From Rhodobacter sp. (GTDB taxonomy: Bacteria; Pseudomonadota; Alphaproteobacteria; Rhodobacterales; Rhodobacteraceae), in contig PNJK01000032.1 in assembly GCA_013821825.1 (NCBI GenBank), positions 1 to 38,423 on the forward strand: a stretch of DNA of 38,423 nt, in the 5' to 3' direction. A program made the position numbers and the translations under genes. Under the pieces are notes generated by a model. The model had not been told where the DNA came from, made no database searches, and worked only from the letters and a program-made list of their open reading frames with translations. Below, piece by piece: positions 1 through 38,423 of this stretch (positions are counted from its first letter, which is position 1; each line of letters opens with the position of its first letter).

Positions 1-5
1 TTCAT
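1..5 (-). CDS. Start codon of a cut-off gene, possibly guanylate kinase
   Basis: On the minus strand the last five bases of the window read ATGAA. They start three bases after the yicC stop codon, and a TGGAA sequence just upstream could serve as ribosome binding site. The rest of the gene lies outside the window. In many alphaproteobacteria yicC is followed by gmk (guanylate kinase), which makes gmk the natural guess. Only two codons are visible, so the identity is inferred from gene order alone. Confidence 0.3.
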
Positions 6-8
6 CGT

Positions 9-902
9 CTATTCCACATTCTGCACCTGTTCGCGCATCTGATCGATCACGGTTTTCAGGTCAAGACCGATGCGGGTCAGGGCCAGCGACTGCGCCTTCG
101 AACAAAGCGTGTTCGCCTCGCGCATGAATTCCTGCATCAGGAAATCCAGTTTGCGGCCCATGGGTGCCGGGTCTGCCAGATGGGCACGGGCGGCATCGAC
201 GTGGGCGGTCAGGCGGTCCAGCTCCTCGGTCACGTCGGTTTTCACGGCCAGCACCGCAAGTTCCAGGGCAAGTCGGCTTTCGTCCACCGCATCGGTCGCG
301 GCAAGCACGCGGGCAAGGTTTTCGCGCAGGGTGTCTGCTTGGGTGGCCGCGCGGACGGAGACCTCGCGCTGGGCGTCCTGCGTCAAGGCGGCAATCCGGT
401 CGATCTGCGCGCCGATCACCGAGGCCAGGGCCGCACCTTCGGCCGCGCGCATCGTGGCGAATTCGGCCAGCAGCAGGGGCAGATCTGCCAGAAGGGCAGT
501 GCGCAGCGGGGTCGTGTCAATCTCCTGCGTCGCAGTATCAAGGACGCCGCGCAGGGTCAGGACATCGGCACCGGTTGCTTGCCGCAAGGTCACTCCGGCG
601 GCCATGGCAGCGGCTTCGACCCCGGCAAGGGCGGTCAGGGCCGCCCCCAGGTTGGCGTCGTTCAGGCGGAAGGCCGTGGCCTCGCGCGATTCATCTTGTG
701 CGACTTTCAGGGTCAGGTTGACGTTGCCCCGGCTGACGGCGTTTTGCAGCTCGGCCCGGACCGCAAGCTCCAGCCCCTCGACCCAGTCCGGCAGGCGCAG
801 GCGCAGATCGAAGCCCTTGCCGTTGACGGCGCGCAGGTCCCAGGCCCAGGAATAGCCCGCCTCCGCGCCGCGCCGGGTGGCAAAGCCTGTCATCGAGATC
901 AT
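9..902 (-). CDS. yicC: YicC family endoribonuclease-like protein
   Basis: A 297-residue protein of the YicC/YloC family, whose members are linked to RNA turnover and stationary-phase survival; E. coli YicC is reported to have endoribonuclease activity. The N-terminus ISMTGFA is the family hallmark and fixes the start at 902. An AAGGAG sequence sits seven bases upstream of that ATG. A longer frame reaching 944 exists but adds 14 residues that do not resemble the family. The C-terminal DUF1732 part shows GRKLDFLMQEFMREANTLCSK and the terminal helix with LKTVIDQMREQVQN, so the protein is full length. It is read toward the left edge, in front of what may be gmk. The PAS_5 gene diverges from it across about 140 bases. 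Confidence 0.93.
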   Translation of the reverse strand: MISMTGFATRRGAEAGYSWAWDLRAVNGKGFDLRLRLPDWVEGLELAVRAELQNAVSRGNVNLTLKVAQDESREATAFRLNDANLGAALTALAGVEAAAMAAGVTLRQATGADVLTLRGVLDTATQEIDTTPLRTALLADLPLLLAEFATMRAAEGAALASVIGAQIDRIAALTQDAQREVSVRAATQADTLRENLARVLAATDAVDESRLALELAVLAVKTDVTEELDRLTAHVDAARAHLADPAPMGRKLDFLMQEFMREANTLCSKAQSLALTRIGLDLKTVIDQMREQVQNVE

Positions 903-1045
903 GTGGCGGCTCCTTCCGGCCTTCGAGTTCCCATCATTTACCATTTGAATAGATTTACGGCCGAATCTTCACGATCCGGAGTAGGTTTTCTTCATGACGC
1001 GCATGGCCGGTGGGCCGCAAGCCCCGAGGCAGAAAGGCGGAAGCG

Positions 1046-1660
1046 ATGATGGATCTGAGACTTCCCGGGTTTGGCCGGTTTCGTCCAGGGAATGCGTCTG
1101 CTGCGGTCTTCGCCGGTCCATCGCAGGCCCGCGCCTATTGGGAAGGGTTGCGCAGCGGTTGCGGCATCCCGGACCGGGCCCAGCTGGACCCAAGGGGGCT
1201 GGGCGGCGTGCTGGACCGGGTCTTCGTGGCCGAGGCGATCGGACGCGGGCTGGTGCAGGTGCGCATCGCCGGGTCTTTGCTGGTAGAAACGGCAGGGATG
1301 GACCTGCGGGGATTGCCGCTGTCCTGTCTGTTCTCGGCCGACGCGCGACCACAGTTGGCGAAAGTTCTGGAAACCGTGATTTCCGGTCAGGCGCTGGTCG
1401 AGATCGACCTTGCAAACGGTCGGGGCGGTCCTGTGCCGGTGGCGCGGCTATTGCTCTTGCCGCTGACGGACGGGTCAGAGCGTCGTCTGGTGCTGGGCTG
1501 TCTTGGCGTGACCGAGGGCGGGCTTGGCGCGTGCATGAAGTTCGACATCCTGCGCTGTCAGGAAGAACATCTGAACCCGGTGGCAGCGGAAGTCGTCGTG
1601 CCACCACCGCGGCCTGAACGGCGGGTGCCGCACCTGACCCTGGTCCATAACCGGGATTGA
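1046..1660 (+). CDS. PAS_5 domain protein (DUF1388 type), function unknown
   Basis: A 204-residue soluble protein with no signal peptide or membrane segment. Residues 20 to about 140 match the PAS_5 pattern common in alphaproteobacteria: an RAYWEGLRSGCGIPDRAQLDP opening, then a strand-rich core with RIAGSLLVETAGMDLRG. Such proteins are single sensory-type PAS folds with no attached output domain, and their ligand is unknown. The start at 1046 is chosen because AGAAAGGCGG lies five bases upstream; an ATG follows directly at 1049 and is an alternative. The tail of about 45 residues is proline- and arginine-rich and looks disordered. It converges with the DAHP synthase gene, and the hairpin between the two genes may end both transcripts. 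Confidence 0.8.
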   Translation: MMDLRLPGFGRFRPGNASAAVFAGPSQARAYWEGLRSGCGIPDRAQLDPRGLGGVLDRVFVAEAIGRGLVQVRIAGSLLVETAGMDLRGLPLSCLFSADARPQLAKVLETVISGQALVEIDLANGRGGPVPVARLLLLPLTDGSERRLVLGCLGVTEGGLGACMKFDILRCQEEHLNPVAAEVVVPPPRPERRVPHLTLVHNRD

Positions 1661-1663
1661 ATG

Positions 1664-1690
1664 AAAAAGACGGCAAGGTTGCCCCTGCCG
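1664..1690 (-). terminator. Intrinsic terminator of the DAHP synthase gene
   Basis: On the minus strand the sequence CGGCAGG pairs with CCTTGCCG (one bulged T) around a GGCAA loop, and TCTTTTTC follows. A GC-rich stem plus a T-run about 25 bases past the stop codon of the DAHP synthase gene is a good intrinsic terminator. The T-run is on the minus-strand side only, so it fits that gene better than the convergent PAS gene. Confidence 0.65.
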
Positions 1691-1712
1691 CCCGTTCCGC
1701 ATCTGCCTTGGT

Positions 1713-3083
1713 CTAAAGCGCCACGCGCCGCGCGGCTTCGCGCTGCGACGACAGCTCTTCCGCCACCAGGAACGCCAGTTCCAGCGACTGCGACGCGTTG
1801 AGGCGCGGGTCGCAGGCGGTGTGGTAGCGGTCGGCAAGGTTTTCGTCCGACACCGCGCGCAGGCCGCCGGTGCATTCGGTCACGTCCTGGCCGGTCATCT
1901 CGAAATGCACGCCGCCGGGGACGGTGCCTTCGGCTTTATGGATGGCGAAGAACTCGCGCACCTCGCGCAGGACCGAATCGAAGGGGCGGGTCTTGTAGCC
2001 GGATGTCGACTTGATCGTGTTGCCGTGCATCGGATCGCAGGACCACACCACCTTGGCGCCTTCGGACTGCACCGTCTTGATCAGGCGCGGCAGGTGGTCG
2101 CCAACCTTGCCAGCGCCGAAACGGGCGATCAGGGTCAGGCGGCCCGGCTCGTTTTCCGGGTTCAGCCTGGCCATCAGGACCTTGAGATCCTCCGCCGTCG
2201 TCGTCGGCCCGCATTTCAAGCCGATCGGGTTCAGCACGCCCCGGGCGAATTCGACATGCGCGCCGTCGGGCTGGCGGGTGCGGTCGCCGATCCAGATCAT
2301 GTGGCCGGAACCGGCAACGTTCAGGCCGGTGATACTGTCGACGCGGCACAATGCCTCTTCGTATTCCAGCAACAGCGCTTCGTGGCTGGTGTAGAAATCG
2401 ACGCGCGACAGTTCGTTCGCAGTGTCGCTGTTCACCCCGGCCGCGTTCATGAAGTCGAGCGCGTCGGAAATCCGGTTGGCCATTTCACGGTAGCGTTCAG
2501 CCTTGTCGTGCTCGGCAAAGCCGAGCGTCCAGCTGTGCACGCGGTGGATGTCGGCAAAACCGCCGGTCGAGAAGGCGCGCAGCAGGTTCAGCGACGCGGC
2601 GGCCTGGGTATAGGCCTGCAGCATTCGCCGAGGATCGGGGGTTCGGGCTTCGGGCGTGGCATCAAAGCCGTTGATGATGTCGCCCCGGTAGGACGGGTAT
2701 TCGACGCCGCTGATCACTTCGGTCGGAGCAGAACGCGGCTTGGCGAACTGGCCCGCCATGCGGCCGACCTTGATGACCGGAACCTTGGCGGCATAGGTCA
2801 GCACGACCGCCATTTGCAGCATCACGCGGAACGTGTCGCGGATGTTGTCGGCGCTGAATTCGGCGAAGCTTTCGGCGCAGTCCCCGCCCTGCAGCAGGAA
2901 GGCCCTGCCCTCTGCGGCCTCGGCCAGCTGCTTTTTCAGACGCCGCGCTTCACCGGCGAAGACCAGCGGCGGATATTTCGACAGCTGCGCCTCGACCGCC
3001 GACAGGGCTGCGGCATCGGGATAATCCGGCATCTGTACCCGCGGTCTCGCGCGCCATGCCGCTTTGGTCCATCCCTTGGTCAT
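1713..3083 (-). CDS. Class II 3-deoxy-7-phosphoheptulonate synthase (DAHP synthase)
   Basis: A 456-residue enzyme that joins phosphoenolpyruvate and erythrose 4-phosphate, the first step of the shikimate pathway to aromatic amino acids. It is the plant/Mycobacterium-type class II enzyme. Visible motifs are [11 protein letters not shown] (residues 63-73), [34 protein letters not shown] and [15 protein letters not shown]. By comparison with family structures the metal ligands should be Cys69, His353, Glu395 and Asp425, all present. The start at 3083 has GGAG seven bases upstream, while the ATG at 3089 would sit only one base from it. Length is normal for the family. No aromatic pathway neighbour is in the window. 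The symbol varies between genomes (aroF, aroG, aroH), so none is given. Confidence 0.96.
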
Positions 3084-3128
3084 CGTCATTCTCCGGTCGC
3101 AAGGCAGTGTTAAGGCAGATCGGGCAGC

Positions 3129-3156
3129 GGTATAGCCCTCAGTTTCCGCCTTGCAA
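3129..3156 (-). promoter_or_regulatory. Probable promoter of the DAHP synthase gene
   Basis: On the minus strand TTGCAA (plus positions 3151-3156) and TATACC (3129-3134) are separated by 16 bases, giving a reasonable sigma-70-type promoter. Transcription would begin near 3122 and leave a leader of about 40 bases before the ATG at 3083. No attenuator-like leader peptide is visible in that leader. Confidence 0.45.
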
Positions 3157-3250
3157 AGGGCGATTGGGCGAAAACCGATGGTTTCGGCCCTTGCAGCGGG
3201 TGCGTTTTTCGGTTTCGGTGGCCTGCAAACGACATGAACAGGTCGCAGAC

Positions 3251-4270
3251 ATGACCCTTTCCCCACGCAAGGCCACTCAGACCACCAAGGCGGCCGCTCC
3301 CAGACGCTTTGTGTTTCTGCTTTTGGACAAGTTCACCATGCTGAACTTCGCCGGGGCGATCGAGCCGTTGCGACTTGCAAACCGTGTGGCGGGCGAGGCG
3401 CTTTACTCATGGGCGCTGTGTGGCGAAGGAACGGAAAAGACCTGCTCAAACGGTGCGGTCTTCCGGCTTGACCTCGGTTTGGAGGAGCTGGAGCGGGACG
3501 ATACTCTGCTGGTCTGCGGTGGGGTCGACATCCAGAAGACCACGACAAAGGGCGTGATCGCCTGGCTTCGACGCGAAGCGCGGCGCGGGATCACCATCGG
3601 CGGACTTTGCACGGGCGCGCATACGCTGGCCCGTGCCGGTCTGCTGGACGGCAAGAAGGCGACGATCCATTGGGAAAACCAGGACGGTTTCTCCGAAGAG
3701 TTCGAGAATGTGAAGCTGACGAAGTCGGTCTACGTCATGGACGGCAATCGCTGGACGACGGCGGGCGGAATTTCTTCCATCGACCTGATGCTGCGGATCA
3801 TTGCCAGCGATCAAGGCGAGGATCTGGCGAACACCGTTGCCGACCAGCTGATCTATTCCACCATCCGCACCGATCAGGACACCCAGCGGCTTTCGATCCC
3901 GACCCGGATCGGCGTGCGGCATCCAAAGCTGAGCCAGGTCATCCAGATGATGGAAGGCAACATCGAAGACCCGATGTCGCCCGCCGATCTGGCCGAGGAG
4001 GTGGGAATGTCCACCCGCCAGCTGGAACGCCTGTTCCGCCGCTATCTGAACCGCAGCCCCAAGCGATACTATATGGAACTGCGGCTGCAGAAGGCCCGGA
4101 ACCTGCTGATGCAGACGGACATGAGCGTGATCAACGTGGCGCTGGCCTGCGGCTTTGCTTCACCCAGCCATTTTTCCAAGTGCTACCGCAGCCACTACAA
4201 CACCACACCTTACCGCGAGCGCGGCACTCAGGGCATCCCCGGAATGGTGCCAGTGCGGCTATCGATCTGA
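3251..4270 (+). CDS. GlxA/GbdR-type transcriptional regulator (DJ-1/PfpI domain plus AraC HTH)
   Basis: A 339-residue regulator of the subfamily that includes Pseudomonas GbdR, CdhR and ArgR. Residues 19-185 form a DJ-1/PfpI-like sensor domain with [23 protein letters not shown] and the elbow sequence GGLCTGAH, its cysteine at 120. Residues 225-325 are an AraC-type double helix-turn-helix with [14 protein letters not shown] and [15 protein letters not shown]. The ATG at 3251 follows AGGTCG about five bases upstream; the earlier ATG at 3234 is out of frame and stops at once. It converges with the PQQ dehydrogenase gene, with four bases between the stops. GbdR-like members control betaine and dimethylglycine breakdown, which is notable beside the dimethylglycine dehydrogenase-like gene at 11.3 kb. 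The true ligand is unknown. Confidence 0.88.
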
Positions 4271-4274
4271 CGCC

Positions 4275-5387
4275 CTAGGGTGGCGCCATGCGGTAGGCGG
4301 TGCCGTTCGCCACCGACAGAAACCAGACCGACCCGTCGGGTGCTTCGACCACATCGCGCACCCTGCCGGTCTCGGGCGTGGCGATCCGTTCCTCGGCAAA
4401 GCCGGTATCGGCTGGCGTGTCGGGGTCAAGCCGCCCCAGAAAATCGCTGTTGAGCGAGCCGAAGAACACATCCCCGCGCCAAGCTGGCACCAATGCGCCG
4501 GAATAGACCATCAGTCCTGAAGGGGCGATGGACGGGTCCCAGTAGTGCAAGGGCTGTTCAAGGCCCTCTTTGGCGGTGCCCTCGCCGATGGAAAGGCCGT
4601 TGTAGTCGCGCCCGTAAGTGATGACCGGCCAGCCGTAGTTGCGGCCTTCCTCTGGCGCGTTCAGCTCGTCCCCGCCGCGCGCGCCGTGTTCCGCGACCAG
4701 AAGCCGGCCATCAAGATCCAGCGTTGCACCTTGCGGATTGCGGTGGCCAAGGCTGTAGACGCCGGGCAGCGCGCCATCCAATCGGGTTGCCGGCGTGCCG
4801 TCGCGGTTGAGGTGGATGACCTTCCCCTCGCCCTCAAGCGGATCCTGCGCCTGCATACCGTCCGGCCCGGTGCCGCGATCCCCAAGTGTCGCGAAGATCG
4901 TGCCATCCGTCGCCTCGACCAGCCGCGCTCCGAAATGGCGGCCACCGGACGACCCTGCGGGCATCTCGAACAGCTGGACAAACCCTTGAAGGATCGAGCC
5001 GTCGTCCGACAACCTGCCCTTTCCGACCGCCGTCCCTGATCCGCCCTCCTGAGCGACCGCATAAGTCAGCCATACCTCGCGCGAGGTGACGAAATCGCGG
5101 GGAAGCATCAAGTCCAGGAGGCCGCCCTGGCCATCCACCTCGACGTTGGGAAGGCCGACCACTGCCACTGCTTTCGCGAGTGGGGAGCTGAACAGCTTCA
5201 GCACCCCGGCACGCTCGGTGATCAGAAAGCCGCCGTCGGGCAGGAATTCGATGGCCCAGGGTTCTTCAAGGTCGGTGGCCATCGGGGTGACTGTCATGAC
5301 CCCTGCCGACGTCTCGATCACCGTTTCCTGCGCCTGCGCGGCGGTGCCGAGAACCAGCGCGACGAGTCTGACCGTCAGGTTTCGCAT
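4275..5387 (-). CDS. PQQ-dependent aldose sugar dehydrogenase, exported
   Basis: A 370-residue protein of the soluble glucose dehydrogenase/YliI family, six-bladed propeller enzymes that oxidise aldoses with pyrroloquinoline quinone in the periplasm. An N-terminal signal peptide ends near residue 20 (AAQAQ). Family signatures are PWAIEFLPDGGFLITER (43-59), GGRHFG with the expected catalytic base His151, HLNRDGTPA, GHRNPQGAT, EHGARGGDELN, NYGWPVITYGRDYNG and SIAPSGLMVYSG. The start at 5387 has GGAGG four bases upstream. No PQQ synthesis genes lie in the window, so cofactor supply must come from elsewhere. It diverges from the transporter operon and shares a regulatory gap of 178 bases with it. 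Substrate range cannot be read from sequence. Confidence 0.9.
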   Translation of the reverse strand: MRNLTVRLVALVLGTAAQAQETVIETSAGVMTVTPMATDLEEPWAIEFLPDGGFLITERAGVLKLFSSPLAKAVAVVGLPNVEVDGQGGLLDLMLPRDFVTSREVWLTYAVAQEGGSGTAVGKGRLSDDGSILQGFVQLFEMPAGSSGGRHFGARLVEATDGTIFATLGDRGTGPDGMQAQDPLEGEGKVIHLNRDGTPATRLDGALPGVYSLGHRNPQGATLDLDGRLLVAEHGARGGDELNAPEEGRNYGWPVITYGRDYNGLSIGEGTAKEGLEQPLHYWDPSIAPSGLMVYSGALVPAWRGDVFFGSLNSDFLGRLDPDTPADTGFAEERIATPETGRVRDVVEAPDGSVWFLSVANGTAYRMAPP

Positions 5388-5456
5388 GCTGCCTCCGCTG
5401 TCACTCACCCGCATTAAGGGCGTCGCGCCAATGGGTCAATTCACAACCATTCACTG

Positions 5457-5468
5457 CCTGTCGACAGG
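5457..5468. promoter_or_regulatory. 12-bp perfect palindrome between divergent genes
   Basis: CCTGTCGACAGG is a perfect 12-base palindrome with a central CG. It sits in the divergent gap between the PQQ dehydrogenase gene (start 5387) and the binding-protein gene (start 5566), about 70 and 97 bases from the two starts. Position and symmetry suit an operator, but no regulator can be named. Confidence 0.35.
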
Positions 5469-5565
5469 GCGCGAATGACCTATTTTCAAGCGTCAAACCG
5501 CTTTCCTTTTTGAAGATGCCCCACTAGGGTCGGCGCAGGATTACGATCTACTCAGGGAGAGAAAA

Positions 5566-6771
5566 ATGAAAAAACTGCTTCTCGCAACCGCAGCCTCGGC
5601 GGCCCTTGCGGGTGTTGCGTCGGCTGATGAAGTCAAGCTTGGCATCTTCATCGGCTTCACCGGCCCGATTGAATCGCTCACTGGCCCCATGGCCGCGGCG
5701 GCTGACCTTGCGATGAAAGAGGCTTCGGATTCGGGCAAGTTCATGGGCGGATCGACCGTCGTGGGCGTGCGCGCCGACAGCACCTGCGCCGTCGACACCG
5801 CGGCGGGCACGGCCGCAGCCGAACGCCTGATCACCGCAGAAGGCATCAAGGGCATGATTGGCGGCGACTGCTCGGGCATCACCGGAGCTGTGCTTCAGAA
5901 CGTCGCGCGTCCGAACGGGATGGTCATGATCTCGCCGTCGGCCACCTCGCCGGCGTTGACCACTGCCGAAGACGACGGCCTCTTCTTCCGCACCGCGCCG
6001 TCTGATGCGCGCGAAGGCGAAGTGATGGCCGAGATCCTGATGGAAAAGGGCGTCAAGTCGATCGCGCTGACCTACACCAACAACGACTACGGCAAGGGTC
6101 TGGCCGAAGCCATCGCCAGCGCTTTCACCGCCAAGGGCGGCGTCATCACGATCAACGCGGCGCATGAAGACGGCAAAGCCGATTATGCAGCAGAAGTCGC
6201 GGCTCTGGCTTCGGCCGGCGGTGACCTGCTGGTCGTCGCGGGCTATCTGGATCAGGGCGGCAAGGGCATCATCCAGGCTTCGCTCGACTCGGGCGCCTTC
6301 AGCCAGTTCGGCCTGCCCGGCGGCATGGTCGGCGACAGCCTGCCTGTGGCCATCGGTCCGGCTCTGGATGGGTCCTACGGCCAGGTGGCACAGTCCGACA
6401 GCGCCGGTGCCGCGATCCTGACCGAAATGGGCAAGACCGCAGCGACCCCGTTCGACGCGACCTCGCCTTACTCGATGGAGTCTTATGACGCCGCAGCCCT
6501 GCTGATCCTCGCGATGCAGGCTGCCAACTCAACCGATCCGAAGGTCTACAAGGACAAGGTCCTGGAAGTCGCAAACGGCCCGGCTGACGGGTCGGGCGTG
6601 AAGATTCTTCCGGGTGAAATCGGCAAGGCTCTGGAGCTGCTCGCCGCTGGCACCGCCATTGACTATGACGGCGCTTCGGGTGTCACGCTGATCGGTCCGG
6701 GCGAAAGCGCCGGTCGCTACAAGCAGTTTGAGGTCAAGGGCGGCGCTTACGAAACCGTCACCTTCCGCTGA
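5566..6771 (+). CDS. ABC transporter substrate-binding protein, branched-chain amino acid (LivJ) type
   Basis: A 401-residue periplasmic binding protein, first gene of the transporter operon. A classic signal peptide (MKKLLLATAASAALAGVASA) should be cut after residue 20. The mature part has the type I periplasmic-binding fold of the hydrophobic amino acid/amide family: KLGIFIGFTGPIESLTGP, GDCSGITGAVLQNVARPNG, SPSATSPALT and TYTNNDYGKGLAEA. Two cysteines near residues 68 and 105 could form a disulfide. GGGAGAG lies five bases upstream of the ATG. Family members bind branched-chain amino acids but also amides, urea, betaines or aromatic acids, so the ligand is open. The dehydrogenase downstream suggests an N-methylated amino acid. 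Confidence 0.92.
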   Translation: MKKLLLATAASAALAGVASADEVKLGIFIGFTGPIESLTGPMAAAADLAMKEASDSGKFMGGSTVVGVRADSTCAVDTAAGTAAAERLITAEGIKGMIGGDCSGITGAVLQNVARPNGMVMISPSATSPALTTAEDDGLFFRTAPSDAREGEVMAEILMEKGVKSIALTYTNNDYGKGLAEAIASAFTAKGGVITINAAHEDGKADYAAEVAALASAGGDLLVVAGYLDQGGKGIIQASLDSGAFSQFGLPGGMVGDSLPVAIGPALDGSYGQVAQSDSAGAAILTEMGKTAATPFDATSPYSMESYDAAALLILAMQAANSTDPKVYKDKVLEVANGPADGSGVKILPGEIGKALELLAAGTAIDYDGASGVTLIGPGESAGRYKQFEVKGGAYETVTFR

Positions 6772-6810
6772 TCGGGCCGCTGATCCGGATTTCCGGTTGA
6801 CAGACAACAG

Positions 6811-6833
6811 CGGCCCGGGCATCCCCCGGGCCG
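6811..6833 (+). terminator. Intercistronic hairpin after the binding-protein gene
   Basis: CGGCCCGGG, loop CATCC, CCCGGGCCG: a perfect nine-base GC stem 40 bases past the binding-protein stop and 65 bases before the first ATPase gene. Only two T residues follow, so it is more likely a partial terminator or an mRNA 3' stabiliser than a full stop. Such hairpins commonly let a binding protein be made in excess of its membrane partners. Confidence 0.6.
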
Positions 6834-6897
6834 TTGCATACGTACCGGCCCGCCTGGAGTTCCAGTGGCAGAGGCAGGACGCGCAGGGGAAAAATGA

Positions 6898-7683
6898 ATG
6901 ATCGTTGTCGAAGACCTTCACCGGCACTTCGGGGGCTTTCGCGCCGTTGACGGGGCATCGCTCAAGATCAGGACGGGGTCGATCACCGGACTGATCGGAC
7001 CGAACGGGGCGGGCAAGACCACCCTCTTCAACGTCATCGCCGGGCGCCTGCCGCCGACCAGTGGCCGTGTGTTGATGGACGGCGAGGATATCACCGGCTT
7101 GCCGCCACATGTCCTTTTCCACAAGGGCCTGCTGCGCACCTTCCAGATCGCGCATGAATTCGGGTCGATGACCGTGCGCGAAAACCTGATGATGGTGCCG
7201 CCGCACCAGGCAGGCGAGACAATCTGGAACAGCTGGTTCGCCCGCGACCGCGTAGCCAGGGAAGAAGCGCGCATTCGCGACAAGGCCGATGAAGTGCTGG
7301 AGTTTCTGACGATCGGCCATCTGGCCGATGAAAAGGCCGCCAATATCTCGGGCGGGCAGAAGAAGCTCCTGGAACTCGGCCGCACGATGATGGTCGACGC
7401 CAAGATCGTGTTCCTCGACGAAGTCGGCGCCGGGGTGAACCGAACGCTTCTGAATACCATCGGCGACGCGATCATCCGGCTGAACCAGGAGCGCGGCTAT
7501 ACATTCTGCGTCATCGAGCATGACATGGATTTCATCGCCCGCCTCTGTGACCCGGTGATCTGCATGGCCGAAGGACGCGTTCTGGCCGAAGGCTCGGTTG
7601 ATGAGGTCAAGAACAACGAACTCGTGATCGAGGCCTATCTTGGCACCGGCCTGAAAAATAAGATCAAGGAGGGCGCAGCGTGA
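6898..7683 (+). CDS. ABC transporter ATP-binding protein, LivG type
   Basis: A 261-residue ATPase subunit that powers the importer from the cytoplasmic face. Walker A is GPNGAGKT (34-41), the signature is ISGGQ (150-154), the Walker B ends FLDE with Glu175, and the H-loop is EHD with His208. The residue after Glu175 is valine (DEVGAG), where most ABC ATPases have proline; catalytic residues are intact, so this is a variation rather than a defect. The C-terminal EAYLGTG stretch is typical of LivG. The start at 6898 follows AGGGGAAAA; an ATG at 6894 is out of frame. The end carries AAGGAGGG, which serves the mini-ORF bridging to the second ATPase gene. Confidence 0.92.
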   Translation: MIVVEDLHRHFGGFRAVDGASLKIRTGSITGLIGPNGAGKTTLFNVIAGRLPPTSGRVLMDGEDITGLPPHVLFHKGLLRTFQIAHEFGSMTVRENLMMVPPHQAGETIWNSWFARDRVAREEARIRDKADEVLEFLTIGHLADEKAANISGGQKKLLELGRTMMVDAKIVFLDEVGAGVNRTLLNTIGDAIIRLNQERGYTFCVIEHDMDFIARLCDPVICMAEGRVLAEGSVDEVKNNELVIEAYLGTGLKNKIKEGAA

Positions 7684-7754
7684 CCCCTGCCTGCTCTCCC
7701 CGCGCCGCCCGCGCGGGCCTGTTTGCCGCCCTGAAACTGGACCTTCCCGAATGA
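7680..7754 (+). CDS. Possible 24-codon bridging mini-ORF between the two ATPase genes
   Basis: A GTG at 7680 overlaps the stop codon of the preceding gene (GTGA). The frame runs 24 codons (MTPACSPRAARAGLFAALKLDLPE) and stops at 7752-7754, overlapping the ATG of the next gene at 7751 (ATGA). A very strong AAGGAGGG (7666-7673) stands six bases before the GTG, while the following ATPase gene lacks any clear ribosome binding site of its own. The frame may therefore carry ribosomes across the gap rather than make a useful peptide. This is a reading of the sequence, not a known gene. Confidence 0.35.
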   Translation: MTPACSPRAARAGLFAALKLDLPE

Positions 7755-8461
7755 GCGCACCCTTTCTGATCGGCGAAGCGATGACCGGCGGCTATGGGTC
7801 GGTCGACATCCTGCACGCCTGCACCATCGCAGTCGAGAAGGGCGAGATCGCGGTGATCGTCGGCCCGAACGGTGCGGGCAAGTCGACCGCGATGAAAGCT
7901 GTCTTCGGCATGCTGAAATTGCGCGGCGGGCAGGTGAAGCTGGACGGCGAGGATATCACCAGGCTTACCCCGCAGGCGCGAGTCGCCAAGGGCATGGCCT
8001 TCGTGCCGCAGACCCAGAACATCTTCACCTCGATGACGGTCGAGGAAAACCTGGAAATGGGGGCGTTCCTGCGACGCGACGACATTCACCACACCATGGC
8101 GCAGGTCTACGACCTGTTCCCGATCCTGAAGGAAAAGCGCTATCAGGCCGCGGGCGAGCTTTCGGGCGGCCAGCGTCAGCAGGTCGCCGTCGGTCGTGCT
8201 CTGATGACCCAGCCACGCGTCCTGATGCTGGACGAGCCTACCGCCGGCGTCAGCCCCATCGTGATGGACGAACTGTTCGACCGGATCATCGAGGTCGCGC
8301 GCACCGGGATCTCGATCCTGATGGTCGAACAGAACGCCCGGCAGGCGCTGAACATCGCCGACAAGGGCTTTGTGCTGGTGCAGGGACGCAACCGGTTCAC
8401 CGATACGGGACAGGCCCTGATGGCCGACCCGGAAGTTCGTCGCAGTTTTTTGGGAGGATGA
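7751..8461 (+). CDS. ABC transporter ATP-binding protein, LivF type
   Basis: A 236-residue second ATPase subunit, the usual heterodimer partner of the LivG-type protein. Walker A is GPNGAGKS (38-45), the signature LSGGQRQQ begins near 137, Walker B is VLMLDEPTAG with Glu162, and the switch position reads VEQN, with glutamine in place of histidine as is normal in LivF. The only ATG is at 7751; there is no Shine-Dalgarno sequence before it, and translation probably depends on the overlapping mini-ORF. Its own end carries GGGAGG, which serves the next gene. Confidence 0.93.
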   Translation: MSAPFLIGEAMTGGYGSVDILHACTIAVEKGEIAVIVGPNGAGKSTAMKAVFGMLKLRGGQVKLDGEDITRLTPQARVAKGMAFVPQTQNIFTSMTVEENLEMGAFLRRDDIHHTMAQVYDLFPILKEKRYQAAGELSGGQRQQVAVGRALMTQPRVLMLDEPTAGVSPIVMDELFDRIIEVARTGISILMVEQNARQALNIADKGFVLVQGRNRFTDTGQALMADPEVRRSFLGG

Positions 8462-8463
8462 GG

Positions 8464-8826
8464 ATGAAATACGCTGTCCTGACCGTTGCCTGCCTTGCCC
8501 CTGCCCCCGCGCTTGCCAATATCGAATGCACGATCGTGCAGCAGTGCGGCGGCGGCACTTGCGAACCGTTCGACGGGGGACCCCTGCTTTTGCAAGAGGT
8601 CGGCGATGTCTGGCAGGTCTCGTTGGCCGGGCAGATGTGGGAGGGCTATTCCACGACCTCCGCCGATACCGCCGGGCTGGTATCCATTGTCCTGCCACCG
8701 CAGAACGGCATGGAGGGATTGATCAGTGTCTACCCCTCGGGAGAGGTATCTTTCACTGCCCATGCCTACGGCGACGGACCTGTTTCGATCACCGGATCGG
8801 GCAATTGCACAGCGGACGGTGACTGA
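8464..8826 (+). CDS. Small exported protein inside the transporter operon, function unknown
   Basis: A 120-residue protein I do not recognise. The start at 8464 is preferred because GGGAGG lies six bases upstream; the ATG at 8458 touches that sequence. Residues 1-18 (MKYAVLTVACLAPAPALA) form a signal peptide, so the mature protein is periplasmic, about 102 residues, acidic, and holds four cysteines (in NIECT, QCGGGTC and GNCTA) that could make two disulfides. The body is rich in beta-type residues (LLQEVGDVWQVSLAGQMWEGYST), suggesting a small beta-sandwich. It sits between the second ATPase and first permease genes, where such operons usually have nothing, so a role next to the binding protein is conceivable. 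Confidence 0.75.
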   Translation: MKYAVLTVACLAPAPALANIECTIVQQCGGGTCEPFDGGPLLLQEVGDVWQVSLAGQMWEGYSTTSADTAGLVSIVLPPQNGMEGLISVYPSGEVSFTAHAYGDGPVSITGSGNCTADGD

Positions 8827-8870
8827 TGCCCGATCTTGCCCGACACCCTGCCCTGAACCCGGGATGCTGA
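8826..8870 (+). CDS. Possible 14-codon mini-ORF before the first permease gene
   Basis: An ATG at 8826 overlaps the stop of the exported-protein gene (TGATG). The frame reads MPDLARHPALNPGC and stops at 8868-8870, four bases before the permease ATG at 8875, which has only a weak GGGA upstream. Like the frame at 7680 it could pass ribosomes along the operon. It is very short and may be chance. Confidence 0.2.
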   Translation: MPDLARHPALNPGC

Positions 8871-8874
8871 TCTG

Positions 8875-9885
8875 ATGGACGCGCTGAACGCCCTTGTTGC
8901 CTTTCTGAACTTCGTCTTCATTCCGGGGCTAAGCTACGGCGCACAGCTGGCGCTTGGCGCGTTGGGGGTGACGCTGATCTACGGCATCCTGCGGTTTTCA
9001 AACTTTGCGCATGGTGACACCATGGCCTTCGGGACCATGGTGACAATCCTTGCCACATGGGCCTTGCAGGCGGTGGGCATCAGCTTCGGCCCGCTACCAA
9101 CGGCCCTGCTGGCACTGCCGATCGGCATCGCGGCGACCGCGGCCTTCGTGCTGGCGACAGACAGGGTGGTCTACCGCTTTTACCGACAGCAGAAAGCGTC
9201 CTCGACCATGGTCGTGATCGTCTCGCTTGGGGTGATGTTCGTCATGAACGGGGTGATCCGTTTCGTCATCGGAGTCGATGAGCAGAACTTCAGCGACGGC
9301 GCGCGGTTTCTGGTGAACCCACAGCAGTTCAAGACCGCAACCGGCCTGGCCGAGCCGCTGGCGATCAAGACCACTCAGGCCGTGACGGTAAGTACGGCTG
9401 TCATGGTCGTGGCGGCGCTGTTCTGGTTCCTGCAGAAGACCCGCACCGGCAAGTCGATGCGCGCGTTTTCCGACAACGAGGATCTGGCACTTCTGTCCGG
9501 CATCAACCCCGACCGGGTGGTGGCGGTCACATGGATCATCGCCGCAGGGATCGCGACGATTGCGGGAGTGCTTTACGGTCTGGACAAGTCGTTCAAGCCC
9601 TTCACCTATTTCCAGCTCTTGCTGCCGATCTTTGCCGCAGCGATCGTGGGCGGACTTGGCAACCCGCTGGGCGCCATCGCCGGCGGGTTCGTCATCGCCT
9701 TTTCAGAGGTGATGGTAACGAATGCCTGGAAGAAGGTTGTGACCTATCTGGTGCCTGAAAGCATGGCGCCGGACAGCCTCGTGCAGCTCTTGTCGACCGA
9801 TTACAAGTTCGCGGTCAGCTTCACGATCCTGATCATCGTGCTCTTGTTCATGCCAACCGGCCTATTCAAGGGGAAAGCGCTATGA
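8875..9885 (+). CDS. ABC transporter permease, LivH type
   Basis: A 336-residue inner-membrane permease with about eight hydrophobic segments. Family features are the N-terminal GLSYGAQLALGALGVTLIYG, then GILRFSNFAHGDTMAFG, and the late motif IVGGLGNPLGAIAGGFVIAFSE that contacts the ATPase. Length is somewhat above the usual 290-310 residues; the extra part is in the loop around residues 140-165. It overlaps the next permease gene by four bases (ATGA at 9882), a sign of coupled translation of the two permease halves. Confidence 0.93.
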   Translation: MDALNALVAFLNFVFIPGLSYGAQLALGALGVTLIYGILRFSNFAHGDTMAFGTMVTILATWALQAVGISFGPLPTALLALPIGIAATAAFVLATDRVVYRFYRQQKASSTMVVIVSLGVMFVMNGVIRFVIGVDEQNFSDGARFLVNPQQFKTATGLAEPLAIKTTQAVTVSTAVMVVAALFWFLQKTRTGKSMRAFSDNEDLALLSGINPDRVVAVTWIIAAGIATIAGVLYGLDKSFKPFTYFQLLLPIFAAAIVGGLGNPLGAIAGGFVIAFSEVMVTNAWKKVVTYLVPESMAPDSLVQLLSTDYKFAVSFTILIIVLLFMPTGLFKGKAL

Positions 9886-11183
9886 ACCGGCGAAGCCTGA
9901 TCCTGTTTGCGCTGGTGGCCTGCCTCTATCTGGCGACCGGCTTTCTGCAAAGCTGGAACCTGTCGCTGTCAATCCTGAACGCGGCACTGCTGGCAACCAT
10001 CGCAGCACTTGGCGTGAACATGCAGTGGGGCTATGCCGGGCTTTTTTCGGTCGGGACCATGGGCTTTACCGCGCTGGGCGGTCTGGCGGTGGTGCTGATT
10101 TCGGCCAAACCCAATGCCGGGAACTGGCAGGCGGGGGGATTTGGCATCCTGCTGGCGCTGGTTCTTGGGGCGCTGGCTGTCGCGGCGGCAGTCATCGCCT
10201 GGCGCTGCCTGGCGCCCGGCCGCACACGCGCGCTTGCGGTTGCGGCGGTCCTGATCGGCGGCTTTTTCCTGTTCCGCGCGGTGTTTGACCCCAGTGTCAA
10301 CGCAGCCGAAGCCGTGAACCCGCAATTCGCTGGCAACCTCGGCGGTCTTGGCCTGCCATCGCTTGTCGCCTGGCCGATCGGCGGACTTCTGGCCGCGGTC
10401 GTCGCCTGGGCCATCGGCAAGACCGCCCTTGGCCTGCGGTCGGACTATCTTGCCATTGCCACGCTTGGCATCGCCGAAATCATCGTGTCGGTCATCAAGA
10501 ACGAAGACTGGCTGGCGCGCGGCGTCAAGAACCTGACTGGTCTGCCGCGCCCCTGGCCGGTGCCGCTGGAAGTCGACCTGCAACAACAGGCCGGTTTTCT
10601 TGATTTTGTCGCGGCCTGGGGATGGAGCCCGGTCACCGCCTCGACCATCCTGGTCAAGCTTCTCTATGCGCTGATGTTCGGTCTGGTCCTTGCCCTGATC
10701 GTCTGGGCTGTCGAACGGGCGCTGCACAGCCCCTGGGGCCGGATGATGCGGGCGATTCGCGACAATGAAGTGTCCGCCGCCGCCATGGGCAAGGACGTTA
10801 CCGGACGACACCTGCAGGTCTTCATCCTTGGCTCGGCCGTGATCGGCATTGCCGGTGCAATGATGTCCTCGATGGACGGCCAGTTGACCCCGGGGACTTA
10901 CAACCCGCTCCGTTTTACCTTCCTTGTCTGGGTCATGGTGATCGTCGGCGGGTCGGGCAACAACTGGGGCACGGTCCTGGGCGGGCTTCTTATCGGGTGG
11001 CTCTGGCTGGTGGTGGAAAACATCGGCCCGAACATCATGGGCTTCATCACCGCTGGTCTTCCCGACGGCTGGCTGCGTGCTAAACTACTTGGCAGTGCCG
11101 AACATATGCGGCTCTTGTCGATGGGGGTGATCCTGCTGGTGGTGATGCGGTTCAGCCCGCGCGGGCTTATCCCCGAAAAGTGA
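9882..11183 (+). CDS. ABC transporter permease, LivM type
   Basis: A 433-residue membrane protein, second permease of the importer. It contains LNAALLATIAALGVNMQWGYAGLFSVG near the N-terminus, KTALGLRSDYLAIATLGIAEI, LHSPWGRMMRAIRDNEVSAAAMGKDV (the cytoplasmic coupling loop) and VIVGGSGNNWGTVLGG. About ten hydrophobic segments are seen, including an extra pair around residues 85-140, which makes it longer than E. coli-type LivM core regions. It starts inside the stop of the first permease gene and is followed after 96 bases by the flavoprotein gene. Confidence 0.92.
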   Translation: MNRRSLILFALVACLYLATGFLQSWNLSLSILNAALLATIAALGVNMQWGYAGLFSVGTMGFTALGGLAVVLISAKPNAGNWQAGGFGILLALVLGALAVAAAVIAWRCLAPGRTRALAVAAVLIGGFFLFRAVFDPSVNAAEAVNPQFAGNLGGLGLPSLVAWPIGGLLAAVVAWAIGKTALGLRSDYLAIATLGIAEIIVSVIKNEDWLARGVKNLTGLPRPWPVPLEVDLQQQAGFLDFVAAWGWSPVTASTILVKLLYALMFGLVLALIVWAVERALHSPWGRMMRAIRDNEVSAAAMGKDVTGRHLQVFILGSAVIGIAGAMMSSMDGQLTPGTYNPLRFTFLVWVMVIVGGSGNNWGTVLGGLLIGWLWLVVENIGPNIMGFITAGLPDGWLRAKLLGSAEHMRLLSMGVILLVVMRFSPRGLIPEK

Positions 11184-11279
11184 CGACCAGTCGCGACATT
11201 TATTGTCGTGAAACTGCATGAACTCACCCCCTGCCCCAGCCAGATTGGAAAAAGTGTTGGGACAGTCGAGGAGTCGTCC

Positions 11280-13700
11280 ATGAAAACCCATTCGCGCGTG
11301 GTCGTCATCGGTGGCGGTGTCGTTGGCTGTTCAGTGCTTTATCACCTGACCAAGCTGGGCTGGTCGGACGTGATGCTGATCGAGAGGTCGGAACTGACTT
11401 CCGGTTCCACCTGGCACGCGGCGGGCGGGTTCCACACAATCAATGGCGACACCAACATGGCCGCCCTGCAGGGCTATACCATCCGGCTTTACAAAGAGCT
11501 GGAGGCGATCACCGGCATGTCCTGCGGCCTGCACCACGTCGGCGGCATCACCCTTGCCGACAACGCCGCGCGGTTCGAACAGCTGAAGGCGGAGCGCGCC
11601 AAGCATCGCTACATGGGGTTGGACACAGAAATCCTCGGGCCAGAGGAAATCCACAAGCTGACCGACGGGATGGTCAACCTCGAAGGCATCATCGGCGCGC
11701 TCTACGATCCGCTTGATGGCCACCTTGACCCCTCGGGTACCACCCACGCCTATGCCAAGGCGGCGCGGATGGGCGGCGCGGAAATCGTGCTGCACAACCG
11801 CGTGCTGGAGACCCGGCCAACGAAGGACGGCTGGGACGTCGTCACCGAAAAGGGCACCGTTACTTGCGAGCATCTGGTGAACGCGGGGGGCCTCTGGGCG
11901 CGTGAGATCGGGGCAATGGCGGGGGTATATCTCCCATTGTTGCCAATGGCGCACCAATACCTGGTGACCGATGACATCCCCGAGATCATGGACATCCTGA
12001 AATCCGGTCGCGAATTCCCGCATGTCATGGACCCCGGCGGCGAAAGCTATCTGCGTCAGGAGGGCCGCGGCCTTTGCATCGGCTTTTATGAAAAGCCCTG
12101 CGAGCCCTGGGCCCTGGACGGGACGCCCTGGACCTTCGGGCATGAGCTTCTGAACGAGCAATTCGACAAGATCGAGGATTCGGTCACCTTCGCCTACCGT
12201 CGCTTCCCGGTGCTGGAACGCACTGGCGTCAAGCGCGTCATCCATGGGCCCTTCACCTTTGCCCCAGATGGCAACCCGCTGATCGGCCCGGTGCAGGGCC
12301 TGCGTAACTACTGGTCGGCCTGTGCCGTGATGGCGGGCTTTTCCCAGGGCGGCGGCATGGGCCTTGCCCTGGCGCAGTGGATGATCGAGGGCGAGGTCGA
12401 ACGCGACCCGCGCGGCTTCGACGTAAGCCGCTTCGGCACCTGGACCAGCCCCGGCTACACCGTGCCGAAGGTGATCGAGAACTATCAGATGCGCTTCTCG
12501 GTCAGCTACCCGAACGAGGAACGCCCCGCCGCCCGCCCCTTCCGCACGACGCCGATGTACGATGTCTTCGACCAGATGAATGCCGTCTGGGGCCAGCAAT
12601 ACGGGCTGGAAGTGGTGAACTACCACGCGCTTCCGGGCGAGCCGCGCTATGAAGAGCCTTCGTTCAAGCGGTCGAACGCCTGGGAGGCGACGAAGGCCGA
12701 GGTGCTCGCCGTGCGCGAGGGCGTCGGCATCAACGAGGTGCAGAACTTCGGCAAGTATCGTATCACCGGCCCCAATGCCCGTGCCTGGCTTGACCGGATC
12801 ATGGCTGGCAACATCCCGAAGCCGGGACGTCTGTCGCTGACCCCGATGCTGGCCCATTCCGGCAAGATCATCGGCGATTTCACCGTATCCTGTCTGTCGG
12901 AAACCGAATTCCAGCTGACCGCCAGCTATGGCGCACAAGGCTGGCACCAGCGCTGGTTCGAACAGAATGCGATGGAGGGCGCCCATGTCGAGAACATCTC
13001 TGACGCGCGCTCCGGCTTTCAGATCGCCGGCCCGCGCGCCCGCGAGCTTCTGTCCCGCGTCACCCGTGCCGATGTCGGGCCCGAGGCGCTCAAGTTCATG
13101 GACGTGAAACGCATCACCGTCGGCATGGCCAACTGCATCGTCCAGCGCGTCAGCTATACCGCTGATCTGGGTTACGAGATCTTCACCGACCACATGTCCG
13201 TCCGCCACCTGTGGGATACGCTATCAACGGCAGGCAAGGACCTTGGCCTTCGCCCCTTCGGGATGCGGGCGATGATGTCGCTGCGTCTGGACAAGTGGTT
13301 TGGCAGCTGGGGCCGCGAATTCAGCCCGGATTACACCCCGGGCGAGACCGGACTTGACCGCTTCATCCGCTGGAACAAGCCCGCCGACTGGATCGGCAAG
13401 GCCGCAGCACTGGCCGAAAAGGCGTCGGGGCCGAAGCGCCGTCTGGTCAGCTTCGTCGTCGATGCCAACGACGCCGATGTCGTGGCCTGGGAGCCGATCT
13501 GGCTGGATGGCAACGTCGTGGGCTTCTGCACTTCGGGCGGGTTCAGCCATACCACAGGCAAATCGGTCGCTATGGGCTTCCTGCCCGCCGATCGCGCGCA
13601 AGACGGTCTGGCTTGCGAGATCGAGATCCTCGGCGAACGCCGCGCGGCGAAGGTCCATCTGGCGCCGCTCTGGGATGATGGCGGACGGATGCGCGCCTGA
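11280..13700 (+). CDS. Dimethylglycine/sarcosine dehydrogenase-like FAD oxidoreductase with GcvT domain
   Basis: An 806-residue two-part enzyme. Residues 5-400 are a DAO-type FAD domain with VVIGGGVVGCS (dinucleotide fold, glycines 11-16) and SGSTWHAAG, whose His46 is the residue carrying covalent FAD in mitochondrial dimethylglycine and sarcosine dehydrogenases. A linker domain follows, then a GcvT-like folate domain from about 430 with YTADLGYEIF and a C-terminal barrel. Such enzymes remove N-methyl groups and pass the carbon to tetrahydrofolate. There is no signal peptide, so it acts in the cytoplasm. GAGGAG lies six bases before the ATG at 11280. It directly follows the importer genes, which suggests it oxidises the imported compound. 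The substrate (dimethylglycine, sarcosine or a relative) is not settled by sequence. Confidence 0.88.
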   Translation: MKTHSRVVVIGGGVVGCSVLYHLTKLGWSDVMLIERSELTSGSTWHAAGGFHTINGDTNMAALQGYTIRLYKELEAITGMSCGLHHVGGITLADNAARFEQLKAERAKHRYMGLDTEILGPEEIHKLTDGMVNLEGIIGALYDPLDGHLDPSGTTHAYAKAARMGGAEIVLHNRVLETRPTKDGWDVVTEKGTVTCEHLVNAGGLWAREIGAMAGVYLPLLPMAHQYLVTDDIPEIMDILKSGREFPHVMDPGGESYLRQEGRGLCIGFYEKPCEPWALDGTPWTFGHELLNEQFDKIEDSVTFAYRRFPVLERTGVKRVIHGPFTFAPDGNPLIGPVQGLRNYWSACAVMAGFSQGGGMGLALAQWMIEGEVERDPRGFDVSRFGTWTSPGYTVPKVIENYQMRFSVSYPNEERPAARPFRTTPMYDVFDQMNAVWGQQYGLEVVNYHALPGEPRYEEPSFKRSNAWEATKAEVLAVREGVGINEVQNFGKYRITGPNARAWLDRIMAGNIPKPGRLSLTPMLAHSGKIIGDFTVSCLSETEFQLTASYGAQGWHQRWFEQNAMEGAHVENISDARSGFQIAGPRARELLSRVTRADVGPEALKFMDVKRITVGMANCIVQRVSYTADLGYEIFTDHMSVRHLWDTLSTAGKDLGLRPFGMRAMMSLRLDKWFGSWGREFSPDYTPGETGLDRFIRWNKPADWIGKAAALAEKASGPKRRLVSFVVDANDADVVAWEPIWLDGNVVGFCTSGGFSHTTGKSVAMGFLPADRAQDGLACEIEILGERRAAKVHLAPLWDDGGRMRA

Positions 13701-13752
13701 CGCGCCCAAGATGTCTTCTGTGCAGGTATCTGCAAGAGGACGACGATGACAG

Positions 13753-13787
13753 CGGGCTCAAGGGGGGAAGACAGCCCCCCTTTCCCG
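13753..13787 (+). terminator. Terminator hairpin of the transporter-flavoprotein operon
   Basis: AAGGGGGG pairs with CCCCCCTT around an AAGACAG loop (13760-13782), and outer CGGG/CCCG arms can extend it. A TTT run closes the stem. It lies 53 bases past the flavoprotein stop. The hairpin also argues against translating this stretch as an N-terminal extension of the next gene. Confidence 0.65.
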
Positions 13788-13802
13788 TGTCATCTAGAAC
13801 CG

Positions 13803-14393
13803 ATGGAGCCACAGATCCTGATCCTTGCCGCCGGGGCGGCTTCGCGCATGCGTGGGGCCGACAAGCTGCTGGAGCCGATAGATGGGGAGCCCTTGCTCTA
13901 CCGGATTGCCGCTGCAGCGGTAAGGACCGGGGTGCCGGTCAAGGTCGCCCTGCCCCCGGACCGCCCGCTTCGCAATGCGGTTCTCAGGCGGCTGCCCATC
14001 GAAGAGGTTATGGTTGACGACCCTGACCTTGGCCTTTCGGCCAGCCTTCGCGCGGGCCTGGCCGCCCTTCCGCCCAATGCCCCTGTGTTGCTTCTTCTCG
14101 CGGATCTGCCCGAGATCACGGCAGTCGATCTGCGCCACATGCTGGCGGAATGGCGGAAGACGCCAGAGATGATCCTGCGCGGCACCAGCGCCGATGGCAG
14201 CCCGGGCCATCCGGTCTGCCTTCCCGCCTGGACACGGACCGAGCTTCTGAACCTGTCCGGCGACGAAGGCGCGCGGTCCCTGTTGGTCCGGCATGCGGGC
14301 CGGCTGCGCCATGTTGTCTTGCCGGATCACCACGCCACTACCGATCTGGACACGCCGGAGGACTGGGCCAAATGGCGAGGCCGAAGGTCATAA
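13803..14393 (+). CDS. MobA/MocA-like nucleotidyltransferase
   Basis: A 196-residue protein of the NTP_transf_3 family, related to enzymes that attach CMP or GMP to molybdopterin. The N-terminal ILILAAGAASRMRGADKLL holds the nucleotide-binding loop, with Lys21. LLLLADLPEI carries the metal-binding aspartate, and DGSPGHPVCLP follows as in MocA. The start at 13803 puts the signature at the normal distance from the N-terminus. An in-frame ATG at 13746 has AAGAGG six bases upstream, but would translate straight through the terminator hairpin and add 19 unrelated residues; it cannot be fully excluded. No molybdenum enzyme is in the window, so the true substrate is open. Confidence 0.82.
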   Translation: MEPQILILAAGAASRMRGADKLLEPIDGEPLLYRIAAAAVRTGVPVKVALPPDRPLRNAVLRRLPIEEVMVDDPDLGLSASLRAGLAALPPNAPVLLLLADLPEITAVDLRHMLAEWRKTPEMILRGTSADGSPGHPVCLPAWTRTELLNLSGDEGARSLLVRHAGRLRHVVLPDHHATTDLDTPEDWAKWRGRRS

Positions 14394-14429
14394 GAACCCC
14401 CGGCCTGGTGCGGTGTTGAAGTGTGGCGG

Positions 14430-16733
14430 TCAGGCGGCCAGAAGCACCTTTGCCTCATGCGCTTTCAGTGACAACCGCGCCGCAGGATAAAGGGATCTCT
14501 CACCGGCAAGCTCGGGGAAAAGGGCCAGCACTTCGTCGCGGGCAGCCTTGTCCATTGCCGACAGCATCCGCTCGGCCGGCTGAAAGCTCTCGGTCCAGAT
14601 CCCGTCCGATTGCACGATCTCGTGCCGGTCAAAAAGGATGTGGATATAGCTGATCCCACTCGCTGGCAGCGCGCGGCTGATCCCCGGCTTTGTCATCAGG
14701 TGCTTTGCCGCGACCAGAACCTCATTCTCGCCGAACAGAAGCTCCGCCGCGCTGCCTTCGATCAGCACGCGGTGCTGTGGCGAGACCAGCATATCGCGGT
14801 CCGGACCCTTGCCGTTCAGCGCGTCCCGCGCGATCTGAACCGGTTGCAGATCCGGGTCGGCCATCAGATCAAGCATTGACAGATCACGACGTCCGACCCA
14901 GCGAAGCGGCTGCAACCCGTTGTCGCGCGTCATGACCAGATCGCCCGCAGCCAGCGCCTCGACCGCCACATCACCACGGTCGGTCAGGATCATCGTGCCC
15001 GGCGTAAAGCAGGGAATGACGGCTTCGATGCCGGTGAACACAATGGTCCCGATAACAGTGACGCCGTCCGGCGCAAAGAGAGTGACTGTCCCGCTTTCGC
15101 CCGAAGGATCGGTGCCAAGATCGTAAACGATATCAACCCGGGCCCAGCCATATTCGGTCAGGTCAAGCGAATCGAAGTCGCCTTCGGTCGACCCACCCTG
15201 CCGGCCACCGCCAAAGACGAACTCGGTGCCTGTCAGCGTGTTGACATCGCCGTCCCTGACAATGAAAACATCGTTGTCCGCGCCGCCAAAGAGGGTGTCC
15301 GCCCCTTCGCCGCCGTCGATCGTGTCGTTGCCCAGATCACCAACGAGCTGGTCATTGCCAAGCCCGCCGTCAAGCGAGTCATTCCCAACCCCGCCAAGCA
15401 GCGTGTCATTGCCAATTCCGCCGAAGATCGTGTCATTGCCGTCGCCGCCATCGACTGAATCATCGTCAGCGGAAACGCCGTCGAAGTGGATGTCCGATAC
15501 ATAGATGAACTGCGCTGACGTATCTACGTTGTCGTATTCAATCTCGATCCGGGCGACTGGCCCTGCGATCTGGATCAGGACCGACCCCTCGGACGTGTCT
15601 GGCGAGGTATTTCCCGCTGTCGGCGTCGCAGAGACGACGTTGCCGTCAACAGTGATGTCGGCCGAATCTTCAATGAACGTGACAGTGACCGGATTGCCCT
15701 GGGCATCATAGGCCCTGACAATGACCCGGTCACGCCAGGCACCTTCGTCGATGTCCGAAATCCGGAACTGGACGTTCTGGACCTCGTCTGCCAAGCCTGA
15801 ACCGGCAACGGACGAAAAATCGATGTTGACCGTCGTGGCGGTCCCGCCCCCGGAGCGCTGCAGCAAAGCGCTGGAATTGCCGGAAAACGGCTCGCCGGAG
15901 CCCACAAAGATGTTGTCGTCGGCTTCGGCCCGGAACAGGGTAGCGTTCTGGCCAGGACTGTAGCTGACGTCGACAAGAATGCCGCCAGTATCCTGCGACA
16001 CGCCTCCGCTCAGTCCTGTGCCGTCGCCAAAGCTGCTCCAGTTGAAGTCGAGAGGAACTTCTGTGCCCGTGCCGCCAACGTCTGGACCGGCGGTGATAAC
16101 GTCGTCCCCGGAACCACCTTCGATCGTATCGTTGCCCAGCCCGCCGTCGATCGTGTCGTTGCCCAGCCCGCCAAAGACCGTGTCGGCGCCTTCTCCGGCG
16201 TTGATGCTGTCGGCGCCGTCACCACCGTCGATCAAGTTATCGGCGGCGTCTCCGGTCAGCGTGTCGGCATAGCTTGAACCGGTAAGGTTTTCGATCTCGC
16301 TAAGCGTATCGCCTTGCGCATCGCCACCAGTGTTGGCAGATCCGTTGATCGTTACGGCGACACCGGCGGAAGAACCCGCATAGCTTGCCGTGTCGATCCC
16401 GCCCTCGCCGTGGATGTCGTCAGCCCCAGCGCCCCCGATAAGAACATCGTCACCAGTGCCGCCCCGCAGCAGATCGACTCCGGCGCCACCATAAAGCGTG
16501 TCGTTCCCTTCATCGCCGCGGACCGTATCGTTGCCGTCATCGCCGTGGACCACGTCGTTGCCGTCGTTGCCGCGAAGGCTGTCGTTCCCGGTGCCGCCGA
16601 AAATCGTGTCATCGCCGCCCCCGGCACGAACGACATCGTCACCGGCGAGCATGTCATAGAAGTCGCTTGAAGCCGGGTCTTCGTTGGAGTTGTTGACGTT
16701 GTTATTGCCAGTGGTGCCGATTATCGTTGCCAT
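14430..16733 (-). CDS. RTX-repeat protein with C-terminal Hint domain
   Basis: A 767-residue acidic protein without a classical signal peptide. Residues 30-115, 155-215 and 425-490 are nonapeptide calcium-binding repeats of the GGxGxDxLx type (for example [20 protein letters not shown]). Between the second and third blocks lies a beta-rich domain (about 228-420) that I do not recognise. Residues 575-715 form a Hint_2 domain opening with PCFTPGT (Cys575), then [19 protein letters not shown] and FDRHEIV, with a conserved tail IWTESFQP. Hint domains of hedgehog/intein type can break the chain at the first cysteine; whether this one does is unknown. RTX repeats usually point to type I export, but no exporter is nearby. 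The gene shares its Hint part with the next gene. Confidence 0.9.
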
Positions 16734-16798
16734 ATCAAACTTTGCTCTGCCTCAGTCCGCGACTTTACCCGAAATCCTGGCCTATCTGGCCCAACTGT

Positions 16799-16831
16799 GA
16801 GGCAAAAAGAAGGCTTCTTTGCTCATGCCTC
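16799..16831 (-). terminator. Nested hairpin downstream of the small Hint gene
   Basis: Outer arms GAGGCA and TGCCTC enclose an inner inverted repeat AAAGAAG-G-CTTCTTT (16806-16820). Read on the minus strand, AAAGAA-GCC-TTCTTTTT resembles a weak terminator 70 bases past the stop of the small Hint gene. The stem is AT-rich and the T-run is inside the outer arms, so the role is uncertain; it also lies 66 bases before the RTX gene start. Confidence 0.3.
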
Positions 16832-16898
16832 TTTGACCGCCCACATAATGGCCGATCAATTATCTTTATTGCGTGATTGAGTGGATAAATGCCGCCGA

Positions 16899-17561
16899 TC
16901 ACACGGCGTTCACGACCAAGTCCGTCTTGGTAAGGGTTGTCCGCGCGGACTTATAGGCCGCCCGGCCCTCCTTGGTTTTCAACTCTGGAAAGAGCTCATA
17001 GATCTCAAGGCGTTGGGCATTGCCGATTCCCTTGAGCGTATGGTCTTCCGGCTGGAAGCTTTCGGTCCAGATGCCGTCGGCCAGCACGATTTCGTGCCGG
17101 TCGCACATGAAGTGCACATAGGTCGTTCCGCTGGATTGCACCGTATGGACGCCCTGCGTCGTCAGATGCTTGGCCGCGACCAGAACCTCGCGCTCGCTGT
17201 AGCGCAGGGTGCTGCGTTCATTCGCCACCAGCACGCGGTGATTGGGCGACACCATCATGTCACGCTCGGGCAGGCCCTTGCCCAGGGATCCCTGACGGAT
17301 GAAGACCGGCAGCAGATGCGGCTCCATCTGGAAATCATGCAGGAACATCTGCGTCTTGCCGACCCAGCGCACCGGCTGAATGCCATTGTCGCGGGTGATG
17401 ACCCGATGACCAACCTCAAGATGTTCCACCGGACATTCGCCGATGTGAGTGGCGATCAGCGTTCCGGGGGTAAAGCAGGGCGTACTGCGCGGAACGGCAC
17501 CCCCGCCAGCGTCTACGACTGCACAGCCCGCCATTTCAAGATTCATCACCGTAGTCACCAT
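16899..17561 (-). CDS. Stand-alone Hint-domain protein
   Basis: A protein of about 220 residues that is almost only a Hint_2 domain. After a short leader it has TPCFTPGT (Cys29), [59 protein letters not shown] and YELFPEL, closely paralleling residues 573-745 of the RTX protein beside it. The start is uncertain: the ATG at 17561 has GGGACG about eight bases upstream, a TTG at 17588 would add nine residues, and the ATG at 17546 would remove five. There is no clear signal peptide or repeat region. Domain pairing with the RTX gene suggests duplication of the Hint unit. The function of such single-domain proteins is unknown. Confidence 0.82.
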   Translation of the reverse strand: MVTTVMNLEMAGCAVVDAGGGAVPRSTPCFTPGTLIATHIGECPVEHLEVGHRVITRDNGIQPVRWVGKTQMFLHDFQMEPHLLPVFIRQGSLGKGLPERDMMVSPNHRVLVANERSTLRYSEREVLVAAKHLTTQGVHTVQSSGTTYVHFMCDRHEIVLADGIWTESFQPEDHTLKGIGNAQRLEIYELFPELKTKEGRAAYKSARTTLTKTDLVVNAV

Positions 17562-18037
17562 AATCAACGTCCCATAAGTCACTGACAAGGCCCGCGAAAG
17601 GGCAGTCAGATATCATTTACCGCTGATGCAACGCCCCTGAAAAGCAGAATTCCCGGCCAGAAACTGGTTAAACGGACAGACGTTCGCCCAGAACGTGCGG
17701 ACAGGGTGGTCACCGTTGCGCAGAGGCAGACAGCAGATCAGTAACATACGCGTCTGAACCACAATACAAGGAACTTTACGCCCCGTTAATATAACGACTT
17801 TCAACCAGTGCTTGCATCACCAATCAGTAACCACGCAACCTGACGCGCGCCCGACACGCAACTGTCGGTAGAGCAACTGAAGGATCGCAAAAAACCGTCA
17901 TCGGGATTATCGCCGGAAACCAATGTTTCCATAACTATCGGGAATTCCAGCAAACAAAGCAGACTGATCTCCTGCCGAGGCAGGGTCCCCGATTCGCCAG
18001 CGGGAGCGCTTTGTCGCAGAGATCTGATCCGACAAGG
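17562..18037. other. Gene-free, AT-richer stretch between the Hint gene and tRNA-Leu
   Basis: About 475 bases hold no convincing coding frame; frames present are short and lack ribosome binding sites. Base composition is visibly less GC-rich than its surroundings. It contains the palindrome with flanking repeats at 17673-17704, a CCAG-AAA-CTGG inverted repeat at 17657-17667, and a six-base stem TTGTCG/CGACAA at 18011-18035 just past the 3' end of the tRNA. It probably holds the promoter of the Hint gene, but no clear -35/-10 pair stands out. Confidence 0.6.
17673..17704. promoter_or_regulatory. Palindrome bracketed by direct repeats upstream of the small Hint gene
   Basis: ACGTTC-GCCCA-GAACGT (17680-17696) is a perfect six-base inverted repeat. 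On both sides stands the same heptamer CGGACAG (17673-17679 and 17698-17704). The block lies about 110 bases before the ATG of the Hint gene and looks like a compound protein-binding site. It is not the direct-repeat LexA box of alphaproteobacteria (GTTC-N7-GTTC). Confidence 0.35.
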
Positions 18038-18121
18038 TGGTGCCCGAGGCGAGACTCGAACTCGCAAGCCTTGCGGCGGAGGATTTTGAGTCCCCTGCGT
18101 CTACCATTCCACCACTCGGGC
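18038..18121 (-). tRNA. tRNA-Leu (anticodon CAA)
   Basis: The minus strand folds as a class II tRNA. The acceptor arms are GCCCGAG and CTCGGGC with ACCA encoded at the 3' end. The D arm contains TGGTAGAC, and the anticodon arm GGGGA-CTCAAAA-TCCTC gives anticodon CAA, reading leucine codon TTG. A long variable arm (CGCCGCAAGGCTTGCG) is as expected for leucine, and the T arm holds GTTCGAGTC. It is 84 bases long with CCA and stands alone between the YpfJ gene and the gene-free stretch. Confidence 0.95.
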
Positions 18122-18132
18122 CACCGGCGCAG

Positions 18133-18161
18133 TCTTTAATCAAGGTTCAGGCGCCCGTCAA
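18133..18161 (-). promoter_or_regulatory. Promoter of tRNA-Leu
   Basis: On the minus strand TTGACG (plus 18156-18161) and TAAAGA (18133-18138) are separated by exactly 17 bases. The mature tRNA begins 12 bases after the -10 element, so the 5' leader would be only a few bases long. It lies between the YpfJ stop codon and the tRNA, giving the tRNA its own promoter. Confidence 0.65.
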
Positions 18162-18170
18162 TCTATGCGC

Positions 18171-19040
18171 TTACAGTCTGTCTGCGGCGAAGGTGTCACA
18201 GTCGGCCATCTGCCCTGAGTTCAGCCCGATCATGAACCAGTGCGACCGCTGCTCCGAGGTGCCGTGGGTAAAGGTGTGCGGCATCGGACGCTGGCCAGCG
18301 TTGCGTTGCAGCGTGTCGTCGCCAATCTGCCGGGCGGCGTTCACCGCCTCTTCCAGATCCCCCTTCTCGACCACCCCAAGCGATTGCGCAGCCTCGCGTG
18401 CCCAGATGCCGGACAGACAGTCGGCCTGCAGTTCAACCTGGACCGATTTGGCGTTGCTTTCGGACGGGCTGACCTCTTGGCGAATCCGGTTCGCCTCGCC
18501 CAGAATGCCAAGTTCGTTCTGGACGTGGTGACCGATCTCGTGGGCGACGACATAGGCCATCGCGAAATCGCCCTTGGCGCCAAGACGCCGTTCAAGGGTC
18601 GTGAAGAACGCGGTGTCGAGATAGATCTTGCGGTCCGCCGGACAGTAGAATGGCCCGGTCGCCTCGGACGCGCCGCCGCGGGCCGACCGGGTGCCATCCT
18701 TGAACAGAACCAGCGTGGCAGGCCGATAGACCTTGCCCAGCTGATCACGAAAGACCTTGGCCCAGATTTCCTCTGTATCGGCCAGCACCACCGACACGAA
18801 TTCCCCCGCAGCCCTGTCCTCGGCGGTCAGTTCGACGGTGGCAGACCCGGGAGAGAAGCCGGGAGAAGTGCCGCCCTGGTCCTGCAGCAATTGGGTCACG
18901 TCGATGCCGAGGAACCAGCCGATCAGCAGAACGGCGATCAGCCCCACCCCACCGACACCCCCGGCACGGGCGGCACCGCTGCCACTGATCCGGCGGCGAT
19001 CCTCGATGTTCGAACTGCCGCGACGACCTCTCCAGTCCAT
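18171..19040 (-). CDS. ypfJ: YpfJ-family neutral zinc metallopeptidase
   Basis: A 289-residue membrane-anchored peptidase. The N-terminus MDWRGRRGSSNIEDRR is the family hallmark and fixes the start; AGGGGGGG stands upstream of the ATG. Residues 29-47 form one membrane segment, placing the rest outside the cytoplasmic membrane. The zinc site is HEIGHH (167-172) with Glu204 in VELQADC as the likely third ligand. The C-terminal HGTSEQRSHWFMIG segment is also conserved. Substrates of YpfJ proteins are not known. It diverges from dsbB across about 256 bases in which I see no further gene. Confidence 0.93.
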   Translation of the reverse strand: MDWRGRRGSSNIEDRRRISGSGAARAGGVGGVGLIAVLLIGWFLGIDVTQLLQDQGGTSPGFSPGSATVELTAEDRAAGEFVSVVLADTEEIWAKVFRDQLGKVYRPATLVLFKDGTRSARGGASEATGPFYCPADRKIYLDTAFFTTLERRLGAKGDFAMAYVVAHEIGHHVQNELGILGEANRIRQEVSPSESNAKSVQVELQADCLSGIWAREAAQSLGVVEKGDLEEAVNAARQIGDDTLQRNAGQRPMPHTFTHGTSEQRSHWFMIGLNSGQMADCDTFAADRL

Positions 19041-19296
19041 CTGCCCCCCCCTGACAAGGTGCCCCGCAAGGGCATACCTGCGACACCACCAAACCCACTG
19101 CCCGTATACCGGGCGTGCGGGTTTCCTTCACCGGCCAAGCCTCTGGCACGGATCAAGCTCAACCCCAACAATGCTGTGCGGGTAGTGGCCGAACGAATAA
19201 CCTCAGGAAGTAATTGCCTTTCCACTACTTTCCTCTTGCGGCGGCCCGGCATAAGGTCGCCACTGAACGCGCTGACATTCCGCAAAGGCCACAGAA

Positions 19297-19767
19297 ATGA
19301 CCCTGACCCGCCAAAGCCTGACCCTGATCGCCACGCTCGGGTCCGCAGCCCTTCTGGGCGGGGCGTTTGCGTTCCAGTACATCGGCGGGCTGGCCCCGTG
19401 CCAGCTTTGCCTCTGGCAGCGCTGGCCCCATGCGGCGGCGATCCTGATCGGGCTTGTGCTGTTGGCAACAGGTTGGCGCGGGTTGGCCTGGCTTGGCGCG
19501 CTGGCGGCGCTGACCACCGCCGGGATCGGGGTCTTTCATGTCGGGGTCGAGCAGCTTTGGTGGGAGGGGTTCGCCTCCTGCACTGCCGGTTCCGTCGCTG
19601 GAATTTCGGCGGCGGACCTGCTGAATCCTGCCGTCGACGTGGCCGCCCCGGTGCGCTGCGATGCGATTGCCTGGTCAATGCTGGGCATCTCGATGGCCGG
19701 GTGGAACGTGATCTTTTCGCTTGGTTTGGCTGTGGTCTGGGCCATGGCGGCGCTGCGCCGCGACTGA
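19297..19767 (+). CDS. dsbB: Disulfide bond formation protein B
   Basis: A 156-residue inner-membrane protein with four hydrophobic helices that reoxidises the periplasmic disulfide donor DsbA and passes electrons to quinone. The first redox pair is Cys35-Cys38 in APCQLCLWQRWPH; the second pair is Cys95 (FASCTAG) and Cys121 (VRCDAIAW) in the periplasmic loop. All four essential cysteines are present. No DsbA is in the window. The Shine-Dalgarno sequence is weak. It converges with the dGTPase gene, with 35 bases between stops and no clear terminator. Confidence 0.92.
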   Translation: MTLTRQSLTLIATLGSAALLGGAFAFQYIGGLAPCQLCLWQRWPHAAAILIGLVLLATGWRGLAWLGALAALTTAGIGVFHVGVEQLWWEGFASCTAGSVAGISAADLLNPAVDVAAPVRCDAIAWSMLGISMAGWNVIFSLGLAVVWAMAALRRD

Positions 19768-19802
19768 GGTCGCAAGGCCAGAGGTTCCGGCGCAAAGACA
19801 CC

Positions 19803-20966
19803 TCAGCGGCAAAGGCGCTGGTGTTCCTGGATGGCGAAACGGTCGGTCATGCCGGCGACGTAATCCGCAACAACCCGGGCAAGCCCGGTTTCATCTCGCG
19901 CCGCCTGCACGTCTTCCTGCCATTCCGGCGGCAGAAGCGTCGGGTCATTCATGAAAAGCGGGAAGATATCGTCAAGCATCCGCGTCACCTCGGCCCGGAC
20001 CGTCATGACCGATGGCGCACGATACATGCGGTGAAAGAGGAAGCTGCGCACGACCTTCAGCTCTTGAAACAACGGCTTTGAAAAGCGGATGACGGTGGTG
20101 CCCATACGCCGGATGTCGTCCACAGACTTCGGCTGGGCACTGGTCAGGCGGATCTGGGCCACGGCAATGACATCCTCGACCATACGGCCGAAGACGCGGC
20201 GCAGCGCCTCGTGCCGGCGGCGCATCTTTTCCAGGCCGGGGTAAAGCGCGTCAACCTCGGCAAAGGCGGGGCCGGTCACGGGAAGCTCCATCAGGTCGGT
20301 TTCGTCGAACAGGCCCGAGCGCAGGCCGTCATGCAGGTCGTGGTGCGAATAGGCCACGTCATCGGCGATGGCGGCCACCTGAGCCTCGGCGCTGGCGTGG
20401 GTGTCCAGTTCCAGATCCCACTGGGCGTTCACCTCGGCCAAAGCATAGGGCAAGGGTCCGGAGTGCTTGGCGTCGGCATTCGGGCCCGTCAGCGGACCGT
20501 TATGTTTGGCAATGCCTTCAAGGGTTTCCCAGGACAAGTTCAACCCGTCGAAATCTGCATAGTGGCGTTCAAGCCGCGTCACGATCCGCAGCGCCTGGGC
20601 GTTATGGTCAAATCCGCCATAGGGTGCCATCAACCGCTCCATTGCGTCTTCGCCAGTATGGCCGAAAGGGGTATGGCCAAGGTCATGCGCCAGCGCGACA
20701 GCCTCGGCCAGGTCCGTGTTCAGCCCCAGCACCCCGGCGATCGTGCGGGCGACCTGCGCCACCTCGATCGTATGGGTCAGGCGGGTGCGGTAGTAGTCGC
20801 CCTCATGTTCGACGAAGACTTGAGTCTTGTGCTTCAGACGCCGGAAGGCGCTGGAATGGATGATCCGGTCGCGGTCACGCTGAAAGGGCGACCGGAACGA
20901 GGACAGCCGTTCCGGCCAAAGCCGCCCTCGAGAGGCATCGGGTTGGCAGGCGAAGGGTTCAAGCAT
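19803..20966 (-). CDS. dgt: Deoxyguanosinetriphosphate triphosphohydrolase-like protein
   Basis: A 387-residue HD-domain enzyme that would split dGTP or related nucleotides into nucleoside and triphosphate. Motifs are RDRDRIIHSSAFRRLKHKTQVF (31-52), His65 in RLTHTIEVAQ, HDLGHTPFGHTGED (94-107) and DDVAYSHHDLHDG. The start at 20966 has GAGG five bases upstream and gives the normal length; longer in-frame starts at 21041 and 21188 would run across the divergent Fe-S carrier gene. The preferred starts of the two genes are 73 bases apart. Confidence 0.93.
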   Translation of the reverse strand: MLEPFACQPDASRGRLWPERLSSFRSPFQRDRDRIIHSSAFRRLKHKTQVFVEHEGDYYRTRLTHTIEVAQVARTIAGVLGLNTDLAEAVALAHDLGHTPFGHTGEDAMERLMAPYGGFDHNAQALRIVTRLERHYADFDGLNLSWETLEGIAKHNGPLTGPNADAKHSGPLPYALAEVNAQWDLELDTHASAEAQVAAIADDVAYSHHDLHDGLRSGLFDETDLMELPVTGPAFAEVDALYPGLEKMRRRHEALRRVFGRMVEDVIAVAQIRLTSAQPKSVDDIRRMGTTVIRFSKPLFQELKVVRSFLFHRMYRAPSVMTVRAEVTRMLDDIFPLFMNDPTLLPPEWQEDVQAARDETGLARVVADYVAGMTDRFAIQEHQRLCR

Positions 20967-21039
20967 CTCGGCCTCGGCTTGTTCGGGGCGGTCTCCTGAC
21001 CTATATTCGCCCAACAGGCAGATGGATACGGGAACAGCC

Positions 21040-21372
21040 ATGGAACTCACGCTTCCCCCCAGGGTGACCGACCGGGCTTTTGCCCGATTGGCAGAGATCG
21101 CCGAACTGACCGGCGAGGCCAAACCGTTGCGGGTGGCCGTGGATGGCGGCGGCTGTTCGGGGTTCCAGTATTCGATCACGCTGGACAAGGCGGGGACGGA
21201 CGATCTGGTGCTGGAGAAGGATGGTCAGCAGGTTCTGGTTGACAGCGTCAGCCTGCCGTTCCTGGCGAATGCGGTGATCGATTTCACCGACGAGCTTATC
21301 GGCGCGCGCTTTGTGGTGGAAAACCCGAACGCCACCTCAAGCTGCGGCTGCGGCACGAGTTTTTCCATCTGA
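21040..21372 (+). CDS. A-type iron-sulfur carrier (HesB/IscA/ErpA family)
   Basis: A 110-residue protein that carries iron-sulfur clusters to client enzymes. The three ligand cysteines are in place: Cys39 in DGGGCSGFQY, and Cys102 and Cys104 in SSCGCGTSFSI at the C-terminus. The start at 21040 fits the family N-terminus (ELTLPPRVTDRAFARLAEI); an ATG at 21022 would add six residues. With no isc or suf genes beside it, ErpA is the likeliest subtype, but IscA and SufA cannot be excluded. The 165 bases up to the exonuclease gene hold only a chance 20-codon frame. Confidence 0.9.
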   Translation: MELTLPPRVTDRAFARLAEIAELTGEAKPLRVAVDGGGCSGFQYSITLDKAGTDDLVLEKDGQQVLVDSVSLPFLANAVIDFTDELIGARFVVENPNATSSCGCGTSFSI

Positions 21373-21537
21373 GGCAGAGTTTTCGGTGGTTCTGAAACCG
21401 GGGCGCGCTACGTACCGCCTCAGGTGATGGACCAGCTTGATGCGCTTTGGCTGCGCGCGACTACCCTGCCCCGGCGCCAGGCGGCTTGAACCTTGGGGCC
21501 ACGCGGGCCTAGAAGGGGACGAGCGGAGGGCTGCCAG

Positions 21538-22317
21538 ATGAAACTTGCCACTTTCAACATCAACGGCATCAAGGCGCGGATCGAGGCGTTGCCCGCCTGG
21601 CTGGCCTCGGCCAACCCGGACGTGGTCTGCCTGCAAGAGATCAAATCGGTCGACGAAGGTTTCCCGCGCGAGATTTTTGAAGCCATGGGCTACCGTGTCG
21701 AGACACATGGCCAGAAGGGCTTCAACGGCGTCGCCATCCTGTCAAAGCTGCCGCTCAGCGATGTGCGGCGCGGATTGCCCGGGGATGAAAGCGACGAACA
21801 GGCCCGCTGGATCGAGGCGGTGGTGGACGGGCCGCGCCCTTTGCGCATCTGCGGGCTCTACCTGCCCAACGGCAACCCGGCGCCGGGGCCGAAATACGAC
21901 TACAAGCTGGCCTGGATGGCCCGGATGGAACTGCGCCTGCGTGAGATGCTTGCCACCGAAGAGCCCTTTGTCTGCCTTGGCGATTACAACGTGATCCCGC
22001 AGGCCGAAGACGCCGCCAAGCCCGAGGCCTGGGTCACGGACGCGCTATACCTGCCGGAAAGCCGGGCGGCCTTGCGCCGGATGGTCAACCTTGGCCTGAC
22101 CGATGCGATCCGCGCAAGGCAGCCGGGTCGGGGGATCTATACCTTCTGGGATTATCAGGCCGGCGCGTGGGAGCGGAACAACGGTATCCGCATCGACCAT
22201 CTGCTGCTCAGCCCCCAAGCCGCCGATCGGTTGGAGGAGGCGGGCATCGACAAGGCCGTGCGCGGTGGGGACAAACCGTCCGACCATGTGCCCGTCTGGG
22301 TACGGCTTGCCGCGTAA
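21538..22317 (+). CDS. xth: Exodeoxyribonuclease III
   Basis: A 259-residue Mg-dependent AP endonuclease and 3'-5' exonuclease for base excision repair. Motifs include KLATFNINGIKARI at the N-terminus, CLQEIK with catalytic Glu34, YLPNG, CLGDYNVIPQAEDA, TFWDYQAGAWERNNGIRIDHLLLS and the terminal SDHVPVWV with the catalytic histidine. GGAGGG lies eight bases before the ATG at 21538. The gene converges with the FAD monooxygenase gene, with nine bases between stops. Confidence 0.95.
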   Translation: MKLATFNINGIKARIEALPAWLASANPDVVCLQEIKSVDEGFPREIFEAMGYRVETHGQKGFNGVAILSKLPLSDVRRGLPGDESDEQARWIEAVVDGPRPLRICGLYLPNGNPAPGPKYDYKLAWMARMELRLREMLATEEPFVCLGDYNVIPQAEDAAKPEAWVTDALYLPESRAALRRMVNLGLTDAIRARQPGRGIYTFWDYQAGAWERNNGIRIDHLLLSPQAADRLEEAGIDKAVRGGDKPSDHVPVWVRLAA

Positions 22318-22326
22318 GGGGCCGGG

Positions 22327-23511
22327 CTACCCCACCGTCACATCGTGCCCGTAAAGCCAGTCGAACCGCGACAGCATAAGTCCCGGCGACAGCCGACCCA
22401 GCATCCTCAGACCCGTATGCCCGACCAGCCGCGGCAGGCCGGACAGATGATAGGCCCGGGCATTGCCATTTGCGGCAGCGACGATCCGTGTCGTCCGGGG
22501 TTTCCTTGCGATCTGATATGCCGCCATTGCCGCGTCCACAGTGTCATGCTTTGCCAGCGCAGCGGCTAGCACCCAGGCATCCTCAAGCCCCATGGACGCC
22601 CCTTGCGCCAGAAAGGGCAACGTCGGATGCGCGGCATCGCCAAGAATTGCCACTGCGCCGTTCGGCAGGCTTTGCGTCCAGTGATCGGCGACCGGATGGC
22701 GAAAGAGGCCCCAGAGCCATGGGTCTTCGACCCGGTCAAGCCACCCTCTCACGCGAGGCGAATAGCCCGCGAAGGCAAGGCGCAGATCCATCGGATCATC
22801 GCGCAGCGTCCAGCTTTCCTCAACCCAGCGGCTGCGTTCCTCGACGGCGACGATGTTTCGCAAGGTGCCGCCGCGCAGCGGATAGCTGACCAGATGACGG
22901 CCGGGGCCCATATGCACCTCGACCACCGGGGCAGCGCCCGGTTCGGCCGGGATGATCGCGCGCCATGCCACCTGCCCAGTGAAGAAGGGTTGTTCGTCGC
23001 CGTTCAATGCGGTCCGCAGGCGCGAATGCAGCCCTTCCGCGCCGATCAGCAACGGGGTTTCCACCCGCTCCCCTCCGCCCAGCACGATGGCAGGGCGCGG
23101 GCCGGAAAGATCGACCGCCTCGACCCGCGACAAAAGGCGCAACCGGACCCCTGCGTCGGTGGCGGCGGTCAGCAGCAGGCCGATCAGATCGGTCCGGTGC
23201 AGGAAATGATAGCCCTGACCGGGGCGCAACCGGGCAAGGTCAAGCCGCGTCACCCCTGCACCGCTTGGCCCGTCGATCAGCTCCACCGCCTGCGCACGTA
23301 CCGAGGCCGCATCAAGCCCGGATTGCAGCCCAAGCGCACGCAACACCGCCGCCCCGTTCGGAGATATCTGCAGGCCGGCCCCTACCTCGCGGATCGCGTC
23401 GGCCTGTTCCAGCACCGTAACGGACGCCCCTCGCAGCGCCAGGGCACGGGCGACGGCCAGCCCCGCAACTCCGGCGCCGACCACGGTAACCTCTTGGCCG
23501 ATCAGGCTCAT
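22327..23511 (-). CDS. FAD-dependent aromatic-type monooxygenase
   Basis: A 394-residue class A flavoprotein monooxygenase related to salicylate hydroxylase. Residues 8-18 (VTVVGAGVAGL) bind the ADP part of FAD. The DG motif is altered to GAEGLHS (157-163) with Glu159 where Asp is usual. The GD motif is ILGDAAHPTLPFLAQGAS (289-306). GGGGGG lies about seven bases before the ATG at 23511. No other aromatic breakdown genes are near, so the substrate cannot be named, and a role in ubiquinone ring hydroxylation is possible but unsupported. The dksA gene lies upstream in the same direction, 73 bases away. Confidence 0.85.
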   Translation of the reverse strand: MSLIGQEVTVVGAGVAGLAVARALALRGASVTVLEQADAIREVGAGLQISPNGAAVLRALGLQSGLDAASVRAQAVELIDGPSGAGVTRLDLARLRPGQGYHFLHRTDLIGLLLTAATDAGVRLRLLSRVEAVDLSGPRPAIVLGGGERVETPLLIGAEGLHSRLRTALNGDEQPFFTGQVAWRAIIPAEPGAAPVVEVHMGPGRHLVSYPLRGGTLRNIVAVEERSRWVEESWTLRDDPMDLRLAFAGYSPRVRGWLDRVEDPWLWGLFRHPVADHWTQSLPNGAVAILGDAAHPTLPFLAQGASMGLEDAWVLAAALAKHDTVDAAMAAYQIARKPRTTRIVAAANGNARAYHLSGLPRLVGHTGLRMLGRLSPGLMLSRFDWLYGHDVTVG

Positions 23512-23584
23512 TCCATCCCCCCGGAAATGAATACGCCGGACCCTTCAGCCCGGCGCACTAAAGCATCATCCACCGCCGGACAGA

Positions 23585-24007
23585 TCAGTCTTCGCGGTGA
23601 ACCCTTTCGCGCCGCTCATGCTTTTCCTGCGCTTCGAGCGTCATCGTCGCGATTGGACGGGCATCGAGGCGCTTCAGGCTGATCGGTTCGCCCGTCACTT
23701 CGCAATAGCCGAACTCGCCGTTCTCGATCCGGCGCAAGGCGGCGTCGATCTTGCCGACGAGCTTGCGCTGCCGGTCCCGCGTGCGCAGTTCCAGCGCCCG
23801 GTCGGTTTCTTCCGAGGCACGATCGGCGATGTCGGGAACGTTGCGGCCGCTGTCTTGCAGGCTGTCGATCGTCTCGGCCGACTGGTCGAGCAGCTCTTGC
23901 TTCCAGATCAGCAACTTGCGGCGGAAGTATTCCAGCTGGCGGTCATTCATGAAAGGCTCGTCCTCGGCGGGACGGTAGTCATCGGGCAGGAAAACCTCAG
24001 CCTTCAT
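23585..24007 (-). CDS. dksA: DksA-type RNA polymerase-binding regulator with a one-cysteine finger
   Basis: A 140-residue regulator that enters the secondary channel of RNA polymerase and acts with ppGpp. The long coiled coil (25-95) has the tip motif DIADRA (59-64), where the two aspartates and alanine needed for function are kept. The finger region reads YCEVTGEPI...RPIATMTLEAQ: only Cys102 remains of the four cysteines found in E. coli DksA, so zinc binding in the classical way is not possible. Rhodobacter DksA is known to be like this. The start at 24007 (MKAEVFLPDDY) has AAGGAG upstream; an ATG at 24058 with AGGAG seven bases upstream would add 17 residues and is a real alternative. Confidence 0.9.
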   Translation of the reverse strand: MKAEVFLPDDYRPAEDEPFMNDRQLEYFRRKLLIWKQELLDQSAETIDSLQDSGRNVPDIADRASEETDRALELRTRDRQRKLVGKIDAALRRIENGEFGYCEVTGEPISLKRLDARPIATMTLEAQEKHERRERVHRED

Positions 24008-24178
24008 TGACACTCTCTCCTTGGCGCCGGATCGCTCCGACAGGTGGGCTTCTGCCATGATGCGCTCCTGTTGCCGCGCATTTAGCCCATGGGCTGCACA
24101 ATGTCACTAGCGGTTGCGACATTTTCTTGCGCTCGGTAGGATTTGTGAAAGGGTCGCAAACAGGATGTTGATACGGTT

Positions 24179-25018
24179 ATGAAATTCTCTTCGACCGCGG
24201 GCTATGTAGCGACCGATGACCTGACAGTGGCGGTGAACGCGGCAGTGACGCTGCAACGGCCCCTGCTGGTAAAGGGTGAACCGGGCACCGGCAAGACCGA
24301 ACTGGCCCGGCAGGTGGCTTTGGCGCTGGGACTTCCGCTGATCGAATGGCATGTGAAATCAACGACAAAGGCCAGTCAGGGCCTTTACGAATACGATGCC
24401 GTCAGCCGCCTGCGCGACAGCCAGTTGGGCGATGCGCGGGTCAATGACGTCCGGAACTACATCCGCCAGGGCAAGCTTTGGCAGGCCTTCGCGGCCGAGG
24501 GCCGGGTGGTCCTGCTGATCGACGAGATCGACAAGGCGGATATCGAATTCCCGAACGATCTGTTGCAGGAACTCGACAGGATGGAATTCCATGTCTACGA
24601 AACTGGAGAGACGATCCACGCCCGGCACCGTCCGGTCATCATCATCACCTCGAACAATGAAAAAGAATTGCCCGATGCATTCCTGCGGCGCTGCTTCTTT
24701 CATTACATCCGCTTTCCCGATGCGGAAACCCTGGCGGCCATCGTGCGGGTGCATTTTCCCGACATCAAGGATCAGCTTCTGACCGCCGCCCTGACCCAGT
24801 TTTTCGAGATTCGCGAGGTTCCGGGGCTGAAGAAAAAGCCCTCGACCAGCGAGGTGCTGGACTGGCTTCGCCTGCTTCTGGCCGAGGATCTGGCGCCGGA
24901 AGACCTGCGCAAGGACCCAAGGAACGCCTTGCCGCGACTGCATGGCGCTTTGCTGAAGAACGAGCAGGATGTGCAGCTTTTCGAACGTCTGGCTTTCATG
25001 GCGCGCGGTCAGCGCTAA
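24179..25018 (+). CDS. MoxR-family AAA+ ATPase
   Basis: A 279-residue AAA+ protein of the MoxR group, close to CoxD. Walker A is GEPGTGKT (33-40), Walker B is VLLIDEID (Asp115, Glu116), sensor 1 is IIITSNNEKELPDAFLRRC with the arginine finger region following, and the tail carries the small lid domain. MoxR ATPases work as chaperones with a von Willebrand A partner, often to place metals in enzymes. The CoxE-like VWA gene 1.8 kb downstream is the expected partner. The ribosome binding site is weak. A gap of 218 bases separates it from the next gene, so the two may have separate transcripts. It diverges from dksA. Confidence 0.93.
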   Translation: MKFSSTAGYVATDDLTVAVNAAVTLQRPLLVKGEPGTGKTELARQVALALGLPLIEWHVKSTTKASQGLYEYDAVSRLRDSQLGDARVNDVRNYIRQGKLWQAFAAEGRVVLLIDEIDKADIEFPNDLLQELDRMEFHVYETGETIHARHRPVIIITSNNEKELPDAFLRRCFFHYIRFPDAETLAAIVRVHFPDIKDQLLTAALTQFFEIREVPGLKKKPSTSEVLDWLRLLLAEDLAPEDLRKDPRNALPRLHGALLKNEQDVQLFERLAFMARGQR

Positions 25019-25236
25019 GGGCGAATCGCACCGTTGGCTTGCGATTCCACGCGACCAGTACGCTGCATTTGTAACATTCCGTGATTGCCATGGATACATC
25101 TGGCCGCCAGAACCACTTCAACCGCGAGGGATAGTAGCCGGTAAATTCTGCATTTTCCCGGAATTGACTCAAGGTGCCTCTGGGCCGGACAGTTGCTGCG
25201 TCCCAGTTGCCGGGGCGTCGCCACATCAGGTCTACC

Positions 25237-26571
25237 ATGCGCCTGCCCTTCCTTCTTGCCGCGTTCTGCGCGGTCTCGGCTTGCGCGCCCACGGCGCAGG
25301 TTTCCAAGAGTCGTCCGCAAACCGAGGTGGGAATAGGCTTTGGAAGGCCCCCGCTTCAGCTTGCCACGGGCAGCGGCGGCTCGACGTTAGCGCGCGACTT
25401 CATGGACCTGACCTTCGCCATGGAAAGCGGGCTCAGGCTTGAAGTGTTCAGCCGCTTCGAAGGGCCCGTCACCGTGGCGCTGTCCGGCGCCGTGCCGCCA
25501 ACCGCCCCTCGGGATCTTGGCGCCTTGATCGGACGGCTTCAACGTGAAGCCGGGCTGGACATCGCGCCCGCAAGCGGTGGGACGGCGACGATCACGGTCG
25601 AATTCGCCAGCCGGGCCGAGTTGCGGCGTCTGGCCCCGCAGGCCGCCTGTTTCGTCATCCCGAACGTTTCGTCTTTGGCCGAATACCGCCGTCTGCGCGG
25701 GTCGGACACCGTGGATTGGGCTCTGGTCACCCGGCGGCAGCGCGCCGCGATCTTCATCCCAGCCGACACCAGCCCGCAGGAAGTCCGCGATTGCCTGCAC
25801 GAGGAACTGGCTCAGGCACTTGGGCCACTCAACGACCTCTACCGCCTGCCCAACAGCGTGTTCAACGACGACAACTTCAATTCGGTGCTGACCGACTTCG
25901 ACATGGACATTCTGCGGGCCTATAACTCACCCGCTCTTGCCAGCGGCATGACCCGCGCAGAGGTGGCGGCGCGCTTGCCGGCACTCCTTGGCGGTGCGCC
26001 GGGCATGGGACCGGAGGCAGGGGCAACCCCCGCCGCATGGACCGATGCCGTAGAAGCGGCACTGGGGCGGCAGGGATCGCTGGCCTCGCGCCTGCAATCG
26101 GCCGAACGGGCACTGGACATCGCTACCCAGCAAGGCTGGCGCGATGGGCGCCTGGCCTTCAGCCATTTCGTGGTGGCACGGCTTTCTGCCGGCCGTGATC
26201 CGGCGCGCGCGCTTGACGAATTCGGCCAGGCTGCGGCGATCTACGCCCGCCTGCCGGGGGGTGAGATCCAGCTTGCCCATATCGACATGCAACTGGCCGC
26301 GATGGCGCTGGCGGGCGGTCTGGCAAACGAGGCGGTGCGCCTGGCCGACCGTGCCATTCCCGTGGTGCGCCGGCACGAAAATGCGGCACTTCTGGCAACG
26401 CTGATGCTGATCAAGGCCGAGGCGATGGAGCGTCTGGGCGACGCCGGGGCTGCGGCAGCGCTGCGCCTCGACAGCCAGCCCTGGGCACGCTATGGCTTCG
26501 GGCCTGACAGCGTGGTCAACGCCCGGATGCGCGATATCGCGGCCGTGGCAGACCGTGCGGCAAATGGTTGA
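25237..26571 (+). CDS. DUF2927 lipoprotein with HEExxQ motif
   Basis: A 444-residue predicted lipoprotein. The signal peptide MRLPFLLAAFCAVSAC ends in a lipobox with Cys16, so the protein should be membrane-anchored in the periplasm. Residues about 75-240 match DUF2927, with the core DCLHEELAQALGPLNDLY (His188, Glu189, Gln193) and VFNDDN (210-213). That pattern recalls metal peptidases but has Gln where the second zinc histidine would be, so activity is unproven. Residues 290-430 are helical and TPR-like. CAGG stands six bases before the chosen ATG; a longer frame from 25174 would bury the signal peptide. Its 3' end overlaps the next gene by eight bases. Confidence 0.83.
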   Translation: MRLPFLLAAFCAVSACAPTAQVSKSRPQTEVGIGFGRPPLQLATGSGGSTLARDFMDLTFAMESGLRLEVFSRFEGPVTVALSGAVPPTAPRDLGALIGRLQREAGLDIAPASGGTATITVEFASRAELRRLAPQAACFVIPNVSSLAEYRRLRGSDTVDWALVTRRQRAAIFIPADTSPQEVRDCLHEELAQALGPLNDLYRLPNSVFNDDNFNSVLTDFDMDILRAYNSPALASGMTRAEVAARLPALLGGAPGMGPEAGATPAAWTDAVEAALGRQGSLASRLQSAERALDIATQQGWRDGRLAFSHFVVARLSAGRDPARALDEFGQAAAIYARLPGGEIQLAHIDMQLAAMALAGGLANEAVRLADRAIPVVRRHENAALLATLMLIKAEAMERLGDAGAAAALRLDSQPWARYGFGPDSVVNARMRDIAAVADRAANG

Positions 26572-26776
26572 CGGGGTCGATCCGGCCCTGGCGGAAAGGG
26601 GCAGGATGTTCGTGATCGGCGGTCTGGTATTGGGGGCAATCGGCGGCGGGTTTACCGCGCGACGGCGGGGCGGCAAGCCTGCCGACATGGCACAATACGC
26701 GGCCGGTTACGGCATTGCCTTTGGAATTCTGGGCCTGTTCCTGACACTGATCCTGGACCGGCTGTTGCTGGGCTGA
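26564..26776 (+). CDS. Small two-helix membrane protein, function unknown
   Basis: A 70-residue protein I do not recognise. Residues 15-32 and 47-69 are hydrophobic helices joined by a basic loop (ARRRGGKPAD), giving a hairpin in the inner membrane with the loop probably in the cytoplasm. The ATG lies inside the end of the lipoprotein gene (eight-base overlap), and the VWA gene starts four bases after its stop. Tight packing implies co-translation with the VWA system. Confidence 0.72.
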   Translation: MVDGVDPALAERGRMFVIGGLVLGAIGGGFTARRRGGKPADMAQYAAGYGIAFGILGLFLTLILDRLLLG

Positions 26777-26780
26777 CCGG

Positions 26781-27962
26781 ATGTTCCTCCCATTCTTCCA
26801 GACCTTGCGGGAAGAGAGGGTGCCAGTTTCCCTGCGCGAGTTTCTGAGCTTTCTGGAAGGCATGGCCGCCGGGATCGTCACCTGTGACCCCGAGGCGTTC
26901 TATCACCTCGCCCGCACCGCGATGGTCAAGGACGAACGTCACATCGACCGTTTCGACCGCGCCTTCGCCCGCAGCTTCGCGGGTCTGGAAAGCATCACGC
27001 CCGATCAGGTGCTGGAGGCGCTGGACCTGCCGAAAGGCTGGCTGGAAAGGCTTGCCGAACGGCACTTGTCAGCCGAGGAACGCGCGGCGGTTCAGGCGCT
27101 TGGCGGCTTCGACAAGCTGATAGAGACGCTGCGCCAGCGGCTTGCCGAACAGAAGGGTCGCCATCAGGGCGGCTCGAAATGGATCGGCACGGCTGGCACC
27201 TCACCTTTCGGAGCCTATGGCTACAACCCCGAAGGCATCAGGATCGGGCAAGAGGAAAGCCGCCACCAGCGCGCCGTCAAGGTCTGGGACCGGCGCGAGT
27301 TCCGCAATCTGGATGGCGACGCCGAGATCGGCACCCGCACGATCAAGCTGGCGCTCCGCCGCCTGCGCCGCTGGGCGCGCGACGGGGCGGCGGAAGAACT
27401 TGACCTTGATGGCACCGTTCGCGCCACCGCCGCGCAAGGCTGGCTGGAGGTGCAGACCCGGCCCGAACGCCGGAATGCGGTGAAGGTGCTCCTTCTGTTG
27501 GACATCGGCGGGTCGATGGACAGCCATGTGCAGGTGATGGAAGAGCTTTTCACCGCCGCCAGGGCCGAGTTCAGGCATCTGGAGGTCTTCTATTTCCACA
27601 ACTGCGTCTACGAAGGGCTCTGGCGCGACAACCGCCGCCGCTGGGATGCACAGACCCCGACCTCGGACGTGATCCGCACCTATGGCTCCGACTGGCGGCT
27701 GATCATCGTGGGCGACGCGGCGATGAGCCCCTACGAGATCACCCACCCCGGCGGGGCGAACGAACACTGGAACCGCGAGGCGGGCGAGGTCTGGCTGCGA
27801 CGGATACTGGCGCAGTGGCCGTATCACCTCTGGATCAACCCGACCCCCGAACCTGCTTGGGGGCACAGCCAATCCACCCGGCTGATCAGCGAGATCGTCG
27901 AGAGGCGGATGGTACCGATGACGCTGGACGGGCTTTCGAAAGGGATCAGGGACCTCAGATGA
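26781..27962 (+). CDS. CoxE-like von Willebrand factor A domain protein
   Basis: A 393-residue cytoplasmic protein of the CoxE/YehP-like VWA group that pairs with MoxR ATPases. The N-terminal half (FFQTLREERVPVSLREFLSFLEG, then helices rich in Arg and Glu) is the CoxE-type region. The VWA domain starts at about 234 with VLLLLDIGGSMD. The metal site, normally DxSxS, here reads Asp241-x-Gly243-x-Ser245, so the first serine is replaced by glycine. A later aspartate in VGDAAMSPYE fits the remaining ligand. It ends in an ATGA overlap with the next gene. Its AAA+ partner should be the MoxR protein encoded upstream. Confidence 0.9.
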   Translation: MFLPFFQTLREERVPVSLREFLSFLEGMAAGIVTCDPEAFYHLARTAMVKDERHIDRFDRAFARSFAGLESITPDQVLEALDLPKGWLERLAERHLSAEERAAVQALGGFDKLIETLRQRLAEQKGRHQGGSKWIGTAGTSPFGAYGYNPEGIRIGQEESRHQRAVKVWDRREFRNLDGDAEIGTRTIKLALRRLRRWARDGAAEELDLDGTVRATAAQGWLEVQTRPERRNAVKVLLLLDIGGSMDSHVQVMEELFTAARAEFRHLEVFYFHNCVYEGLWRDNRRRWDAQTPTSDVIRTYGSDWRLIIVGDAAMSPYEITHPGGANEHWNREAGEVWLRRILAQWPYHLWINPTPEPAWGHSQSTRLISEIVERRMVPMTLDGLSKGIRDLR

Positions 27963-28309
27963 TCGGGCTTTGGCGCAAGCGGCCCATATTGACGACTGCC
28001 TTCCTTCTGGCCTGCGCGGTCACGCTGTTCTTTTCCGGGCGGTTCGTGGTGCAGGCGGTCTACTGGGCCAATCATCAGGAAGAACCGGTCAGCCCCTGGA
28101 TGACGGTGGGCTATATCGCCCGGTCCTGGGGGCTGAAGCCGCGCGAGCTCGATGCCGAGGCCGGCTTGCCCTTGCCCGAAGTGAAGGGCCGCCCCCAACC
28201 CCTGAGCGAGATCGCAAGGGAAAGGGGCGTGCCGGTGGAAGAGCTCATCGCCGATGTCGAGGCCGCCATCGTCACCCTTCGGGCGCAGGAAGAGGCGACC
28301 GGGGAATGA
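27959..28309 (+). CDS. One-helix membrane protein, function unknown
   Basis: A 116-residue protein I do not recognise. A basic N-terminus (IGLWRKRP) is followed by one membrane helix (residues 10-35). The soluble part after it holds two similar helical units: PWMTVGYIARSWGLKPRELDAEAGL and PLSEIARERGVPVEELIADVEAAI, which resemble small helix-turn-helix or SAM-like folds. It overlaps both neighbours by four bases (ATGA on each side), so it is made together with the VWA and DedA proteins. Confidence 0.75.
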   Translation: MIGLWRKRPILTTAFLLACAVTLFFSGRFVVQAVYWANHQEEPVSPWMTVGYIARSWGLKPRELDAEAGLPLPEVKGRPQPLSEIARERGVPVEELIADVEAAIVTLRAQEEATGE

Positions 28310-28926
28310 CCACATGGCTTCTGGCGCTGGTGCCGCAATACGGGCTGTGGCTCCTTGCGGCGGCGACGTTTCTGTCCTGCCTCGCGCTGCCCTTCCCGGC
28401 CTCGATCCTGATGCTGGCGGCGGGAGGGTTTGCCGCGGCGGGCGATCTGGCCCTCTGGCAGGCGTTTCTGGCCGCTGCCGTGGGCGGGATTGCCGGGGAC
28501 CAGTTGGGCTATTGGGCCGGCCGGATGTTCGGCGCGTCGTTCCTGTCGCGCCTGCGTGCAGACCCGGCGCGCGACAGGCTCCTTGCCCGGGCCGATGCGC
28601 TGATGGACCGGCGCGGGGTCATGGCGGTTTTCTTCTCGCGCTGGCTGGTCAGCCCGCTTGGGCCTTGGGTCAACCTGGTGGCGGGCAGCACCGGCTATGG
28701 CTGGCACCGTTTCACCGTGGCCGGAGTTGCTGGCGAGGCGGTCTGGGCCGGGCTTTACGTCGGCACCGGCTATGCCTTCGCCGGCAATGTCGAGGCGGCA
28801 AGCGAGATGCTCGGTTCGGCCCTGGGCATCGTCGGGGGTGCGGCTGCGGTCGTGGTTCTGGGCTACTGGCTTTGGGCTGCTAACAAGACCGATGCGGCGC
28901 GGGCTTTGTCGCACGGCGAAGGCTGA
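28306..28926 (+). CDS. DedA family membrane protein
   Basis: A 206-residue inner-membrane protein of the DedA/VTT group. Visible features are LPFPASILMLAAGGFAAAG, the re-entrant motif GDQLGYWAGRMFG, the cytoplasmic basic stretch, FFSRWLVSPLGPWVNLVAGSTG and GEAVWAGLYVGTGYAF. Some DedA proteins flip the lipid carrier undecaprenyl phosphate or phosphatidylethanolamine; others are uncharacterised. It overlaps the one-helix gene by four bases and is followed after 13 bases by the M48 peptidase gene. Confidence 0.88.
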   Translation: MTTWLLALVPQYGLWLLAAATFLSCLALPFPASILMLAAGGFAAAGDLALWQAFLAAAVGGIAGDQLGYWAGRMFGASFLSRLRADPARDRLLARADALMDRRGVMAVFFSRWLVSPLGPWVNLVAGSTGYGWHRFTVAGVAGEAVWAGLYVGTGYAFAGNVEAASEMLGSALGIVGGAAAVVVLGYWLWAANKTDAARALSHGEG

Positions 28927-28939
28927 CTATATCTGCGGC

Positions 28940-29623
28940 ATGACCAAGCTTGTCCCCCTCCTCCTCGCCATCGGCTATGCGTTCCTGATGCTGCGCTTTT
29001 CGATGTGGCGCACCAAGAAGATGCTGGATGCGCGGTCGCAGCCCTTGACCGATCCGTCGATCACCCGCCTGGCCGAGCGCATGGCAGCCGCGATGGACCT
29101 GCCCGGGATCAAGGTCAGCGTCTTCGAGGTCGATCCGGTCAACGGCCTGGCCGCCCCGGACGGGCGCATCTTCCTGACGCGCGGCTTTCTGAACCGCAAG
29201 GCGCGCGGCGAGGTGACGGCCGAGGAACTGGCCTCGGTCATCGCGCATGAGCTTGGCCATGTCGCCCTAGGCCACATGCGGCGCCGGATGATCGACTTTA
29301 CCGGCCAGAACGCGGTCTTCGTGATGCTCTCGGCGCTCTTGAACCGGTTCCTGCCGGTGATCGGCATCTGGATCGCCAACCTGATCTCGACCGCGCTGAT
29401 GGCCCGCCTGTCGCGCCGCGACGAGTTCGAGGCGGATGCCTATGCCAGCGCCCTGCTGATCAAGGCGGGCATCGGGACCGATCCGCAGAAAAGCCTGTTC
29501 CGCAAGCTTGAGGCGCTGACGCAGAACCGGGCAGAAGGCATCCCCGCCTGGATGCTGAGCCACCCGAAGGCCGACGAACGCATCGCCGCGATCGAGGCGA
29601 ACGAGGCGCGCTGGCTGGCCTAG
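28940..29623 (+). CDS. M48 family metallopeptidase
   Basis: A 227-residue zinc peptidase related to HtpX. Residues 3-20 are hydrophobic and anchor it in the membrane. The zinc site is HELGH (103-107) with the third ligand in RRDEFEADAYA; a hydrophobic segment at about 122-150 may be a second membrane element. The HPKADERIAAIEA tail is typical of the family. The start at 28940 is chosen by family alignment; its ribosome binding site is weak. Its stop codon overlaps the stop of the PIN gene on the other strand in a CTAG sequence. Confidence 0.9.
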   Translation: MTKLVPLLLAIGYAFLMLRFSMWRTKKMLDARSQPLTDPSITRLAERMAAAMDLPGIKVSVFEVDPVNGLAAPDGRIFLTRGFLNRKARGEVTAEELASVIAHELGHVALGHMRRRMIDFTGQNAVFVMLSALLNRFLPVIGIWIANLISTALMARLSRRDEFEADAYASALLIKAGIGTDPQKSLFRKLEALTQNRAEGIPAWMLSHPKADERIAAIEANEARWLA

Positions 29624-30162
29624 ACGCCCAACCCCTTTGCCAGCCGGTAAAGCCGCCCGCGTTTCAAAAGGGCTTTCAGCTCCACCGGCTGCCCCAGAAT
29701 CGCCTCGGCCTTGGCACGCACGGATTCGACGATCCGGGCCATCTGTTCGGGATGGCGCGATTGCAGTTCCCACAGAAAGCCGTCCGGATCGCGGCGGGCA
29801 ATCCCTTCGGCGGCCAGGACGTGGCCGGGGAAATCCTGCGCGTTGAACGTCACGATGGCATCCGCGCCGCTGGCAATGGCGATGGCCAGGACGTGCAGGT
29901 CATTGGCGTCGGGCAACAGAAGCCGCGCCTCGATGTCGGGCCTTTCACGCGCCAGCGCCTTCGGGAAAGCTGCCCGCAAGGCCGCCGCCTCGCCTTCGGC
30001 AATCGCCGGGGCTGCGGAGCCAAGCTTGGCCGTGGCCAGCACCCACTCGCGCAGGATGCGGTCGGAAAACACCGGGTCGTAAAGGCCCGCTGCTGCCGCA
30101 CCTTGAAGGATCTCGCGCAGGACGGTCGGGTAAAGGACGCAGGCGTCAAGCACGGCTTTCAT
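29620..30162 (-). CDS. PIN-domain protein (toxin-type ribonuclease fold), no visible antitoxin
   Basis: A 180-residue PIN_3-type protein. The acidic residues expected at a Mg-dependent RNase site are Asp6 (VLDACVLYP), Glu39 (LREW), Asp88 (LPDANDLHVLA) and Asp101 followed by VTFNAQDFP. PIN proteins are often VapC-like toxins paired with a small antitoxin gene just upstream, but here the upstream gene is the RlmI-like methyltransferase, 10 bases away. A stand-alone RNase or an antitoxin elsewhere are both possible. Confidence 0.82.
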   Translation of the reverse strand: MKAVLDACVLYPTVLREILQGAAAAGLYDPVFSDRILREWVLATAKLGSAAPAIAEGEAAALRAAFPKALARERPDIEARLLLPDANDLHVLAIAIASGADAIVTFNAQDFPGHVLAAEGIARRDPDGFLWELQSRHPEQMARIVESVRAKAEAILGQPVELKALLKRGRLYRLAKGLGV

Positions 30163-30172
30163 GCCGCGCGCC

Positions 30173-31390
30173 TCACCCGTCCAGCCGGAAGGCCAGCGCC
30201 TTCAGATACGAGGTTTCGGCCAGTTGCGGCAGGACCGGATGGTCCGGAGCGGCAAAGCCGGTATAGATGATCTGCCCGCGCCGCCCGCCCCGCCCGATGC
30301 CCCGGGCACTGGCATTGCGGAAGGCGGCGAGGTCAGCGGCATGCGAGCAGGAGCACAGCACCAGATACCCCCCCGGTGCCACCAGCGGGGCCGCAAGCCG
30401 GGCAACGCGCTCGTAGGCCCGCAGGCCCGCCTCAAGCGCGGGCTTCGCAGGCGCGAAGGCTGGCGGATCGCAGATCACCAGATCGAACTGCGCAGCTTCG
30501 GCTCCCAACGCCTCCAGCACATCGAACGCATCGCCCTGCCGGGTCGTGAACCGGTCGGCAAAGCCGGCCGCTGCCGCGCCCTGCCCCGCCAAGGCGAGGG
30601 CCGGGGCCGAAGCGTCAACCGCAAGTGCGCTTGCCGCCCCGCCGGCCAGCGCCGCAAGGCCGAAGCCGCCGACATGGGCAAACATGTCCAGCACCCGCGC
30701 GCCTCTTGCCAGGCGTGCGGCGAAGGCCTGATTCTCGCGCTGGTCGAAGAAAAGGCCGGTCTTCTGGCCCCCGATCAGGTCGGCCATATAGATGGCCCCG
30801 TTCATCGGCACCGCGATCGGGCCAAGCGGGGCCGGTCCATGGACCACCGCCGTAGCATCGGCCAGCCCCTCCAGCCCCCGCGCGCGCCCCGAGCCGTTCT
30901 TGATCACCGTCCTGACGCCGGTCACCGACACCAGTGCCGCCACCAGATCATCAAGATGTGCCTCGGCCCAGGCCGCGTTGGGCTGGACCACGGCCACATC
31001 GCCGAACCGGTCGATCACCACGCCGGGAAGGCCGTCGGCCTCGGCATGGACCAGCCGGTAGAAGGGCTGCGCATACAGCCGCGACCGATGGGCATGGGCG
31101 CGCGCCAGACGGGCGGCGAACCAGTCCTGATCGATGACCGCGTCTGGGTCACGGTCCAGCATCCGGGCGATGATCTTCGATTTCACGTTCACCGTGACCA
31201 GACCCAGCGCCCGCCGCTCGCCATCCTCCAGCACCGCCAAGGCACCGGGGTCCAGCGACTGCGTGCGCCGGTCTGTCACCAGCTCATCGGCATAGACCCA
31301 GGGGAAACCGTGGCGGATCGCCCGCGCCTCGGCCTTGGGCTTGAGGCGGACGGTTGGCAAAAGGCGGGAGGTCGGGCTATCATCATTCAT
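30173..31390 (-). CDS. RlmI-like 23S rRNA (cytosine-C5) methyltransferase
   Basis: A 405-residue class I methyltransferase with an N-terminal PUA domain (about 10-90), built like RlmI, which methylates C1962 of 23S rRNA. FFDQRENQAFAARLARGARVLDMFAHVGGFGLAAL holds the S-adenosylmethionine loop. The catalytic motif DLVICDPPAF is followed by VLCSCSHAA with the candidate catalytic cysteine. GGGAG stands about five bases before the ATG at 31390; an upstream in-frame start at 31483 would run into the edd promoter. The exact target base is inferred from the family. Confidence 0.88.
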   Translation of the reverse strand: MNDDSPTSRLLPTVRLKPKAEARAIRHGFPWVYADELVTDRRTQSLDPGALAVLEDGERRALGLVTVNVKSKIIARMLDRDPDAVIDQDWFAARLARAHAHRSRLYAQPFYRLVHAEADGLPGVVIDRFGDVAVVQPNAAWAEAHLDDLVAALVSVTGVRTVIKNGSGRARGLEGLADATAVVHGPAPLGPIAVPMNGAIYMADLIGGQKTGLFFDQRENQAFAARLARGARVLDMFAHVGGFGLAALAGGAASALAVDASAPALALAGQGAAAAGFADRFTTRQGDAFDVLEALGAEAAQFDLVICDPPAFAPAKPALEAGLRAYERVARLAAPLVAPGGYLVLCSCSHAADLAAFRNASARGIGRGGRRGQIIYTGFAAPDHPVLPQLAETSYLKALAFRLDG

Positions 31391-31468
31391 GCCGCTCCCA
31401 TAGCCGGTTCGCGCCCCCTTCGGAAGCGGGAAGCTGCACGAAGACCCGCTTGCTGGCGTTGTTGGTCT

Positions 31469-31482
31469 TGTTAGCGCTAACA
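31469..31482. promoter_or_regulatory. LacI-type operator upstream of edd
   Basis: TGTTAGCGCTAACA is a perfect 14-base palindrome with the central CG typical of LacI-family operators; similar sites control gluconate and sugar-acid genes in other proteobacteria. It lies 40 bases before the edd ATG, within a weak promoter-like pair TTGTTG (31459) and TAGTCT (31483). A bound repressor would block RNA polymerase there. No LacI-family gene is in the window. Confidence 0.7.
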
Positions 31483-31521
31483 TAGTCTGCTAAACCACCG
31501 CTGCCAGCAATCGGAGGGCCC

Positions 31522-33327
31522 ATGTCGCTGCATCCCACCATCGCCCGTGTCACCGACCGCATCCGCGCCCGATCCGAAGACAGCCGCGGCACCTATCTGG
31601 ACCGGATGGGCAAGGCGGTGTCCGCCGGGCCGGTCCGGGCGCACCTCAGCTGCGGCAATCAGGCCCATGCCTATGCCGCGATGGGGGCCGCCAAGGACGC
31701 TCTGGTGGCGGTCAAGGCGCCGAACATCGGGATCGTCACCTCATACAACGACATGCTGTCGGCGCATCAGCCGTTCGAGCATTATCCCGACATCATCCGC
31801 GCGGCGGCCGCCAGGGCCGGGGCGACAGTGCAGGTCGCAGGCGGCGTACCCGCGATGTGCGACGGCGTGACCCAAGGTCAGCCCGGCATGGAACTGTCGC
31901 TGTTTTCCCGCGATGTCATCGCCCTCGCTGCGGGCGTGGCGATGAGCCACAACTGCTTTGACTCCAGCCTCTACCTCGGCGTTTGCGACAAGATCGTGCC
32001 CGGCCTGATCATGGCCGCCGCCACCTTCGGCCATATCCCTGCGGTCTTCGTGCCGGCGGGGCCGATGACCTCGGGCATCCCGAATGACGAAAAATCGCGC
32101 GTCCGCAACGCCTATGCCGAAGGCAAGGCCACGCGGGAGGATCTGATGGCCGCCGAGATGGCCAGCTATCACGGCCCCGGGACCTGCACCTTCTACGGCA
32201 CGGCGAACACCAACCAGATGCTGATGGAGGTGATGGGCCTTCACCTGCCCGGCGCCAGTTTCGTCAACCCCGGCACCCCCTTGCGTGAGGCACTTACCAC
32301 CGCAGCCGTCGAACGCGCCGCCGCGATCACCGCCCTTGGTAACGATTTCCGCCCGGCCGGCGAAATTCTGGACGAGCGCGCCTATGTGAATGGCATCGTC
32401 GGGCTGATGGCGACGGGGGGGTCGACCAACCTTGTCCTGCACCTGCCCGCCATGGCGCGCGCGTCCGGAGTGCAGCTTGACCTTCAGGACTTCGCCGACC
32501 TGTCCGAGGTGGTCCCCCTGCTGGCCAAGGTCTATCCCAACGGCCTTGCCGACGTGAACCATTTCCACGCCGCGGGCGGCCTGCAATTCCTGATCGGCGA
32601 ACTGCTGGACGCAGGTCTTCTGCACCCCGACGTCAAGACCGTGGCAGGTGACGGCCTTGCCCATTACCGGCAGGAACCGGTGCTGGATGGCGGCCGCCTC
32701 AACTGGCGCAACGGGCCGAAGGCCTCGCTCAACGACAAGATCGTCCGCCCGGCTTCCGCGCCTTTCGCTGCCCAGGGCGGGCTGAAGCTGCTGACCGGCA
32801 ATCTGGGGCGCGGGGTGATCAAGGTCTCGGCCGTCGCCCCCGAACGCCATGTGATCGAGGCCCCGGCGCGGATTTTCCACAGCCAGAACGCAGTGAAAGC
32901 CGCCTTCAAGGCGGGCGAATTCACTTCTGACACGGTGGTCGTCGTCCGCTTCCAGGGCCCGCAGGCCAACGGCATGCCGGAACTGCACTCGCTGACCCCG
33001 ACGCTTTCAGTGCTGCAGGACCGGGGGCTGAAGGTCGCGCTGGTCACCGATGGCCGGATGTCCGGCGCCTCGGGCAAGGTTCCGGCGGCGATCCATGTCG
33101 CCCCCGAGGCCGCGGCCGGTGGCCCGCTGGCGCGCCTGCGCGACGGTGACATCGTGCGGCTGGACGCCGTTGCAGGCACGCTCAGCGTTCTTGACGAGGA
33201 TTTCGACAACCGCATCGCCATCACCGCCGATCTTTCCGACAACGAACACGGCTTCGGCCGTGAGCTTTTCGCCGCCTTCCGCCGCCATGTCGGCTCCGCC
33301 GATACCGGGGCTGCGCTGGTCGTCTGA
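31522..33327 (+). CDS. edd: Phosphogluconate dehydratase
   Basis: A 601-residue enzyme that turns 6-phosphogluconate into 2-keto-3-deoxy-6-phosphogluconate, the first dedicated step of the Entner-Doudoroff pathway. It belongs to the IlvD/Edd family with a [4Fe-4S] cluster: CDKIVPG with Cys155, a second cysteine in [17 protein letters not shown], and the signature [11 protein letters not shown] near the end. Length is as usual for Edd. GGAGGG stands before the ATG. The eda gene follows after 41 bases, so the full pathway branch is here, controlled by the palindrome upstream. Confidence 0.96.
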
Positions 33328-33368
33328 CCGGCACGGCCACAACTGTCACCGATGCAGAAAGAAACCCG

Positions 33369-34010
33369 ATGACCCCCGCCGACCAATCCCTGAAAGCCGC
33401 CGCGATCTGTCGCCTTGCCCCGGTCGTGCCAGTGCTGGTGATCGACGATCTCGCCCATGCCAGACCTCTGGCCGAAGCCCTGGTCGCCGGTGGCCTGCTT
33501 GCGCTGGAGGTGACACTGCGCACCCCGGCTGCGCTGGACGCGATCCGCGCGATGGCCGAGGTTCCGGGCGGTGTGGTCGGGGCAGGCACGCTGCTTACGC
33601 CTGCCGACGTGAAGGCTGCCAAGGCCGCGGGCGCGAAATTCGGCGTCAGCCCCGGCGCGACCGATCGTCTGATTGCCGCTTGCGAGGACGAGGGGCTGCC
33701 CTTGCTACCCGGAGCTGCAACCGCCTCCGAAATCATGGCGCTCTTGGAAAAGGGCTATGCGGTCCAGAAATTCTTCCCCGCCGAACAGGCTGGCGGCGCG
33801 GCCTATCTGAAGTCGATCGGCTCGCCCATTCCGCAGGTCAGTTTTTGCCCGACCGGCGGGATCAGCCTGAAGCTGGCGCCGGGTTATCTGGCGCTGAAGA
33901 ACATCCTCTGTGTCGGTGGCAGCTGGGTTGCCCCAAAAGACGCGATGGCGCGCGGCGACTGGGCGGCCATCACCACCCTTGCGCGCGAGGCGGCAGCGCT
34001 CAGCCGCTGA
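33369..34010 (+). CDS. eda: 2-keto-3-deoxy-6-phosphogluconate aldolase
   Basis: A 213-residue class I aldolase that splits the Edd product into pyruvate and glyceraldehyde 3-phosphate. Catalytic residues are Lys134 in VQKFFPAE (Schiff base) and Glu47 in [17 protein letters not shown] and CPTGGIS are also typical. It lies 41 bases after edd and should share its transcript. Its last 11 bases overlap the end of the small convergent gene on the minus strand. Confidence 0.95.
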
Positions 34011-34275
34011 TCCCCTGCCGCGCGGCCCGGCCGCCCCGGCGACGGGGTTGGTCGGGGGTGGTCAGCGCCGCTGTCAGCACCGCGGTCATCGGATGGTCCG
34101 GCACCTTTTGCGCGTATTCCGCAATCAGCGTGCGCACCGCATCCGGCACCGACCGCCCCGAGGGGATGGACAGCGCCCAGTCAACGAAGATCGACCGGCA
34201 TTCGCCCGCCGTGATCCCTTCGATCCGGTAGCTTTCCCGCACCAGACCCTTCGGGTCGGCCTCAGCCACGTCCAT
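34000..34275 (-). CDS. Small hypothetical protein overlapping glnE
   Basis: A 91-residue soluble protein I do not recognise. It starts 14 bases inside the end of glnE, and GGGGAG lies seven bases before the ATG at 34275; another ATG at 34290 with GGGGA six bases upstream would add five residues. The core (VRESYRIEGITAGECRSIFVDWALSI) is well ordered, and the C-terminal third is proline- and arginine-rich. Position at the end of glnE suggests translational coupling with it. Confidence 0.68.
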   Translation of the reverse strand: MDVAEADPKGLVRESYRIEGITAGECRSIFVDWALSIPSGRSVPDAVRTLIAEYAQKVPDHPMTAVLTAALTTPDQPRRRGGRAARQGISG

Positions 34276-37111
34276 CGCCCGTCTCCCCATCTTCGTCCCC
34301 ATCATCACCCGGCCCCACCAGCCGCCCGATCGCCGCCGCCGCCGCCGCGACGCTGCGCGCAATTCCGGCCTCCAGGTCAGCCGTATCCTTCGCCCCGGTT
34401 TCCCGCAGCACGAAGGCCCGCCCTCCCTCGCCAAGGCTGACCATGTCTGGCACGTCCTCGGTAAGAAGCCTGATTGCCGCGTGCAACTGCCACAGCAACC
34501 TGTAGGCAGAGAGCAGCGCCTGCGCGTCCGATTCCGGCAATACCCGGACGCTCTCCGTCACACTCTGGCCCACAGAGGTCTGGCCCACAGCGTTCTGGCC
34601 CGCTGCAATCTGGCGCTCCACGCCCCGCGCCGGGCTGCCCGAAAGCAATGCCACGGTCTGCGCGGCAAGCTCGATATCCATGATGCGGCCCGCGCCATTC
34701 TTTGCGTCCCACGGGCCTTGCGCCGGTTTGGCCCCCTGCACCCGCGCCCGCATCGCCGCAACGTCGGCCCGCACCTTTGCGCCCTGCCCCTTTACCGCCA
34801 GCAGCGCGCGGCGGAAGGCCTCGACCTCGCCGGCAAGCGTCGCCTCGCCCGCCAGCACCCGGGCGCGGGTCAGGGCCAGGTGTTCCCAGGTCCAGGCCTC
34901 GGTCTCCTGGTAGGCGGAGAAGCTTTGCAGGCTGGTTGCCACCGGACCCTGTCGCCCCGAGGGGCGCAGCCGCATGTCGACCTCGTAAAGCCGCCCTTCC
35001 GGCATCTGCGCGGTCAAAGCGGTCACCAAAGCCTGGGTCAGGCGCGCGTAGTAAGGCCGGGTCGCCAGCGGCCGGGGGCCGTCCGAACCCTCGACGCCGG
35101 TCGCGTCATAAATCACGATCAGATCCAGATCCGAGGTCGCATTCAGCCGCGCCGCACCAAGCGAGCCGATGCCCAGCACCACCGCGCCCCGTCCCGGCAT
35201 CGCCCCATGCTTCCGGGCGAAGTCGGCGGCGACCACGTCCCAGATCACCGACACCACCACCTCGGCCAGATCGGCATAGTGCTTGGCCGCCTCGAACCCG
35301 TCGATCAGCCCGCGCAGGTGATGCACCCCCACCCGGAAATGCCATTCCTTCATCCAGCGCCGCGCCATGTCCAGCCGCGCCTCGTAATCCGTCGACAGTG
35401 CCAGACGGGCGGAAAGCTCGGCCTTCAGAGCCTGCACGCCCGGCCAGTCGCCCCAGAAACTGCCGCCGATCACCCCGTCCAGCACGCCCGCATTGCGCGA
35501 CAGATACCGCGCCAGCCCCGGAGCCGATCCGGCGATGTCGACGATCAGTTCGACCAGCGACGGATTGGCCTCGAACAGCGCGAAGATCTGCACACCCGAG
35601 GGCAGACCGGCCAGAAATCCGTCCAGCGCCACCAGCGCCTCGTCCGGGTTCGCCGCCCGGGCCAACTCGCGCAGCAGGCGCGGACGCAGGCGGCGGAACA
35701 GGGCCCGCGCGCGCTCTGACCGCAAGGCAGGATAGCTTTCCCAGCCCTTGGTGATCGCCCGCGCCGTCGCGGAGAGTTCTGGCCCCTCCTCTGCCTCGTT
35801 GGGCGCGAAGAAACCCTCGGTCAGCCGGTCGGTGCGGTGCAGCCGGTCCAGCAGGTCGCGGCGAAAGCTGGCCTCGTCCTGCCCGCAGAAGGCGGCGATC
35901 CGGGCCACCCCCTCGGGCGTGGAGGGCATCAGGTGGGTCTGCGCGTCATTCACCATCTGCAACCGGTGTTCCACCTCACGGTGCGCGCGATAAAGGCCGG
36001 TCAGTTCGGTCGCCACCTCGGGCGGGATCCAGCCTTTCACGGCCAGCGCGGCAAGACCGCCGACCGTGGTTCGATCCCGCAATTCGGGGTCGCGCCCGCC
36101 GGCGATAAGCTGCCGGGTCTGGGTGAAAAACTCGATCTCGCGGATGCCGCCCGCCCCAAGCTTCATGTTATGGCCTTCAACGGCAAGCTTGCCATGCAGC
36201 CCTCGATGGTCTCGGATGCGCAGCCGCATGTCATGCGCGTCCTGGATTGCCACGAAATCCAGATGCTTGCGCCAGACGAAAGGGGTCAGGGTCTTCAGGA
36301 ACCGGTCTCCCGCCTCCAGATCCCCGCCGCAGGCCCGGGCCTTGATATAGGCCGCGCGCTCCCAGGTGCGGCCCTCGGCCTCGTAATAGGCTTCGGCGGC
36401 GGCCATCGACAGGCAGACCGGGGTCACACTGGCATCGGGACGCAAGCGGAGGTCCGAGCGGAACACATAGCTATCCGTCACATCCGACAGGATCGCCGTC
36501 ATGCGACGGGCAACGCGGATGAAGGACGCCCGCGCTTCCTGTTCCTCGCCCGGATAACGGGTTTCATCGAAGAGACAGATCAGGTCGATGTCGGAGGAGT
36601 AATTCAACTCTCCCGCCCCCATCTTCCCCATCGCCAGCGCCACCATGCCCCCGGCGGTCGCGGCGTCATCGGGCGTGGCACCGGGCAGGCGACCGCGCCG
36701 GATCTCTTCGGCGACCTGCGTGGTCAGCGCCAGATGCACTGCCCGGTCCGCCAGCCGGGTCAACGCCCCGGTCACCGCCTCCAGCGACCAGACGCCACCC
36801 AGATCGCAAGTCGCCGACAACAACGCCACCCGGCGCTTGGCCTCACGCAGGGCCAGCGGCAGATCCGCAAGTGCGACCCCGTCCAGGGCGGCAAGCACGG
36901 CGTCCAGCGCTGCCTCGGGCGCGTCCAGCGCTCCCTCCAGCCATTCTGCCTCGCGCAGCAAAAGGCCGCGCAGATAGGGGCTGCAACCGGCCGTGTTGGC
37001 AAGCAGTTCCATCACTTCGGAAGGAAAGCCGGGAAGACTGGCACGGATGTCGGTTGCCGCTGCCGGATCGAAGGCGATGGGACAGCGGGTGATGCGTCGG
37101 GCAAATGTCAT
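34262..37111 (-). CDS. glnE: Bifunctional glutamine synthetase adenylyltransferase/deadenylase
   Basis: A 949-residue enzyme that attaches AMP to glutamine synthetase when nitrogen is plentiful and removes it when scarce, following signals from PII. It has two nucleotidyltransferase domains: the N-terminal removing domain with MGKMGAGELNYSSDIDLI (metal aspartates near 174 and 176) and the C-terminal adding domain with GSLGAARLNATSDLDLIVIYD (near 661 and 663), each followed by helical bundles. KLGAGGIREIEFFTQ is also typical. The start at 37111 gives normal length; an upstream start at 37183 is less likely. Near residues 837-851 a five-residue repeat (AGQNA, VGQTS, VGQSV) interrupts the C-terminal bundle. 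Confidence 0.95.
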   Translation of the reverse strand: MTFARRITRCPIAFDPAAATDIRASLPGFPSEVMELLANTAGCSPYLRGLLLREAEWLEGALDAPEAALDAVLAALDGVALADLPLALREAKRRVALLSATCDLGGVWSLEAVTGALTRLADRAVHLALTTQVAEEIRRGRLPGATPDDAATAGGMVALAMGKMGAGELNYSSDIDLICLFDETRYPGEEQEARASFIRVARRMTAILSDVTDSYVFRSDLRLRPDASVTPVCLSMAAAEAYYEAEGRTWERAAYIKARACGGDLEAGDRFLKTLTPFVWRKHLDFVAIQDAHDMRLRIRDHRGLHGKLAVEGHNMKLGAGGIREIEFFTQTRQLIAGGRDPELRDRTTVGGLAALAVKGWIPPEVATELTGLYRAHREVEHRLQMVNDAQTHLMPSTPEGVARIAAFCGQDEASFRRDLLDRLHRTDRLTEGFFAPNEAEEGPELSATARAITKGWESYPALRSERARALFRRLRPRLLRELARAANPDEALVALDGFLAGLPSGVQIFALFEANPSLVELIVDIAGSAPGLARYLSRNAGVLDGVIGGSFWGDWPGVQALKAELSARLALSTDYEARLDMARRWMKEWHFRVGVHHLRGLIDGFEAAKHYADLAEVVVSVIWDVVAADFARKHGAMPGRGAVVLGIGSLGAARLNATSDLDLIVIYDATGVEGSDGPRPLATRPYYARLTQALVTALTAQMPEGRLYEVDMRLRPSGRQGPVATSLQSFSAYQETEAWTWEHLALTRARVLAGEATLAGEVEAFRRALLAVKGQGAKVRADVAAMRARVQGAKPAQGPWDAKNGAGRIMDIELAAQTVALLSGSPARGVERQIAAGQNAVGQTSVGQSVTESVRVLPESDAQALLSAYRLLWQLHAAIRLLTEDVPDMVSLGEGGRAFVLRETGAKDTADLEAGIARSVAAAAAAIGRLVGPGDDGDEDGETGDGRG
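34564..34620. repeat. 15-bp tandem repeat inside glnE
   Basis: Almost four tandem units of 15 bases, each starting TCTGGCC or TCTGGCG (34564, 34579, 34594, 34609). The first two differ at only three positions and later ones more. The period is a multiple of three, so the frame is kept and five-residue units are encoded. Confidence 0.8.
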
Positions 37112-37198
37112 GGTTGCCAGAGTGTAGCGGCACGCCAGCAGCGTCAATCGCCAGGCGTCAATGCAAGCGATCCCGGGACACATCGTCCAGATCAGGCC

Positions 37199-37348
37199 AT
37201 GAAAGGGTCGTCCGCGCTTGGTCTGGTCGCAAATCCTCCCGCCAAAGGCAGGGTCGGGCCGGTGGCGCCCCCGGCGCGCAACGGCGAGACAGAAGCGGAG
37301 CGGCGGAACCCGCTCGGCATGCTGGCGCGGGGCGTCGTTGGCAGCTGA
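37199..37348 (+). CDS. Possible 49-residue small protein
   Basis: An ATG-to-TGA frame (MKGSSALGLVANPP...ARGVVGS) between glnE and the DUF2852 gene. It is basic, has no membrane segment, and only a weak CAGG three bases before the ATG. Third codon positions are mostly G or C but no more than expected in such DNA. Listed for completeness; it may be chance. Confidence 0.2.
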   Translation: MKGSSALGLVANPPAKGRVGPVAPPARNGETEAERRNPLGMLARGVVGS

Positions 37349-37366
37349 TGTGAATTATCTTCACAT
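37348..37366. promoter_or_regulatory. Inverted repeat ATGTGAA-N5-TTCACAT, copy 1
   Basis: A perfect seven-base inverted repeat with a TTATC spacer, 81 bases before the DUF2852 ATG. Its arms and spacer length are identical to those of copy 2 at 37406. The half-sites are seven bases apart when written TGTGA/TCACA, one more than in a CRP site. Confidence 0.6.
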
Positions 37367-37405
37367 ACCTCTTGATCCGCCGCCCCCGAATGTGCATCTT
37401 GGCGA

Positions 37406-37424
37406 ATGTGAAGAACATTCACAT
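37406..37424. promoter_or_regulatory. Inverted repeat ATGTGAA-N5-TTCACAT, copy 2
   Basis: The second copy, spacer GAACA, lies 23 bases before the DUF2852 ATG. Its centre is 58 bases from that of copy 1, between five and six helical turns. A dimeric regulator bound here would cover the likely transcription start. Confidence 0.6.
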
Positions 37425-37446
37425 CCCGCAACCTGGAGACCCGCCC

Positions 37447-37935
37447 ATGCAGACCTATTCCGACACCGCCCGGCCTGGCGGGATCCGTAACACCCTTCGT
37501 CGTGGCGAATCCTGGCTTGACCGTCGCGGCAAAGGGGCCTGGATCGCCGCAATGGTCCTGGGCTTCATCATCTTCTGGCCCGTGGGTCTTGCCCTTCTGG
37601 CCTACATGATCTGGGGAAAACGCATGTTTGCATCATCCTGCGGCCACCGCCGCGCCAACCCTGACCACGGCTGGGGCCGCCACGCCTATCGTGCGGCGCA
37701 AGCCACCGGCAACCATGCCTTCGACGGCTACAAGGCCGAGGCCCTGCGCCGGCTGGAAGAAGAGCAGGAAGCCTTCGAGGCTTTTCTGCAGCGCCTGCGC
37801 AACTCGAAGGACAAGACCGAGTTCGACGCCTTCATGGAAGACCGCGCCCGCGCCACGGCCGAACAGGATGCCACGGCATCCGAGGCCGGCAGTGATGCAA
37901 AGCCTGCCGACGGCGCGCGCGCCGGCGAATACTGA
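37447..37935 (+). CDS. DUF2852 membrane protein
   Basis: A 162-residue protein of the DUF2852 family, found mostly in alphaproteobacteria and of unknown function. Residues 31-56 form one or two close membrane helices (AWIAAMVLGFIIFWPVGLALLAYMIWGKRMF). A histidine- and arginine-rich stretch follows, then a charged helix (residues 95-130) likely to form a coiled coil, and an acidic, alanine-rich disordered tail. GGAG stands eight bases before the ATG at 37447; a TTG start further up would translate through operator copy 2. It is transcribed alone, between two inverted repeats and a strong terminator. Confidence 0.85.
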   Translation: MQTYSDTARPGGIRNTLRRGESWLDRRGKGAWIAAMVLGFIIFWPVGLALLAYMIWGKRMFASSCGHRRANPDHGWGRHAYRAAQATGNHAFDGYKAEALRRLEEEQEAFEAFLQRLRNSKDKTEFDAFMEDRARATAEQDATASEAGSDAKPADGARAGEY

Positions 37936-37957
37936 TCCCGGGCTGACCCGCAACCCT

Positions 37958-37987
37958 GCCCCGCTCCACCCCGTGGGGCGGGGCTTT
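37958..37987 (+). terminator. Strong terminator after the DUF2852 gene
   Basis: GCCCCGCTCCAC pairs with GTGGGGCGGGGC (12 pairs, one T-G) around a CCC loop, followed by TTT. It starts 22 bases after the DUF2852 stop codon. Confidence 0.8.
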
Positions 37988-38087
37988 GCATGCGCCAGGT
38001 CCGCACTCCCGCCCATTCCGCACAGGCCCCTTGGCGGATCGTTTTAGGCTTGCTAGGCTTTCACTGTTCCATCTCAGCCCGGTTCCG

Positions 38088-38423
38088 ATGCGCCATACGC
38101 TTCCCCTTGCTCCGCAGTTCTATGTGACTGCCCCTCAGCCCTGCCCCTATCTTCCGGGCCGGATGGAGCGGAAGCTGTTTACCGCCTTGCAGGGCGAACA
38201 TGCGCAAAAGCTGAACGACACCCTGTCAAAGCAAGGCTTTCGCCGCAGCCAGAACGTGCTTTACCGCCCGTCCTGCGCCGAATGCTCGGCCTGCATGTCG
38301 GCCCGCATCCGGGTTGCGGATTTTGCCCCCAGCCGGTCGCATCGCCGCATCCTGAAGCGCAACGGACACCTGCGGCGCAACGCCACCTCGCCCTGGGCGA
38401 CCGAAGACCAGTTCACCCTGTTT
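38088..38423 (+). CDS. bpt: Aspartate/glutamate leucyltransferase, 5' part
   Basis: The first 112 codons of a gene cut by the window edge. It begins [20 protein letters not shown], continues [17 protein letters not shown] and [21 protein letters not shown], and has the paired cysteines of [14 protein letters not shown]. These match Bpt, which transfers leucine from tRNA to proteins with N-terminal aspartate or glutamate and so marks them for ClpAP degradation through the N-end rule. The ATG at 38088 fits the family N-terminus. About half of the protein is missing. Confidence 0.92.

Follow-up and report, generated by a model that had tools for sequence, protein, structure and literature searches.

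A gene of the DUF2852 family in Rhodobacter sp. is preceded by two copies of the same inverted repeat, raising the question of which protein reads these copies and what it does to the promoter between them. Both lie near the end of the window, by which we mean the whole 38,423-nucleotide stretch of contig PNJK01000032.1 that was analysed. An earlier note on this DNA had reported two ATGTGAA-N5-TTCACAT repeats ahead of a DUF2852 membrane-protein gene. Both copies proved exact, with centres 58 bp apart, and the gene behind them matched PF11014 at E=8e-43 (145.7 bits, above the cut-off of 22.5). The elements of the region, in order, are as follows.

37348..37366, no strand assigned: candidate operator 1, ATGTGAATTATCTTCACAT, an exact match to ATGTGAA-N5-TTCACAT.
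37372..37377, plus strand: predicted -35 element TTGATC, from sequence; of the 103 two-site loci, 98 have a TTG 5-6 nt downstream of operator 1.
37395..37400, plus strand: predicted -10 element CATCTT, from sequence, separated from the -35 element by a 17 bp spacer.
37406..37424, no strand assigned: candidate operator 2, ATGTGAAGAACATTCACAT, over the predicted transcription start; an exact match, kept in 98 distinct promoters.
37435..37438, plus strand: Shine-Dalgarno-like GGAG, from sequence.
37447..37935, plus strand: DUF2852 (PF11014) gene, 162 aa, with its ATG at 37447; Pfam E=8e-43.

For the encoded protein, an AlphaFold model of low confidence (mean pLDDT 59, pTM 0.24) predicts a long hydrophobic helix plus two others, and a sequence search of the PDB returned a single match at E=0.78.

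The two sites are the only exact copies in the window. When up to three mismatches were allowed, the window held four matches, whereas 100 shuffles averaged 0.59 and never gave as many as four. Across the whole genome, the relaxed motif ATGTRAA-N5-TTYACAT at up to two mismatches occurred in 12 places (the two exact ones in the window and ten others with two mismatches each), and its reversed control in none. The shorter TGTGAA-N5-TTCACA, at up to one mismatch, found two places in this genome and so did its reversed control, so the weight of the argument rests on comparative evidence.

We drew that evidence from 295 sampled Rhodobacteraceae genomes (hereafter, the family) and from a class-wide sample of 289 genomes; the sampled genomes are mutually related, and p-values computed on them overstate independence. 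DUF2852 is present in 263 of the 295 family genomes and in 47 of the 289 class genomes. As the earlier note had proposed, related genomes were searched for the motif, which was neither absent from DUF2852 promoters nor at chance frequency: TGTGAA-N5-TTCACA occurred in 182 of 295 family genomes and its reverse in 7, and the relaxed motif in 232 and its reverse in none, controls that rule out a chance origin. Relaxed matches were found in 232 of the 263 genomes with DUF2852 and in none of the 32 without it; 140 genomes have two matches, 59 a single one, 31 three and 2 four. Among the 30 loci listed as matches to TGTGAA-N5-TTCACA, 29 stand directly before DUF2852, the exception (L028) being a match inside a 6-phosphogluconate dehydrogenase coding sequence. 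Chance matches do occur elsewhere: twenty further places, picked by hand for a second site in the genome or an unusual spacer, comprised 7 at DUF2852 and 13 at other positions; four of these 13 also fell inside 6-phosphogluconate dehydrogenase coding sequences, with L161 the same place as L028. Outside the family, three genomes (G330, G333 and G346) each contain a single relaxed match, away from any DUF2852 gene; two of them, G330 and G346, are class genomes without a DUF2852 match, and the reversed control matched 1 of 61 genomes (G346).

The arrangement of sites and promoter is conserved along with the motif. Upstream of DUF2852 in 109 loci (L034-L142, in which a few species are present twice), sites at up to one mismatch number two in 103 loci, one in 4 and none in 2, and the paired sites are spaced by 58 bp in 44 and 59 bp in 52 of the 103, together 96. 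The same order of elements recurs in 98 distinct promoters: operator 1, then a predicted TTG-based -35 and a predicted CATCT-like -10, then operator 2 and the start codon. At the -10 position the consensus is cCcATcTt in 50 distinct promoters with a spacing of 59, and a weaker cC.at.T in 41 with a spacing of 58. The suggestion that the arms are under selection is borne out in these 98 two-site promoters, in which almost every arm position shows little or no variation, two symmetric R/Y positions being the main exceptions. The two sites differ in their preferred left arm, ATGTAAA being found in 76 of 98 promoters at site 1 against 3 of 98 at site 2, where ATGTGAA is preferred. The spacers, described earlier as unrelated, do look so between the window's two copies; across relatives that description fails, because spacers there are biased, mostly to A-A-A-C at site 1 and to A-G-N-C-A at site 2. 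Some operators (L206:1878-1902, L205, L208, L211 and L336) contain half-sites that overlap at a distance of six bases, as though two palindromes had been superposed.

A candidate for the protein that reads these sites is encoded upstream of DUF2852 in other genomes. Three such proteins (from L207, L023 and L205) carry TetR_N and TetR_C_33 domains above curated cut-offs; NCBIfam equivalog models score far below their cut-offs for three TetR proteins, and the best solved structure is 3on2_A, at 92 bits. A profile built from 18 DUF2852-linked proteins gives 334 bits with an orthologue in the genome under study, which lies outside the window (G000:C7:67202-67813, minus strand). This orthologue (L264:7206-7811) matches the TetR helix-turn-helix PF00440 at E=3.6e-13 (49.5 bits, cut-off 24) and TetR_C_33, PF13305, at 54.7 bits (cut-off 26.8). 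In the class sample, with the best 10 candidates per genome scored, TetR proteins of at least 200 bits occur in 34 of 289 genomes; every one of these 34 has DUF2852, and the 242 genomes that lack DUF2852 have no such TetR; a 178-bit protein in G604, encoded directly before DUF2852, was counted as linked. In the family, TetR was found at E<=1e-50 in 267 of 295 genomes: 256 have both TetR and DUF2852, 7 only DUF2852, 11 only TetR and 21 neither, the 11 with TetR alone running counter to a strict pairing. In a tree rooted at its midpoint, 24 DUF2852-linked proteins, 11 family TetRs and a homologue from G393 fall on one side of a branch (support 99/98), and 17 paralogues on the other. The regulator of the paired sites is likely to be this protein with TetR_N and TetR_C_33 domains. 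The earlier note had argued for a regulator different from CRP and for a dedicated one. The first point agrees with TGTGA halves seven bases apart and with the co-occurring TetR-family protein; the second fits the genus of the window, in which the relaxed motif occurs exactly twice in 27 of 32 genomes, extra sites being seen in some other genera. A dedicated, non-CRP regulator has thus probably now been identified.

If this protein reads the site, the site should track its presence. We built a weight matrix from family sites only and ran it upstream of DUF2852 in all 43 DUF2852-bearing genomes outside the family, calling a site where the score exceeded 99% of a null of 7300 dinucleotide shuffles. 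Sites were called in 30 of 30 genomes with a linked TetR and in 0 of 9 without TetR (families f10, f80, f91, f107 and f123). In two loci of f117 (L311 and L312), a highly divergent TetR homologue is encoded on the opposite strand from DUF2852 and a variant of the palindrome scores above the 99% null point, perhaps reflecting replacement of the regulator; two loci at contig edges, one with a site, were set apart. Within the family, 31 genomes have DUF2852 and no exact motif; 30 of their loci were obtained, and of the 29 suitable for scoring 28 have a degenerate site. The remaining one, G167, is also the only DUF2852-bearing family genome of at least 95% completeness without a TetR match, and because its best score of 3.4 falls between the 95% and 99% null points, its sequence may be a remnant site. 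The other six TetR-less family genomes with DUF2852 keep a site (five exact, one degenerate); their assemblies are 62-92% complete, and tetR may therefore have been missed in them.

Gene order ties the regulator to DUF2852 in some lineages and to another gene elsewhere. Among the 26 non-family loci within L204-L233, 22 have tetR immediately before DUF2852 and in the same orientation, and 19 of these 22 also have a site (at up to two mismatches) before tetR itself. In the 29 family loci L235-L263, mostly of the genus Rhodobacter, no site at up to two mismatches was found before tetR. In the genome under study, tetR is unlinked to DUF2852 and sits behind a polyphosphate kinase 2 gene, the two nearly abutting on one strand (L264:7206-8671, G000:C7; PPK2 identified by Pfam PF03976). 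This order, tetR following ppk2 on the same strand, was seen in 30 of 33 distinct genomes (28 of the 30 loci L234-L263, plus G267 and G290); tetR lacks a preceding ppk2 in G331, which lies outside the family, in G004 and in G194, where it adjoins DUF2852. G267 and G290 show the order ppk2-tetR-operator-DUF2852, and 9 of the 30 loci from DUF2852-bearing family genomes without the exact motif have tetR just ahead of DUF2852. The simplest history would be that tetR moved away from DUF2852 yet stayed with ppk2 in Rhodobacter and others, with two operators remaining at the promoter. A weak lead is a two-mismatch match to the site just before ppk2 in five family loci (L240, L242, L247, L259 and L263); this match includes a Shine-Dalgarno-like stretch.

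We consider it very probable that a TetR-family repressor with TetR_N and TetR_C_33 domains uses the two palindromes as its operators at the DUF2852 promoter. A TetR dimer on operator 1 would abut the -35 element and another on operator 2 would cover the transcription start, so that RNA polymerase would be kept off the promoter until some ligand frees the repressor. Comparison of sequences supplies the conservation of the operators, the geometry that brackets the predicted promoter, the co-occurrence and linkage with TetR, and the common TetR clade; that TetR binds these sites, represses and is released by a ligand we infer.

The same regulator could act in the other direction, activating from operator 1 and fine-tuning from operator 2, as an activator or dual regulator. 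The place of operator 1 just upstream of the -35 would suit this, as would the different left arms preferred at the two sites; however, operator 2 covers the predicted transcription start, and in many non-family loci the site adjoins or overlaps the start of tetR, as in autorepression, which makes activation unlikely. We hold it to be very unlikely that another regulator, CRP-like, with a Fis-type helix-turn-helix or otherwise, binds the sites while TetR merely shares their distribution. The TGTGA half-site does resemble that of CRP, tetR stands away from DUF2852 in the genus Rhodobacter, and the site is retained in the six incomplete TetR-less genomes. Yet the halves are one base wider apart than in CRP sites, and outside the family the site precedes both tetR and DUF2852 and is absent where TetR is absent; moreover, inspection by eye of the neighbour clusters common to at least three of 80 family DUF2852 loci recognised no other transcription factor. 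Finally, each palindrome, read from its sequence, could form an RNA hairpin with a 7-bp stem and a 5-base loop, but the first of them precedes the predicted promoter, and conservation of the arms extends to their sequence and not just their pairing, leaving a role as RNA exceedingly improbable.

Under repression by TetR, the regulon would extend beyond one gene in some genera, because further sites precede genes for a nitroreductase, an NnrU-type protein or a coiled-coil protein. Among the matches listed, eight sites are extra to the DUF2852 pair: before the nitroreductase gene in three genomes, NnrU in two, the coiled-coil protein in two, and one other place. In three genera, the operator stands directly before the start codon of the nitroreductase-family gene (L327:2489, L328:2491 and L331:2465; confirmed by Pfam for L327 and L328, and by translation similarity for L331). 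Because it leaves no room for a ribosome-binding site, these transcripts are possibly leaderless. An operator also precedes an NnrU-type membrane-protein gene in two genera (L144:2998 and L329:2449; Pfam-confirmed at L329, by similarity at L144) and, again in two genera, a coiled-coil-protein gene (MADFDAQV...; L330:2518 and L333:2544) recognised by similarity of the translations, the L333 protein giving no match in a Pfam search.

DUF2852 itself is named in only two papers of the open-licence library searched: one reports a DUF2852 protein at lower amounts in an envelope mutant (PMC6377625), and the other tabulates a DUF2852 gene among the genes and proteins of a microoxia comparison (PMC6515984). 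The passages of these papers that name DUF2852 give it no function. A sharply defined operator and its probable regulator give a first means of finding out under what condition, and perhaps through which ligand, DUF2852 is switched on. The change of linkage, from beside DUF2852 outside the family to behind ppk2 in Rhodobacter, would be a case in which regulator and target became separated but the operator was retained and doubled. Far more speculatively, and with rather low expectation, a ppk2-linked TetR sensor might couple redox or xenobiotic signals to an envelope protein of the DUF2852 family and, in some genera, have drawn in nitroreductase and NnrU genes as well, forming an undescribed alphaproteobacterial membrane-stress module.

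Our searches of an open-licence library turned up no description of the TetR-DUF2852 pair or its motif. Among known sites, that of CRP is TGTGA-N6-TCACA. The half-site is the same; here the halves are one base wider and the co-occurring protein is a TetR, and a CRP-type site was rejected on spacing, the TGTGA halves being seven apart in both copies and in relatives. PadR-, TyrR- and PpsR/CrtJ-type sites are superficially similar palindromes with a different spacing, and NtrC-type sites, also superficially similar, have a loose TGT-N11-ACA pattern that agrees in spacing. The closest likeness is to TetR repressors with TetR_C_33 (PF00440 plus PF13305), which share both domains, a palindromic promoter site and, in many lineages, a linked and apparently autoregulated target; the system described here differs in its target, DUF2852, a domain-of-unknown-function protein. 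Paired operators under a TetR repressor are in themselves a known kind of arrangement.
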